Assembly (NCBI GenBank): GCA_018897435.1
Contig: JAHIKI010000095.1
Location: 1-55,089, forward strand
Reading direction: 5' to 3'
Origin: Acidobacteriota bacterium
GTDB taxonomy: Bacteria > Acidobacteriota > Aminicenantia > UBA2199
DNA: 55,089 nucleotides
A program made the position numbers and the translations under genes. The number at the start of each line of letters is the position of its first letter. Position 1 is the first letter of the stretch. This document shows positions 1 through 55,089 of the stretch, piece after piece. The notes under the pieces were generated by a model that had not been told where the DNA came from, searched no databases, and saw nothing but the letters and a program-made list of their open reading frames with translations.

Positions 1-179
1 AAAGTCAATAGAAAATAAAATTGCGAAAATGCTTTTTACCCCTTATCCCTGTGACATCCCTTTGTTTATTTGGATTTTAGCGTTTTATCTTTTCAATTTG
101 AAGAATTGCTGATGATCAACAGTGGTTTTTTTGTGGACAATTATTGAAAAAAGAATTTTTATTAAAGGCAGGTACGCCA
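1..179. other. AT-rich stretch without recognised gene
   Basis: No convincing coding frame, hairpin terminator or promoter is seen in these bases. They lie downstream of the last gene of the leftward efflux operon and may hold its 3' untranslated end. Confidence 0.4.
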
Positions 180-1283
180 TCACTTGGAAATGAAGCGCTT
201 GAAATTCAACAGCGATATGGATACCAGGGTCACCGAGATGCCGCACAATATCAGCAGGTCCTTCCAGAAATAGGCGATGCCGTTGCCCTTTAAAAAAATC
301 TCGCGGATAATCTTCATCAAATAGCGCAAGGGATTGATGTCGACCAGGAAGCGCAGGGACGGCGGGATGTTTTCAATCGGGGTAAAAAACCCGGACAGCA
401 GCAAAAACAGCAACAAAGAAAACCAGGCGAAAAACATGGCCTGCTGCTGGCTTGAGGAAAGGACCGAAATCAGCAGGGCGTAGGAGAGGATGGCGGTCAC
501 GTAAACCAGCGAAGTCAAAGCCAGGTCCAGGGGATTGCCGCGGAAGGGAATACCAAACCAGGTGACCACGACGAACAGGCCGATCACCATATCGACTATG
601 CCGATCAGGGCCGACGGCAGCGCTTTGCCGATATAGATTTCAAAGGCGCTCAGCCGGGACATCAGCAGGGTGTCCAGCGTCTGTTGTTCTTTTTCGCGCA
701 CCAGGGAAGTCGCGGTCAAAAAAATAGTCAATATGGTCAGTATGAAACCGACGATCCCCGGCCCCATAAAGTTGATGCTACGCAGTTCGGGATTGAAGCG
801 GAAGATGGTTTTGGCCTGCAGCGGCAGCTTCTGACCATGGCGGCTCATGTCGTTGAGAATATAATTCTTGATGATGCCGTTAAAATAGCCGGCAGCGATC
901 AGCGAGGTATTGGAATCGACCCCGTCCATGAGTATCTGCACCTCGGGGTATTTAAGCAGGTTCCTCTTTTTGTCCAGGGCTTCACGGAAAATAATGATTG
1001 ATTTAACTGCTCCTTTTTTAAAGTGTGACAGATAATCCACGGGCTGGCTGGTCACCCAGCGCACGCGAAAAAGCGGGGTATGGCTGATGCGCTGGATGAT
1101 CTGCTGCGCTTTTTGTCCAGCGGACAGGTTCACGATCCCGACCGGGACATGGCGGATATCAGTGGAAACCACATAACCGAGAATGATGATTTGCAAAACC
1201 GGGGCCACGAAAATCAAGAACAGCAACTCTTTTTGACGCATGATTTCAATCAGTTCTTTTTTAATCAGGTAGCGCAGCCTCAT
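180..1283 (-). CDS. ybhR: ABC-2 type transporter permease (YbhR-like)
   Basis: Integral inner-membrane permease of 367 residues, last gene of the efflux operon. It has one N-terminal membrane segment (about residues 20-40), a large extracytoplasmic domain (about 45-170) and a block of five C-terminal membrane helices, the classic ABC-2 layout. The sequence VREKEQQTLDTLLMSRL just after the second helix is the conserved cytoplasmic coupling region of the family, and length and order match E. coli YbhR. The start overlaps the end of the neighbouring permease by 4 bases, so the two are probably translationally coupled and form a heterodimeric channel. The family exports drugs and other hydrophobic compounds; the substrate cannot be read from sequence. 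Confidence 0.9.
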   Translation of the reverse strand: MRLRYLIKKELIEIMRQKELLFLIFVAPVLQIIILGYVVSTDIRHVPVGIVNLSAGQKAQQIIQRISHTPLFRVRWVTSQPVDYLSHFKKGAVKSIIIFREALDKKRNLLKYPEVQILMDGVDSNTSLIAAGYFNGIIKNYILNDMSRHGQKLPLQAKTIFRFNPELRSINFMGPGIVGFILTILTIFLTATSLVREKEQQTLDTLLMSRLSAFEIYIGKALPSALIGIVDMVIGLFVVVTWFGIPFRGNPLDLALTSLVYVTAILSYALLISVLSSSQQQAMFFAWFSLLLFLLLSGFFTPIENIPPSLRFLVDINPLRYLMKIIREIFLKGNGIAYFWKDLLILCGISVTLVSISLLNFKRFISK

Positions 1284-2404
1284 TGGACCGCCTTTCTCTG
1301 CCTGCTGAATTTTCTGGACGCCGCCAGCAGCAGAACGGCACCGAGCAGGACGAGCATCAAGCCTTCAAAAAGGAAATGCTTCAGCTCGGAACCCTTGAGG
1401 ATCACGCCGCGGATGATGCGCAGGAAATAGGTGGCGGGGATGGCGTAGGAGATCGCCTGCAAAACCGGGTTAAGGGAATCGATGGGAAAAATTAACCCGG
1501 AAAGCAGATAGGAAGGCAGCATGGTAAGAATCTGTGCCGCCAGCATGGCCGCCTTCTGGGTAGGAGCCAAAGTCGAAATCAGGATACCAAGGGACAGACC
1601 GGCTATGATGTACAAAACGGCAAAAATTAACAGCACCAGCAGGCTGCCGCGGATAGGGATACCGAACCAGAACCGCGAAAACGCCAGGGTCAGTACACCG
1701 TCGAGCAGGGCCACCATGATATAGGGAATTGTCTTGCCGATAATGATCTCGTATGATTTCAGCGGTGAAATAAACAACAGGGCGATGGAGCCGGTTTCCC
1801 TTTCCTTGGCGATGCTGACGGAGGTGAGCATGGCTGAAATCATCAGCAGGATGGCGGCAATCTGGCCGGGAATGAAAAAAAACGAACTTTTAGCCTCAGG
1901 ATTGAAATATATCTTGGTATGCAACTTGAACAGTTGCCCGACTTTTTTCATTTCCGCCATGAATTCCAGAACAATCATTTCATTGTACTGGAAAACCAGG
2001 TTGGCGGTGTTGGAATTGCTGGCGTCGATGATGATGCCAAAATCGCTCTGGCCGTGAACGGTCAAGCGGCGGGAGAAATCGACCGGGATCACAATGATTT
2101 CCTTTATTTTTTCCTTACGCAGCATTTCTTCCGCGGCCCGGAGCGCACTCTTCCCGGACGTTCCGCCAGCAGGGAAGTGCAGAACGAAAATGCGATTGTT
2201 GGCGAAACTATTGACCAACTGCCGGGAGAAATCACTTTGTGAAAAATCGACGACCGCGGCGTCGATGCGGTTCAAATCAAAAGAAAAAGAATACCCGAGG
2301 ATAAAGATCATGATAACGGGAGTAATGAAAACAATGGTCAGGCTGCGCGGATCACGCAGGATGTGAAAAAACTCCTTGACGATGATCGCTTTAATTCTGG
2401 CCAT
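1280..2404 (-). CDS. ybhS: ABC-2 type transporter permease (YbhS-like)
   Basis: Second inner-membrane permease, 374 residues, with the same topology as its neighbour: an N-terminal helix (about 22-42), a periplasmic domain, then five helices from about residue 175. The coupling segment AKERETGSIALLFISPL follows the second helix. The N-terminal pattern KEFFHILRDPRSL resembles YbhS. It overlaps the upstream ATPase gene by 14 bases and the downstream permease by 4. The two permeases together with the two ATPases would form one heteromeric exporter that hands substrate to the membrane fusion protein and the TolC-type channel of the same operon. Confidence 0.9.
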   Translation of the reverse strand: MARIKAIIVKEFFHILRDPRSLTIVFITPVIMIFILGYSFSFDLNRIDAAVVDFSQSDFSRQLVNSFANNRIFVLHFPAGGTSGKSALRAAEEMLRKEKIKEIIVIPVDFSRRLTVHGQSDFGIIIDASNSNTANLVFQYNEMIVLEFMAEMKKVGQLFKLHTKIYFNPEAKSSFFFIPGQIAAILLMISAMLTSVSIAKERETGSIALLFISPLKSYEIIIGKTIPYIMVALLDGVLTLAFSRFWFGIPIRGSLLVLLIFAVLYIIAGLSLGILISTLAPTQKAAMLAAQILTMLPSYLLSGLIFPIDSLNPVLQAISYAIPATYFLRIIRGVILKGSELKHFLFEGLMLVLLGAVLLLAASRKFSRQRKAVQ

Positions 2405-3131
2405 GTTTGGAAATCACTTCTTTAAAAAGTTCTTCAATGGATGTTTGACGATTTTGCTGCAGAAGTTCAGCCGGCTCGCCCTGCCATACAATCTCTCCGT
2501 TATGGATGATAATGACGCGGTCGCAGTATTCGGCTTCATCCAGGTGGTGGGTCGTGACCAGCAGGGTTTTGCCATTTTTTTTCAACTGGTAGATTTCATT
2601 CCAGAATTTGCGGCGCATTTCGGGATCGACTCCGGAAGTCGGCTCATCGAGCAGGATGATTTCCGGATCAGGTAGCAGGCAGACAAAAAGGGCCACTTTC
2701 TGACGAATCCCGGGCGGAAGCGCTTGTATCCTCTGGCGCAGCAGTTCGGCAGGGAGTTGGGCGCCGATCCGCGCCGCCTGCTCGCGCAGCTCTTTGCGGG
2801 TCAGCCCGGAAATACCGCCAAAAAATTCGATGTTTTCCAGAACCGTCAGCAAAGGGTAAAGTGAAAATTTTTGCGACATATAGCCCAGTTTTTTCTTGAT
2901 CAGGTCCATGTGCTTTTGAGTGTCAAGCCCGCTCACCAGGACCGACCCGGAAGTGATTTTCAGCAGGCCGGTGATCATCTTGATAACGGTGGTTTTCCCG
3001 GCGCCGTTGGGCCCGAGAAAACCCAAAATCTCTCCCTGCTTGACATTAAAATTGATCCCTTTGACGGCTTGGAAACGGCCGAAAATCTTGACCAGGTCGC
3101 GCACCTCAATGGCGTTGGCCGTCTGGTTCAT
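2391..3131 (-). CDS. ABC transporter ATPase, second half of a split YbhF
   Basis: Nucleotide-binding subunit of 246 residues. The Walker A is GPNGAGKT (residues 40-47), the Walker B region is IILLDEPTSGVDP, and the switch histidine is present in TTHHLDEAE. The ABC signature is degenerate, LPPGIRQK instead of LSGGQ. The C-terminal half of fused E. coli YbhF shows the same change, so this gene corresponds to that half. Its start overlaps the other ATPase gene by 4 bases. It should pair with the other ATPase so that one composite site is canonical and one is degenerate. Confidence 0.92.
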   Translation of the reverse strand: MNQTANAIEVRDLVKIFGRFQAVKGINFNVKQGEILGFLGPNGAGKTTVIKMITGLLKITSGSVLVSGLDTQKHMDLIKKKLGYMSQKFSLYPLLTVLENIEFFGGISGLTRKELREQAARIGAQLPAELLRQRIQALPPGIRQKVALFVCLLPDPEIILLDEPTSGVDPEMRRKFWNEIYQLKKNGKTLLVTTHHLDEAEYCDRVIIIHNGEIVWQGEPAELLQQNRQTSIEELFKEVISKHGQN

Positions 3132-4018
3132 TGCCGCCTCTCATGATAAATATAAACGTCTTCCAGGGTCGGTTTTTCTTCCGTTATTTCCAAGTGCGGG
3201 ATCTGTTGGGCGAGGTTCTCGGGACCGCTCTGCATGTAGCGGATGAATTTACCGCGCATATACACCTGGCCGCCCAGTCCGGGAAAGGCATTAATCTGTT
3301 GCATGACTTCGAAAATGTTTCCCCGCGGCAGGATGCGGAACAAGCGGGCCGGGAAAGTTTTCTTGATCATGATCATCGAATCCTGCACCATGACCCGGCC
3401 GTTTTTAAGCAGAACGACAAAATCCCCTTTTTCGGCCTCGTCCAGATAAGGCGTGGACATGACGATGGTTTTGCCTTCTTTTTTCAAATCCTCGATTATG
3501 GCGAAAAATTCGATGCGCGACAGGGGGTCGACACCGGTGGTCGGCTCGTCCAAAATGATCAGATCCGGGGAGGATAGCAGGATCGCCGACAGGGCCAGCT
3601 TCTGCTTCATGCCGCCCGAAAGGGCACCGGCCCGCCGTTTTTTGAAAGGCAGCATGCCGGTTTTTTCCAGCAGCCGCTGTTTGAGTTCCTCGCGGCGCCG
3701 GCGCGGCACCTGCTGGATGTCGGCGAAAAAATTAAGGTTTTCCTCAACGCTTAAATCCACGTACAAAGAAAACTTTTCGGGCATGTAACCGCAGACAGAG
3801 GTGATCCTGATATAATCGCCGTTGATGTTTTCCCCATCCAGAAAAATATCGCCAGTGTCTTTCTTGACCAGGCCGACCAGCATTTTGAAAATTGTCGATT
3901 TCCCGGCTCCATCGGCGCCGCTGATAATCGTGATTGCCCCTTTTTTAATAGCCAACGAGACATCGTTGACGGCGCGGATGTCGGCAAACGACTTGGAAAC
4001 ATGCTCCAGACGGATCAT
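3128..4018 (-). CDS. ABC transporter ATPase, first half of a split YbhF
   Basis: Nucleotide-binding subunit of 296 residues. It has Walker A GADGAGKS (about 34-41), a good signature LSGGMKQK and Walker B LIILDEPTTGVDP. The H-loop histidine is replaced: the motif reads STPYLDEAE where TTHxxDEAE is usual. The N-terminal half of E. coli YbhF has the same kind of loss (STSYLDEAE), which supports orthology. The C-terminal 80 residues lie beyond the ATPase core and carry no recognised domain. It overlaps the membrane-fusion gene upstream and the second ATPase downstream by 4 bases each. Confidence 0.92.
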   Translation of the reverse strand: MIRLEHVSKSFADIRAVNDVSLAIKKGAITIISGADGAGKSTIFKMLVGLVKKDTGDIFLDGENINGDYIRITSVCGYMPEKFSLYVDLSVEENLNFFADIQQVPRRRREELKQRLLEKTGMLPFKKRRAGALSGGMKQKLALSAILLSSPDLIILDEPTTGVDPLSRIEFFAIIEDLKKEGKTIVMSTPYLDEAEKGDFVVLLKNGRVMVQDSMIMIKKTFPARLFRILPRGNIFEVMQQINAFPGLGGQVYMRGKFIRYMQSGPENLAQQIPHLEITEEKPTLEDVYIYHERRQ

Positions 4019-4911
4019 TGATCGCTTTGCTGTCTGGCAAATACCACGGTGACGGGCATGCCGATTTTAAAAACATCCAGGTCACGATCGATACGGACTT
4101 TTACCTGGTACAGCAGTGCCTGGCGTTCTTTTTCGGCAACAATATACCTAGGGGAAAATTCGGCTTTTTTGCCGAAAACGGCAATAAATCCGGAAAAGGA
4201 ACGCTCCTCAAGGCCATCGACAATGATTTTGGCCCGTTGATTTAATTTTAATGCCGCCAGTTCTTTTTCTTCGACGAACACGTCTATATAAAGGCTGGAA
4301 AGGTCGAGGATATCGGCCAAAGCCAGACCGGGAAAAACACTCTCACCTTGACCAATGAAGGTTTCCAAGACCACTCCGCTCACGGGCGAGTGCAACAACA
4401 TGTCCTTTTCGGTTAATTCCAGGGCCTGGCGTTTGTTGGCCAGCTTGTCTTTCTGAATCTGCAGCGCCGCCAGCGACTGATCCAGGTCAAACAGCGAGGT
4501 TTGCATCTCTTGCAACTGCAGGCGCGCTTTTTCCAGCTGGTCGCCCGAAATGGATTGATTCTGTTGCAAACGCTCGAAACGCTGCACCTGTTTACGCCAA
4601 TAAGCGAGATTGGCGTTCAGCAACTGTCTTTTCTCTCTGGCCCGGATTTCACTGTTGGCGATTTCCTTTTCAACCAAAGCCAATTCCTGCAAGGCGTTGC
4701 GGATTCTATCGCGATTGATTTCAGCGATCAAATCGCCTTTTTTCACCGCCTGGCCTTCCTGAATTAAAAGCTTGTCCAGGGTTCCGCCGACCAGGGCCTT
4801 GATACTGGCAATTTCGCCATCGACCACTCCGGGAACCTTGATCTCCCGGTCATTTTTCCCGCAGGAATAAAACAACAATATTAACAGCAAAAGTGCCGCC
4901 GTTTTTTTCAT
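4015..4911 (-). CDS. Membrane fusion lipoprotein of efflux system (HlyD/YbhG-like)
   Basis: Periplasmic adaptor of 298 residues linking the inner-membrane ABC transporter to the outer-membrane channel. It begins with a lipoprotein signal (LLLLILLFYSCGK, lipobox cysteine near residue 17). A biotinyl-lipoyl half motif follows (GGTLDKLLIQEGQAVKKGD), then a coiled-coil hairpin (about 75-165), the second lipoyl half (LLHSPVSGVVLE) and a beta-barrel domain. The ATG at 4911 is chosen over the in-frame ATG at 4926 because an AGGAGGA ribosome site lies between them, 5 bases before it. That ATG overlaps the tolC stop as ATGA. In E. coli the equivalent YbhG sits in the cecR-ybhGFSR operon. Confidence 0.9.
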   Translation of the reverse strand: MKKTAALLLLILLFYSCGKNDREIKVPGVVDGEIASIKALVGGTLDKLLIQEGQAVKKGDLIAEINRDRIRNALQELALVEKEIANSEIRAREKRQLLNANLAYWRKQVQRFERLQQNQSISGDQLEKARLQLQEMQTSLFDLDQSLAALQIQKDKLANKRQALELTEKDMLLHSPVSGVVLETFIGQGESVFPGLALADILDLSSLYIDVFVEEKELAALKLNQRAKIIVDGLEERSFSGFIAVFGKKAEFSPRYIVAEKERQALLYQVKVRIDRDLDVFKIGMPVTVVFARQQSDQ

Positions 4912-6215
4912 TCTTCCTCCTCGCATTTTCCGATCAGGGTGTCTATGCTGACCTTGAGCATTTCCATTTGCGCGAGCTGTCCTTCGCGGTTAGAAAGGTA
5001 TCTTTCCTGGCTGGTCATGGCCGCCAACAGGTCGGTATGGTCGATCTGGTTTTCTTCGTAAAGCTTTTCTTTCAGACGGATATTCTCCACCGCGTTGGCG
5101 GACAGGTTGTCCAGCAGAACAAGCTTTTTCTCCAGGCTTTCTTTATATAGATACAACTGGCGCAAATTCTTTTCGCTTTCACGGATGAAGTCGGCGCGCT
5201 GGTTTTCCAGTTTGCGCGCGGCGATGTCGGCCAGATTTTTGTCACGGCCGCCCTTGTTCCAGTTGAAAACGGGCATGGTGACGCTCAGGCCCCCCTGGAC
5301 GTAAAAGGTCCACTGGTCCTTGAAAAAATTCTGGCCCGGGCGGCCGTAATGCAGTTCAGCGAAAGCATTGAGTTGCGGAAGGTAGGCCCCGGAGATCGAT
5401 TTTTTCTGTATCTGGATGATACGCGCCCGCTCGTCCAGCGATCGCAGCAACGGATGGGTGGCCAGGAAATATTCACGGGCCGAATCGAATGATTCATTTC
5501 TCGTCACAGGTTTGAAATCTATTTCCTGCGGATCGTAGCCGCAGAGACTGTTGAAATGGACGGCCTCGGCCGCGATTAATTGCTCCAGGTCCAACAAACT
5601 CAGTTTGATCTCGTCGGCCTTGGTTCGTGTCTCCAAAAGGTCGGATTTTTTAACCAGTTCTTCAGCGTACAAATTTTCCACTTTTTGCAAATGCAGGTTC
5701 AGGCTGGAGAGGAAAAAATTCAATGAATCCCGCTTGTTACAGAACAGGAGATAATTGAAATAGGAAGACCTGACCTTTCCGGCCAATTCGATCTTTTTCA
5801 GCCTGGTCAGGTCCTTTTCCGCGGCTCCCCGGATCGCCTCCATCTTCAAGGCGTTGCTCAGCAGGCCGCCGCTATAAAGCGGCTGGACCAATGACATTTT
5901 CAGATCGAAATTGTCGTTGGGAGCTGAAAGGACAACGGTTCCCGGAGGTATGTCCGCGCCGACCGGAAAGGGAAAATCGGAGATCTTGACCTCCACCTTG
6001 TCCGAAGTGTAGCGGTAAATACCGCTGAAGAAGACGGAAAAATATTTTTGCCGCAGCGCCGTCAGCCCGGCGATGGCTGCGGCCTCTTCTTCCAACTTTT
6101 GGCTGTCAAGGCTGCGGCTGATGGTCCAGGCGCTAACCACTGCCCGGGACAATGTCACCTTGGCCGGAAGCACAAAAACGATAGCTAAAAAACCGAAAAA
6201 TAACAGTTTTTTCAT
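4908..6215 (-). CDS. TolC-family outer membrane efflux protein
   Basis: Outer-membrane channel subunit of 435 residues, the usual TolC-family length. It has an N-terminal signal sequence (hydrophobic stretch at residues 4-18) and two long alpha-helical repeats. Segments such as RSSYFNYLLFCNKRDSL and LRQLYLYKESLEKKLVLLDN are the periplasmic helices of the two OEP repeats, and GGLSVTMPVFNWNKGG is a typical transmembrane strand. It overlaps tetR by 4 bases and the adaptor gene by 4. With the adaptor and the ABC subunits it forms a complete tripartite pump in one operon. Confidence 0.9.
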   Translation of the reverse strand: MKKLLFFGFLAIVFVLPAKVTLSRAVVSAWTISRSLDSQKLEEEAAAIAGLTALRQKYFSVFFSGIYRYTSDKVEVKISDFPFPVGADIPPGTVVLSAPNDNFDLKMSLVQPLYSGGLLSNALKMEAIRGAAEKDLTRLKKIELAGKVRSSYFNYLLFCNKRDSLNFFLSSLNLHLQKVENLYAEELVKKSDLLETRTKADEIKLSLLDLEQLIAAEAVHFNSLCGYDPQEIDFKPVTRNESFDSAREYFLATHPLLRSLDERARIIQIQKKSISGAYLPQLNAFAELHYGRPGQNFFKDQWTFYVQGGLSVTMPVFNWNKGGRDKNLADIAARKLENQRADFIRESEKNLRQLYLYKESLEKKLVLLDNLSANAVENIRLKEKLYEENQIDHTDLLAAMTSQERYLSNREGQLAQMEMLKVSIDTLIGKCEEEE

Positions 6216-6832
6216 TTTAACATCCCCCGTTGCAAAACATTGACCACGCTGGCGATGCGCTTGCGGTAAAAGTCTTCGTCGCTGGTGACTTTTATTCCGG
6301 AAATAGCCTCCACCATGGGCTTGCCGATGAATGAGAAAATAGAGAGGGCGACGATATTCATCATGAAATGCAGGGGGTCTGATTCGGATACCAGACCCTG
6401 CTTGTGCCAGCGCCGGATCAGCTCAAAAAGCGGGTGGGGCTTGAAAGAGATTTTTTCGTGAATGATCTCAGCCATGGCGGTGGTAACGTTTTCCGGGTTA
6501 TGAATCAAGTCAAAGACCATGATGCGCAGCAAATCCGGATGGCGGGCAATGAACCGTATAAAAATTTCAGGAAATTTTTCCAAGAAAAGATCGGGGGTCA
6601 GTTGTCCGGAAATAATGCGGCCGATTTCGCCAAAAAACTCACTGAATACTCCAAACAGAACCGTCCGATAAAGGTTGTCTTTGGAAGAAAAGTAATAAAA
6701 GAGCATAGCTTTATTGATCGCGGCGCCGCGAGCGATGGCCTCCATTCGCGCGCCGGAATATCCCCGGGCAGCGAATTCTTTTTGAGCTGCCAGCAGAATC
6801 CGCTCCTTGGTTTGCGGGTTATTTTTTTTCAC
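6212..6832 (-). CDS. TetR/AcrR-family transcriptional regulator of efflux operon
   Basis: Repressor of 206 residues. The N-terminal helix-turn-helix (about 9-55) includes the typical recognition region INKAMLFYYFSSKDNLY, and the rest is an all-helical ligand-binding domain. It is the first gene of the operon and overlaps tolC by 4 bases, so it most likely autoregulates the pump, like CecR (YbiH) for YbhGFSR. The start is a GTG at 6832. Two palindromes fill the space between this codon and the -10 box, fitting binding at its own promoter. The inducing ligand is unknown. Confidence 0.88.
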   Translation of the reverse strand: MKKNNPQTKERILLAAQKEFAARGYSGARMEAIARGAAINKAMLFYYFSSKDNLYRTVLFGVFSEFFGEIGRIISGQLTPDLFLEKFPEIFIRFIARHPDLLRIMVFDLIHNPENVTTAMAEIIHEKISFKPHPLFELIRRWHKQGLVSESDPLHFMMNIVALSIFSFIGKPMVEAISGIKVTSDEDFYRKRIASVVNVLQRGMLK

Positions 6833-6838
6833 TTAACC

Positions 6839-6892
6839 AACCATTTGGTTTAACCATGCGGTTAATATAATATCATTTTTTTTTTTTGTCAA
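6839..6892 (-). promoter_or_regulatory. tetR operon promoter with two operator palindromes
   Basis: Reading leftward there is TTGACA (6892-6887), a 17-base spacer and TATATT (6869-6864). A perfect inverted repeat TTAACC-ATGC-GGTTAA lies at 6850-6865 and overlaps the -10. A second palindrome, AACCATTTGGTT, lies at 6839-6850. Both contain the same AACC/GGTT half-site and are well placed to block transcription of tetR and possibly of the divergent gene at 6949. Confidence 0.75.
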
Positions 6893-6930
6893 CAAATAAT
6901 TTTTCTTCCTTAAAAACAATATATATTCCA

Positions 6931-6948
6931 TGCTATAATCAAGCGACG
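6931..6948 (+). promoter_or_regulatory. Extended -10 promoter just before the 6949 gene
   Basis: TGCTATAAT at 6931-6939 is an extended -10 box. The ATG follows after 9 bases, so the transcript would start at or next to the start codon. No -35 match and no Shine-Dalgarno site is seen. Confidence 0.5.
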
Positions 6949-7713
6949 ATGAGCAGAAAAAATATTGCCATTTTCATACTGCTTTTAACCGCCTGGCCTT
7001 TGGCTCAGAAAGCCTCCGGCTGGGAATGGCAATTTGCCATCGGCCCCTGGACGCTGGAACCCTGGACATCCCCTGTCGCCCGCGAGGCACAGCAATTGGT
7101 CAGCGAAGAAGCAGGCCGCTTGCTGGCCCCCCTGCTTTCCGAATTCACGATCTTTGCCTTCGAGCCGCAAATCGATTTGCGCTCGCGCGGCTGGTTCGCG
7201 ACCGCCGGCTGCTGGCGCCGCCTGAATCGTGACAAGTTCGCCCTGGGCATCTTGGCCAGTTACCTGAATTTTTCCCTGCCCTTCACCCTGACGGCAGAGC
7301 AGGACATATTCTTCCTGGATATCCCGGTCGCCCATATCAGCACCAGCGGCCAGGGACAGATCGATCTGCGCACCATCATGCTGACTGCCCAGGGGCGCTG
7401 GCATATCCTGCAGACGGGCCGGATCGGAGTCTATACCGGCCTGGGATTGAGCCTGCTCGGTTTCAGCGGCACTCTGCACCTGCCTTTAACCGCCAGTGTG
7501 CAAACGTTCCTGGGCACAGTCGAATTACGTAAAAGCGAAGACAGCACCCTGGAAGAGCTCAGGCGAAAAAATCACGATATTCCGGCCTGGATCTTGGCTC
7601 CGGCCCTGTCCTTATCCCTGCACTACCGAGTGGGGGCCAAAAGCCGGCTGCTCATGGAAATCAATCTATCGCAGGGAACGTTTCTGGCGATCGGACTGAT
7701 CCTGGGCAACTGA
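6949..7713 (+). CDS. Secreted or outer-membrane protein of unknown function
   Basis: Protein of 254 residues with a clear signal peptide (basic MSRKN, hydrophobic core to about residue 16, cleavage near AQKASG). The mature part has alternating hydrophobic and polar stretches such as GVYTGLGLSLLGFSGTLHL and ends in short strands, which suggests a small beta-barrel; no family is recognised. The ATG at 6949 is preferred to an in-frame TTG at 6886 because it directly precedes the signal peptide and follows a -10 box. The gene is divergent from the efflux operon and shares its control region, so co-regulation by the TetR protein is possible but unproven. Confidence 0.65.
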   Translation: MSRKNIAIFILLLTAWPLAQKASGWEWQFAIGPWTLEPWTSPVAREAQQLVSEEAGRLLAPLLSEFTIFAFEPQIDLRSRGWFATAGCWRRLNRDKFALGILASYLNFSLPFTLTAEQDIFFLDIPVAHISTSGQGQIDLRTIMLTAQGRWHILQTGRIGVYTGLGLSLLGFSGTLHLPLTASVQTFLGTVELRKSEDSTLEELRRKNHDIPAWILAPALSLSLHYRVGAKSRLLMEINLSQGTFLAIGLILGN

Positions 7714-7788
7714 TATGGATTCCGGCCTAAAACAATAACTGGAACTCCATTTTAAAACAGCTCTTGACCTTAAAACCCGGGCTTTGCC

Positions 7789-8706
7789 TTAAAACTTGAC
7801 TCCCAGCAAAAACATCAAAGCCGTCGCTTTCACGTACTGGCCTGGATCGGGATCCTTGGCTAGGTTGGAAAGGCCAAGACGGTACCTCGCTTCCAGGAGC
7901 AGGTTCATTCCCCCGGCCTTCAACTCGACGCCGCCGCCGAAAACCAGGCCGTAAAAAAGCCTGTTGATCTCGTCCGTGATGTCCTCTTCAGTGGTAGTGC
8001 CGTCATTAGCCGTGACCACGACTTTCTGGTTCAGAATATAGCCGATTTCGCCTCCGGCCAGGATATAGGGTGACGTACCCGGCAGGAAACGCACTTTGAG
8101 CATGATCGGGAGGGAGATGCCGGTTCCGGAAATCGCGAGTTTGCCTTTTTGAGCAGGGTCAACGGCTTTAAAAACCGCTCCGCCCGGGCTATAAAGCAGA
8201 TCAACCTCAAAAGCGATCATGCCGCCGCTTTCAAATCCCAGGCCGCCCATGAACCCCATTTTCGATGTTTTCTTTGCTTCCGGGGGGATCGTTTCGGAAA
8301 TATTCAGGTTGGCCATGGCCATACCGCCCATCAGTTTGACGCCGCCGCCGGCAAATTCCTTGGCCGCGCGGGCCCTGGGGGCTTCTCGGCGCACGGCAGC
8401 GCGAGGTTTTACTTCTGCTTCCTCTTCATCCTCGCCGATCACTTCGACCACGGTGGTGTGGATATAGCCGGTGACCGCTTTCCCGGACTTATCATTCACG
8501 GTCACTTCATACCAGGCTCCTTCCTTGCCGGCGACTTCCAATAGGGTACCGGCTGTCACCTGGGCGATGATCGGGGCCGAGGCGTCGGGCTCGGAACGAA
8601 CATTGGCCGTCTGGACCTTCACTTTCAAGATTGTATTCTCTTTGGCCAGCAATGCGCCGCCCAGCACCAGAATGAAAAGCAACACCATAATAATATTTCT
8701 TTTCAT
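7789..8706 (-). CDS. Bacterial SH3-domain protein with predicted outer-membrane barrel
   Basis: Exported protein of 305 residues. A signal peptide (residues 1-21) is followed by a bacterial SH3 domain (about 28-90) with the hallmark TANVRSEPDASAPIIAQV and WYEV segments. An acidic then arginine/alanine-rich linker (about 92-118) leads to a C-terminal region (about 120-305) rich in Gly and alternating strands that ends in LGVKF, typical of an outer-membrane beta-barrel with a terminal aromatic residue. SH3b domains often bind peptidoglycan, so it may tie the wall to the outer membrane. AAGGAGG precedes the ATG. The next gene leftward is convergent. Confidence 0.75.
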   Translation of the reverse strand: MKRNIIMVLLFILVLGGALLAKENTILKVKVQTANVRSEPDASAPIIAQVTAGTLLEVAGKEGAWYEVTVNDKSGKAVTGYIHTTVVEVIGEDEEEAEVKPRAAVRREAPRARAAKEFAGGGVKLMGGMAMANLNISETIPPEAKKTSKMGFMGGLGFESGGMIAFEVDLLYSPGGAVFKAVDPAQKGKLAISGTGISLPIMLKVRFLPGTSPYILAGGEIGYILNQKVVVTANDGTTTEEDITDEINRLFYGLVFGGGVELKAGGMNLLLEARYRLGLSNLAKDPDPGQYVKATALMFLLGVKF

Positions 8707-8727
8707 GGACCCTCCTTCTAGAGATAG

Positions 8728-8756
8728 ATATTATTAACTTACAAAATAAATGTCAA
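8728..8756 (-). promoter_or_regulatory. Promoter of SH3-domain gene
   Basis: Reading leftward: TTGACA (8756-8751), 17-base spacer, TAATAT (8733-8728), then a short leader with AAGGAGG before the ATG at 8706. Confidence 0.65.
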
Positions 8757-8788
8757 TAGCTTAAAAAATGAGCGATTTTCAATTGCTG

Positions 8789-9256
8789 TTAAAAACGGAA
8801 TCCCAACGAAGCGCCGATCATCATGCCACTCTTGAAAAGATTGTCAAAAGCAGTGATCAAGTAAGCAGTGAATTTCACAGATGGGGATAAGAATCCGGCG
8901 TTCAATTTCAGGGCGAAATCGGAGGAATAGCTCTCGCCGCCGCTTATGGCGATGGGTTTCACTACGCCGCCGCCGATGAAAAAGTTGCTGGCGGTGAAAT
9001 TTAAAGTAGCCCCCGGGTACAGCAACAAAGTATCAAACTCGAATTTGATGCTGTACAGCGTGACCTCCGGACTTAGCATCAGGTAATCACCAAGCTGGAA
9101 ATCAAGCTCGACTCCGACGCCCGGGTAATAGTAATCGAATTTGAACGAATCGTCGGTCATCATGCCGAAATTAATACCGAAACTCATAGGCTTAGTCTCG
9201 GCATACACACCCGAAACCAGCAGCAAACCAAACAACATAATTATTATTTTTTTCAT
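8789..9256 (-). CDS. Small outer-membrane beta-barrel protein
   Basis: Protein of 155 residues: a signal peptide (MKKIIIMLFGLLLVSGVYA) followed by about 135 residues of alternating amphipathic strands ending in GASLGFRF, whose terminal phenylalanine is the usual signal for outer-membrane insertion. No specific family is recognised. The ATG at 9256 is chosen because AGGAGG sits 4 bases upstream and the signal peptide starts there; an upstream in-frame start would add 13 unlikely residues. It is probably transcribed on its own. Confidence 0.7.
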   Translation of the reverse strand: MKKIIIMLFGLLLVSGVYAETKPMSFGINFGMMTDDSFKFDYYYPGVGVELDFQLGDYLMLSPEVTLYSIKFEFDTLLLYPGATLNFTASNFFIGGGVVKPIAISGGESYSSDFALKLNAGFLSPSVKFTAYLITAFDNLFKSGMMIGASLGFRF

Positions 9257-9279
9257 AAATCCTCCTAATAGTTTCCTGC

Positions 9280-9308
9280 ATTTTAAAATAATCAAAAAAA
9301 TAATGCAA
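9280..9308 (-). promoter_or_regulatory. Promoter of small beta-barrel gene
   Basis: Reading leftward: TTGCAT (9308-9303), 17-base AT-rich spacer, TAAAAT (9285-9280). Confidence 0.5.
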
Positions 9309-9389
9309 GCAAAAAGAGAAAAAAAGAGAATTCGCTTATTCCAATAAACGCAGCCCTTTATTCTTTTAATTTAAAATATGGGGTAAAAA

Positions 9390-11750
9390 TCAATTGTCCA
9401 GGCGGTCGAGAAGCAGCTTCAAAATAAAACCGGCCGCGGTCTTGTGGTTGCCCTGGGCACGGATGGCCGGGCTGACGCACGACGGGCAGCCGCTGGGGCA
9501 GGGACAGTTTTCGATGATCTCCAAAGCTTTATCCAGCAGCAAACCGCCCTTTTCATACAAAGTTTCGGAAAAACCCACTCCGCCCGGGTACTTGTCAAAG
9601 ATGAAAATGTTAGGCTCAAAGCGGTCGGCAAAAGTCATGTCGGCCTGGCCGCGCAGCATGCTTTTCAGCGCCCCGTGATGCAGCGGGTCCTTGGTCAGGT
9701 TGTCCTCGATGGCCACGCCCAAGTCGCGGCCGTCGCAGAGCAGGATGACCGGGCTGATCTGCTTCATCAGGTAAGCGATGCCGGCTACGGCCTCGATCTT
9801 CTCTTCGTTGGAAAAATCGAGGCTTTGCAGCACGTCGTTTTTGACGGTCAGCCAGAAGCCGGTGGTATGCATCTCCTGCTGGGGCAGCTGCAGTTCGCCG
9901 GCGCCAACGTTCTCCATGGTGAAAAATTTCAATTTTTTAAAACCCACCACCTGGGAAAAGACATGGACGTCGCCGTAGGAGAAGTTGTGGTTCTTCAGGC
10001 GCGTCTCGTCAAAGATATCCAGCACCTTGATTTTGGTGTAGGTGATGGAATCGGTATAATAGTCGGCGTTGGAACGGGTCAGGAAAGCCTTGCGGTTCTC
10101 ATAATCAAGTTCCTCTACCACGTACTGCTCCCCTTCCAGGATATAGATCGCCTTGGGGTGCAGTGTTTCCAGGGCATTGGAAAAACCGACCTCGGCGATT
10201 ACCCGCTCCCCTGCCGTGCGGTCGACGACAACGAAGTTATCGGAAGTGACGCGGTTCAGGCTTACGGCGTCGGCCGGGTAGCCCTCCTCGGTCCAGAACC
10301 ACTTGTCGTCCTTACGCAAAAGCACCTGATTTGCGGCCAAATAATCCAGGATTTCCTGCAGGTCTTCGCTGCCGAATTTGTCGCCCTTGGCGAAAGGCAA
10401 CTCGAAAGCGGCGCACTTGATATGATCGATCAAAACGGTCAGATTGTCGGCGTTGATGCGCCCCATTTCCGGAGACTGGCCGGAAAAATATTCGGGGTGG
10501 CTGACGATGTATTGATCGATGGGCATGGAGGAGGCGACCAGTACTCCCAACGACTGGCTGCTGCGCCTGCCGGCCCTGCCGATGCGCTGCCAGGTCGAGG
10601 AGATCGAACCGGGATAGGAAGCCAGGACCACGGCGTCAAGCGAACCGATATCGATGCCCAGTTCCAGGGCGTTGGTCGAGACAACGGCCTTTATCTTGCC
10701 GTCACGCAGGCCTTTCTCGATCTCGCGCCGCAGCTTGGGTAAATAACCGCCGCGATAGCCGCGTATGGTGTCGCGGTCCAACACGGATTTTTCAAAATCA
10801 TTTTTCAGGTATTTAACCAGGATCTCGGTGATCAGGCGCGAGTTGGCAAAGGTGATCACCTGCAAACCGTGCTTGAGCAGGATGCCGGCGATCTCGCGGG
10901 TCATGGAGACGTAGGAGCGGCGGATGCCCAGCTGCTTGTTGACCACGGGCGGATTGAAAAAAACCAGGAATTTCGTCCCCCGCGGGGCACCGTTCTTTTC
11001 AATCAGGACAACTTCCTCCTCGATCAGCCTGGAGGCCAGGTCGGCCGGATTGGCGATGGTGGCCGAACTCATGATGAAAACCGGCCGCGTCCCGTAAAAA
11101 GCGCAGACGCGCTTCAAGCGGCGCATGACATTGGCCACGTGCGAGCCGAAAACCCCGGTATAATAATGCAATTCATCGATGACCACATACTTCAGGTTTT
11201 CGAACAGGCTGGCCCACTTGGTATGGTGCGGCAGGATGCCCGAGTGCAGCATGTAAGGGTTGGAGATCACGATCTGCGCCTGCTTGCGGATGGCCTGGCG
11301 CATGCTGGTCGGCGTATCGCCGTCATAGGTGTAAAGGCCCAGTTTGTCGCCCAGGGCCTTGTTCAGATCGAAAAGTTCGGCCAGCTGGTCCTGGGACAGG
11401 GCCTTGGTCGGGAACAGGTACAGGGCCTTGGCCTGAGGATTACGAGCCAAGGCGTCCAGGGCGGCAGCATTGTATATCAAGGTCTTGCCCGAGGCGGTCG
11501 GCGTGGCCACCACCGTGTGCCGTCCCTGCAGGATGTTCTCCAGGGCTTCGGCCTGATGGGAGAAAAGGCGCTCGATGCCGCGCTTTTTATATATCGCAGT
11601 GATCTCCGGGGCCAGTTGGGCTGGGAAATCAACGAATTCGCCGCTGAAAGGGTCGACCTTGATCAGGCGCAGTTCGGTCTCGATATCGTTGCGCAATTGG
11701 AAAAGATCTTTGAGCGCCTGCTCGACCCGCTTGTTCTTGCCGCTGTCCAT
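9390..11750 (-). CDS. mrfA: MrfA/YprA-type DEAD/DEAH helicase with DUF1998 domain
   Basis: Superfamily 2 helicase of 786 residues, close to the usual length of the MrfA (YprA)/Hrq1 family. The N-terminal motor has Walker A ATPTASGKT (about 82-90), the DExH box VVIDELH, motif III SSATIANP and the RecA2 motifs STNALELGIDIGSLD and QRIGRAGRR. The C-terminal DUF1998 region contains a four-cysteine cluster (CPCPSGCPSC near residue 755) that should bind a metal. In Bacillus, MrfA works with the nuclease MrfB in repair of mitomycin-induced DNA damage; no mrfB-like gene is adjacent here. The ATG follows TATTTT after 7 bases, so the mRNA may be leaderless. Confidence 0.85.
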   Translation of the reverse strand: MDSGKNKRVEQALKDLFQLRNDIETELRLIKVDPFSGEFVDFPAQLAPEITAIYKKRGIERLFSHQAEALENILQGRHTVVATPTASGKTLIYNAAALDALARNPQAKALYLFPTKALSQDQLAELFDLNKALGDKLGLYTYDGDTPTSMRQAIRKQAQIVISNPYMLHSGILPHHTKWASLFENLKYVVIDELHYYTGVFGSHVANVMRRLKRVCAFYGTRPVFIMSSATIANPADLASRLIEEEVVLIEKNGAPRGTKFLVFFNPPVVNKQLGIRRSYVSMTREIAGILLKHGLQVITFANSRLITEILVKYLKNDFEKSVLDRDTIRGYRGGYLPKLRREIEKGLRDGKIKAVVSTNALELGIDIGSLDAVVLASYPGSISSTWQRIGRAGRRSSQSLGVLVASSMPIDQYIVSHPEYFSGQSPEMGRINADNLTVLIDHIKCAAFELPFAKGDKFGSEDLQEILDYLAANQVLLRKDDKWFWTEEGYPADAVSLNRVTSDNFVVVDRTAGERVIAEVGFSNALETLHPKAIYILEGEQYVVEELDYENRKAFLTRSNADYYTDSITYTKIKVLDIFDETRLKNHNFSYGDVHVFSQVVGFKKLKFFTMENVGAGELQLPQQEMHTTGFWLTVKNDVLQSLDFSNEEKIEAVAGIAYLMKQISPVILLCDGRDLGVAIEDNLTKDPLHHGALKSMLRGQADMTFADRFEPNIFIFDKYPGGVGFSETLYEKGGLLLDKALEIIENCPCPSGCPSCVSPAIRAQGNHKTAAGFILKLLLDRLDN

Positions 11751-11757
11751 GGCCAGA

Positions 11758-11786
11758 AAAATAGCACAAATAGCGGGATTAGTAAA
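11758..11786 (-). promoter_or_regulatory. Predicted mrfA promoter, ATG 7 bases after -10
   Basis: Reading leftward: TTTACT (11786-11781), 17 bases, TATTTT (11763-11758) preceded by TGC as an extended -10. Seven bases separate it from the ATG at 11750 and no ribosome site fits between. Confidence 0.45.
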
Positions 11787-11837
11787 TCGGGAAAGGCCGC
11801 AACCCTATGAAACAAGAACGATTCATGACATCATCTT

Positions 11838-11863
11838 TAGGGACAGGTCGCGACCTGTCCCTA
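11838..11863. repeat. 26-bp perfect palindrome, dispersed copy 1
   Basis: The 13-base half TAGGGACAGGTCG is followed directly by its exact reverse complement. A sister copy lies at 12996-13021 and a looser one at 18823-18855. It is intergenic, and resembles a REP-like hairpin element. Confidence 0.75.
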
Positions 11864-11883
11864 CGGGTCATTTGCTTTTCGGT

Positions 11884-11917
11884 CCCCCCTTACCCAAGGG
11901 GGGATGCAGGGGGGATT
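11884..11917. repeat. 34-bp C/G-run repeat, copy 1
   Basis: CCCCCCTTACCCAAGGGGGG forms an imperfect hairpin and is followed by ATGCAGGGGGGATT. The identical 34 bases recur at 12056-12089, and both copies are followed within a few bases by CATATC. Confidence 0.75.
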
Positions 11918-11954
11918 CGCATATCAGGTGGAAGAGCAATTTCGCCGAAATAAT

Positions 11955-11999
11955 AATCCCCCCGCCCCCTGCGGGGACACCCCCCTTACACAAAGGGGG
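11955..11999. repeat. Inverted, diverged copy of the C/G-run repeat
   Basis: This segment carries C6 and G5 runs around CTTACACAAAG and resembles the reverse complement of the neighbouring 34-bp repeats, with changes in the central part. Confidence 0.55.
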
Positions 12000-12055
12000 T
12001 TAATATGGGGCGCTATCAGATAAGTTCATCTTAAGTTTTCTCTCAATCGCTTTCT

Positions 12056-12089
12056 CCCCCCTTACCCAAGGGGGGATGCAGGGGGGATT
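12056..12089. repeat. 34-bp C/G-run repeat, copy 2
   Basis: Identical over 34 bases to 11884-11917. The 387 bases between mrfA and trxA hold only this repeat cluster and the 26-bp palindrome; no gene is seen there. Confidence 0.75.
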
Positions 12090-12137
12090 GTCATATCGCG
12101 GCAGACGCAAAATACTTTTATTATATTGATCCTTTAC

Positions 12138-12500
12138 CTAGCCCTCCTTCTTCACCCCCAGGATATCGGTTATGGCTTTGGTAAAAGCCTCGCGGCTCAG
12201 AGCACCGCGGGTCATCTGCGGTTCACCTTTCTGGGGAATGAAGAGCAGGCTGGGAATGGTCATGATGCCGAAGGATCCGGCCAGTTCCTGTTCCTTGTCG
12301 GTGTCGACCTTGTAAATATTGATTTTCCCTTCATATTCTACGGCCAGTTTTTCCAAGATGGGTGTGACCATTTTGCAGGGCCCACACCAGTCGGCGTAAA
12401 AATCCACGATAGCCGGAAGTTCGCCGCGGAATTCCCATTCCTTTTTGTTTTCAAAATCGAAAATTTTCTCAGTGAACGTTTTTTTGTCCAATTTTTCCAT
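12138..12500 (-). CDS. trxA: Thioredoxin
   Basis: Cytoplasmic thioredoxin of 120 residues. The active site is WCGPC with redox cysteines 39 and 42, followed by KMVTPILEKLA. The cis-proline region reads GIMTIPSLLFI. The N-terminal 25 residues are slightly longer than in E. coli TrxA. The ATG at 12500 has AAGGAG upstream and lies inside the end of the arsR reading frame (32-base overlap), so the two genes are cotranscribed and probably translationally coupled. Pairing thioredoxin with an ArsR-type regulator suggests control by metal, sulfur or redox stress. Confidence 0.92.
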   Translation of the reverse strand: MEKLDKKTFTEKIFDFENKKEWEFRGELPAIVDFYADWCGPCKMVTPILEKLAVEYEGKINIYKVDTDKEQELAGSFGIMTIPSLLFIPQKGEPQMTRGALSREAFTKAITDILGVKKEG

Positions 12501-12906
12501 AGTTGACTCCTTCTTTATTTTTAGCCTTGTATTCAATAAAAGCCTTGACCGCGCCCATATCACATTCAACCCCGCGCAGGAAGCGGCGGCAGAATAATTC
12601 CATATTTTGCCGATCGCGGGCAAACAAGTCGTCCACGGCCGGTTCCTTGGCCATGGATCGCAGCAGCGAGGCGGCCAGGGGTGGCAGATTTTTTTTCAGG
12701 CGGTAAAAAATGTGCTTGCCCTGGCGCCGTGAATCGAGTAATCCTTCCCGCTCCAGCAGGGCCAGGTTGCGGGAGACCAGGGGCTGCGACAGTTTTAATA
12801 CAGCCATAAGCTGGCAGACGAAAAGTTCTCTTTGCTGCAAAAGCAACAGCAGGCGCAGGCGGTTTTCATCAGCCAGGACCCTGAGAGTGCGTACTTTTTT
12901 TAACAT
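12469..12906 (-). CDS. ArsR-family transcriptional regulator
   Basis: Winged-helix repressor of 145 residues. The DNA-binding core spans about residues 5-85: RTLRVLADENRLRLLLLL, then LSQPLVSRNLALLEREGLL as the helix-turn-helix, and RQGKHIFYRL as the wing. One cysteine sits at the classical ArsR sensor position (ELFVCQL instead of ELCVCDL), and two more lie near the C terminus (LFCRRFLRGVECD), so thiol or metal sensing is plausible. The ATG at 12906 is preferred over an upstream in-frame start because it follows the predicted -10 by 6 bases. It overlaps trxA by 32 bases. Confidence 0.85.
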   Translation of the reverse strand: MLKKVRTLRVLADENRLRLLLLLQQRELFVCQLMAVLKLSQPLVSRNLALLEREGLLDSRRQGKHIFYRLKKNLPPLAASLLRSMAKEPAVDDLFARDRQNMELFCRRFLRGVECDMGAVKAFIEYKAKNKEGVNYGKIGQKNVH

Positions 12907-12912
12907 ATAAAC

Positions 12913-12941
12913 ATATTGACATATATTTCTGTGTATGTCAA
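12913..12941 (-). promoter_or_regulatory. arsR-trxA promoter overlapped by inverted-repeat operator
   Basis: Leftward TTGACA (12941-12936), 17 bases, CAATAT (12918-12913), then ATG 6 bases later. A perfect inverted repeat TTGACATA-10-TATGTCAA at 12916-12941 spans the promoter, which is a typical place for an ArsR-family operator and implies autoregulation. Confidence 0.7.
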
Positions 12942-12995
12942 CTGCCCGGTTTTTTAATTCATATTTTTCAAAACACGCATACCCAGATTGCACTG

Positions 12996-13021
12996 TAGTG
13001 ACAGGTCGCGACCTGTCACTA
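12996..13021. repeat. 26-bp perfect palindrome, dispersed copy 2
   Basis: The half TAGTGACAGGTCG is followed by its exact reverse complement. It differs from copy 1 (11838-11863) by one base in each arm, in a compensating way that keeps the palindrome perfect. Confidence 0.75.
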
Positions 13022-13061
13022 CCTCGTCATTTTTTTGCAAAACTGAGCATTATCCGTTTTT

Positions 13062-13952
13062 TTACTTTACTGGTTCAGGCAGGTCCATGGCCGCCCGCCA
13101 TGTTTCGGGCAGGAAACTGACCATGATCTTTTTGCTGCTGACCGGGTGGCGAAATGAGTAATGGAAACAGAGCAGCCAAAGCTCAGCGCCGGGAGTGCAA
13201 TGGCCGTAGCGGACATCACCGGCCAGGGGCGCCACTTTTTCCTGAAAATGGCGGCGGATCTGGTGGGTGCGCCCGCTCTGCGGAAAAACCAGAAAAAAAT
13301 AGCGGCCGCTGCTTTCCCGGCAAAAGCGAACGTAGGTCAAAGCCGACTTGCAGCTTCCCTGCCACTCCAGCGCCGAGCGAATGATATAGGAAGGCTGCAC
13401 GCCGGCAAAAACTTGGGTGGCGGCCAAGTAGCGCTTGCGGATCTTCCGTTCCTGGAACTGGCGGTGCAAGGCGATCTCGCTCCTTTTGTTCTTGGTGAAA
13501 AAGACCAGCCCCTGGGCCGGCAGGTCGAGGCGGTTGATCGGCGCCGCCCGGTAACGGAGGGACAAGCCATCGTAATATTTTTGCACGCCGTGCAGCAAGT
13601 TATCGATGTCGCTGTAGGGGGTGGGCTGTACCGGCACGCCTCCCCTTTTAAAGACGATAAGCAGATCGCGATCTTCATATTTGATTTCTTCGGGCAGCAA
13701 TTCATATTCCTGTATCGTGAATTTCGGCCGGTCGACGCGCAGCAGCTGGCCGGCGATGGCCATGGTTTCGTCCTTCAGGCGTTTTTTTCGTTCTCCATCC
13801 CAGACGCTGCCCTGGCGGACCAGCTGCCTTGCCGCTTCGGGACCAATGGGCAAATGTTTCTGCAGGGCTTCGCTTAAAGTCATGGATTGACCCGCCTTAA
13901 GACGGATGAAAAATCTTTGCAAATTTTTATAAGGCGTGGGCACTGCTTTCAT
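13062..13952 (-). CDS. RluA-family RNA pseudouridine synthase
   Basis: Enzyme of 296 residues that isomerises uridine to pseudouridine in rRNA or tRNA. An N-terminal S4-like region (about 20-75) precedes the catalytic domain. The catalytic aspartate lies in INRLDLPAQGL, where the usual HRLDxxTSG has become NRLDLPAQG with Asp kept. Further motifs are KRYLAAT and FPQSGRTHQIRRHF. The ATG at 13952 comes 7 bases after a strong -10 box; the longer in-frame reading extends through the promoter and is rejected. The promoter and first codons are duplicated 1,708 bases to the right, beyond the AbiE pair. Confidence 0.88.
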   Translation of the reverse strand: MKAVPTPYKNLQRFFIRLKAGQSMTLSEALQKHLPIGPEAARQLVRQGSVWDGERKKRLKDETMAIAGQLLRVDRPKFTIQEYELLPEEIKYEDRDLLIVFKRGGVPVQPTPYSDIDNLLHGVQKYYDGLSLRYRAAPINRLDLPAQGLVFFTKNKRSEIALHRQFQERKIRKRYLAATQVFAGVQPSYIIRSALEWQGSCKSALTYVRFCRESSGRYFFLVFPQSGRTHQIRRHFQEKVAPLAGDVRYGHCTPGAELWLLCFHYSFRHPVSSKKIMVSFLPETWRAAMDLPEPVK

Positions 13953-13988
13953 CACCGCGATTGTAGCCCCGCTCCCCACACCTGTCAA
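13931..13988. repeat. Direct repeat A: rluA promoter and first codons
   Basis: Matches 15639-15696 without gaps at 50 of 58 positions. It contains the TTGACA and TACAAT boxes, the ATG and about six codons of the pseudouridine synthase gene. The two copies bracket the AbiE toxin-antitoxin pair. Confidence 0.85.
13960..13988 (-). promoter_or_regulatory. rluA-family gene promoter
   Basis: Leftward TTGACA (13988-13983), 17-base spacer, TACAAT (13965-13960), ATG 7 bases later. It is a near-consensus promoter with no room for a ribosome site. Confidence 0.75.
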
Positions 13989-14094
13989 TCTAAAGTTGAA
14001 ATGTCTTATTCCATATTGCAGATTTTCCTGGTTCTCTTTCAAAACCGCCCCGGCCGCGCCCGCGCTTTGCAAGCCCTTTTTATATTACCAGTAG

Positions 14095-14129
14095 TTGACA
14101 TATATGCAAACTAATTGTATCATATATTC
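14095..14129 (+). promoter_or_regulatory. abiE promoter, ATG 6 bases after -10
   Basis: TTGACA (14095-14100), 17 bases, TATCAT (14118-14123), six bases, then ATG at 14130. It predicts a leaderless transcript. Confidence 0.7.
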
Positions 14130-14903
14130 ATGATAAAAAATGATCATTTCAGCGCTCGGCAACATGTCGAATTGTTTCATCTGCTGTTTCTGGTTCAACT
14201 GGGTCAAAAATTGGACAAAAGGTATTATGCCCTGAAAGGCGGGTGCAACCTGCGCTTCTTTCACAAAAGCCTTCGCTATTCCGAAGATATCGACCTCGAT
14301 CTGCAGGACATTTCCCCCGAAAAAATCGTTGCCGTCACGGACACGATTCTGACTTCGAAGCCCTTTGCCGACATCCTCTTCGTTCACGGCATGGCGATTG
14401 GAAAATGGTCGAAGCCAAAGCAAACCGACACCACCCAGCGTTGGAAAATTGCCTTGGCCGTCAAGGATTCAGATGTAACGCTGCCGACCAAGGTGGAATT
14501 TTCCAGAAGAGGCATGACTTTGAACACCAGGTTCGCAGCAATCGATCCTTTGATCGTCAAGTTTTACCGACTCACCCCGCTCCTGCTCAACCATTACGAT
14601 GCCCATGCGGCCTACGAGCAGAAAATCACCGCCCTGATAAACAGGAAGGAAACGCAAGCCCGGGATGTTTTCGACATAGGCCATTTATTAAATTCGGGCG
14701 TGGACCCGGCCCTTTCGTCCCGGCATCTGCGGGAGCGGCTCCAACAGGCAATCGACAATATCTTGTCCATCACCTTTCCGGTATTCAAAAGCCAGGTCCT
14801 GTCATTCCTTCATCCCGATTATCAACGGCAATACGATTCCGAGGAAGTTTGGCACGATCTGCTTTTGAAAATTGTCGAACATCTTGAAAGGCAGGCACGA
14901 TGA
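14130..14903 (+). CDS. abiEii: AbiEii/AbiGii-type nucleotidyltransferase toxin
   Basis: Toxin of 257 residues from the DNA polymerase beta-like nucleotidyltransferase superfamily. The fold signature is present as LKGGCNLRFF followed by YSEDIDLDL, where the two acidic residues bind metal. Downstream motifs (PTKVEFSRR, and KITALINRKETQARDVFDI with the conserved K..R.RD) match AbiEii/MenT-type enzymes. Members studied elsewhere modify tRNA acceptor ends or otherwise stop growth and abort phage infection. It is first in its operon and overlaps the antitoxin gene by 4 bases (ATGA), the reverse of the classic abiEi-abiEii order. Confidence 0.88.
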   Translation: MIKNDHFSARQHVELFHLLFLVQLGQKLDKRYYALKGGCNLRFFHKSLRYSEDIDLDLQDISPEKIVAVTDTILTSKPFADILFVHGMAIGKWSKPKQTDTTQRWKIALAVKDSDVTLPTKVEFSRRGMTLNTRFAAIDPLIVKFYRLTPLLLNHYDAHAAYEQKITALINRKETQARDVFDIGHLLNSGVDPALSSRHLRERLQQAIDNILSITFPVFKSQVLSFLHPDYQRQYDSEEVWHDLLLKIVEHLERQAR

Positions 14904-15529
14904 GACTGATCGACGCCTACGCCAGGCTGAAGGAATTGCCGACGTCCGTTTTCAGAACTCATGATCTGATGGCCCACCTACGCGTAAACAAGGTGAATGC
15001 CAGCACTATTCTGGCCCGCTTCGAGCAGGCCGGCCACCTGATCCGCCTGAAGCGCGGCCTGTGGGTTTTTCCCGATAAAATCGATCCTCTCGCCTTGGCC
15101 GCCCACCTTACTTATCCCTTTCCCGCCTACATCTCCCTGCAAAGCGCCCTTTTTTTTCACGGCATGATTTCGCAAATCCCGGAAACGATTTTTATCGTGT
15201 CCCCGGCCCGGACGCGAATCTACCGGACCAGGCTGGGAATTTTTTCCATCCATCACGTCTCCCCCTCCTTTTTCTTCGGATTCACCGCCATTTCATCGGG
15301 AGGCAATATGGCGAAACCGGAAAAAGCGCTCCTCGATTTTTTGTACCTGAGCCCGGCAAAATCGAATCTGTTCCGCGCTCTTCCCGAACTCGACTTTCCC
15401 GCCTCGTTCCGCTTGCCAACGGCCAGGCGGATGATCCGGCAGGCCGGCCATTCGCGCCGCATCACCATGCTGGAAAAAAGGTTTGCCGACTTTCTTTCCA
15501 GGCATCAAGGCAAATCGGACCGGCTTTAA
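14900..15529 (+). CDS. abiEi: AbiEi-type antitoxin / transcriptional regulator
   Basis: Antitoxin of 209 residues. An N-terminal winged helix (about 1-60, with VFRTHDLMAHLRVNKVNAST and RGLWVFPDK) would bind DNA and autoregulate the operon. The C-terminal part (about 65-205) contains the family hallmark YPFPAYISLQSALFFHGMI and the segment KPEKALLDFLYL. It neutralises the partner toxin in a type IV-like manner in characterised systems. It is the second gene, translationally coupled by ATGA to the toxin. About 110 bases later comes the second copy of the rluA promoter repeat. Confidence 0.88.
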   Translation: MRLIDAYARLKELPTSVFRTHDLMAHLRVNKVNASTILARFEQAGHLIRLKRGLWVFPDKIDPLALAAHLTYPFPAYISLQSALFFHGMISQIPETIFIVSPARTRIYRTRLGIFSIHHVSPSFFFGFTAISSGGNMAKPEKALLDFLYLSPAKSNLFRALPELDFPASFRLPTARRMIRQAGHSRRITMLEKRFADFLSRHQGKSDRL

Positions 15530-15540
15530 GTACCTGAAAA

Positions 15541-15660
15541 TCATTGAAATAGCGATCTTTTCCGATTTGCATTACATGTCAATGCCCCGTTTGTACCAAA
15601 ATTTTCACAAAAAGAAAAAGAGTCCTTTTTATTGTCGTAAAGCACGGGCGCTGCTTTCAT
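15541..15660 (-). pseudogene. Duplicated 5' end of the rluA-family gene (39-codon remnant)
   Basis: Starting from the ATG inside repeat B, the frame reads MKAAPVLYDN, recalling MKAVPTPYKN at the start of the real gene, then runs 29 unrelated residues to a stop. It keeps a near-consensus promoter, so a short transcript antisense to the end of the AbiE region is expected. It is either the original gene start left behind by an insertion, or a new copy. Confidence 0.6.
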
Positions 15661-15696
15661 CACCGCGATTTTAGTCCCGCTCCCCGCCCCTGTCAA
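15639..15696. repeat. Direct repeat B: copy of rluA promoter and first codons
   Basis: Gap-free 50/58 match to 13931-13988, offset 1,708 bases. Both promoter boxes and the ATG are intact in this copy. Confidence 0.85.
15668..15696 (-). promoter_or_regulatory. Duplicate rluA-type promoter
   Basis: Leftward TTGACA (15696-15691), 17 bases, TAAAAT (15673-15668), ATG 7 bases later at 15660. It lies back-to-back with the acsA promoter, with 22 bases between the two -35 boxes. Confidence 0.7.
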
Positions 15697-15718
15697 CCAG
15701 AGCTTGGGAAAATTTTTC

Positions 15719-15747
15719 TTGACAATCGAGCGTAGATAAATTATAAA
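15719..15747 (+). promoter_or_regulatory. acsA promoter
   Basis: TTGACA (15719-15724), 17 bases, TATAAA (15742-15747), followed by a leader of about 65 bases that ends in GGAGG before the ATG at 15819. Confidence 0.7.
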
Positions 15748-15818
15748 ACATCTTTGATTAAAAGTGATAGTATCCAATTATTTTAATCCCAACAGGGAAA
15801 ACACTTGGAGGATTGACA

Positions 15819-17522
15819 ATGACCAACATGCGTAGCTATGATGAAGAAATCAGGGACTTTAACTGGACAATTCCGGAAAAGGAGCTCGAATACCAACCGG
15901 GCCATGATATCAACATCGGCGCCTACTGCAGCGACCGCATCTGCACCCAGGGCAAGGGCGACAAGCTGGCCCTGATCTGGGAAGGCCACGCCGGCGAAGT
16001 AAAACAGTACACGTTCAACGACATGCGGCTGCTGACCAACACTATGGCCCAGTACCTGAAAAATCTCGGCCTGCAGCCCGGAGAGCGCATCTGCCTGTTC
16101 ATGGACAAGATACCGGAACTTTACTTCGGCTTCCTGGCCATATTGAAAATGGGCGGAATCTCCCAGCCCCTGTTTTCGGCTTTCGGTGCCGAGTCTTTGC
16201 TCACCCGCCTGGCCGACGCAGGCACGGCGGCCATCATCACCCAGAAAAAACACGTGGCCAAGGTGCGCGTCCTGCTTAAAGACATGCCCGGATTGCGCCA
16301 CATCATCATTGTCGATGACGATGAAAGCAAGCCGCTGCGCGAAAGGGAGATCGCCCTGCACATGGAAAAGGAAGCGCGGGTCGAAAACTTTCCGGTCTTT
16401 CCGTCCAAAGCTGAAACGCCATCGGTCTTGCACTACACTTCCGGCACCACCGGCAAACCCAAGGGGGCCCAGCACGTCCACTATTCGCTCATTTCACAAT
16501 ACATCAGCGCCAAGTATGTTCTGGACCTGCAGGATGACGACATCTACTGGTGCACGGCCGACCCGGGCTGGGTCACCGGCACTTCTTACGGCATCATCGG
16601 ACCCTGGGCCAACGGCATCACCCAGTGCGTGCTCGACGCCGGCTTCAAAGCCGAATCCTGGTACCGCTTTATCGAAAAACACAAGGTCACGGTCTGGTAC
16701 TCGGCACCGACCGCCATCCGCTCCCTGATGAAGGAAGGCGACGAGATCGTCAAAAAATTCGACCTCTCCAGCCTGCGCCACCTCTGCTCGGTCGGCGAAC
16801 CGCTCAACGCCGAGGCGGTGCTGTGGTCAAAAAAGGTCTTCGGCCTGTTTTTCCACGACACCTTCTGGCAGACCGAGACCGGCAGCATGATGATCAGCAA
16901 TTACCCGACCATGAAGATCAAGCCCGGCTCCATGGGCAAGCCCTTCCCGGGTATCACCGCCACCGTGGTCGACCTGAAGACCCATGAGCCTATTACCAAG
17001 GCCGGCATCGTTGGTCTGATCGCCATCAAGCCCGGCTGGCCGTCGATGTTCCGCACCTACTGGAACAACGAGGAAATCTATCAAAGCAAGTTCAAGAACG
17101 GCTGGTACATCTGTGGCGACCGCGCCTCGATCGACGAAGACGGCTACTTCTGGTTCGTGGGCCGCGATGACGACGTGATCAACACCGCCGGCCACCTGGT
17201 CGGCCCCTTCGAGATCGAGTCGGCGCTGCTCGAGCATGAATCGGTGGCCGAGTCGGCGGTGGTGGGCAAGCCCGACCCGGTGAACATGGAGGTGGTCAAG
17301 GCCTTCATCGCCCTCAAACCCGGCTTCCAGGCCTCCAAGATGCTCGAGCTCGACATCATGAACTTCATCCGCAAGAAGCTTTCGCCCTTGGCCATGCCCC
17401 AGGAGATCGAGTTCGTCCCCTCGCTGCCCAAGACGCGTTCGGGCAAGATAATGCGCCGCGTGCTGCGCGCCCAGGAGTGGGGCGAGGAGATCGGCGACAT
17501 ATCCACCCTGGAAAACGACTAG
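15819..17522 (+). CDS. acsA: Acetyl-CoA synthetase, AMP-forming (AcsA type)
   Basis: Cytoplasmic acyl-adenylate ligase of 567 residues making acetyl-CoA from acetate, ATP and CoA; the length and many blocks match Bacillus AcsA. The P-loop-like motif is YTSGTTGKPKGA, DIYWCTADPGWVTGTSYGI is a family hallmark, and FWQTETGSMMI is the adenylate-binding motif. The hinge region reads GRDDDVINTAGHLVGPFE and the C-terminal catalytic lysine lies in PKTRSGKIMRR. The ATG at 15819 follows GGAGG by 7 bases and is preferred to the TTG at 15813. It has its own promoter and no operon partner. Confidence 0.93.
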   Translation: MTNMRSYDEEIRDFNWTIPEKELEYQPGHDINIGAYCSDRICTQGKGDKLALIWEGHAGEVKQYTFNDMRLLTNTMAQYLKNLGLQPGERICLFMDKIPELYFGFLAILKMGGISQPLFSAFGAESLLTRLADAGTAAIITQKKHVAKVRVLLKDMPGLRHIIIVDDDESKPLREREIALHMEKEARVENFPVFPSKAETPSVLHYTSGTTGKPKGAQHVHYSLISQYISAKYVLDLQDDDIYWCTADPGWVTGTSYGIIGPWANGITQCVLDAGFKAESWYRFIEKHKVTVWYSAPTAIRSLMKEGDEIVKKFDLSSLRHLCSVGEPLNAEAVLWSKKVFGLFFHDTFWQTETGSMMISNYPTMKIKPGSMGKPFPGITATVVDLKTHEPITKAGIVGLIAIKPGWPSMFRTYWNNEEIYQSKFKNGWYICGDRASIDEDGYFWFVGRDDDVINTAGHLVGPFEIESALLEHESVAESAVVGKPDPVNMEVVKAFIALKPGFQASKMLELDIMNFIRKKLSPLAMPQEIEFVPSLPKTRSGKIMRRVLRAQEWGEEIGDISTLEND

Positions 17523-17575
17523 TTCGATTTATCACTTTCAACCATTGGTAAGGAGCCCCGATAGCCAATTTTTTG

Positions 17576-17995
17576 TCAATTTCGAATTATTTTTTTTATT
17601 CTTGATAAGTCGGCATTTTCTTTGATGCCTTTAAAGTAAATTTCGATTAATTCAATACGGTCAGCATCGGGATAAAAAGCATAGATGACCCGGATTCCCG
17701 ACATTACTCCCTTACCTTTCAGGGAACGGCAAGCAAATTTTTTGGCTTTAAAGACAGGAGGATTATCAAATCCAAGATCGGTCAGCCGATAAATCCCATT
17801 GTTATCCAATCCCAACTTGTGGAACATGATCAACTGAGTAGAAACAAAGTTTTGAAGATCGTCCTCGAGAGTCGGAAACCTTTTACGAAGCTTTTTCAGG
17901 TCTTTTTTGAACTCAGGAAGTTCAACGATTTCCTTGAAATTACTCACTATATTGTCTAACTGAATAGGGTGCGGTTCGATAGAAAACAGCTTCAT
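17576..17995 (-). CDS. RelE/HigB-like toxin
   Basis: Small basic protein of 139 residues of the RelE/ParE type, likely a ribosome-dependent mRNA endonuclease. Family-like features are EFKKDLKKLRKRFPTLEDDL near residues 28-47, the central FKAKKFACRSLKGKGVMSGIR, and IRVIYAFYPDADRIELIEIYFK forming the last strands. It starts inside the antitoxin gene (56-base overlap) and is downstream of it, so expression is coupled. The N-terminal 25 residues may be an extension; a later start cannot be excluded. Confidence 0.8.
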   Translation of the reverse strand: MKLFSIEPHPIQLDNIVSNFKEIVELPEFKKDLKKLRKRFPTLEDDLQNFVSTQLIMFHKLGLDNNGIYRLTDLGFDNPPVFKAKKFACRSLKGKGVMSGIRVIYAFYPDADRIELIEIYFKGIKENADLSRIKKIIRN

Positions 17996-18725
17996 AAGGA
18001 ATTATTTTCCCGCTTTCCGTGGTCATCCAAGGGATATCGTTATGGGAATATTCGCTGATCTTGGCGGCATTCCAGTCTGAAAAACGACAGAGGACCTTTT
18101 CAATCATATTAATTTCATTGGCCTTGAGTTTTGCTAAATCGGCAGGACGTCGCGGAAGATATTTCGTCTGTGGAAAATTAAAATATTCGCTTTTTACTTT
18201 TTCGATTTCCTGTTCTTTAATCATACGGTCGACAATTTTCTTGAATTCCATTGGAGTCGGGCCGTGATGATTTTTCTGGTAGGAGGCGCCGATCAGTTGT
18301 TCCTCATACATCTCGTAATAGTCAAAATCGATAAAATACAGGAGCTTATACAATACGGTTTCGCCGATATTGGGCAACGAACCGACCCTGCCTAAAATAT
18401 ACAACAACACTTCTTTGAACTTATCCAAGTTCTTTTGTGGAACGGAAATTCGAATTTCTTTTTCAACCGGCGTCGGAGAATTCTCTTTCTCTGGAAGATT
18501 AATTCGGGGCGTGCATTCCGGGTCTATCAGATTTTCCAGAGTAATGTTGAATTTTTTGGCCAGAAGTACAAATTCTTCGGCAGTAATCTTTCTCTCTCCA
18601 CTTTCTATCTGAGATATTGCTGAGCGCGATATCCCGATAATAGAAGATAGTTTTTCTTGACTAATCCCTTCAATCTCACGGAGTTGCTTAATGCGTTTTC
18701 CCAAATCAACATTCATTTTATTCAT
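17940..18725 (-). CDS. XRE-Panacea (DUF4065) antitoxin
   Basis: Protein of 261 residues. The N-terminal XRE helix-turn-helix (about 8-62, with ISQEKLSSIIGISRSAISQI) would bind the promoter. A linker of about 40 residues leads to a C-terminal Panacea/DUF4065 domain (about 105-245). Diagnostic pieces are LYKLLYFIDFDYYEMYEEQ and GASYQKNHHGPTPMEFKKI. Panacea domains are known as unusually versatile antitoxin domains that pair with unrelated toxin folds; here the partner is a RelE-like protein encoded by the overlapping downstream gene. GAGGGAAG precedes the ATG. Confidence 0.88.
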   Translation of the reverse strand: MNKMNVDLGKRIKQLREIEGISQEKLSSIIGISRSAISQIESGERKITAEEFVLLAKKFNITLENLIDPECTPRINLPEKENSPTPVEKEIRISVPQKNLDKFKEVLLYILGRVGSLPNIGETVLYKLLYFIDFDYYEMYEEQLIGASYQKNHHGPTPMEFKKIVDRMIKEQEIEKVKSEYFNFPQTKYLPRRPADLAKLKANEINMIEKVLCRFSDWNAAKISEYSHNDIPWMTTESGKIIPYEAVFYRTAPYSVRQYSE

Positions 18726-18742
18726 ACTTCCCTCACACCATT

Positions 18743-18771
18743 ATAATAACATTGGTTTGATTTTCCGTCAA
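18743..18771 (-). promoter_or_regulatory. Promoter of Panacea-RelE operon
   Basis: Leftward TTGACG (18771-18766), 17 bases, TATTAT (18748-18743), followed by a 17-base leader that contains the ribosome site. Confidence 0.6.
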
Positions 18772-18822
18772 CCATCTGTTCGTTTTTCCAACATTTTATC
18801 AGTGATTTGCCTGATCGCTTGC

Positions 18823-18855
18823 GTGGCAGGGACAGGTTGCAAACCTGCCATCCAC
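18823..18855. repeat. Diverged member of the 26-bp palindrome family
   Basis: GGGACAGGTT-GCA-AACCTG keeps the core of the palindromes at 11838 and 12996 (stem CAGGTT/AACCTG, 18833-18847), within a longer imperfect stem. Confidence 0.55.
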
Positions 18856-18914
18856 ATCATTCTCGTTGCGGGGAATCAAACTAATTCTCAAAACAGATCC
18901 AAAAAACCAAGCGA

Positions 18915-18949
18915 TTGACAATGCAAAGATTTTCGCTCAAAATGCTGGC
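18915..18949 (+). promoter_or_regulatory. Promoter of small membrane protein, ATG 6 bases after -10
   Basis: TTGACA (18915-18920), 17 bases, CAAAAT (18938-18943), six bases, ATG at 18950. Confidence 0.65.
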
Positions 18950-19327
18950 ATGGAAAAATTGCAAGCACGCCTCCCCAAGCTGATTGCCGCGGCCCGCTGG
19001 CTGGCGTTCCTGGTTATTGTTATCGTCTCGGGCGCCATGGCCTGGAAGGTCATTGGCATATGGCAGGCTTCCCTGGGTCTGATTCCCGGCCCGAACAACG
19101 CCATCCTGGGGATCACCTCGCCCTGGCATCCCTTTTACACTTTCCTGCTGACCTGCTTCCTCTGCGTCCTGGGCGCCGTGCCCATACTGCGCGAACGCCG
19201 CAGCCTGTCCATGCCGCGCCTGGTTTTCGAACTGGCTTATATAACTTTGGCCCTGTACCTGTTGTACACCATCCACGAAGTGCTTTTTACCTCTTTTTCC
19301 ACCGCAGTTTCCGGCCCGATACTGTAA
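18950..19327 (+). CDS. Small inner-membrane protein of unknown function
   Basis: Protein of 125 residues with three likely membrane helices: about 14-36 (WLAFLVIVIVSGAMAW), 62-82 (FYTFLLTCFLCVLGAVPIL) and 95-115 (LVFELAYITLALYLLYTI). The loop between the first two contains Pro/Gly-rich residues (LIPGPNNAILGITSPW). No family is recognised. The ATG at 18950 is chosen because a complete promoter ends 6 bases before it; longer frames run through that promoter. It stands alone between the toxin-antitoxin pair and the ACP-kbl operon. Confidence 0.6.
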   Translation: MEKLQARLPKLIAAARWLAFLVIVIVSGAMAWKVIGIWQASLGLIPGPNNAILGITSPWHPFYTFLLTCFLCVLGAVPILRERRSLSMPRLVFELAYITLALYLLYTIHEVLFTSFSTAVSGPIL

Positions 19328-19445
19328 AAAACAGGAAAGGCAGCCAACTGATTCAGAATTGAAATCTTTTTTTTTCTTCAACTTCGAACCTCGCTTCCTT
19401 CTATTCTTCATGGCAGGCTCTCGCGCCATACCCCCTCTTTTCCCC

Positions 19446-19474
19446 TTGACATTCCCCGCGATTCCATGTAAAAA
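19446..19474 (+). promoter_or_regulatory. Promoter of ACP-kbl-nagZ cluster
   Basis: TTGACA (19446-19451), 17 bases, TAAAAA (19469-19474), then a leader with AAGGAG before the ATG at 19507. Apart from this promoter nothing is seen in 19328-19506. Confidence 0.6.
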
Positions 19475-19506
19475 AATGTATTCCCAAGTAAATTAAGGAG
19501 AATAAA

Positions 19507-19758
19507 ATGTCCGAAATTAAAAACACCATTCTTGATTACGTGAAAAAAGAGTATTTGGAGGAAGACGACGACCGTGAGATCAGCTTTGACACACCGCTGA
19601 TCTCGGGCGGCATCGTCGACTCGTTTTCCATGGTCTCGCTGAAGCGTTTCCTGGAAACCAAATTCACCATCCAGATCCCCGATGCCAAGGCCAGCCCGGA
19701 AGCGTTCGACTCGGTGGACAACATTATCCGCCTGCTCGAAGAATTCAACATCCGCTAG
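19507..19758 (+). CDS. Acyl carrier protein paralogue
   Basis: Acidic protein of 83 residues with an acyl-carrier fold. The phosphopantetheine-accepting serine is Ser39 in GGIVDSFSM; the usual DSL is DSF here. It is too diverged from housekeeping AcpP, and no fab genes are nearby. It is followed after 7 bases by the kbl-type gene, so it probably carries the acyl group used or produced by that enzyme, as dedicated ACPs do for some serine palmitoyltransferases. AAGGAG precedes the ATG. Confidence 0.85.
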   Translation: MSEIKNTILDYVKKEYLEEDDDREISFDTPLISGGIVDSFSMVSLKRFLETKFTIQIPDAKASPEAFDSVDNIIRLLEEFNIR

Positions 19759-19765
19759 GCGCGCC

Positions 19766-21013
19766 ATGGCATTCAACAACGATATTCGCAACGTTTATCA
19801 AAAGGAACTGGCCGACATCCGCGCCGCCGGCATATTCAAGGAAGAGCGCGTCATCTGCTCACCGCAAGATTCCGAGATCGACGTGGAATTCCCGGCCGGC
19901 GCCAGTCGCAAGCATGTGATCAACATGTGCGCCAATAACTACCTCGGTCTCTCCTCCCATCCCGACGTGGTTGAAGCGGCCAGAAAAGGATTGGATTCCC
20001 GGGGTTACGGCATGTCCTCGGTACGTTTCATCTGCGGCACCCAGGACATCCACAAGGAACTGGAAGGCAAGCTTAGCAAATTCCTGGGCTGCGAAGACAC
20101 CATCCTCTTCCCCTCCTGCATGGATGCTAACGCCGGCGTCTTCGAAGCCGTCCTGAACGAACAGGACGTGATGATATCCGACCGCCTGGTACATGCCTCG
20201 ATCGTTGACGGCATGCGCCTGTGCAAAGCCAAGACCGATACTTTCAAGCATTCCGACATGGGGCACCTCGAGGAGAAGCTGCAACTGCACGCCGAGGCCC
20301 GCGTCAAGCTGATCATCACCGATGGCGCCTTTTCCATGGACGGCGACCTGGCCAGGTTGGACCAGGTCGTGACCCTGGCCGAAAAATACAACGCCCTGGT
20401 TTTCGTCGATGACTCGCACGCCAGCGGCTTCATCGGCAAGACCGGACGCGGCACCCACGAACACTGCGGCGTGCTCGGCAAGATCGACATCATCACCACA
20501 ACCCTGGGCAAGGCCCTGGGCGGCGCTTCCGGCGGCTGCGTTTCCGGCCGGCGCGAACTGGTGGAAATGTGCCGGCAGAAGGCCAGGCCCTACCTGTTCT
20601 CCAACACCATTCCGCCGGTGGTGGTTTCCGGGGCCATCGCCGTGCTCGACATTATCTCCAAAACCACCGAGCGCCGCGACAAGCTGGAAAGGAACACCGC
20701 CTTCTGGAGAAAGGGGCTGACCGAGGCCGGGTTGATCATCAAGGAAGGGGAAACACCGATCGTGCCGGTAATGCTGTTCAACGCCAAACTCTCCCAGGCT
20801 TTCGCCAACGAACTCTACGGTGAAGGAATCTACGCCGTGGGCTTTTTCTTCCCGGTGGTAGCCAAGGGCCAAGCGCGCATCCGCACCCAGCTTTCGGCCG
20901 CCCACGAAATGCACCACCTGGAAAAAGCACTGGATGCTTTCACCAAAGTCGGCCGTAAATTCGACATCCTGCACAAGACCAAGCAGGAGATCATCGACCA
21001 ATACGGTATGTGA
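19766..21013 (+). CDS. kbl: 2-amino-3-ketobutyrate CoA ligase / alpha-oxoamine synthase
   Basis: PLP-dependent enzyme of 415 residues, slightly longer than E. coli Kbl and similar along its whole length (for example NMCANNYLGLSSHPD, SSVRFICGTQDIHKEL, VDDSHASGFIGKTGRG). The Schiff-base lysine is Lys249 in TTLGKALGG. Kbl condenses glycine with acetyl-CoA reversibly, the second step of threonine degradation; the family also makes sphingoid bases and aminoketones. No threonine dehydrogenase is adjacent, whereas an ACP gene is directly upstream, so the acyl donor could be acyl-ACP. The ATG at 19766 matches the Kbl N terminus. Confidence 0.88.
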   Translation: MAFNNDIRNVYQKELADIRAAGIFKEERVICSPQDSEIDVEFPAGASRKHVINMCANNYLGLSSHPDVVEAARKGLDSRGYGMSSVRFICGTQDIHKELEGKLSKFLGCEDTILFPSCMDANAGVFEAVLNEQDVMISDRLVHASIVDGMRLCKAKTDTFKHSDMGHLEEKLQLHAEARVKLIITDGAFSMDGDLARLDQVVTLAEKYNALVFVDDSHASGFIGKTGRGTHEHCGVLGKIDIITTTLGKALGGASGGCVSGRRELVEMCRQKARPYLFSNTIPPVVVSGAIAVLDIISKTTERRDKLERNTAFWRKGLTEAGLIIKEGETPIVPVMLFNAKLSQAFANELYGEGIYAVGFFFPVVAKGQARIRTQLSAAHEMHHLEKALDAFTKVGRKFDILHKTKQEIIDQYGM

Positions 21014-21032
21014 TCCAGGTCGGTATAAACCC

Positions 21033-22079
21033 GTGACCTTATGCGAAAAAATAGGCCAGTTGCTGATGATCGGTTTCCGCGGCATGGAAGCCGGCGATCG
21101 TACATTCATCATCCAGGATATCCGCGCCGGCCGCATCGGTGGCGTGGTTCTTTTCGACCGCGACCTGATCCTTAAAACCGGAGAACGCAACATCCGTTCG
21201 CCCCGGCAGCTTAAAGAACTGATCCGTTCTCTGCAAGCCGCCGCCGCCATCCCTTTGCTAGTGGCCGTGGACCAGGAAGGCGGGCAGGTGGCGCGGCTGA
21301 AAAAGAAACACGGTTTCCCAGCCACGATCACAGCGCAGAGTTTGGGCGACCTCGACGACCCGGGAGAGACCCGTCGCCAAGCCGAATCAATCGCCGCCGT
21401 ACTAGCCGAAGCCGGCATCAATCTCAATTTCGCTCCGCTGGTCGACCTGAATGTCAATCCAACCAACCCGATCATCGGCAGATACCAGCGCAGTTTTTCC
21501 GCTGACCCGGACACGGTCAGCCGCCACGCCCTGGCGGTCATCGAAGCCCAGAGCGAACACGGGGTTATCAGCTGCCTGAAGCATTTTCCGGGCCACGGCA
21601 GTTCACGCCAGGATTCCCATCTCGGCTTTACCGATGTCAGCGCCACCTGGGAGCCGCTGGAACTGGCTCCCTACCGTAAACTCATTGCCCACGGCCTGGC
21701 CGACGCGGTCATGACCGCCCATATCTTCAACCGCCGCCTGGATCCCGAATTCCCGGCCACCCTTTCAAAAAAAACCATCTTGGATCTGCTGCGTCAGGAA
21801 CTGGGCTTCGGGGGCTTAGTTGTCTCTGACGACATGGACATGAAGGCCATCAGCGTTGAATACAGCCGGGAAAAGGCTTTGGAGTTGGCGCTGAACGCCG
21901 GCATCGACATCATTCTCATGGCCAACAACCTGTCCTACGACGAAAGCATCGCCTTCAAAACGCAGGCGATCATCCTGAACCTTCTCGAATCCGGGCGCGT
22001 CAGCGAAGCCCGCATCGACGAGGCCTGCCGGCGCGTCCTGAACCTGAAAAAGGCCAACCTCGTCATAAGCGCAACATAA
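21033..22079 (+). CDS. nagZ: Beta-N-acetylhexosaminidase (NagZ, GH3 family)
   Basis: Cytoplasmic glycoside hydrolase of 348 residues that removes N-acetylglucosamine from cell-wall fragments during peptidoglycan recycling. Family signatures are the N-terminal EKIGQLLMIGFRG, VAVDQEGGQVARL, the catalytic loop KHFPGHGSSRQDSH (residues 183-196) with the His/Asp pair, and VVSDDMDMKAI with the nucleophile Asp. The start is a GTG at 21033, directly before the conserved N terminus; it has no strong ribosome site. It is 19 bases after kbl and likely cotranscribed with it. There is no signal peptide, as expected for NagZ. Confidence 0.88.
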   Translation: MTLCEKIGQLLMIGFRGMEAGDRTFIIQDIRAGRIGGVVLFDRDLILKTGERNIRSPRQLKELIRSLQAAAAIPLLVAVDQEGGQVARLKKKHGFPATITAQSLGDLDDPGETRRQAESIAAVLAEAGINLNFAPLVDLNVNPTNPIIGRYQRSFSADPDTVSRHALAVIEAQSEHGVISCLKHFPGHGSSRQDSHLGFTDVSATWEPLELAPYRKLIAHGLADAVMTAHIFNRRLDPEFPATLSKKTILDLLRQELGFGGLVVSDDMDMKAISVEYSREKALELALNAGIDIILMANNLSYDESIAFKTQAIILNLLESGRVSEARIDEACRRVLNLKKANLVISAT

Positions 22080-22173
22080 GCAGATCGGACGATTTTTTCA
22101 AGAAGAATCCGACCGTATTGGACCAGCCAGTGTAATCGTCTTCGGATTAAATCATCTACTCTATTGGGGCGGA

Positions 22174-25100
22174 TCATTCCAATTTTGGCAATTCCACGTA
22201 AAACGTGCTGCCCAAGCCTATTTCGCTTTCGGCCCAAATGCGCCCCTGGTGCCGGTGCACCAGTTGCTCAGCGATGGACAGGCCCAGTCCGGTCGACGAT
22301 TCACCCCCAGTAGGCCGGGCGCTCAAGCGCTGGAATTTTCCGAACAATTTTTTTTTGTCTTCGGGGGTGAGTCCAGGGCCGTGATCCTGGATGGCCACCA
22401 GCACAGTTTTTTCAAGGCAGCGGACGGCAACGGCAATGGAAGTTTTGCCGGGGGAAAATTTAACCGCGTTGCTGACCAGGTTGTCGAATATCTCCTTCAG
22501 CCATTCCAGATCTCCATTGACCAGGCAGCCCGGTTCGATCTTGAGATCAAGTTTTTGCTCTTTGTTCAGCATCTGGTTGGCAAATCCTTCGCTCACCTGC
22601 TCGAGCAACGTCCCGATATCGACTAACTGCAGTTCCAGCTTGATATCACCGGTTTCAATGTGCGATATTTCCAGCATCTCGTTAACCAGCGCCAGCATGC
22701 GTTTTGAAGACTTGGAAATTTTCTCCGCCAAACTGACATTGGCCGGCAGATCGGGATTCTGCCGACAGATCAGATCGGCCGAACCCATGATGGCCTGCAG
22801 CGGATTTTTCAGATCGTGTACCGCGATGCGCTGCATTTCATCCTGAAGCATCTTGGCCTTGAGCAATTCCTCGTTGACCCTGGAAAGTTCGCCGGTCCTC
22901 TCGTTCACCAATGTCTCCAATTCCCTTTCCCGCCGCTGCAAGCGGTTGAAACGCCATCTGAAAGCCATAACAACCAGGAGCAGCACGCTGAAAACGGCAA
23001 TGGCCCTGAACCAGATTGTCTGGAAGAAAAAAGGCCGCAGCTCGAAATGCAAACTCGCCCCTTCCTGGTTCCATTTGCCGTCGTTGTTGCAGGCGATCAC
23101 CCGGAAAGTGTAAGGGCCCGGCGGCAGGTTGGTGTAGGAAACCTGCCTCTGGCTGGTTTCCGCGCTCCAGCCGCTGTCAAATCCCCTGAGCATGGTCTTG
23201 AAACGGTTTTTTTCAGGAACGAGAAAACTGAGGGCGGTAAAGGTAAACTCCAGTTTTTTGCGACCGGGGCCGATGACCGGCGCTGCCGTCAGATTGACAG
23301 CTTGGCCCTCAACGGTCATTTTTTCAATGAGCACCGGCGGAATGCGTTCATTGCGTTTGCGGTAGTCGGGGTCGACCACCGTTACCCCTTTGATGGTCGG
23401 GAACCATAGCTTGCCCTCCTGACTTTTCCAACCCGCCGGCTGGGCAGGGCCTGTGCTTTCGACGCCGCGCACCCCTTCGGATATGCCGTAGGAAAGCGAA
23501 TGGATTCGCAGGCTGGAACCGTCGGCGAATTCATTCAATTCCTTTTTGCTGGCCCTGTACACACCCTTGTTGCAGTTCATCCATAGGTAGCCGTGATCGT
23601 CCTCCAGGATCTGGAAGGCCACGTCACTGTACAACCCGTCCCGGGAGCTGATTGTGCGGAATTTGCCGTTCTTGAAACGGATCAGCCCGCCGCTGTTGGT
23701 ACCGAGCCAGAGTGCGCCGTCGGCATCGGGATAGATCGCCCAGATGGCGTTCTGGGAAGTTCCGGATCGCGGCTGGTATACGGTGAATTTTCCCTGCCGG
23801 AAGCGGTAGAGGTCGCCGTTGTAGGTCCCGACCCAGATTGTGTCCTCGCGATCCTGGCTAATGGCGTAGATGAAATCGTCGCTTAAGCCGCTGCGCCGGC
23901 TGTAATTAACAATGCGACCGTCGGGGTGCAGAATGTCGATGCCGCCGCCATTGGTGCCGGCCCAGATCGTGCCGTCGCGGGCGACCAACACGGCACGCAC
24001 GATGTCATTGGCCAGGCCATTGCGGGTCGAATATACCTTGACCTTGCCATCCTGCAGGCGGTGCAGCCCGCCGCCGTAGGTGCCGAACCAAATGGCGCCG
24101 TCGCCGGCTTGAGCGATGGACCAAATGCGCAGGTCGCGCAGTCCTTGTTTTTTGTTGAAAACTTCAAATTTGCCGGAACGGAAGCGCACCAGGCCGCCGC
24201 CGACCGTACCGATCCAGACCGCGCCGTCCCGGTCCTGCATGACCGACCGCGTCAGGTCGACCGGGAGGCCGCTGCGCCGGTTATAAAAAATATAGCGGTC
24301 GTCCTTGAGACGGTTCAGGCCGCCGCCGTAGGTACCGATCCACAGGCTACCTTCATTGTCTTCGACCAGGGCGCGGATCGAATCGTTGCTCAGGCCGGAT
24401 TGCCGTCCCAAGTGGCTGAAGAATCCTTGCTCAAACCGGTTTAAGCCGCCGCTGTCCGAACCGACCCAAAGGGTGCCGTGGCTGTCCTCATAGATAACGC
24501 GGATATCATTCCCGGACAACCCGTCCTTCCGGGAGTAGACATAGAATACTCCCTCGCTGAACTTGACCAGTCCGCCGCCGGCCGTACCGATCCACAGCGT
24601 GCCGTCACGGCCAACCCTGAGAGCCCAAACGGTATTGCCCGACTTACCGTTTGGAAGCGTATAAAAACTGAATTGGCCGGAACGGTAGCTGAAAAGGCCG
24701 CTGCTAGTGCCGATCCACAGGGTGCCGTCCTGGCCGGTACAAAGGGCTGATATATAGTCCTGTTCCAGTCCATCTGCGACCGTGAAGCTGGTGAATACGC
24801 CATCTTGATAACGATTGAGCCCCTGGGTGGTGCCGATCCACAAACCGCCCCGGGCATCGAAAGCCAGTGAAAGGATGAAATCACTGGAAAGGCCATCGTT
24901 TACGGTGAAATTGCGGAATTTGCCGCCGCGGCGGCAAAGCAGCCCGTTGGGCGTGCCGATCCACAAAGCCCCATCCGCGCCTTCGGCAATGACCATCATG
25001 CCGTTGTTGCGGATTTCGGGGGTGTTGGATTTGTCAAAGACAGTAAAGCGTAATCCGTCGAAACGTGCCAACCCTTCATAGCTGCCGATCCACAGGTAGC

Positions 25101-25311
25101 CGTCCCGGGACTGGACCATGCTCAAAACCGAATTCTGGGGGATGTTGCTGCTGTCGGTGGTCCACAGATCAATGATGTAGTGACCGATGTCCTTCTGCGG
25201 ATCCAGCGCCCAGGAAGGCGCGGCGCTCAGAGAGAGAAAAGCAAAAACCAGCACCGCCCACTTCACAAAACAAACCGGGCGGCATGGTGAACAGGTTACA
25301 GTTTTGCTCAT
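22174..25311 (-). CDS. Reg_prop/Y_Y_Y-type membrane sensor histidine kinase
   Basis: Giant sensor kinase of 1,045 residues. After a signal anchor (about 20-40) come roughly fourteen Reg_prop repeats with the beat 'G.LWIGT..GGL.R', which form two periplasmic beta-propellers (about 50-600). A Y_Y_Y domain (about 690-755) and a membrane helix (near 765-785) follow. Next are a HisKA domain with His832 in AVHDLKNPLQAI and an HATPase domain (NLVSNAVKFSPG, DHGPGL, STGLGLSIAEQLVHRH). The protein ends there: the receiver and AraC modules of Bacteroides hybrid sensors are absent, and no response regulator is adjacent. The ATG at 25311 is preferred to a TTG at 25359. Confidence 0.9.
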   Translation of the reverse strand: MSKTVTCSPCRPVCFVKWAVLVFAFLSLSAAPSWALDPQKDIGHYIIDLWTTDSSNIPQNSVLSMVQSRDGYLWIGSYEGLARFDGLRFTVFDKSNTPEIRNNGMMVIAEGADGALWIGTPNGLLCRRGGKFRNFTVNDGLSSDFILSLAFDARGGLWIGTTQGLNRYQDGVFTSFTVADGLEQDYISALCTGQDGTLWIGTSSGLFSYRSGQFSFYTLPNGKSGNTVWALRVGRDGTLWIGTAGGGLVKFSEGVFYVYSRKDGLSGNDIRVIYEDSHGTLWVGSDSGGLNRFEQGFFSHLGRQSGLSNDSIRALVEDNEGSLWIGTYGGGLNRLKDDRYIFYNRRSGLPVDLTRSVMQDRDGAVWIGTVGGGLVRFRSGKFEVFNKKQGLRDLRIWSIAQAGDGAIWFGTYGGGLHRLQDGKVKVYSTRNGLANDIVRAVLVARDGTIWAGTNGGGIDILHPDGRIVNYSRRSGLSDDFIYAISQDREDTIWVGTYNGDLYRFRQGKFTVYQPRSGTSQNAIWAIYPDADGALWLGTNSGGLIRFKNGKFRTISSRDGLYSDVAFQILEDDHGYLWMNCNKGVYRASKKELNEFADGSSLRIHSLSYGISEGVRGVESTGPAQPAGWKSQEGKLWFPTIKGVTVVDPDYRKRNERIPPVLIEKMTVEGQAVNLTAAPVIGPGRKKLEFTFTALSFLVPEKNRFKTMLRGFDSGWSAETSQRQVSYTNLPPGPYTFRVIACNNDGKWNQEGASLHFELRPFFFQTIWFRAIAVFSVLLLVVMAFRWRFNRLQRRERELETLVNERTGELSRVNEELLKAKMLQDEMQRIAVHDLKNPLQAIMGSADLICRQNPDLPANVSLAEKISKSSKRMLALVNEMLEISHIETGDIKLELQLVDIGTLLEQVSEGFANQMLNKEQKLDLKIEPGCLVNGDLEWLKEIFDNLVSNAVKFSPGKTSIAVAVRCLEKTVLVAIQDHGPGLTPEDKKKLFGKFQRLSARPTGGESSTGLGLSIAEQLVHRHQGRIWAESEIGLGSTFYVELPKLE

Positions 25312-25368
25312 GAAACCCGAATATACTCCAAAATAAAAAAAAATAAAAGCACTTTTCAAAGTTTAATA

Positions 25369-25590
25369 ACGGTCCCGGCCCGCAATATCCTGATTGCCAC
25401 CGATGGCGTGTTCTCCATGAAAGGCGACATCGCCGACATCAAAAGCATTGTCGAACTGGCCGGCACCTATGACGCTTTGGTCAGGTGGACGACTACCACG
25501 CCACCGGTTTTTTTGGGAAAAACCGGCCGCGGTTCGATCGAGTACAACAACGTATTCACCAAGGTGGGCCGCAAACACGGCGTCATATAA
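25369..25590 (+). pseudogene. Decayed internal fragment of a second kbl gene
   Basis: The frame reads ARNILIATDGVFSMKGDI, then DALV, a scrambled stretch, and GKTGRGSIEYNNVFTKVGR, then a stop. This matches the middle of Kbl enzymes (ATDGVFSMDG...VDDSHA.GF.G..GRGS.EY). The VDDYHATGFF part sits in another frame, so two compensating indels are present. Both ends of the gene are missing. It is not a simple copy of the kbl gene at 19766, since the residues differ. Confidence 0.75.
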
Positions 25591-25656
25591 AAAACAGGAC
25601 GGTTCTCAACCGCGACTCCCGGAGAAAAGCCATTTTTCAAAAATCCATGAATGTGC

Positions 25657-25693
25657 TATAATGGAAAAAATGCACAAGGAAAAACAGAGATGA
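25657..25693 (+). promoter_or_regulatory. ftsH promoter followed by a leaderless 7-codon minicistron
   Basis: TGCTATAAT ends at 25662 (TG-n extended -10; the -35 is poor). Seven bases later an ATG at 25670 opens MHKEKQR, whose TGA (25691-25693) overlaps the ftsH start as TGATG. AAGGA inside it can serve as the ftsH ribosome site. Confidence 0.5.
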
Positions 25694-27570
25694 TGAACAA
25701 AATTACACAAAAGGCTCCGAAAGGTATCTTATTCTGGCTGATATCACTGGTGATCCTCATCATGCTATGGAACATGCTCAGTAACGTTTCCAACAGCAAG
25801 ACCAAAACACTGACATTTTCCGAATTCATGGACAAAGTCGAAAACGACCAGATATCCAGCGCCCAGATCGCCAGCAATGTGGTCAAGGGCGACATGAACC
25901 TGGAGGATGGGACAGCTTCCACCCGCTACGAGTCCACAATTCCCCAGGACTACCCGGATCTGATCAACAAGCTGCGCCAGCACAAAGTAAATATCGAAGT
26001 GGAAAAACTGAACAAGAACGAATGGCTGAGCATCCTCCTTTCCTGGGCGCCATTCGTGATCATCATCGTTTTCTGGATCATGATCATGCGCCAGCAGGGC
26101 GGCAACAAGGCCTTCACCTTCGGCAAAAGCAAAGCCCGCATGTTCACCGGCGACAAAAACAAATTCACTTTCAAGGACGTGGCCGGGGTCGAGGAAGCCA
26201 AGGAGGAACTGGAAGAGATCATTGAATTCCTCAAGGAACCCAAAAAATTCCAGCGCCTGGGCGGCAAGATCCCCAAGGGCGTGCTGCTCATCGGGCCCCC
26301 AGGCACCGGTAAAACTCTCCTGGCCAAGGCCATCGCCGGCGAGGCCAATGTCCCTTTTTTCTCCATTTCCGGTTCCGATTTTGTCGAGCTTTTTGTGGGC
26401 GTTGGGGCTTCCCGGGTGCGCGACCTTTTCGACGAAGGCAAAAAACACGCTCCCTGCATGATCTTCATCGATGAGATCGATGCCGTGGGCCGGCAGCGCG
26501 GCACCGGCCTGGGCGGCGGCCACGACGAACGCGAGCAAACCCTGAACCAGCTGCTGGTGGAAATGGACGGCTTCGACGCCAACGAAGGGGTGATCATCAT
26601 CGCCGCCACCAACCGCCCCGACATTCTCGACTCGGCCCTGCTGCGGCCGGGGCGCTTCGACCGACGCATCGTCGTTTCCATCCCCGACGTCAAGGGCCGC
26701 GAAGAGATCCTCAAGGTGCACACGCGCAACACGCCTTTGGGCAAGGACGTCGATCTGCAGATACTGGGCCGCTCTACACCGGGATTCACCGGCGCCGATA
26801 TCGCCAACATGGTCAACGAGGCCGCCCTGTACGCTTCGCGCAATGGTAAAAAAAACATCGCCATGGAGGATTTCGAATACGCCAAGGACAAGGTGCTGAT
26901 GGGCAGCGAAAGAAAAAGCATGATCATCTCCGAAGAGGAAAAACGGATCACCGCCTACCACGAAGCCGGCCACGCCCTGATCGCCTCCCTGGAAAAGGAA
27001 GCCGACCCCCTGCACAAGGTATCCATTATCCCCCGCGGCATGGCCTTGGGCCAGACCCAGCAACTGCCGCTCAACGACAAGTACACCTATTCCAAAACCT
27101 ACCTGGACGCCCAGCTGTCAGTGCTTTTGGCCGGACGCATCTCCGAGGAAATATTTCTCGGCATGACCACCACCGGCGCCGGCAACGATTTCGAAAAGGC
27201 CACATCCATTGCCCGTAAAATGGTCTGTGAGTGGGGCATGTCGGCCATGGGACCGATCAGCTTCGCCAAGAAAGAAGACATGATCTTCCTGGGCCGCGAC
27301 CTGATGTCCCACAATGAATTCTCCGAGGAGACTTTGCAGATGATCGATGTCGAGATCAAAAAGATCATCGACCAGGCTTACGCCAGTTCCAAGAAGATCA
27401 TTCTGGAAAACCGTGAAAAACTGGAGATCATCGCCCAGGGGCTCCTTGAGAAGGAGTCCCTGACCTCGGACGACATCGCCGCCATCCTGGGCACTCAGAA
27501 GAAACCCGACCGCCTGCAAACAAAAAAAAACAAACCCCGGAACGGAAACAGGCAGCCAAACCAAAAATAG
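25690..27570 (+). CDS. ftsH: ATP-dependent zinc metalloprotease FtsH
   Basis: Membrane-anchored AAA+ protease of 626 residues that degrades unassembled membrane proteins and regulatory proteins. It has two membrane helices (about 13-30 and 112-132) around a periplasmic domain. The AAA module has Walker A GPPGTGKT (202-209), Walker [14 protein letters not shown] and the SRH region. The zinc site HEAGH is at 424-428 with the third ligand further down. The C-terminal tail is lysine-rich. Two adjacent ATGs (25690 and 25693) are possible starts; the upstream in-frame ATG at 25651 lies before the -10 box and is rejected. It is first gene of a six-gene operon. Confidence 0.95.
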
Positions 27571-28329
27571 ATGATCATTGGAAACATCATCAATGCCTTT
27601 GCCAAATTCAATGTGCGAGATATTCTTGATATTTTCCTGATCTTCCTATTGATCTATTACCTGCTGCTGCTGATCAAAGGGACCAAATCATACCAGATGG
27701 CCCTGGGCCTGATGCTGATCGGTTTTTTCGCCCTGATCACTGACCTGCTCAAGCTCACCGCCTTCGCCTTTATTTTGAACAACTTCTTCACCTACCTGGT
27801 TTTTGCCATCATCGTTTTGTTCCAGGGCGAATTTCGCAAGATACTGGCCGAGATCGGCGGCAAGCTCAAAACCAAATTCATCCCCACCGACATCTCGCGT
27901 ATCCGCGATGAGATCGTCAACGCTGTCGTGGCCATGGCGTTGGGAAAGGTCGGTGCCTTGATCGCCGTAGAAAGAGAGATCAAGCTGAAATCCTATATCG
28001 ACAAACACATCAAGATCGACGCCCTGATCTCCAAGGACATGCTGTTGACCATTTTTTCTCCCAACACCCCCCTGCACGACGGAGCGGTGATCATTTCCGA
28101 AGGCCGCATCGCCGCCGCCAATTGTTTTTTTCCATACCCACCGCTCTTGGAATTAACGCCGGCCGGGGGCCGCCACTTGGCCGCCATCGGCATCAGCCAG
28201 GAATCAGACTGCGTGGCCATCGTCGTTTCCGAACAGACCGGAAAGATATCCCTGGCCGTCAAGGGTGAACTGATCCGCGGCCTGGACCGCGAAGGCCTGA
28301 AAAACAGGCTGAAATTCCTGAAGATCTAA
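27571..28329 (+). CDS. cdaA: Diadenylate cyclase CdaA
   Basis: Membrane enzyme of 252 residues that makes cyclic di-AMP from two ATP. Three N-terminal helices (about 15-80) precede the DAC domain (about 100-235). Catalytic motifs are DGA (170-172, in LHDGAVIISEGRIAAA) and the RHLAAIG block starting at Arg201. It directly follows ftsH without a gap and is followed by cdaR and glmM, the widely conserved cdaA-cdaR-glmM arrangement that links c-di-AMP to cell-wall and osmotic homeostasis. The N terminus MIIGNIINAFAKFNVRDILD is typical. Confidence 0.95.
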   Translation: MIIGNIINAFAKFNVRDILDIFLIFLLIYYLLLLIKGTKSYQMALGLMLIGFFALITDLLKLTAFAFILNNFFTYLVFAIIVLFQGEFRKILAEIGGKLKTKFIPTDISRIRDEIVNAVVAMALGKVGALIAVEREIKLKSYIDKHIKIDALISKDMLLTIFSPNTPLHDGAVIISEGRIAAANCFFPYPPLLELTPAGGRHLAAIGISQESDCVAIVVSEQTGKISLAVKGELIRGLDREGLKNRLKFLKI

Positions 28330-28330
28330 C

Positions 28331-29005
28331 ATGCCGGAAAATATAAGAAAACTCTTTTTGAACAACTGGGGCCTGAAGACCAGCGCCCTGGTCCTGGCCA
28401 TACTTGTCTGGGCCAGCATCAGCGGCCGGGAAAGGACATTCTCAGAAAAAACACTGAAAGTTCCCGTGGAAATTTTCAATGTTTCCGACAATATGGAAGT
28501 AGTCAACCTGCGCCCGGAAGAAGTGACGGTTTCGCTCAAAGGCGCCAGTAAATTCGTCGCCGCCGCCACAACAGAAATCAAACCTATCAAGATCGATCTG
28601 AAAAACATCAAGGAAAGCAGCAAGCTTAATTATTTCGCCGAGGATTACCTGGAAATTCCCGCTGGCGTCCAACTCATCTCCATCCACCCGAAAATGATCG
28701 AGGTGTACGTCGAGGAATTCGCCACCAGGGAAGTACCGGTGAAGATCCGTTTCCGCGGCCGGCTGAAGGTGCCACTGATTCTAAAGGAGGCCAGGGTCAT
28801 CCCCGACCGGGTCACGGTCATGGGCTACAAATCGCAGATCAACGATATAGACGTGGTCCTGACCGAAGAGGTGGACTTGAGTGAGATCGGAGCAAGCCTG
28901 ACCCGCCGCATCGCCCTGAAACAAACCCGGGACATTTTAAAATTCAGGGATCACCACGACGTGGAACTCCATCTGGAAATAGTAGACCGCCGTGCGAAAA
29001 AATGA
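28331..29005 (+). CDS. cdaR: YbbR-domain protein CdaR
   Basis: Membrane-anchored regulator of diadenylate cyclase, 224 residues. One N-terminal helix (about 12-28, LKTSALVLAILVWASI) is followed by YbbR-like repeats (about 35-210) exposed outside the membrane; SEKTLKVPVEIFNVSDNMEV opens the first. Other species have up to four repeats; here about two fit. It sits between cdaA and glmM and overlaps glmM by 4 bases. It modulates CdaA activity in species where this was tested. Confidence 0.88.
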   Translation: MPENIRKLFLNNWGLKTSALVLAILVWASISGRERTFSEKTLKVPVEIFNVSDNMEVVNLRPEEVTVSLKGASKFVAAATTEIKPIKIDLKNIKESSKLNYFAEDYLEIPAGVQLISIHPKMIEVYVEEFATREVPVKIRFRGRLKVPLILKEARVIPDRVTVMGYKSQINDIDVVLTEEVDLSEIGASLTRRIALKQTRDILKFRDHHDVELHLEIVDRRAKK

Positions 29006-30333
29006 AAGACAACCTTTTCGGTACCGATGGTATCCGCTCCGCGGCCGGGGCCTTTCCGCTGGACGAACCATCGCTGCTCAAGCTGGGCGCGGTGATCGCT
29101 TCTCTGACCCCCGATCCCGCCATCCTCATCGCCCGTGACACCCGCGCCTCGGGCGCGGCCATCGAAGCCCAGTTAAGCCAAGGCCTTGGCCGGCGCGCCC
29201 ACATCGCATCAGCCGGCGTCCTGCCCACATCGGGGTTGGCCTACCTGACCCGGAACCTCCATTTTGACTTCGGCATCATGATTTCCGCCTCGCACAATCC
29301 TGCCAGCGATAACGGCATCAAGATTTTCAACCGCCGCGGCGAAAAAATTTCCCAACTCCTGGAAAACAAGATCAGCGCTGATTTCCGGGCAAGAAAAAAA
29401 ACAGCCGCCGCCCGGCCGCTGGCGATTACAGCCATCCCGAACCGCGATTATCAGGATTTTCTTTATGAGAGCGGCCGGGACCTGGCCGGGCAAAAAATGA
29501 AAATCGCCGTGGACTGCGCCAATGGGGCCGCAAGCCCGATAACCGCCCCGCTTTGCCGCCGCCTGGGACTGAATGCCGTGATCGGCCACGCCCGGCCCAA
29601 CGGACGGAACATCAACGCCGGCTGCGGTTCAACCTTCCCGCGGGCCCTGCAAAAGCTGGTGGCCGATGAAAAAGCCGATCTGGGCATGGCCTTTGACGGC
29701 GATGCCGACCGGGTGGTTTTCTCGGGCCGCAGCGGGAACATTTTAGCAGGCGACCATGCCCTTTACATCATGGCTCGTTACCTGAATGATACCGAGCCCA
29801 GTTTCAATCGCAAAGTGGTCGGCACGGTCATGGGCAACCTCGGTCTGGAAAAGGCGCTGAACGACATAGGGATCGAATTCCTGCGCGCCGGCGTCGGCGA
29901 CAAGCACGTGTACCGGCTGATGAAAAAAAAGGGCGCCATTCTGGGGGGTGAGCCGTCCGGACACATCATTTTGCGGCAACGGCAGACGACCGGTGACGGT
30001 TTTTTGACAGCTCTTTTTTTTATGAAAGCCCTGGTTTTTTTCCAATGCGGCGCCGATGAGATCCTCAAGCAACTGCGTTTGTTTCCCCAGCAAACGATCA
30101 ACATTCAGATCAGGCTCAGGAAAGACCTAAAAACCTGGAAAACACTCAACAAGGTTGCCAGGGAATTTGAGAAAAAAAACGGCGAACAGGCACGATTGCT
30201 GATCCGTTATTCGGGCACCGAAGCGAAGCTGCGCATCATGATGGAAGCCCGGGACAGGGACGTTATCGAAAAAAACATGCCAATTTTCCAGTCATTGGTA
30301 GAAAATGAAATCGGAGACCAACATGAAACTTAG
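29002..30333 (+). CDS. glmM: Phosphoglucosamine mutase GlmM
   Basis: Cytoplasmic enzyme of 443 residues converting glucosamine-6-phosphate to glucosamine-1-phosphate for UDP-GlcNAc, peptidoglycan and LPS synthesis. It starts with FGTDGIRSAAG. The phosphoserine loop ISASHNPASDNG contains Ser97, the metal loop is DGDADRVV, the sugar-binding loop is GGEPSGHII, and the phosphate site is RYSGTEAKLRIM. It is translationally coupled to cdaR (ATGA overlap). GlmM binds and inhibits CdaA in Gram-positives, which fits the conserved gene order. Confidence 0.95.
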   Translation: MKDNLFGTDGIRSAAGAFPLDEPSLLKLGAVIASLTPDPAILIARDTRASGAAIEAQLSQGLGRRAHIASAGVLPTSGLAYLTRNLHFDFGIMISASHNPASDNGIKIFNRRGEKISQLLENKISADFRARKKTAAARPLAITAIPNRDYQDFLYESGRDLAGQKMKIAVDCANGAASPITAPLCRRLGLNAVIGHARPNGRNINAGCGSTFPRALQKLVADEKADLGMAFDGDADRVVFSGRSGNILAGDHALYIMARYLNDTEPSFNRKVVGTVMGNLGLEKALNDIGIEFLRAGVGDKHVYRLMKKKGAILGGEPSGHIILRQRQTTGDGFLTALFFMKALVFFQCGADEILKQLRLFPQQTINIQIRLRKDLKTWKTLNKVAREFEKKNGEQARLLIRYSGTEAKLRIMMEARDRDVIEKNMPIFQSLVENEIGDQHET

Positions 30334-31036
30334 CGTCAATATCGATCACATTGCCACCATTCGCCAGGCGCGGATGACCAACGAACCGGACCCGGTTTAC
30401 GCGGCGGTGCTGGCTGAAATGGGCGGCGCCGACGGCATCACGGTGCACTTGCGCCAGGACCGCCGGCATATCCAGGAAAGGGACGTCGAGATCCTGCGCC
30501 GGGTGATTAAAAGCAAATTGAACATGGAAATGGCCGTTTCCATGGAAATAGTCAAGATCGCCCTGAAATACAAGCCTGACATCTGCACGCTGGTACCGGA
30601 AAGCAAGGATGAAGTCACGACCAGCGGCGGGCTTGACGTGATCATGTTCGCCGACAAGATCCAGGAAGTAGCGGGCAATTTGCTGGCGGCAGGCATAGGC
30701 GTCTCCTTGTTCATCGATCCGGGCATCGAACAGGTCAAGGCCTGCCACCGCCTGGGCATCCGCATCATCGAATTGAACACCGGCGACTACGCCAAAAATG
30801 CCGGCAACAGTTACGCCAGGCTGGAACTGGAAAAAATCGGCAAAGCGGTGAATTATGCCAAGAAACTGAACTTCACCCTGCTGGCCGGCCACGGACTTAC
30901 CTATCAAAACATCCGTCCCATCGCCGCCATCACGGAGATCGAAGAACTGAACATCGGCCACTCCATCGTGGCCAATGCTGCTTTTCTTGGACTGAAGGAA
31001 GCCGTGGCCCGCATGAAGGATCTGCTGGTTTGCTGA
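30323..31036 (+). CDS. pdxJ: Pyridoxine 5'-phosphate synthase PdxJ
   Basis: TIM-barrel enzyme of 237 residues that joins 1-deoxyxylulose-5-phosphate and 3-amino-2-oxopropyl phosphate to pyridoxine phosphate in the DXP-dependent vitamin B6 route. Typical motifs: LSVNIDHIATIRQAR at the N terminus, DGITVHLRQDRRHI, and LLAGHGLTYQNI near the end. The ATG at 30323 is chosen because GGAGA lies just upstream and the conserved N terminus begins there; it overlaps glmM by 11 bases. The gene end overlaps the next gene start by 7 bases. Confidence 0.94.
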   Translation: MKLSVNIDHIATIRQARMTNEPDPVYAAVLAEMGGADGITVHLRQDRRHIQERDVEILRRVIKSKLNMEMAVSMEIVKIALKYKPDICTLVPESKDEVTTSGGLDVIMFADKIQEVAGNLLAAGIGVSLFIDPGIEQVKACHRLGIRIIELNTGDYAKNAGNSYARLELEKIGKAVNYAKKLNFTLLAGHGLTYQNIRPIAAITEIEELNIGHSIVANAAFLGLKEAVARMKDLLVC

Positions 31037-32703
31037 AAAAATTTTTCAAGGCCAGCCTGGCCGTTCTGGCTATTGTCATAGCCGTCACCGCTTTTAACAG
31101 TCTCGCCTTTCAAAAAAGAAACAACAACCGCCCCCTGTCTTCCTATTATAAAAAAGGCGTCTTTCACCTGCACTCCAGTTTTTCCGACGGCCGCGGCGGC
31201 ATGGACGAGATCTGCCGGGACGCAAGTGCTCAGGCTCTGGATTTTGTCATTCTTACCGACCACGGTCGGCCCAACCTGCAGGCGTCGGCCGCCACGGCCT
31301 GGATCCACGACACGTTGCTCATCGGCGCCTCGGAATTTTCTCTCCATTCCGGCCACCTGGCCGCGGCCGGATACCGCACTCCAGGTTATATTTTCCCGCC
31401 CGAACCGCAGGAAGCGATCAGTGAGGTCAACCGCGACGGCGGCGTAACGTTCATCTCCCACCCCCTGGACCGCAAGATTCCCTGGACCGACTGGCAGGTC
31501 CGCGACTTTACCGGCATTGAAATAATGAGCATGTATCAGATGGCCAAAAAGAACCTCTTGTACGGATTGACCCTGTTCCCGCTGCAATACATGTTGAACT
31601 CCGACTACGCCTTGACCTCGCTGATTTCGTATCCGCACAAGGAACTGGAAATATGGGACGGCTTCAACCGTGAAGGAAAATACTACGGCATCTACGCCCT
31701 GGACACTCACGCTAAGCTTCCGATCAGCAAAAAAACGAGCTTGCATTTCCCTTCCTACGGAGCGACCTTTAAAATATTGCGCATCTACGTGAAAGTGGAC
31801 CGCGAACTTGAGCAGGACGCCAGAGCGGCGGCCGCAACCGTCATTTCCTCCCTGCGCCGCGGCGACTTCTTCTGCGTCATCGAATCGCTGGCCGCGGCCA
31901 ACGGTTTCGAAAATTACTATCTGGAAAGAGACGGCCGCCAGGTAGAAATGGGGGGGGACGCCCGCGGGGCCGGAGGCACGCTGGTTCTCAAGCTGCCCTT
32001 CAACTTCAGTACCGACATCAAAATCAAGAAAGACGGGAAAATATTTAAAAAAATCCGCGACAACAGCCGAAGCGAAATCACCATTCCCATCAGCCGGCCC
32101 GGTGTATATCGCTGCGAAATATCGCCGCATTCCGGCCCCGGCCGTGATCTGCCCTGGATACTGGCCAATCCTATCTTCATCGACCGCTCAAGGAATCCTG
32201 AAAAGCCTGAGTCGATCACGCCCCGCCGTATCCTGGCCATGTCAGGAAATTATTTCCAAATCGAAAAGAATCCCCTTTCTCAGGCAGCAATGCAGGTTGA
32301 TGACCAAGCCTCCAACCAGCCGGTTATCCGCTTTACCTATGTTCTGCGGCAAGAATCACCCGCTGAAAGAAACTTCTGGACAGCTCTGGCCCACAGGGAA
32401 AATCTCGATTTTTCAAAATATCAGGGTTTTGTTTTCGAAGCCCGCGGCAGCCGTCCCATGCGTTTCTGGCTGCAATTCCGCAACGGTGAGGGCCGGCTGG
32501 AATCCGCGTTCCAGCATTCATTCCTGGTCGGGGAAAACTGGCAACAGATCGCGATCCCTTTCGCCCGTTTTCACCGTCTTTACGGCCCCGAAGCTACGCC
32601 CGATCTGGAAAAGATCAGCGCTTTCTTTTTCACCATCGACAACGGCAATTCCTTTTCCGGAACCCGGGGCGAGATCAGCCTGCGCGCCATCAGCCTGTAT
32701 TGA
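31030..32703 (+). CDS. Membrane-anchored PHP-domain phosphoesterase with C-terminal CIA30/CBM-like domain
   Basis: Protein of 557 residues. A basic N terminus and hydrophobic helix (about 8-25) anchor it, with the rest probably outside the membrane. The PHP domain (about 40-300) shows metal-binding motifs HLHSSFSDG, LTDHG and ISHPLD, so a hydrolase acting on a phosphate or similar ester is likely. A middle beta-rich part (about 300-400) precedes a C-terminal domain (about 415-557) that resembles CIA30 or carbohydrate-binding modules (FVFEARGSRPMRFWLQFRNG). The start is a TTG at 31030 overlapping pdxJ by 7 bases. The substrate is unknown. Confidence 0.75.
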   Translation: MLKKFFKASLAVLAIVIAVTAFNSLAFQKRNNNRPLSSYYKKGVFHLHSSFSDGRGGMDEICRDASAQALDFVILTDHGRPNLQASAATAWIHDTLLIGASEFSLHSGHLAAAGYRTPGYIFPPEPQEAISEVNRDGGVTFISHPLDRKIPWTDWQVRDFTGIEIMSMYQMAKKNLLYGLTLFPLQYMLNSDYALTSLISYPHKELEIWDGFNREGKYYGIYALDTHAKLPISKKTSLHFPSYGATFKILRIYVKVDRELEQDARAAAATVISSLRRGDFFCVIESLAAANGFENYYLERDGRQVEMGGDARGAGGTLVLKLPFNFSTDIKIKKDGKIFKKIRDNSRSEITIPISRPGVYRCEISPHSGPGRDLPWILANPIFIDRSRNPEKPESITPRRILAMSGNYFQIEKNPLSQAAMQVDDQASNQPVIRFTYVLRQESPAERNFWTALAHRENLDFSKYQGFVFEARGSRPMRFWLQFRNGEGRLESAFQHSFLVGENWQQIAIPFARFHRLYGPEATPDLEKISAFFFTIDNGNSFSGTRGEISLRAISLY

Positions 32704-32739
32704 AAATTTACGGCAGCCGCAAGCGGCGGCCTCCCGATC

Positions 32740-34890
32740 CTACTTGACCTTGCCCTTTTGCCCGCCTTTGTTTTGCGAGGTCCGTGCCTTGATCTCGGCT
32801 ATGATCCTGTCAACCTGCGGCTGCTTGCCATTCAAGACCAGAGAGGCCTCGAAAGCTTTCAGCGCCTCTTCCATGTCGTTGAGCTTGAAAAAAGAGAAGC
32901 CGATCAAATTCAGAACGCGGATGTCGCTGTTGTAAATTTTATTGGCTTTGAGCAGCTCATCGAGGGCCGGCTCGAAGCGATCCAGGCCGAACAGAGCGCT
33001 GCCCTTGATCAGGTGATAATCAAAAGCGAATTTATCGAATTTGTTAAGGTTTTCTACGACGGCCAGTACCTGGGAAAACTTCTTTAGCCTGTTGGCCAGA
33101 GTAAACTGGGCCACGTACCCCTCCGCGAAATCGGGATTGTCCTGTACGCTTTTTGCAAAATACAGCTCCGCTTTCTCCAGGTTGCCTATCCCTTCGAACT
33201 GCTGGCCCTGGGCATAGTTGAAAAAATAGGGATTGTCAACCATGACCTGCTTGTAGGTTTCGATCGGGTGGGCGATTTTCTGGATCGGGGAAATGGTAAA
33301 ATCGGTTTTTTTGCTGTCCAGCAGGGCGCCACCCGGAGCGCGCAAACGCAGGGTCAATTCATAATAATCGGAACGCAGATCCTTTTTGTCGAGCGCCAGG
33401 ATCATATGCATATCCTTGGCAAACGGCTGTTCATTCAATGATTGGCGTACGGTGCGGCTGAATTTGAACCTCTCATTCAGGCCGCGCAATTCAATCTCGA
33501 CTTCGCCCTTTTCCCAAACTTCCCGGGTCAGGTCATAGACACCGACCAGCAGGTGGGGAACATCGCTGAGACCGAAGGTCTTATCGATATCCACGGACAA
33601 TACTTTATTGAAGAATTTGTAGGTGTGAAAGAAATTGCTGTTTTCGATCTCCTGTTTGTAGCCGAGGATGGGGTTGGCCAGGAACGGCTTCTGTCCTGGA
33701 AGGGGCACGTGAATGGCATGGTCAAAATAGGAGAATTCCTTGCCCACTGAGTTTTCAATGAACACAACCAACAGGTAATCTCCGGGGATCACCGGGAAGG
33801 AATCGTGGACCACTACCCCCCCACCCTCGAGGCCCTGGACCTTGTCTGGTGCGAAATAGAATTCGAAATTTTTGACATACTGATAAATGATCGTTTCGCC
33901 TTTGCGCAAACTGACGTTAAGGTTCAGGTTGAAAAAATACTTGTCCTCGTCTTCATTGAAGCCCAGGGAGAGCTTTTTAGGCCGCACGGAAACATTGACG
34001 AAATCACAGCCGTAGCGCGCTTCGCGAGTGACGGATACCAGGTTGTAACTTTCAATGAAATTGGCCGAGGATTCAATGTTGACGTATCCTTTGTATTTCA
34101 GGAAATTGGTGGCATAGGAAAGATTCAGCCTTTTGGTTGGTGACTCGAAAATGCTGGCCATAATGAAATTGTTGCGCAAGGATGGCCGGTAATTTTCGGT
34201 CATTTCATTGGGGATCATGGATATGGCTGGACCGGCCAGGGTCGGCGCCAGCTCGTATATTTTGTTGTAAATGGCTACGTTATTGTCCATATCCATGGGC
34301 GAATCCTGAATAAGCAGCGAGGCCGGACCGTCCAGGGCCGGGTTGTACAATTTCCATTCCCCGCCGCCGTGCCGCTTGTAGAAGACGACGTTGAAATAAG
34401 TCGGCAATCCCAGGCTGGCGTCGCCGTAATAATACCAGACCTGCACCGGGTACAATCCCGCTTTCTCATCAAACCGCTCCTGGGTGTTTGGCTTGCCCAG
34501 GATCATGTAGATCCGCCCTTGGTCGGTCATCCAGCCCGGGCGCGTCGAACCGCGCTTGAAAAAATCGTTGACGTAGGCAAAACGCGTTTCGATCTCGGTT
34601 TTGAATTCATTTGCAGGCGTGCCCGGGGTGGGATCGCGCTGCAGCCAGAAAATATTGATGAAGGCATCGCGGTCGCGGTCATTGGTCAGTTTTAAAAAAA
34701 CCTTGCGTTCCTCCACATAGGTGATGTGGGTGATCATGTCGAGCCAGTTGCGGTATTTGCCATCCAGTTCTTTATAAACCGTTTTTTCTGCTTCAGCAAA
34801 TTCACGTTTTTTACCGCGTTGCCCTTCCTGGCCGGCAGACCCGGCAGCCAGGAGGATTGACAAAACAATGAGATAAATTGCTTTTTTCAT
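32740..34890 (-). CDS. Secreted GWxTD-domain protein with TPR repeats
   Basis: Exported protein of 716 residues. A signal peptide (1-19, ends near AAGSAGQ) is followed by the GWxTD domain (about 35-180), whose name-giving motif appears as GWMTDQGRIYMILGKPN. A central beta-rich region (about 190-560) and C-terminal tetratricopeptide repeats (about 590-700; GNLEKAELYFAKSVQDNPDF, LDRFEPALDELLKA, NDMEEALKAFEASL) complete it. GWxTD proteins are frequent in Acidobacteriota, Aminicenantes and relatives; their role is unknown. The ATG at 34890 is chosen because it starts the signal peptide and lies 6 bases after a strong -10 box; upstream frames cross the promoter. Confidence 0.85.
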   Translation of the reverse strand: MKKAIYLIVLSILLAAGSAGQEGQRGKKREFAEAEKTVYKELDGKYRNWLDMITHITYVEERKVFLKLTNDRDRDAFINIFWLQRDPTPGTPANEFKTEIETRFAYVNDFFKRGSTRPGWMTDQGRIYMILGKPNTQERFDEKAGLYPVQVWYYYGDASLGLPTYFNVVFYKRHGGGEWKLYNPALDGPASLLIQDSPMDMDNNVAIYNKIYELAPTLAGPAISMIPNEMTENYRPSLRNNFIMASIFESPTKRLNLSYATNFLKYKGYVNIESSANFIESYNLVSVTREARYGCDFVNVSVRPKKLSLGFNEDEDKYFFNLNLNVSLRKGETIIYQYVKNFEFYFAPDKVQGLEGGGVVVHDSFPVIPGDYLLVVFIENSVGKEFSYFDHAIHVPLPGQKPFLANPILGYKQEIENSNFFHTYKFFNKVLSVDIDKTFGLSDVPHLLVGVYDLTREVWEKGEVEIELRGLNERFKFSRTVRQSLNEQPFAKDMHMILALDKKDLRSDYYELTLRLRAPGGALLDSKKTDFTISPIQKIAHPIETYKQVMVDNPYFFNYAQGQQFEGIGNLEKAELYFAKSVQDNPDFAEGYVAQFTLANRLKKFSQVLAVVENLNKFDKFAFDYHLIKGSALFGLDRFEPALDELLKANKIYNSDIRVLNLIGFSFFKLNDMEEALKAFEASLVLNGKQPQVDRIIAEIKARTSQNKGGQKGKVK

Positions 34891-34896
34891 GCCCGA

Positions 34897-34925
34897 ATTA
34901 TAATGGACCACCCCGGCAAAGTCAA
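34897..34925 (-). promoter_or_regulatory. GWxTD gene promoter, ATG 6 bases after -10
   Basis: Leftward TTGACT (34925-34920), 17 bases, TATAAT (34902-34897), six bases, ATG at 34890. It predicts a leaderless mRNA. Confidence 0.75.
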
Positions 34926-35002
34926 CCTGGGAAACGCTGCGGCGACGACCCGTGAGGCGGCGGGAAAAAAGCCGCAGCCTCGGGCAATGCGGCAGGAAAT
35001 GA

Positions 35003-35031
35003 TTGACTAATGTCATGGATTTTGTTAAAGT
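35003..35031 (+). promoter_or_regulatory. Promoter of lysine-degradation operon
   Basis: TTGACT (35003-35008), 17 bases, TAAAGT (35026-35031), then a leader of about 28 bases with AAGGA before the ATG at 35066. It is divergent from the GWxTD promoter. Confidence 0.6.
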
Positions 35032-35065
35032 GAAAAATAGTCAATTGGCAGCCAAAAGGAAAACC

Positions 35066-36373
35066 ATGAAAAAAACGATCGCTATCCGCCGCGAAGATAA
35101 AAATGAATGGGAAAAAAGGGTGCCGCTTGTACCAGACGACGTGCGCTGGCTTAAGGAAAAGCACGGCATTCGCATCATTGTTCAGCCTTCAAAAATCAGG
35201 ATCTTTTCCGATGAAGATTTCCGCAGCGCCGGAGCCGAGATCAGCGAAGACCTCACAGAGGCAAGCGTCATTCTGGCCGTCAAGGAGATCCCGGCTGCCC
35301 TGTTCGAGAAAAACAAGACCTACGTGTTTTTCTCCCACACCATCAAGGGACAGGCTTACAACATGCAAATGCTGAAAACCATGACCAACCTGCAGTGCAA
35401 CCTGATCGATTACGAACGCGTGCTCGATGAAAAAAACCAGCGCCTGATTTTTTTCGGCCGTTACGCCGGGTTGGCCGGCATGCTCGACACCATGCACGCT
35501 TTCGGACAGAAATTACAGGCCCGGGGCATGGTCACTCCCTTCGCCAAAATCCGCCAGGCCTACCAGTACGATTCTCTGGAGCAGGCCAAGGCCGAGATTA
35601 CGGCCATCGGCAAAGAGATCGACGAGCACGGATTCCCGTCTGAACTATGCCCGCTGGTGGTCGGTTTTGCCGGTTACGGCAACGTTTCACGCGGCGCCCA
35701 GGAGATTTTCGACCTGCTGCCGTACAAGATCCTCTCAGCCGAGGCCATGGTCGAAATGTTCGAGAATTTTTCCAATGACAACCTGAACCTGTACAAGGTC
35801 GTGTTCAGCGAGGACGACCTGGTACGCGCCAAACAGGGAACTTTTGACCTTCAGGAATATTACAGCCATCCGGAAAAGTACGAGTCGAAATTCGAAAACT
35901 ACCTGCCCCTGCTCTCCATCCTGGTCAACTGCATTTACTGGACCGAAAAATACCCGCGCCTGGTCAGCAAGCGCTACCTCAAGGATCGCACAATTCTGGA
36001 ATCAAGCCTACGCCTCCAGGTCATCGGCGACATCAGCTGCGACATCGACGGTTCCATCGAGATCACCCGCAAGGCCACCAAGCCCGACAACGCCTATTAC
36101 ACCTATTTCGCAGAAAACGACCGTTTTGAGGACGGCGTCCAGCCCCTGGGCGTGACGGTCATGGCCGTGGACAACCTACCCTGCGAATTCCCCCGCGAAT
36201 CATCGGTCGAGTTTTCCGCGGTACTGCGTGATTTTGTCCCGGAGATCGCCGCCGCCGATTTCGGCCGCGGCCCCGAAAACCTGCATTTACCTATCCCCAT
36301 TAAAAAAGCGCTGGTCCTGCACCGCGGCGATTTCGGCCCAGAATACCAATACATGAAGAATTTTTTAAAATAG
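35066..36373 (+). CDS. Lysine-ketoglutarate reductase (saccharopine-forming, AASS N-terminal-like)
   Basis: NAD(P)H-dependent enzyme of 435 residues, related to alanine dehydrogenase/transhydrogenase N-domains and closely resembling the N-terminal half of eukaryotic aminoadipic semialdehyde synthase. Matching blocks are IAIRREDKNEWEKRVPLVP, TYVFFSHTIKGQAYNM, FFGRYAGLAGMLDTMHAFG and the nucleotide-binding GFAGYGNVSRGAQEIFDLLP, as well as ISCDIDGSIE. It joins lysine and 2-oxoglutarate to saccharopine, the first step of lysine breakdown; the next gene encodes the second step. The ATG at 36 codons after promoter sequences is chosen because AAGGA precedes it and the conserved N terminus starts there. 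Confidence 0.87.
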   Translation: MKKTIAIRREDKNEWEKRVPLVPDDVRWLKEKHGIRIIVQPSKIRIFSDEDFRSAGAEISEDLTEASVILAVKEIPAALFEKNKTYVFFSHTIKGQAYNMQMLKTMTNLQCNLIDYERVLDEKNQRLIFFGRYAGLAGMLDTMHAFGQKLQARGMVTPFAKIRQAYQYDSLEQAKAEITAIGKEIDEHGFPSELCPLVVGFAGYGNVSRGAQEIFDLLPYKILSAEAMVEMFENFSNDNLNLYKVVFSEDDLVRAKQGTFDLQEYYSHPEKYESKFENYLPLLSILVNCIYWTEKYPRLVSKRYLKDRTILESSLRLQVIGDISCDIDGSIEITRKATKPDNAYYTYFAENDRFEDGVQPLGVTVMAVDNLPCEFPRESSVEFSAVLRDFVPEIAAADFGRGPENLHLPIPIKKALVLHRGDFGPEYQYMKNFLK

Positions 36374-36383
36374 GAGGCTCATC

Positions 36384-37709
36384 ATGAAAAAAATACTGGT
36401 CTTGGGAGCCGGCCTGGTAAGCCGGCCGGGAGTGAATTATCTGCTGGAACAGAAGGACCTGTCGATCACGGTCGCTTCGCGCACGGTGAGCAAGGCCGAG
36501 AAACTGGTCAAAGGTCATGAGAATGGCCGGGCCAAAGCCGTGGACGTGGAAAATGACGAAGCCCTGGCCGCATTGATCAAGGAGCACGATATCGTCATCA
36601 GCCTGCTGCCCTGGATCCACCACGTCAAGGTGGCCGGCATGTGTCTGGAATACGGAAAAAACATGGTGACCACTTCTTACGTCAGCGCAGGCATGAAAAA
36701 GCTGGACCAGCCGGTGCGGAAAAAAGGGCTCCTCTTTCTCAACGAGATCGGCGTGGACCCGGGCATCGACCACATGTCGGCCATGAAGATCATACACGCG
36801 GTCGCGGCCGAGGGCGGCAAAGTATTGCATTTCTTTTCTTATTGCGGCGGTCTGCCGGCCCCCGAGAACAACGACAATCCCTTCGGATACAAATTTTCCT
36901 GGAGCCCGCGCGGCGTAATACTGGCCTCGCGCAATTCAGCCCGTTTCCTGCGCGACGGCAAGATCGTGGAGATCGAAGGCAAGAACCTGTTCCTCGATCC
37001 CATAGTGGAAGAGATCGAAGGCCTGGGAAAATTCGAGGTCTATCCCAACCGCGATTCGGTCCCCTACCAGGAAATGTACGGATTGAAAGACGCCCTGACC
37101 GTCATCCGCGGCACCTACCGCAACCTGGGCTGGTGCGCGACCCTGAAAAAGATCGTTGACCTGGGTCTGGTCGATGAAACCCCGCAGACCAACCTCAAGG
37201 ACGTAACGTTCAATAAAATGATGGCCAACCTGGTCGGCTGCCCGGCCGACCAGCATGTCAAGGAAGCGACGGCCAGAAAACTCGGCATGGCCGTCGATTC
37301 AGAGATCATCGGGCGCCTGGAATGGCTGGGCCTTTTCAGTGACGAGCCGGTCGCCGCTTTCGACAACCGCCTGGATATTCTTAGCCAGCGCCTGCAGGAA
37401 AAACTCTTTTTCAAGGAGGGCGAAAAGGACATGCTCATCCTGCGCCACCGTTTCATCGTGGAAAACAAGGACAAGACGCGCGACCTGATCACCTCCACCC
37501 TGATCGACTTCGGCATCCCCTACGGCGATTCCTCCATGGCCCGCACCGTCAGCCTGCCCCTGGCCATCGCCACGCGCTTGATCGCTGAAGGGCGCATCAC
37601 CATGAAGGGCGTGCAGACCCCGGTCCATCCCGAGATCTACGAACCGGTCCTGCGTGAACTGGAAACCCTGAACATCAAGATGGTGGAAAAGAGGATCCCC
37701 CAGAAATAA
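36384..37709 (+). CDS. Saccharopine dehydrogenase (AASS C-terminal-like)
   Basis: Enzyme of 441 residues that oxidises saccharopine to glutamate and 2-aminoadipate semialdehyde. The N-terminal Rossmann motif is ILVLGAGLVSRPGVNYL. Strong family blocks are HDIVISLLPWIHHVKVA, IGVDPGIDHMSAMKI and YCGGLPAPENNDNPFGYKF followed by SWSPRGV, which match the SDH half of the eukaryotic bifunctional AASS. AGGAGG overlaps the stop of the upstream gene, 11 bases before the ATG, so the two are one operon. No aminoadipate semialdehyde dehydrogenase is seen nearby. Confidence 0.9.
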   Translation: MKKILVLGAGLVSRPGVNYLLEQKDLSITVASRTVSKAEKLVKGHENGRAKAVDVENDEALAALIKEHDIVISLLPWIHHVKVAGMCLEYGKNMVTTSYVSAGMKKLDQPVRKKGLLFLNEIGVDPGIDHMSAMKIIHAVAAEGGKVLHFFSYCGGLPAPENNDNPFGYKFSWSPRGVILASRNSARFLRDGKIVEIEGKNLFLDPIVEEIEGLGKFEVYPNRDSVPYQEMYGLKDALTVIRGTYRNLGWCATLKKIVDLGLVDETPQTNLKDVTFNKMMANLVGCPADQHVKEATARKLGMAVDSEIIGRLEWLGLFSDEPVAAFDNRLDILSQRLQEKLFFKEGEKDMLILRHRFIVENKDKTRDLITSTLIDFGIPYGDSSMARTVSLPLAIATRLIAEGRITMKGVQTPVHPEIYEPVLRELETLNIKMVEKRIPQK

Positions 37710-37715
37710 AATCCC

Positions 37716-38072
37716 TTGGATAAAAAAACCATTGGCCTGAACGGGGAACAGGCAGCTGCCGCCTACCTGAGGAACAAGGGCTTCAAAATCATCCAGGCCA
37801 ATTACCGGGTGGCCGGAGCCGAAGTGGACATCATCGCCAGCACGGGCGACATCCTGTGCTTCATCGAGGTCAAGACGCGCAAAACCTGCGATTACGGTGC
37901 GCCGGAAGCATTCGTTACCCGGGCCAAGCAGTTGAAGATCATCCGCGCCGCCAAGGTCTTTTCAGCCCGCAAGCCCTACCGGGAATACCGGGTGCGCTTC
38001 GACGTCGTCTCGGTCCTGCGCTCCGCCGACACCATGGCCTGCGACCACCTGGAAAACGCCTTCGAGGAGTAA
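37716..38072 (+). CDS. yraN: UPF0102 (YraN) family endonuclease-like protein
   Basis: Protein of 118 residues with the typical layout of YraN: GLNGEQAAAAYLRNKGFKII at the N terminus and the nuclease-like core AEVDIIASTGDILCFIEVKTRK, in which D, E and K form a PD-(D/E)xK-type site. The cellular role of the family is unsettled; it lies near DNA-processing genes in many genomes. The start is a TTG at 37716, six bases after the dehydrogenase gene, without a good ribosome site, so translation probably depends on coupling. It is followed by galT after 2 bases. Confidence 0.88.
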   Translation: MDKKTIGLNGEQAAAAYLRNKGFKIIQANYRVAGAEVDIIASTGDILCFIEVKTRKTCDYGAPEAFVTRAKQLKIIRAAKVFSARKPYREYRVRFDVVSVLRSADTMACDHLENAFEE

Positions 38073-38074
38073 CC

Positions 38075-39073
38075 ATGCCTGAACTGCGCAAGGATCCGAT
38101 CACCGGTACCTGGGTCATTATTTCCGAGGAACGCAAAAAAAGGCCAAAATACTACGAGATCGTGGTGGACAAGGACCTTTCCATTCCGGAGAACTGTCCG
38201 TTCTGCGCGGGCAACGAAGCCATGACTCCGCCCGAAACCTTCGCCCTGCGCCCCGACCATTCGCAGCCGAACGGACCCGGATGGGAACTGCGCGTCGTGC
38301 CCAACAAGTTTCCCGCCTTACGCGTCGAGGGGAGCCTGCGCAAGAGCGGCGAAGGGTTGTACGACAAAATGAGCGGCATCGGCGCCCACGAAGTGATCAT
38401 CGAAACGCCGCGCCACCAGCATACCTGGTTTGACGGCGACCCGGCGGTGATCCGCAACACCCTGCTGGCCGCCAGGGCCCGCATCCTGGACCTTGAGCAA
38501 GACTCCCGCTTCAAGTACATCATGGTATTCAAGAATTTCGGTCCCACGGCCGGCGCCACCCTCTCCCACTCCCACAGCCAACTCATTGCCCTGCCGGTGG
38601 TGCCGCTGCGCGTCCAGGAGGAGATCGACGGCGCCCGCGCCCACTTCCAACTGAAGGAGCGCTGCATTTTCTGCGACATCATCCAGTACGAGAACGAAGC
38701 CGACCAGCGCCTGCTCATGGAGAACGAGCATTTCACCGTCCTGGCTCCCTACGCCCCGCGTTTTTCCTTCGAGCTGGCCGTGTATCCCAAGCGCCACAAC
38801 CCGGCCTTCGAAAGCACTCCCGACAATGAACTGGACAGCCTGAGCACCATTTTGAGCGAAACCCTGGGCAAGGTGGCCAAGCTGCTTAACCGCCCCGACT
38901 ACAATTTCATCATCCACAACGCCCCGTGCCAGAACAGCATTGGTGATTTCTTCCACTGGCATATCGAGTTCATGCCGGTGCTGGCGCGCGTGGCCGGCTT
39001 CGAGTGGGGCACCGGTTTCTACATCAACCCCATCTCCCCCGAGGAGTCGGTCCAGTCGCTGAAGGCGGTCTGA
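38075..39073 (+). CDS. galT: Galactose-1-phosphate uridylyltransferase (GalT family)
   Basis: HIT-superfamily enzyme of 332 residues exchanging UMP between UDP-glucose and galactose-1-phosphate, or a related sugar-1-phosphate nucleotidyl transfer. The N terminus ELRKDPITGTWVIISEER is typical, CPFCAGNE supplies metal-binding cysteines, and the catalytic HSHSQ lies at 165-169. The second zinc-type segment is ERCIFCDI. No galK or galE is adjacent, so the physiological substrate is open. The final 86 bases of this gene are repeated 568 bases downstream at the end of a broken nucleotidyltransferase gene. Confidence 0.88.
   Translation: MPELRKDPITGTWVIISEERKKRPKYYEIVVDKDLSIPENCPFCAGNEAMTPPETFALRPDHSQPNGPGWELRVVPNKFPALRVEGSLRKSGEGLYDKMSGIGAHEVIIETPRHQHTWFDGDPAVIRNTLLAARARILDLEQDSRFKYIMVFKNFGPTAGATLSHSHSQLIALPVVPLRVQEEIDGARAHFQLKERCIFCDIIQYENEADQRLLMENEHFTVLAPYAPRFSFELAVYPKRHNPAFESTPDNELDSLSTILSETLGKVAKLLNRPDYNFIIHNAPCQNSIGDFFHWHIEFMPVLARVAGFEWGTGFYINPISPEESVQSLKAV
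38988..39073. repeat. galT 3'-end direct repeat, copy 1 (in galT)
   Basis: The last 86 bases of galT match 39556-39641 at about 91% without gaps, including the stop codon. The encoded ends are GFEWGTGFYINPISPEESVQ and GFEWDTGFYINPVSPEESVQ. Confidence 0.88.
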
Positions 39074-39093
39074 AATCTCCTCGCCTTTTTAAA

Positions 39094-39129
39094 CTTGATA
39101 AATTTTTGTTTGAAATATATAATGGCACC
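39094..39129 (+). promoter_or_regulatory. Promoter of small gene 39130, ATG 6 bases after -10
   Basis: TTGATA (39094-39099), 18 bases, TATAAT (39118-39123), six bases, ATG at 39130. Confidence 0.7.
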
Positions 39130-39459
39130 ATGGGAAATCACAGGGTTTTGCTGGCAAACTTCATCGATGAGTTCAATTGTTCCGCCAAAAAAAACAAGAT
39201 CAAGATGATCGAAAATTGCCCTTTCCCGCAAATAAAAAAAAATAAGGAAAAGGCCTATATCGCGGCACTCGTGGAGGAGCTCTGCGTCAGAAACCGCCTG
39301 AAAATCCCCAATTGGGTGGAAGATAAAAGATTCTTTTTAAAAGAACCTTTCTTTGTCGGGGAGTTAGAATCGCTCAAATCGTTTTTATTAGTGGAGAGTC
39401 CCGTTTCATTCAGGCGCAGAAACATATTCGTGTCTGAGAATGTCTTGATCCGGGTATGA
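39130..39459 (+). CDS. Small protein of a nucleotidyltransferase-type toxin-antitoxin pair (tentative)
   Basis: Protein of 109 residues, rich in lysine and aromatic residues, with no signal peptide. Segments IPNWVEDKRFFLKEPFFVG and LLVESPVSFRRRNIFVSEN resemble small proteins that precede DUF6036-type nucleotidyltransferases in other genomes, an assignment from memory that needs a search. It overlaps the next, truncated gene by 4 bases (ATGA). The ATG at 39130 is chosen because it follows a complete promoter by 6 bases. If the downstream partner is broken, this could be an orphan half of a toxin-antitoxin module. Confidence 0.6.
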   Translation: MGNHRVLLANFIDEFNCSAKKNKIKMIENCPFPQIKKNKEKAYIAALVEELCVRNRLKIPNWVEDKRFFLKEPFFVGELESLKSFLLVESPVSFRRRNIFVSENVLIRV

Positions 39460-39641
39460 CGACTCTTTCCAAAAAACAAATCCTGCGCTACCTGGAAGAA
39501 CTCTCCACTGAATTGGGAAAGAAAAATTTAAAAGGCGAAATTCTCCTGTTCGGCGGCGCGGCCGGCTTCGAGTGGGACACCGGCTTCTACATCAACCCCG
39601 TCTCCCCCGAGGAGTCGGTCCAGGCGTTAAAGGCGATCTGA
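39456..39641 (+). pseudogene. Truncated nucleotidyltransferase fused to a copy of the galT 3' end
   Basis: The first about 34 residues (MTTLSKKQILRYLEELSTEL, then KGEILLFGGAA) look like the N terminus of a DUF6036-type nucleotidyltransferase up to its GGAA loop. At that point the frame passes into a duplicate of the last 27 residues of GalT and stops at the galT stop codon. The catalytic residues that follow GGxx in such enzymes are missing, so the product should be inactive. Confidence 0.7.
39556..39641. repeat. galT 3'-end direct repeat, copy 2
   Basis: About 91% identical to 38988-39073 over 86 bases. The left junction falls in a short GC-rich stretch (GCGCGGCCGGC) that resembles the galT sequence itself. 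Nothing further is recognised in 39642-39826. Confidence 0.85.
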
Positions 39642-39826
39642 ACCAACCCGCTGGCCGGGATTGCCTTGCCTTAAAATCAAGATTAGTAAACGTTCTCCAG
39701 ACTCCTACTCAATAAATATTTTTAATCCATGAGTATCTCAAATCAAATGTGCGAAAAATACTTGACACTACCAAGATCTTAGAAAGTAAAATTAAAATAA
39801 TAATGAATGCCCTGACACCAATGCTC

Positions 39827-42800
39827 CTACTTCTCTGCTTTTAAGCCATATAAGACTAGGTAATTATCCGATTTTCCAAGCTTTCGTAGGTTTACTTTTT
39901 GTGCAGCTGAAAGTTTTGGATAACGTCGGGAATACCAATTTTCTACTTCTTCGACATCTTCCGCGTTTAAGCCGTATGCCTCGTAGATGAGGCAATCTAT
40001 TTCGATTTGTTCGTGACTGCAGTAGTCATATGCAATATTTTTTTCCTGTTTATTCCGAAGACATTTTAGTAAAGGAAACAACTTATCACCAGATGCAGTA
40101 GTTATCGGGATAATTTTCAGAGGGTCTTCCGATGTATTTACAGTATGGTTGATGTTGGACTTAAAAAGGTATAATAGAATTTTTGAATTAAGAGTACATA
40201 TTAATTCATCCAGTAATATTACTGAACAAAATATTGATGAACCAGCAGTATCGAAAATTGCTTTACAGCTAAACCGGAATGTCGGGGAATATATTCCAGT
40301 ATGGGAAAAACTTATACCTGTTTTAAAATAGAAATCTTTTCCATCATGTCTAAATCCAGGGAGCTTTTTCATTTCATTAACAGCTTGAATTGACCAATTT
40401 ATATAGTATCCTGTTTTTATGTAATACCGCGGTAGCCACCCATTGGTGGAATCCGAAGAACCTCCTTTATCATATGGAAATAAGTATTTCCCATCATATT
40501 TTTTAGGTTGAACACCATGCATTTTTTCATCTTCTGTCAAATACTTAAAATTGTCTTCTGAAAATATTTTAGACTCGTCAACTATTTCAAATGAGCCATT
40601 TTCATGTTTTTTTTTGTATATATATTTTTTTGTGTCGCCTGTTGTAAGGCCGTGTTTAACTTCAGCAATGTCGCCAAATCTTACTAATTCAACGGTTTTT
40701 CCATTTAACTCAATTTGCCTGACTTTAACTTTTTCACCGCCAATTTCTTTTTCAAGTGTTTGGCAGGTTGTATCATTCATTAACGCAAATAGTTTCGGAC
40801 TGCCAACAAAAATTGGCAAATTTGAATTGGTTTTGATTAAATCCTGGCTATATTCATAGACTGCATATTTTGGGGTGAATTGGCCTACAAATTTTTCCAA
40901 GTGATAAAGTTTCTCGCGCATCTCCTCAACTTCTTTGCGAGTTGAAATATTAGTCAGATCTGCGACAATCAATTTACTATTATTATCGGAACTGTTCGTT
41001 AGATTCATAATGCAAGCATTGATAGTCGCGTCGAAACAATCCTGATGCAAGCGGACAATTTTATGCAGTTGCTTTGACAGAACTTGCTCGCGTAAAGGTT
41101 TGTGCGTTTTTATAGTTAACCAAGTATCAGAAACAATATAGGATAAGATTCCTCCTGGTTTGAGAAATCTTTTAATCGCCGTGGAGATAAAAACACCATA
41201 ACTATCTTTACTCCCCAAACCATGCCATTCTTTTATTACATCTTCTACTTTTACACCATAAGGCGGGTTGCCAATAACAATATCAAAGCCGCCGATTTTA
41301 TTGCCATTTTTATCTTTGCGGTCAAATACTTCCGAAAAATGGAAATCGGGTTTAAACAATTTATAAGTGCCATCTTTTATTTTTTTTTCCAGATTCGTAA
41401 TCTTTTTTATTGTTTTTTCAATTTCTTTTTGAACTTTTGCGTTCTTTTGTCCTTTTACTAAAGTATCGATATTATTAAAATGTGATTTAAACTGATTGTC
41501 ATAATTTTTTAAGACTGCTTGAATAAATTCTTGTTCCAGACTGTCAAATTGTTTTTTTAGTTTCTTTTTTTCGCCTTCATTATCTGAAAGATAAAACTTA
41601 TCTTTAATGAAAATCATTTTATCTTTCATTTTTTCGTATTCTGATTCGTTTTTAAATAAGCCATTTTGTCCAACCATTTCTTCTTGAAAAATATCTATAT
41701 CCTCAATTCTTTCTTGTAAGGAGTTGCCTACGCGGAATTGAAAATCAAGATTTGGCAGTGGTTCAGCTTCTGATTTTTGATAATCAACTATAAGTGACAA
41801 CCATAAGCGTAGCTTGGCAATTTCTATTGCGCCTGGATCAATATCTACTCCATAAAGATTATCTTTTATAAAATGTTTTTTGAGGGACACTTCATTGATA
41901 TTTTTACCGACATTTACATTGAGCCGTTTTCGTACATTGACCAGAATCTGCATCATTTCTACCGGAAAAGCAGCAGACCCAACGGCAGGATCAAGCACTT
42001 TAATATGTTCCAGCTTGCAGTCAACTAACCTTATTTCATCTTTTTCAAAACCAAGATCTTCAATTTCCGCCTTGTGATAAATTAATTTATGAAGTTTTTC
42101 TTTGTCTATGTTTGTTTCATTTTGAAGAAATTGAGACAATGAGTCCTTGACCATAAAATGGACAACTTCTCTTGGAGTATAAAAAGTGCCTTTTTTGCCT
42201 CGTTCTTCTTCAGCTAAAGTATTTTCAAAAACTTTGCCTAACATTTCCGGATCAATGGAAACTTCTTGGTCGTCAGGCGAATTCTCGTCAATGGTGAAAT
42301 TATAGTTCTCAAAAAAGTCTAAAATAATTTCTCTGATAAATTTATCATCAAACAAAATAAAAATACCTTTTTCCTCTAAACTATTTTCTAACTCGCTCTT
42401 TTCAAAGAGTCCACCATTAAGATATGGAGTGTCTTTATACTGCGTTTTGATTTCTGTTGGTCGCTCACTTTCTTTTTTTGCAAATACATCAAAAAATAGC
42501 GGTTGGAAAAATTTTAGATAGAAATTTTTATTACTATCATTTTCAAGAGTTTTTCTAATATAATCGACTTGATTTTCAACCCATCCTTTACGTTGTAAAA
42601 AATAAATAAAAACAATTCTACCCAAGAAAGTATAAACAAATCTATTTATCTGCTCTTTGTATTCTTCTTCGGGGTATTTATCTTTGAGCCAAAGACAAAC
42701 TGTATTTTTATTTTGTTTTTCAAATTGTTGTTTAGTTCGTTCAAAAATTAGTCGGAAATCTTCAAAGAATTTGCTAGTAACCTTCTCAACTGAAAATGCG

Positions 42801-43279
42801 TCTTTGATCATTGCCAAGCTTGAAAATTTTTCATCTCCAATTCGCTGTTTGAATGTCTTATTGGTTAATTCTTTACTTACAAAATAAGTAAAACGTCGAA
42901 AAGCGCTCCAATCTCTTTTTTTACCAAGGTAATTGGCGTAGATCAGAGAAAAGCGAAAACTGTCCGCTTGATTGTAATAAATAAAAATACCGGCATCTGT
43001 TTGAGTCTCCTTGAGGATTTTCTTTCCCAGTTCATATTGTGCTTTTTTGCCGGAACGTTCAGACAGTTCTTGTTTTGCTTCAAAAGCGCAAAAGAGTAGC
43101 GTGCCGTCATCCAACGCAAGCTCGCCAAGTTTCAAACCAGCGGAAAAATTATCGGTATTATAATAATCAAAACTTTCTTCGCTTGGACGAAATTTACTAT
43201 TTTTTTCAGAAAAAAACCGCTTCCATCTTTGAAGATCAAAATTGTCTATGATATTTTGTATAAATTCTCTTGTTCCCAT
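39827..43279 (-). CDS. Eco57I-like restriction-modification nuclease/adenine methyltransferase
   Basis: Large protein of 1,150 residues. The N-terminal region carries a PD-(D/E)xK-like site (Asp57/58 then Glu67-x-Lys69 in CAFEAK), suggesting a nuclease. A helical region leads to the N6-adenine methyltransferase core: FYTPREVV (366-373), SAM-binding motif I DPAVGSAAF (430-438) and catalytic NPPY (671-674). A C-terminal target-recognition region (about 850-1090) follows. This layout is that of type IIG or type I-like single-chain enzymes. It is the last gene of a four-gene operon, one base after rhuM, in markedly AT-rich DNA. Motif I has Ala where Gly is usual (GSG to GSA). Confidence 0.85.
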   Translation of the reverse strand: MGTREFIQNIIDNFDLQRWKRFFSEKNSKFRPSEESFDYYNTDNFSAGLKLGELALDDGTLLFCAFEAKQELSERSGKKAQYELGKKILKETQTDAGIFIYYNQADSFRFSLIYANYLGKKRDWSAFRRFTYFVSKELTNKTFKQRIGDEKFSSLAMIKDAFSVEKVTSKFFEDFRLIFERTKQQFEKQNKNTVCLWLKDKYPEEEYKEQINRFVYTFLGRIVFIYFLQRKGWVENQVDYIRKTLENDSNKNFYLKFFQPLFFDVFAKKESERPTEIKTQYKDTPYLNGGLFEKSELENSLEEKGIFILFDDKFIREIILDFFENYNFTIDENSPDDQEVSIDPEMLGKVFENTLAEEERGKKGTFYTPREVVHFMVKDSLSQFLQNETNIDKEKLHKLIYHKAEIEDLGFEKDEIRLVDCKLEHIKVLDPAVGSAAFPVEMMQILVNVRKRLNVNVGKNINEVSLKKHFIKDNLYGVDIDPGAIEIAKLRLWLSLIVDYQKSEAEPLPNLDFQFRVGNSLQERIEDIDIFQEEMVGQNGLFKNESEYEKMKDKMIFIKDKFYLSDNEGEKKKLKKQFDSLEQEFIQAVLKNYDNQFKSHFNNIDTLVKGQKNAKVQKEIEKTIKKITNLEKKIKDGTYKLFKPDFHFSEVFDRKDKNGNKIGGFDIVIGNPPYGVKVEDVIKEWHGLGSKDSYGVFISTAIKRFLKPGGILSYIVSDTWLTIKTHKPLREQVLSKQLHKIVRLHQDCFDATINACIMNLTNSSDNNSKLIVADLTNISTRKEVEEMREKLYHLEKFVGQFTPKYAVYEYSQDLIKTNSNLPIFVGSPKLFALMNDTTCQTLEKEIGGEKVKVRQIELNGKTVELVRFGDIAEVKHGLTTGDTKKYIYKKKHENGSFEIVDESKIFSEDNFKYLTEDEKMHGVQPKKYDGKYLFPYDKGGSSDSTNGWLPRYYIKTGYYINWSIQAVNEMKKLPGFRHDGKDFYFKTGISFSHTGIYSPTFRFSCKAIFDTAGSSIFCSVILLDELICTLNSKILLYLFKSNINHTVNTSEDPLKIIPITTASGDKLFPLLKCLRNKQEKNIAYDYCSHEQIEIDCLIYEAYGLNAEDVEEVENWYSRRYPKLSAAQKVNLRKLGKSDNYLVLYGLKAEK

Positions 43280-43280
43280 A

Positions 43281-44324
43281 TCATTTCTTCTTTTTTTTGG
43301 GTACTGTCTTATTTACGACTCTTTTCTTTGCTATTTCAAGCGCATGCAAAGCTACCGAATCAAAATCATTGCCCATGTTTTTTGCTTCACTTTTCTTATA
43401 TTCATTAAAATTCTTTTCGGCTATTTCTGCCGCCAACTCATGCGAGACTTTGCCTGCATCTTTCAAAATATCTTTATTGTTAATCTGTAAAAATCCGTGT
43501 AGTTTATCTATCCAGTCTTTCATATACATTGGTACTCTCTGCAGCGCCTGTCCTTCGGCAAATACGAGATATTGCTCGACGAGATTATTTAAAACGAGAA
43601 GTTCCTGCTCGCTCAAATAATTTTTAGCGATCAATATCTCTTCTTTTGTTGGTTTGCTACCTCTGAAGTTTGTAAGACCTACATTTGGTTTTTTGCTATC
43701 TACCCTACTCGCAACTATTTCCGCAGCCGTACTTCCGGTGATTGCGTAATGAACTTTGTTTTGTACTGTTTTAAAAAAAAGAATACTCTGTTTATCTGTC
43801 GGATCATAATCGACACTAGTGGCATAGATGGCGGTAATTTTTCTATAAAATCTTTTTTCCGAGGTACGGATTTCTGTGATACGACGAGTTAATTCTTCGA
43901 AATAATCAAACGGCAGATCCGGATTTTTCAGGCGTTCGTCGTCCAGCACAAAACCCTTGACTATGTATTCACGAAGTCGTGCCGTTGCCCATTGACGAAA
44001 AGCTGTTGCGATAGAACTTTTAACACGATAACCAACCGATATGATCATATCCAGATTGTAAAAGTCTATTTCTCTTTTTACTTCACGATCGCCTTCCTTT
44101 TGAACTGTAAAGAATTTCTTTACAGTTGAATTTTCTGATAATTCTCCCTCTTCCGTGATATTTTTTATATGTTGGCCTATGTTCTGCTTTGTTGTTTGTA
44201 GTAGGTTCGCTAAAGCATTTTGTGTCAGCCACACGGTATCACCGTCAAAACGCACATCAATCTTCGTCTCGCCAGAATCGTTTTTATAGATGACTATTTG
44301 TGATTGTGCGATTTGTTTTTTCAT
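43281..44324 (-). CDS. rhuM: RhuM-family protein
   Basis: Protein of 347 residues of the RhuM (virulence factor-like) family. The N-terminal half has VIYKNDSGETKIDVRFDGDTVWLTQ in outline and FYNLDMIISVGYRVKS, with helix-turn-helix-like character. The second half (about 150-330) has DFYEELTRRIREIRTSEK-like helices, here YFEELTRRITEIRTSEKRFY. The C-terminal tail is very lysine-rich. RhuM genes are often embedded in type I and related restriction-modification loci, as here between a helicase and a methyltransferase gene, but their biochemical role is not established. It is one base from each neighbour in the operon. Confidence 0.88.
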   Translation of the reverse strand: MKKQIAQSQIVIYKNDSGETKIDVRFDGDTVWLTQNALANLLQTTKQNIGQHIKNITEEGELSENSTVKKFFTVQKEGDREVKREIDFYNLDMIISVGYRVKSSIATAFRQWATARLREYIVKGFVLDDERLKNPDLPFDYFEELTRRITEIRTSEKRFYRKITAIYATSVDYDPTDKQSILFFKTVQNKVHYAITGSTAAEIVASRVDSKKPNVGLTNFRGSKPTKEEILIAKNYLSEQELLVLNNLVEQYLVFAEGQALQRVPMYMKDWIDKLHGFLQINNKDILKDAGKVSHELAAEIAEKNFNEYKKSEAKNMGNDFDSVALHALEIAKKRVVNKTVPKKKKK

Positions 44325-44325
44325 G

Positions 44326-44634
44326 TTATTTTTTCTTAGAAATCACGCTCCGGCAGATTTCTTTTTTCGTTTCTTTTCTGACTTTGCCAACAACACTTCC
44401 GCCTCTTTTCGCCGCTTTATTATTTTTTAGAAATACTTCAATAAATTCAAAGCTGTTCATAAGAAACCATTCTTTGGGGTCTAAAAGTTTGCCACACAAC
44501 GGACATTGATAATCAATATTGCCAACTTTAATTGCGTTTTTATAGTCGTGCCTACAGATTATTTTATTATTCTTTTTGCGAATGGTTTTCCGGATTTTAC
44601 TGCTTTTAAATAATGCTATTTTTGTCGTTTCCAT
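44326..44634 (-). CDS. Small zinc-ribbon protein in defence operon
   Basis: Protein of 102 residues, very basic. The centre has a cysteine pair in YQCPLCGKLLDPKEW with an upstream Cys-x-His (ICRHDY), a possible zinc ribbon. The first residues (METTKIALFKSSKIRK) and the last 30 (KAAKRGGSVVGKVRKE...VISKKK) recall the two ends of BRO-N/DinD-type antirepressor proteins, as if the middle had been replaced; this is inference. The ATG at 44634 lies 4 bases after the helicase stop and is preferred to an overlapping TTG. It sits between the helicase and rhuM genes in the same operon. Confidence 0.6.
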   Translation of the reverse strand: METTKIALFKSSKIRKTIRKKNNKIICRHDYKNAIKVGNIDYQCPLCGKLLDPKEWFLMNSFEFIEVFLKNNKAAKRGGSVVGKVRKETKKEICRSVISKKK

Positions 44635-44638
44635 TTTT

Positions 44639-47600
44639 TTATTTTGATTGATTCTCAATAGCTATAATAATTTCTTTGGACAAATCTTTTTGGCGGTCTT
44701 TTTCTTTTTGCAGGTAATTCTCGCCCCCTAACTCTTTTTTAATCGACTCAATTCCTTTGACGGTTGTTTTAATCTTCTTATCGTCACCACTTTCCAAATT
44801 GGAAATGCGGCGCAAGGTATAGTCAGAGAGCGTGCCATAGTCGATAACATCCTCAAGCAATGTCCGCAGGAAGTCTTTATGAGGTATTATCTCTTCGTGC
44901 TGAACGGTATTTATTAGAGCCTTATAACAAATTTTCCGCGCTTTTAACAAAGAAAATTTGTTATCTAAGGCTCTTATCCAGCTCTGCTGGGTTAAGGATT
45001 TAAGATTAATAATCGCTTTTTGTTCCAAGCTCTGCTCACTAATTGGACTTATGCGATATTCTTTGAATTTTTTAACATTTTCGTATGCATCCCAAGCACG
45101 ATTGGAAAATTTCAATGGTTTTTCTTCTTTATCACAAATGATGTTGGCAAACACATCTTCCAAAGTGGTTGGCGAAATCTGGTCTTTCCCGTCTTCGCCG
45201 TATTTAACGCTATAGACATACAGCCGGCCTTTTTTTAGGAAAACCAGAAGTTCGTTTTCGCTAAACTTTTTTGCGACTTTAATCCTTGGTGGATATTTTT
45301 TCAGTGCCTCAATAAGTTCCGGATTCTCTTTTTTAATCTTTTCATAAATAGTCAATGCCTTGGTATAAAAACTTTCTTCTTCTAACTTGTCTGGGTTTTG
45401 CTGAACCTTTTCATAAAGTCCGGCTGGCGTGGGCTCTTCATCAATATCAAAAATCTTGGCATCCTCGCCTAAAGTATTGTGAATGAGGAACATTTTATTT
45501 GAAGCAATCTCTCTTGATTTGACCAACTCCGCACCTTTTTCGGTGGGGAAGAAATTTACGATATAAAGCTCTTCAAAAACTTTCTTGCTGATACGATTGA
45601 TACGGCCGACGCGCTGAATAACCCGCACCGGATTCCAAGGAATATCATAATTGACCACCATGCCGGCACGATTCAAGTTAAATCCTTCAGAAATTTTATC
45701 AGTAGATAACAAAACATCAAATTTGTTTTCTTGGCTATCATAAGATGCATCAAAATTTTTATTGATAGAGAATATTTTTGGCGTAGATAGATCGCCAGCT
45801 ATAACGAGTAAGCGCTCGCCAAAATGTTCTTTTAGAATTGGCTCAAGATATTTGACAGTGTCAAGATATTCGGAAAAAACAATTATTTTTCTTTTGGGGT
45901 CTCCTTTGTTTGGTTTCTCCTTAAAAACTGCCTCTAAGTTATTAAGCAAACAGTCTGTTTTTGGATCATTTTTTACAAGATCTAATTCTTCCAAATCTTG
46001 CAGGATTTTGTCAAAAAGTTCCAAGTCCGCTTCAATATGGGCGATGAATTCGTCTTTGTATTTAAAATCATTGAGCGTGTATATTTTGTGGTTTTTTGGA
46101 TATTCACCGTTTTTAATATTTTCTGAATACTCATTAAAATGGTTTTCAATTTCTTCAGGCTCTTTGTCGTAAATATCTTCCATCAAATCTCTGTCTAAAA
46201 TATATTTACCAGTTTTATTTATAAATTCCTGCGCAGTTTCAGTAATTTTTTTAAAGTTTTTAATACTTTGTCTAAATGAACCGAATGAGCTTTCAAAGCG
46301 CTTGACCATTAAGCGGCGCATAAAATCATACAATTCACGCTGCTGAACCAATTGAAAGTTTTCTTTTCCTGTCAACTTCTCATTTTTTACTTTTTCTTTT
46401 TCTACTTCATATTCAAATGGACGATAAATTGCACCTTTAAACTGGCCACCTTCCATCGGATCGCCAAAATATACGCTGATGATTTTGTCGTAAAAGTCAG
46501 ACTGCTCTTTGGTCAATTCAAAAAACCATTCTTTTGGGTCGGCAACCTTTGATAGATTCTTTACCTCGTCCTTGTAATACGGGTTATTCTGCAGGTCTAA
46601 TCGGTTGCGCCGTATTGTTACCGGCTCAATCACGTCTCTTATTTGTTTTGCTAGATATTTTGATCTTTGCTTTATTTTATCAAGATTTATATTTTTCTCT
46701 TCAAATAGCCCCTCATAATATGCTAAAGCCTTTATTCTTTTGGCTTCCTCTGTGGAATTCCAATACTTTTTTATATAGCCCAGACGATCAAATATTCCTT
46801 TAAATGCCTGAAATCTGGCAACCAAGTTGTTTTCCAGAGTAATTGAGGACTTTTTCGGCGTGATAAAGAGTTTGAGCAAGGAAAGAATGTCACCCGGCCT
46901 ATTATTGAAGGGGGTAGCTGTCAGTAAGATCACGATTTTATCGCGACAAATATTTTTTAGATATTCATAATCCTTCGTGTCTTGATTCCTAAATCTGTGT
47001 GCTTCGTCAATGATAATAACTTCAATATCTTTTGTCTTTTGAATGAATTCGGCGATATTTTCCAAATCTCCCAGTGAGCGTACTTCCCAATGCGTCATAC
47101 CAAATTCTTCTGCATATTTTCTCCAACCGGAATTTTTATTCTTATCGCCGACCAATCCCGGTGGACAAATTACAATACCTCGTTTTTTTAGTTCTTTGGC
47201 AACCGCGCAAGCAATAATTGTTTTCCCCAACCCCACAACATCGGCGATAATCACGCCATTATTCTTTTCTATAATCGCAAGGGCTTGCCTAACAGCATCT
47301 AATTGATAACGATAAGGAGTGTATCCATTATCCTCTAACGTTTTAATAAGGGATTCCCCAATTTCTTTTTTCTCAAAAGAATCAAGGTAGGCCTGAAGTA
47401 CCAGCACAAACGCGGCAAAAGGAGATATCTCTTTTACAAGAGTGTCATTTTCAACAACTTCTAATAACTTCTTTTTTGTAACATCATTTTCCGTAATTTT
47501 AATTGCTTCTTCCCAGAGCGAATCAAAGTATTTTTCAGCATCTTCAAAACCATAATCACTGATCTCCACATTGAATTCTTCTTGTGTAGAAAGTCCGGAA

Positions 47601-48079
47601 TTAGTTAAGTTGCTACTGCCAGTGATAAATAAATTTTTTCTACCAACTTGGCCTGATTGGAGCTTGAAAATATAAACTTTAGCGTGGTTTGGATTGTATG
47701 TTTTTCTGATGATAAGTTTATCTTCACGAATAAGTTCAAGAAAATATTTCACCTGCTGATAAAAATCCTTTTTATCAAAATTTTCAGTGTTTAAAGATTT
47801 TTTTATGGATTCAAAAAATTTATAACAACGCTCCTCGTCAGAAAGTTGTTTTTCCGGATCGCCGTACTCAAAGAGACCATAATTTGATTTGTCTACATTA
47901 AGACCGACAAGAACTTTAATTTTTACATTTGGATTGTCTTTTAATCCTTGATATAGCTCCCTAATTCCAGAGAAATAAAAAAAACCAACCAAAAATTTTA
48001 ATTCGTTGCTTTTATTTATAAGCTCTATCAGACGATTTTTTAAATTCTCTGCGCCACTGTTTGTAATAAAATTGCTCAT
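44639..48079 (-). CDS. PLD-nuclease/SNF2-type helicase fusion
   Basis: Protein of 1,146 residues. The N-terminal phospholipase D-like domain (about 1-200) has the H-x-K motif NHAKVYIF (His132, Lys134) and GSSNLTNSG, a nuclease-type site. It is followed by a superfamily 2 SNF2-like motor: Walker A region ADVVGLGKT (279-287), IIIDEAHRF (DEAH 358-361), LLTATPFNNRPGD, and in the second lobe FSEYLDTVKYL, STDKISEGFNLN and VIQRVGRINRIS. A C-terminal region of about 300 residues has no assigned fold. It is first gene of the operon and most likely supplies DNA translocation and cleavage. Confidence 0.88.
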   Translation of the reverse strand: MSNFITNSGAENLKNRLIELINKSNELKFLVGFFYFSGIRELYQGLKDNPNVKIKVLVGLNVDKSNYGLFEYGDPEKQLSDEERCYKFFESIKKSLNTENFDKKDFYQQVKYFLELIREDKLIIRKTYNPNHAKVYIFKLQSGQVGRKNLFITGSSNLTNSGLSTQEEFNVEISDYGFEDAEKYFDSLWEEAIKITENDVTKKKLLEVVENDTLVKEISPFAAFVLVLQAYLDSFEKKEIGESLIKTLEDNGYTPYRYQLDAVRQALAIIEKNNGVIIADVVGLGKTIIACAVAKELKKRGIVICPPGLVGDKNKNSGWRKYAEEFGMTHWEVRSLGDLENIAEFIQKTKDIEVIIIDEAHRFRNQDTKDYEYLKNICRDKIVILLTATPFNNRPGDILSLLKLFITPKKSSITLENNLVARFQAFKGIFDRLGYIKKYWNSTEEAKRIKALAYYEGLFEEKNINLDKIKQRSKYLAKQIRDVIEPVTIRRNRLDLQNNPYYKDEVKNLSKVADPKEWFFELTKEQSDFYDKIISVYFGDPMEGGQFKGAIYRPFEYEVEKEKVKNEKLTGKENFQLVQQRELYDFMRRLMVKRFESSFGSFRQSIKNFKKITETAQEFINKTGKYILDRDLMEDIYDKEPEEIENHFNEYSENIKNGEYPKNHKIYTLNDFKYKDEFIAHIEADLELFDKILQDLEELDLVKNDPKTDCLLNNLEAVFKEKPNKGDPKRKIIVFSEYLDTVKYLEPILKEHFGERLLVIAGDLSTPKIFSINKNFDASYDSQENKFDVLLSTDKISEGFNLNRAGMVVNYDIPWNPVRVIQRVGRINRISKKVFEELYIVNFFPTEKGAELVKSREIASNKMFLIHNTLGEDAKIFDIDEEPTPAGLYEKVQQNPDKLEEESFYTKALTIYEKIKKENPELIEALKKYPPRIKVAKKFSENELLVFLKKGRLYVYSVKYGEDGKDQISPTTLEDVFANIICDKEEKPLKFSNRAWDAYENVKKFKEYRISPISEQSLEQKAIINLKSLTQQSWIRALDNKFSLLKARKICYKALINTVQHEEIIPHKDFLRTLLEDVIDYGTLSDYTLRRISNLESGDDKKIKTTVKGIESIKKELGGENYLQKEKDRQKDLSKEIIIAIENQSK

Positions 48080-48548
48080 ATTTTTACTTCTTTAAAACAT
48101 CAAGCGAAACGACCACTGCATCGGCAATACTCCTGCAGGGACAGGTCTCGCAATTAGATGTTCGAGCAGAGTTCCTTCCCGATTCCAACTCATCAAATAA
48201 CAAGCTCTCATTGAATTTAATATACACGAATGGCTTTTTATTTACAACCAAGACCGCATGCAAACCGCAGAGACATTTGGGGACGGATGGCATAAATGCA
48301 AAAACCCGTCATTTGCCAGACATGCCTCTGCGGGCATGCAAATACAGTTGCCTTATGCCCTTCTCCGCCAGCAGATCCAGGAAAGCCCGCTAGCACCCAT
48401 CGCCGGCTGGGATCACTTCGCCGTTTCTGCCCACGGTTCGTGGAGTGTTGAAAGGCGTCTGGGACAGTAAATCCCGGTCACATTATAAACCCATCATAGC
48501 AACATTTTACTATTTTGCAGTTCCCTGTTGCCTTTAACCAAACCATGC
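48080..48548. other. Region between defence island and next gene; no certain gene
   Basis: Base composition returns from AT-rich to the GC level of the flanks within about 200 bases, so this is the right-hand edge of the island. A leftward 69-codon frame (48084-48293) ends 4 bases before the helicase start but resembles nothing known. GCAGGGACAGGT at 48136 is a half copy of the palindromic repeat family. No clear promoter for the operon was found. Confidence 0.4.
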
Positions 48549-49913
48549 CTACTTGATGAAAGTAATGACCGGAAGAGCATAATCAGCACCCTGCCAAGCC
48601 TGATTATCTCTGGTATCCCCCTGGTTGTCGCGGCGGTCGATGCCGATGCTGTAGAGTATCTGCTTGGCCTCGTTCCACACATAAGGCTTACCGGAACAGG
48701 GGTCCAACAATTCCCGGTAGCTCGTCAAGTCATTGAGCTGCGACTGTATCGGCCGCTCAGGATCGTAGCTGCGGTGCAGGTCGGCGGCGATGTGCAGCAT
48801 GTCGTGCGCAGTCTTCAGGGCATATGATTTATAAATCACGACAATGAAATTATCCGCGGGAAAGTCATCAAGATCCTTTTTCCCCAATGGGTTTTGCAGC
48901 CACCAGAAAGCCCCTTGCGCCTGTTTGGGCAGTTTCTGGATGTCCTCTTTCCAAAGATGAGGCGGAGTTTCCTCGCAGCGGATGATTCCCTCCATATAGC
49001 CAATGCGGATATTGCGGGTGCGGTTTTTTTGGAAGAACAATTTGTGTTTGACTATGGAAAACCAATTCGTTGCGGAAAGATCAAGCCAGGGAACCCAGTA
49101 CGTTTCACAAGTGAATGGAAAGCGGGAGCCGTACTCCTCGTAGGCAAGCGTGGGGGTGCTCTCCAGAATTATCTGAAATACAGCGGGCGGGCAATCTTTC
49201 TGGTTCATGATGTTGTTCAGGGCCCAGATGGACATACGGGCCACGGCTTTGGCTATCAGGTTGGTGATCAGTGTGCGACTGTTGGGGGTCACTTTGTTGG
49301 CAAAGTGCAGATGGCGCAGCAGATGCGCGGCGGCTTCAGGAGAGTTGCCATTTTGCGCCGCCATGATATCCAGGGCGATTGAGAGCTTGGCCATGTGGAG
49401 CCAGGCCAACAAGTTGGGAATAGGAGAATCCATCCTGATCAGAGTGAAATCGTTGAAGCTATCACAGTTGATCAGCTTTTCATAACGGGCGAGCATGAAT
49501 CCATATTCTTCGCGGGCCTTGGTCAACTGCTCCTGGTACTGACTCAAGGTGGACATCCAATCGACGTCAAATTTCATGGCAGAAAACACTTTCTTCAACT
49601 CTTCTGGATATTTATATTTTTTCTTATAGTTTTTTTGTTCGAATTCCTTTATATAGCGGTCATTGTCAAAGGCGGGATCGCTGAGACGGCGGTAAGGAAG
49701 ACGCACCGCGTCGCTTTCGATATCGACATCCCTGGGCTCGGTTAGTGTCCATAACCGATAAAAACCGTTGGTTTTTTCAAAAACTTCAGGCGCTAGGACT
49801 GGCATGGCACCCAGCTCGGATCGATACGGCCGGGCATCGATCTGGTTAAAAGCCAGGTAGCCCACGATCAGGGCCAGCAGCACCAACAATACGCGGATCA
49901 TGATTTTTTTCAT
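48549..49913 (-). CDS. Membrane-anchored protein of unknown function
   Basis: Protein of 454 residues. A single N-terminal helix (about 5-24, IRVLLVLLALIVGYLAF) acts as anchor or signal; the rest is predicted to be largely helical and soluble, without cysteine-rich or repeat features. Segments such as LLAWLHMAKLSIALDIMAAQ and EAAAHLLRHLHFANKV suggest helical pairs. No family is recognised. AAGGAGG precedes the ATG. It is on the same strand as the two-component system upstream but is separated from it by 105 bases and probably has its own promoter (TACAAT at about 49935). Confidence 0.7.
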   Translation of the reverse strand: MKKIMIRVLLVLLALIVGYLAFNQIDARPYRSELGAMPVLAPEVFEKTNGFYRLWTLTEPRDVDIESDAVRLPYRRLSDPAFDNDRYIKEFEQKNYKKKYKYPEELKKVFSAMKFDVDWMSTLSQYQEQLTKAREEYGFMLARYEKLINCDSFNDFTLIRMDSPIPNLLAWLHMAKLSIALDIMAAQNGNSPEAAAHLLRHLHFANKVTPNSRTLITNLIAKAVARMSIWALNNIMNQKDCPPAVFQIILESTPTLAYEEYGSRFPFTCETYWVPWLDLSATNWFSIVKHKLFFQKNRTRNIRIGYMEGIIRCEETPPHLWKEDIQKLPKQAQGAFWWLQNPLGKKDLDDFPADNFIVVIYKSYALKTAHDMLHIAADLHRSYDPERPIQSQLNDLTSYRELLDPCSGKPYVWNEAKQILYSIGIDRRDNQGDTRDNQAWQGADYALPVITFIK

Positions 49914-50018
49914 GTTTCCTCCTTTTTCACCATTGTAAGGGGCCGCGAATGAAATGTGGTCTCTGAAGTATCATGATTTTGTCATATAAATGTCACGGCC
50001 GCAGCCTGCTGTCAGTCT

Positions 50019-50699
50019 TCACATGATCAGTTTGTAGCCGGCCCCGTGCACGGTCAGCAAATGTTCGGGCCGGGCCGGATCGAGCTCGATCTTCTGGCGC
50101 AGCTTGAGGATGAAATTATCGATGGTTCTGGGTGACGGGTCATATTCGTCGCCCCAGACCCGGTCCATGATCTGATCGCGGCTGACCACTTCCGGGGAAT
50201 TGGCAGCCAGTAGTTTCAAGATCGCACTTTCCTTGGGCGTCATGTCCAGCGTTTGTTTGCCGCGGCGGATTTCAAAACGGCGGAACAAGACCTCGACGGT
50301 ACCGATGCGGACGGTCGCCGGGGCATCTTTCTCCAATGCTGTCCTTTTCAGCAGCGCCTGCACCCGGGCAACCAGTTCCTTGATGCTGAATGGTTTGGTC
50401 AGGTAATCGTCGGCTCCCAGCTCGAAGCCCAGCAGCTTGTCATTTTCCTGGTCCCGCGCCGTAAGCATGATAATCGGCGTCTTTTCGTCGTGGCGGCGTA
50501 TCTGTTTGCAGATTTCATAGCCATCAAATCCGGGCAACATGATGTCAAGCACGATCAGGTCGGGGTGCTGCCGGCCATACAATTCGAATCCCATGCGCCC
50601 ATCACGAGCGCTGATGGTTTCAAAGCCATGAAATTGCAGGGTTTCCGCCAAGCCCTGTTGCAGGGTGTTGTCATCTTCAATGATCAGTATCTTGCTCAT
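50019..50699 (-). CDS. OmpR-family response regulator
   Basis: Response regulator of 226 residues. The receiver domain (1-115) has the phosphoacceptor Asp52 in IVLDIMLPGFDGYE, acidic residues Glu8-Asp9-Asp10 (IIEDD), and the conserved lysine in YLTKPF. The C-terminal winged-helix DNA-binding domain (about 125-225) ends with PARPEHLLTVHGAGYKLI, typical of OmpR/PhoB. It starts inside the last codons of the sensor kinase gene (4-base overlap) and is surely its partner. Targets may include the neighbouring TPR lipoprotein and membrane genes. Confidence 0.93.
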   Translation of the reverse strand: MSKILIIEDDNTLQQGLAETLQFHGFETISARDGRMGFELYGRQHPDLIVLDIMLPGFDGYEICKQIRRHDEKTPIIMLTARDQENDKLLGFELGADDYLTKPFSIKELVARVQALLKRTALEKDAPATVRIGTVEVLFRRFEIRRGKQTLDMTPKESAILKLLAANSPEVVSRDQIMDRVWGDEYDPSPRTIDNFILKLRQKIELDPARPEHLLTVHGAGYKLIM

Positions 50700-52939
50700 G
50701 ATTGTTTCCTTTTTTTTCCGCTGTGGTGCCCTGCCCCGGCCATGGGCAAATGGATGATGAATCTCGATCCTTGCCCCACTGCGCTTTGCACTTCGATGCG
50801 GCCGCCGTGGGCGTCAACGGCATGTTTAACCAGGAACAGCCCCAGGCCGCTCCCCTGGCTGGTACTGGTTTCGTCATTTTCGATCCGGAAAAACTTGGTG
50901 AAGATAGCCGCGTGGTGTTCCGGAGCAATACCCAAACCACAATCAGCCACCTCCAGCAACGCCTCGCCGGCGAAGCTGTAAACCTTCAGCTTGATCTCTT
51001 TATGATCGGGTGAATAGCTGAGCACATTCTGGATCAGGTTGCCGATCAACAGCCGCAGGGCGCGGGCATCGCCAGCAAACACCGGCATCTCTGCCACGAT
51101 TTCAGCCCGGCAAATAAAGCCATTTTCTTTAAGGAACGGCAGGGCCTCGGCCCACGCTTGCCTGGCTATTTCCGGCAAAGACGCCGGCTGGAAACGGTAG
51201 GTTTTCTGCCCGGCCTCAATGCGTGAGAGATCAAGCAAATTGCCGATCAAATCGTTCATGCGGTCCGCGGCAGCGATAATTCTGCCGGGCTGGGCAGCCC
51301 GCTGCTCCTCGCTTTTCAGCCAGTTCAACTGCAGCTGCTCGGCAAGCATACGGATGCGGGCCAGGGGGGTTTTCAGAGTGTGGGCGGCGCTGTCCAGGAA
51401 GCGGTTTTTGAGTTCCAGCAATTCCATGTCGCGGCGCAAGGAACGAAAAAACAAGGCCACGACCACAAGCAGGGTTAAAAGCAGTGCAGCGATAAGCACG
51501 TAATTGACCAGCAGCTCTCTGCGAATTCGCGCCTCAAGATATCCGGGGCGCGGCGCCTTGACCGCCAGCACGTACCCGGGCAGCAGCTTCTCCAGCGCCA
51601 GTTGCGGCAAACTCTCCGCAGTCAAGGCGCTTGCTTTGACCCTGGTTGATAAAACCAGCTCCGGGCTGGCCTCCGGCCAATATTGTTTTTTCAGGGCGGA
51701 AAACAGCACCTGTTGAATATGGGCCAGGGTGATTTGAAAACCAAAAAAAGTGTGTTCGGCAGCGGTCTTTTCAAGGGGAAGCGGGGCATAAGCCACCCGC
51801 AGCGCGGCCTGTAGGATAAACGCCTGTGAATCTTTCCCCGACGCCGGCTCGGACGACAACAGCGGCAGCTTTCTTTGCAGGCGGCTGTAGAAAAGCTTTT
51901 TTTCGTCATTGATCAGGTAAAATTCCTGGATCTGCTGCAATCGTTTGAATTCAATCCCCTGCTTATCGGCGGCCGCCCTTTCCTGATCCAGTTCAGGGAA
52001 ACGAAAGAAATTCCAGCGCAACGACATTTCCTGGGCCGGGATCCCTGCCAAACGTTCACGCCGCAAAGCTTTGGTCAAGCGCTCCTGCAAGGAAGCGGAA
52101 CGGGAGATCTGGCGGTTGAGGTAATCGAGAGCCTCGTTTTTATAAAAATCCAGCAGTGGCGATTTACTGGCCGCTTGCAATGCCAGAATGTCTTCGTAGA
52201 GTCCCAAATAGCAGTCGGCGGCAGCCTCGCCGGCGCCCATACGGTCATAGGTCAGGGCCAGCAATTGTCGGGCCTGCAACTGCAGATAGCGGTCGTCATC
52301 GGCAGCCGCTGTCTGGCCATGGATAACCCCAAGGAGGTACTGGAGTGCCTGTTGATACTTGCCCCATTTAAAGTAGCAACGCCCGATGGCCTGAAAGAAC
52401 AGTGCTTTTTCACGCCCGGCGCTTGCTTGCTTGGCGCCGGCAAGATATTTTTTAATAGCCGCCAGCCAGTCGCGTTCCTTGAATTCATGGTTTTCCCCTT
52501 CCTGGAACCGGCGCTTCAAAGTGCCGGAGCTGAAACTGGAGAAGTCGAACCGGGCCGGCGGGGATATCATCGGCCGGGTGAAAGGAAAAAGATACTCGCG
52601 GTTAGCAGTGATGATGAAAGGATAAGTGACGATGGGGTGCGCGGCCAGCAGGTTTTTGAGCCTCTGCTGAATCTGCAAAGGGCGGCCCAGGGCCAGCGGT
52701 TCCCTGGTCAGCGAGGTGAAGACAGCCTGGATGGAACGATCCATTGCCTTTTCCAGGCCTACGGCGATGCGCTCCAGTTTACCCTGCCATTGTTCGCGCA
52801 ATTGGATGGCGCGCGCCTGCTTCTGGCGCGCGACCGACCCGATACCGATGATGCTGATCAGCAGTCCGGGGATGACCAGGCTCAGCCCCAACATTATCAT
52901 CTTGCCCGGGGCGGAAACCCGCGGTCCCGTTTTCCTCAT
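50696..52939 (-). CDS. Membrane sensor histidine kinase
   Basis: Sensor kinase of 747 residues. It has an N-terminal membrane helix (about 15-36), an unusually long extracytoplasmic region of about 430 residues with tetratricopeptide-like helices (for example FFQAIGRCYFKWGKYQQALQ), and a second membrane helix (about 478-500). The HisKA domain contains His520 in AAHTLKTPLARIR. The HATPase domain has NLIQNVLSYSPDH, ADCGLGI and GSGLGLFLVKHAVDAHGG. The C-terminal end overlaps the response regulator gene. The ATG follows a -10 box by 6 bases. Confidence 0.92.
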   Translation of the reverse strand: MRKTGPRVSAPGKMIMLGLSLVIPGLLISIIGIGSVARQKQARAIQLREQWQGKLERIAVGLEKAMDRSIQAVFTSLTREPLALGRPLQIQQRLKNLLAAHPIVTYPFIITANREYLFPFTRPMISPPARFDFSSFSSGTLKRRFQEGENHEFKERDWLAAIKKYLAGAKQASAGREKALFFQAIGRCYFKWGKYQQALQYLLGVIHGQTAAADDDRYLQLQARQLLALTYDRMGAGEAAADCYLGLYEDILALQAASKSPLLDFYKNEALDYLNRQISRSASLQERLTKALRRERLAGIPAQEMSLRWNFFRFPELDQERAAADKQGIEFKRLQQIQEFYLINDEKKLFYSRLQRKLPLLSSEPASGKDSQAFILQAALRVAYAPLPLEKTAAEHTFFGFQITLAHIQQVLFSALKKQYWPEASPELVLSTRVKASALTAESLPQLALEKLLPGYVLAVKAPRPGYLEARIRRELLVNYVLIAALLLTLLVVVALFFRSLRRDMELLELKNRFLDSAAHTLKTPLARIRMLAEQLQLNWLKSEEQRAAQPGRIIAAADRMNDLIGNLLDLSRIEAGQKTYRFQPASLPEIARQAWAEALPFLKENGFICRAEIVAEMPVFAGDARALRLLIGNLIQNVLSYSPDHKEIKLKVYSFAGEALLEVADCGLGIAPEHHAAIFTKFFRIENDETSTSQGSGLGLFLVKHAVDAHGGRIEVQSAVGQGSRFIIHLPMAGAGHHSGKKRKQS

Positions 52940-52945
52940 AATGCG

Positions 52946-52974
52946 ATTGTAGCATGCGGCCCGACCATTGGCCA
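52946..52974 (-). promoter_or_regulatory. Predicted internal promoter for the two-component genes
   Basis: Leftward TGC-TACAAT (extended -10, 52951-52946), with a poor -35 TGGCCA 17 bases upstream; ATG 6 bases after the -10. Confidence 0.4.
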
Positions 52975-52993
52975 GCGCTCACTCCCTCCGGAC

Positions 52994-54478
52994 TTATTGC
53001 CTCGGCGGCGGAGCGGTCAGCTTGGCCAGTAATTCCCCCAGGCCCGGCAGCGGCGGCTTCCTGAAAGTTTTTTGCAGGGACGCCAGGCGTTCGATCGCTT
53101 CGCGGGCGTATTCGTTTCGCTGGCGTTGTCGTTTCAGGAAATAACTCCTCCGGTACGGGTCGGAATTCTCTTCGCGGTTCATGGCCGCCAGTTTGGCGTC
53201 GAACTCCCCCAGTTCACGGTGGAAGTTTTCTATGGCTGACTGAAAATGCGAGCGGGCTTCGCGGAATTTTTTTTCCTGCCGGGCCGCCTGGCCCAGGAAG
53301 TACCAGGCCTCGGCATGCTGCGGCTGTTGTTCCAGCGCTTTGCGGAAATCGAGCGCGGCCCGACCGGGCTGGCCCCGGTCCAAGTACAGCAGCCCCGACA
53401 GCATATTCATCTCCGGGGAGTCCGGAATATAAGCGGCAGCCAGTTTGAGATACGAACGGGTTTCTTCCGGCCGATTCCGGTAATAGCAGTTTTTGGCCAG
53501 GTAGTAATTGGCCTCGCCGTGATAAAAGGTCTGTTTTTCGATCATCTCGCGCAAGGCCCGGTCGGATTCATCGTAACGCCGTAGTTCGCTCAAACAGATG
53601 GCCCGGCCGAATAAAGCTGTTGGTTCCAAGGGATAAATCTCCAGGGTTTGTCGGTAGTGAAGGAGAGCTTGTTCATATTCCTGCAGCGAGTAGCAGAGGG
53701 TGGCCATGGCGTTGCGGGCCTTGTACAAGACCGGCATGATCTCCACGGCCCGTTGGTAATCGGCCAACGCCGCCTGGTATTTTTTCCCGGTGTTATGCCA
53801 ATTCCCGCGCAGCATGACCATTTCAGCGAAGTCGGGAAATGCCTCAAGTTTTTCAGCCATTTCTTGGGGAGTGTTGGAGCGCAAATAAACTGCCAGGTTG
53901 GAATTCCCGTGCAAATTGATGAATTCTTTTTCTTCCCCGATGAATTTTTCGGTGGTATCGCGGGTGGTAATGAGGCGGAGGAATTGCAGGTACATATAAT
54001 AGGACAAAGGCGACTCGGTCTCCCTTAGCAACGGGTATTTTTCCAGTTCGAGCGTTTTATGGACAAAACCGCCTGGATTCAAGGCATGTACATAAAATTT
54101 CTTTTGGGCGATTGCCAGGTAGGCGGTGCATGGCGCCGCCGGGACTCGCGGCAGCAATGCTTCCGCCTTTTGCAGCCAGGATTCATCGCGAAAGAACAGC
54201 TCCGTTTCCCGCAGGGACAGGAGGATATAGGCGGTGAACAAGCGTTGGCGCAGCTCCGGTTCGTCCCGCTTGTCTAGGGCCTCCTCGTAAAAACCGACCG
54301 AGTTTTTCCAGCCGCGCCAATGCATCTTGGCAAACTCAGTATCACCTTGCTGTCGCAGTTGGGAGAACAGTTCTGCTTCGGCATCAAGCTGCGGTTCAGT
54401 CCTGGGACCGGTGCAGGATGCCATGAAGCAAAGAACAACAATCCATAGCGGGAAAAATCGTCTGATTAAAGAATTCAC
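52994..54478 (-). CDS. TPR-repeat lipoprotein
   Basis: Lipoprotein of 494 residues. The signal sequence LIRRFFPLWIVVLCFMASC places a lipobox cysteine at about residue 20. The rest consists of tetratricopeptide repeats, clearest between about 230 and 420 (YQAALADYQRAVEIMPVLYK, QEYEQALLHYRQTLEIYPLE, GQPGRAALDFRKALEQQPQH). The start is a GTG at 54478, chosen because a perfect AAGGAGG lies 5 bases upstream and the lipoprotein signal begins there, although the frame stays open further upstream. It ends 54 bases before the sensor kinase gene and may belong to the same regulatory unit. Confidence 0.82.
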   Translation of the reverse strand: MNSLIRRFFPLWIVVLCFMASCTGPRTEPQLDAEAELFSQLRQQGDTEFAKMHWRGWKNSVGFYEEALDKRDEPELRQRLFTAYILLSLRETELFFRDESWLQKAEALLPRVPAAPCTAYLAIAQKKFYVHALNPGGFVHKTLELEKYPLLRETESPLSYYMYLQFLRLITTRDTTEKFIGEEKEFINLHGNSNLAVYLRSNTPQEMAEKLEAFPDFAEMVMLRGNWHNTGKKYQAALADYQRAVEIMPVLYKARNAMATLCYSLQEYEQALLHYRQTLEIYPLEPTALFGRAICLSELRRYDESDRALREMIEKQTFYHGEANYYLAKNCYYRNRPEETRSYLKLAAAYIPDSPEMNMLSGLLYLDRGQPGRAALDFRKALEQQPQHAEAWYFLGQAARQEKKFREARSHFQSAIENFHRELGEFDAKLAAMNREENSDPYRRSYFLKRQRQRNEYAREAIERLASLQKTFRKPPLPGLGELLAKLTAPPPRQ

Positions 54479-55089
54479 ATTACCTCCTTGGCCCTTTAGA
54501 GACGGATCGCATAGAGATTTTCGATCATCATGATCAATCTCCAAAGAGAGCATGACCGGATCGGGTTCCTCGAAAAATTGCAGATCTTCTCCCTTCCGGC
54601 GCTGACCTACCCAATGCAGAATCCCCGCAGCAGCAAGCAGTAGAAAGATCGTTATGATCATTGCGACGGGCCTGGAAAGACAAAACTGCTCAATAAGGTT
54701 CACCAGGGTCAAATAGAGCAGTAAAGCAAGCAGGTACGGCCCAGCAAGGGTTTTTAGGTTCGCTTTCCCCGGCAGGTAGGAACAGGCGAAGGGGATCTTG
54801 TGGAACTGCAGGAAAAGGGTCTCCATAACAACCAGGGACAAGGCAAAAACGAAAACTGTATGGATAACGGCAAAGTTCCCACCGTCGTTCAGCCAGTGAA
54901 AGATTGCCCCGATCATGGCTAGCGGCATCAAGACTCTTATTACGGCCACCTTGATAACCGCGGAGCGGTATACGGCTGGTTTTTTGTTGGCACTGATGCG
55001 GAAGATCCAGTGGGCATCGAGCTCCATGGGAATTTCCATTACCACCCACAATCCGACCAGCGCCAAGATAAAGAGCAGATGCAACGGCG
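54479..55089 (-). CDS. Multi-pass membrane protein, 3' part (runs off window)
   Basis: About 200 codons of a membrane protein whose 5' end lies outside the window. Five or so hydrophobic helices are visible (for example VFVFALSLVVMETLFL, LLALLLYLTLVNLIEQF, IITIFLLLAAAGILHWV), followed by an acidic tail ending EEPDPVMLSLEID. No stop codon separates this frame from the downstream lipoprotein; a +1 shift would stop just before the lipoprotein's AAGGAGG. Either its stop was lost or the two are read as one protein. Confidence 0.55.

Follow-up and report, generated by a model that had tools for sequence, protein, structure and literature searches.

Most chromosomal toxin-antitoxin and defence genes do not reside on a recognisable mobile element. 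Accretion of CIMEs and IMEs at integrase attachment sites yields tandem cassettes that lie between direct repeats of the 3' end of a gene. For restriction-modification genes, insertion with long target duplication is described (Nobusato et al. 2000; Furuta et al. 2010; PMC1643837, PMC3031569, PMC3874152), and for hotspots without mobile elements the abstract of a 2017 study (PMC5635113) gives homologous recombination at the flanking core genes as established. The AbiE locus reported here resembles the restriction-modification insertions in that a selfish two-gene unit of the toxin/antidote type, without a transposase, is flanked by direct repeats that are long (around 100 bp) and vary in length, and in that genomes lacking the insert are single-copy at the target. 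It differs in its cargo, since Aminicenantes carry AbiE and further defence or Fic genes in this way, in that it is a core-gene end which is duplicated, with an allele that appears to travel with the cassette, and in that insertions stack at one such end. Our findings extend to AbiE and other defence genes what had been proposed for restriction-modification genes in 2000. With the hotspots, our locus shares the turnover of cassettes between two core genes, the lack of recognisable mobile elements and the recombination of flanking genes (here a mosaic rluA), whereas cassettes delimited by a duplicated core-gene end do not feature in the abstract of that study. Unlike CIME/IME accretion, the present case involves no integrase, repeats of variable length, cargo of 1-5 kb and several unrelated target genes. 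We found no literature on gene-end-delimited insertion for AbiE in a partial collection of papers.

The window, i.e. the whole stretch of DNA that was analysed (55,089 nt), belongs to the metagenome-assembled genome (MAG) of an uncultured Aminicenantes bacterium (G000; 2.19 Mb, 60% complete). Within it, an rluA-like pseudouridine synthase gene (13062-13954, minus strand; PF00849, E 5.9e-21) and an acsA-like acyl-CoA synthetase gene (15829-17522, plus strand; PF00501 and PF13193) enclose two plus-strand genes that overlap by 4 bp, i.e. abiEii (14130-14903), encoding a predicted nucleotidyltransferase toxin (PF08843, E 2.1e-16, above the cut-off; PADLOC AbiEii), and abiEi (14900-15529), encoding a predicted antitoxin (best PADLOC model AbiEi, E 1.5e-32). 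These matches bear out the abiEii-abiEi pair of the original prediction. An alternative start for abiEii is the TTG at 14115. As judged by gene content, i.e. an AbiEii nucleotidyltransferase with an adjacent AbiEi, by the gene overlap and by the presence of its own putative promoter (TTGACA-17-TATCAT, 14095-14123, plus strand; -35 region conserved in the related genomes G012 and G001), the pair resembles the AbiE type IV toxin-antitoxin family. Its order is toxin first (AbiEii, then AbiEi); in the pairs of congeners G002, G008 and G010 AbiEi comes first. Neither a transposase nor conserved terminal repeats on the unit, as would mark an IS or transposon, were found for the window cassette, and inspection of the open reading frames between 9 and 21 kb of the window, several of which were assigned to families, revealed neither a transposase nor an integrase gene, in agreement with the initial reading of the locus. 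A structured RNA in the region was ruled out by the absence of Rfam matches in the window.

The abiE pair is bracketed by gap-free direct repeats at 13931-13988 and 15639-15696, which match at 50 of 58 positions and start 1708 nt apart, precisely as had been predicted. As limits of the cassette these 58 bp are less exact than proposed; the repeats can be extended to 66 nt (13923-13988 and 15631-15696; 55 of 66 matching), and the edge is soft, the rluA side of the right copy fading near 15630 as in a decaying copy. Both copies contain, on the minus strand, the intact promoter and rluA start that the original prediction assigned to them (13988..13960 and 15696..15668), with the same ATG 7 nt past the -10 box. 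Only in the left copy (TTGACA-17-TACAAT) does this ATG continue into rluA; the right copy (TTGACA-17-TAAAAT) is an orphan promoter/start that points antisense toward abiE. The distance between the -10 box and the rluA ATG is kept in those congeners whose promoter sequence was examined, and the rluA mRNA is probably leaderless. A 44-nt consensus of the repeat occurred (with up to 3 mismatches) at two places in the window, i.e. the two copies, compared with none in 100 shuffles, and a search of the whole MAG returned no third copy, just chance matches of 14-19 nt. With two copies in total, a repeat family scattered through the genome was ruled out.

In eight congeners (G004-G008 and G013-G015; loci L008-L012 and L015-L017) rluA lies beside acsA with one copy of the promoter/start, and the rluA-acsA spacer of these cassette-free genomes contains no direct repeat of at least 20 nt. 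Such empty sites with a single repeat had been anticipated; abiE-free sisters with both copies, which would have refuted the proposed insertion, were not found among the congeners. With eight congeners presenting an empty, single-copy spacer, the abiE cassette between rluA and acsA is an insertion, and it came with a duplication of the rluA promoter/start that is at least 58-66 bp long. The same cassette is present at the same site in one further genome, G012 (JAPKZM, Candidatus Aminicenantes), which has the left copy only and lacks the window's spacer between left copy and shared segment (13989-14057). Between abiE and acsA, G012 has an additional 1.3 kb including a 261-aa gene, a segment that may have replaced the right copy. 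A 13-nt match inside an apparent repetitive hairpin was not accepted as a remnant of that copy. That G012 carries the cassette without a right copy that could be found counts against the mechanism favoured below.

The two carriers at the rluA-acsA site share a block (14058-15621, plus strand) of 93% DNA identity, the sharp edges of which coincide with those of the cassette. Divergence at fourfold sites between G000 and G012 is 0.09 for abiEii and 0.13 for abiEi, compared with 0.40 for the helicase gene, 0.39 for rluA and 0.39 for acsA, i.e. silent divergence in abiE is about one quarter to one third of that in the flanking genes. These values rule out vertical inheritance of the cassette in the two genomes and indicate that it has spread horizontally, moving between lineages after their split. 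The promoter and first codons of the window rluA are 77% identical to those of G012 and at most 58% identical to those of all other congeners, from every one of which this allele is absent; a tree of the segment groups G000 with G012 (100% bootstrap), whereas a tree of the remaining rluA body groups G000 with the cassette-free G007 (100% bootstrap; 87% identity). Along rluA, identity to G007 falls from 91% (13350-13650) to 67% (13800-13950), the drop lying at 13500-13950, while that to G012 rises and is 82-90%. Since start and body pair with different genomes, the start must have been replaced rather than rebuilt; one carrier at least acquired a new rluA start along with the cassette, most simply through a crossover inside the gene. 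The gene-start allele thus appears to travel with the cassette. The G012 copy and the two window copies lie at about the same distance from one another (48-50 of 58 positions), so both copies in the window are of the alien allele type, and a lineage with that rluA-start allele must have been either the birthplace or the source of the original duplication. The same near-equality fits more than one order of events; divergence between left and right copies was dropped as a clock, the sequence being too short and star-like.

These observations bear on the earlier proposal that the mechanism of insertion regenerates the host promoter. Insertion with a duplicated gene start stands; the rebuilding of the gene's own promoter does not, given the alien allele shared with G012. 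That the insertion mechanism has been selected for promoter regeneration is in our view very unlikely. A good promoter is indeed kept in both copies, but the right one drives only antisense transcription into abiE, the one adjacent to rluA is an imported allele, and most of the other cases duplicate promoterless 3' ends, by which the idea is largely refuted.

Insertions of this style are also found at other gene ends and around other cassettes, and are therefore special neither to promoters, being present at the 3' ends of prfB and acsA, nor to abiE, being displayed by Fic genes and defence cassettes as well. In G001 (JALOLC) an AbiE pair 69-76% identical to that of the window, with similarity limited to the promoter and both abiE genes, is located at the 3' end of prfB between 119-nt copies of the prfB end (94% identity, spacing 1687). 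As at rluA-acsA, with its eight relatives, the uninterrupted single-copy site expected of a long target duplication is found in relatives, prfB being intact in nine congeners, seven of which have the same glycoside-hydrolase-like gene nearby. In G002 and G008, two different AbiE pairs lie at the 3' end of acsA between 58-59 nt copies of that end, the distal copy being followed by the sequence that lies 3' of acsA in the cassette-free G015. In G074, which belongs to a different family of the same class, an AbiE pair and a Y1-transposase gene are enclosed by copies of the 3' end of a gene that measure about 58 nt (57/58). The suggestion that other abiE pairs would be found between duplicated gene ends has thus held at each of these loci. 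The repeats around AbiE pairs are long and variable (31-119 nt), as in long target duplications; the cargo is AbiE here and Fic, CBASS cyclase or UG19-type reverse transcriptase genes elsewhere, rather than restriction-modification genes.

For 11 AbiE loci in the genus, flanks of 350 nt or more were available on either side; four of these are tightly bracketed, i.e. have a direct repeat of at least 30 nt and at least 78% identity within 350 nt. In a random control, 30 of 58,724 segments of 1450 nt (0.05%), from 673 kb of G000 and G015, were bracketed; a chance origin of the AbiE bracketing is unlikely, even with G002 and G008 counted as one event. The control scan also returned two Fic genes of the window's own genome that lie between repeats of the same kind. 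Loci not counted were that of G070, where a 31-nt repeat spans a neighbouring gene as well, the weak cases L111/L141 (17 nt) and L151, the low-complexity arrays of G006:C57, and the abiE of G010, which falls short of the strict threshold, having on one side no more than a partial copy of 31 nt. Bracketing is not universal among AbiE, since most distant members (other classes and phyla, ~40-60% identity) have no bracketing repeat.

That the repeats stem from a local duplication, or from misassembly or strain mixing in draft MAGs, unconnected with entry of the cassette, is highly improbable. Every sequence does come from MAGs, and there is an odd deletion in G001, where 23 nt are missing from the body of prfB at the very position where the repeat starts, possibly an assembly fault. 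However, the window copies have 8 mismatches in 58 sites and so do not represent a collapsed or duplicated read path, the empty sites have a single copy, and the pattern is seen in independently assembled genomes, with AbiE bracketed at a rate hundreds of times that of random segments.

The 3' end of acsA is an insertion hotspot in the congeners, with extra copies of this end in several of the twelve in which it was found. In G010, five copies delimit successive cassettes, i.e. a two-gene unit, a C1A-protease-like gene with a partner, AbiE and a 320-aa gene; the native HAD hydrolase and kbl genes lie beyond them. In G007, the copies delimit a UG19-type reverse transcriptase/TIR unit, a candidate defence gene of the PDC-S54 type and an LpxC-containing segment, which also harbours a CBASS-type cyclase and a HigB-like/Xre pair. 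An internal G007 copy of 171-173 nt carries CCCCTCGCTG, as does the acsA of G000, whereas G007's own acsA reads GCCCGGCCTG at this place; the CCCCTCGCTG block is also present in one of the G010 copies. The presence of CCCCTCGCTG in an internal copy but not in the resident gene points to the import of foreign acsA ends into the arrays, on the basis of a few sites in G007 and G010.

Such arrays are reminiscent of integrative-element accretion, and it could be proposed that a recombinase acting in trans integrates cassettes site-specifically at gene ends, the repeats then being attL and attR of minimal, non-autonomous CIME/IME-like elements. Several genomes have reused the acsA 3' end, forming tandem arrays whose copies have a similar 3' extent, and tyrosine-recombinase (PF00589) genes are present elsewhere in every genome examined. 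We nonetheless consider this proposal improbable, because an integrase gene was seen in no cassette, be it that of the window or those of the acsA arrays, AbiE pairs occur at unrelated ends (rluA 5', prfB 3', acsA 3'), copy length varies widely (31-173 nt), and G010, with the largest array, has two PF00589 matches only, the number expected for XerC and XerD.

Classical insertion with long target duplication, in which a staggered break and fill-in would double some 30-170 bp of the recipient's gene end, giving copies identical at first of which the orphan decays, accounts for a good part of the evidence. Near-identical copies are present in G074 (57/58) and G070 (30/31), repeat lengths vary from 31 to 119 nt, empty sites carry one copy, and the same pattern, of the order of 100 bp, is described for restriction-modification genes (PMC3874152, PMC3031569). 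Extra recombination is, however, needed to explain both the alien rluA start in the two carriers and an internal G007 acsA-end copy that is not of the genome's own allele. Further, we know of no enzyme that makes such wide staggered cuts. Overall, we regard this explanation as possible but rather unlikely.

The reading we favour, to which we would give a probability of roughly 55%, is that gene-end-flanked cassettes spread by homologous recombination, with the duplicated gene end providing the homology. A cassette would arrive on linear DNA flanked by core-gene arms, or in circular form with one copy, and the duplicated end would act as a homology arm through which ordinary homologous recombination inserts it at the same gene end of a relative. 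It would deliver its own version of the gene end and leave both neighbours intact; as entry would rely on host homologous recombination, an integrase would not be needed. The first duplication may have arisen from a staggered break with fill-in, or from one-sided homologous plus illegitimate joining, and toxin-antitoxin addiction or phage defence presumably helps to retain the cassette. A more tentative extension, in which we have well below even confidence, is that in this Aminicenantes genus core-gene ends, above all the acsA 3' end, serve as integrase-free capture points at which defence and toxin-antitoxin cassettes, each bounded by gene-end copies, stack and from which they move between species by homologous recombination at the duplicated end, giving arrays with an integron-like function that are made from ordinary gene ends. 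Several observations count against spread by recombination. The window copies share the alien allele type, and the window alone cannot separate recombination from staggered-cut duplication; the 23-nt prfB gap at the G001 repeat edge is predicted by neither model; and all the genomes are MAGs, that of the window being 60% complete, with several contigs ending near repeats. Whether gene ends are duplicated at staggered breaks or captured through recombination could be distinguished along the natural series that the acsA arrays provide. Since entry leaves a readable scar, the duplicated gene end, together with a cargo-linked allele, such insertions can be dated, tracked and searched for automatically.

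Directly past acsA, the window contains a minus-strand gene pair (17576-18725) comprising an Xre/SocA-Panacea antitoxin-like gene (17940-18725; SocA_Panacea match) and a HigB-like gene (17576-17995). An acsA-end copy was sought behind this pair in the window and none was found. The pair is also present in G007 and G004, where it is closed by an acsA-end copy.

The related genome G010 (contig C39, loci L250/L204) has the acsA 3' end in five copies, at 1242, 3177, 5174, 6795 and 7757 on the reverse complement of L250, which mark off the cassettes stacked downstream of acsA. No integrase was seen in these cassettes, and the series is possibly an integrase-free accretion array. In its congener G007 (C125, L246 26-14005), the acsA-kbl interval is occupied by defence genes, i.e. 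those for a TIR protein, a UG19-type RT, a CBASS-type cyclase, HigB-like/Xre and PDC-S54, with three acsA-end copies between them. The acsA stop codon in the window is directly abutted by a HigB-like/Xre-SocA pair (17576-18725); this pair lacks an acsA-end copy behind it, unlike those of G007, G004 and G010, where such a copy follows.

The AbiE pair of the window (14115-15529) is toxin-first, with AbiEii preceding AbiEi, whereas the order is reversed in the pairs that G002, G008 and G010 carry at acsA. In G012, the other carrier of the window-type cassette, a 261-aa protein of no assigned family, without a match in Pfam or PADLOC, is encoded between abiE and acsA (L036 2582-3367); judged by eye, it resembles a 272-aa protein of the G007 array.

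Both in the window, where the rluA ATG lies at 13954, and in those congeners with promoter sequence to compare, this start codon follows the -10 box by 6-7 nt; codons 1-12 are strongly variable among the genomes compared. The rluA mRNA is probably leaderless, and conserved as such.

In G001 (C7, L070), prfB lacks 23 nt at 10538, precisely where the 119-nt repeat starts, with a resulting frame shift; the gap may be an assembly fault or a scar.

The genome to which the window belongs has two Fic-domain genes that likewise lie between direct repeats, one on C5 (L167 623-1780; 95 nt, 82%) and the other on C16 (L178 247-1845; 62 nt, 92%). In G015 (C9, L200 2172-3947), 147-nt copies (82%) bracket a reductase-like gene adjoining a UvrA-like 3' end. 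The window itself carries two copies (11883-11925 and 12055-12097; 43 nt each, 95%) of an intergenic hairpin-forming repeat, CCCCCTT..AAGGGGG.
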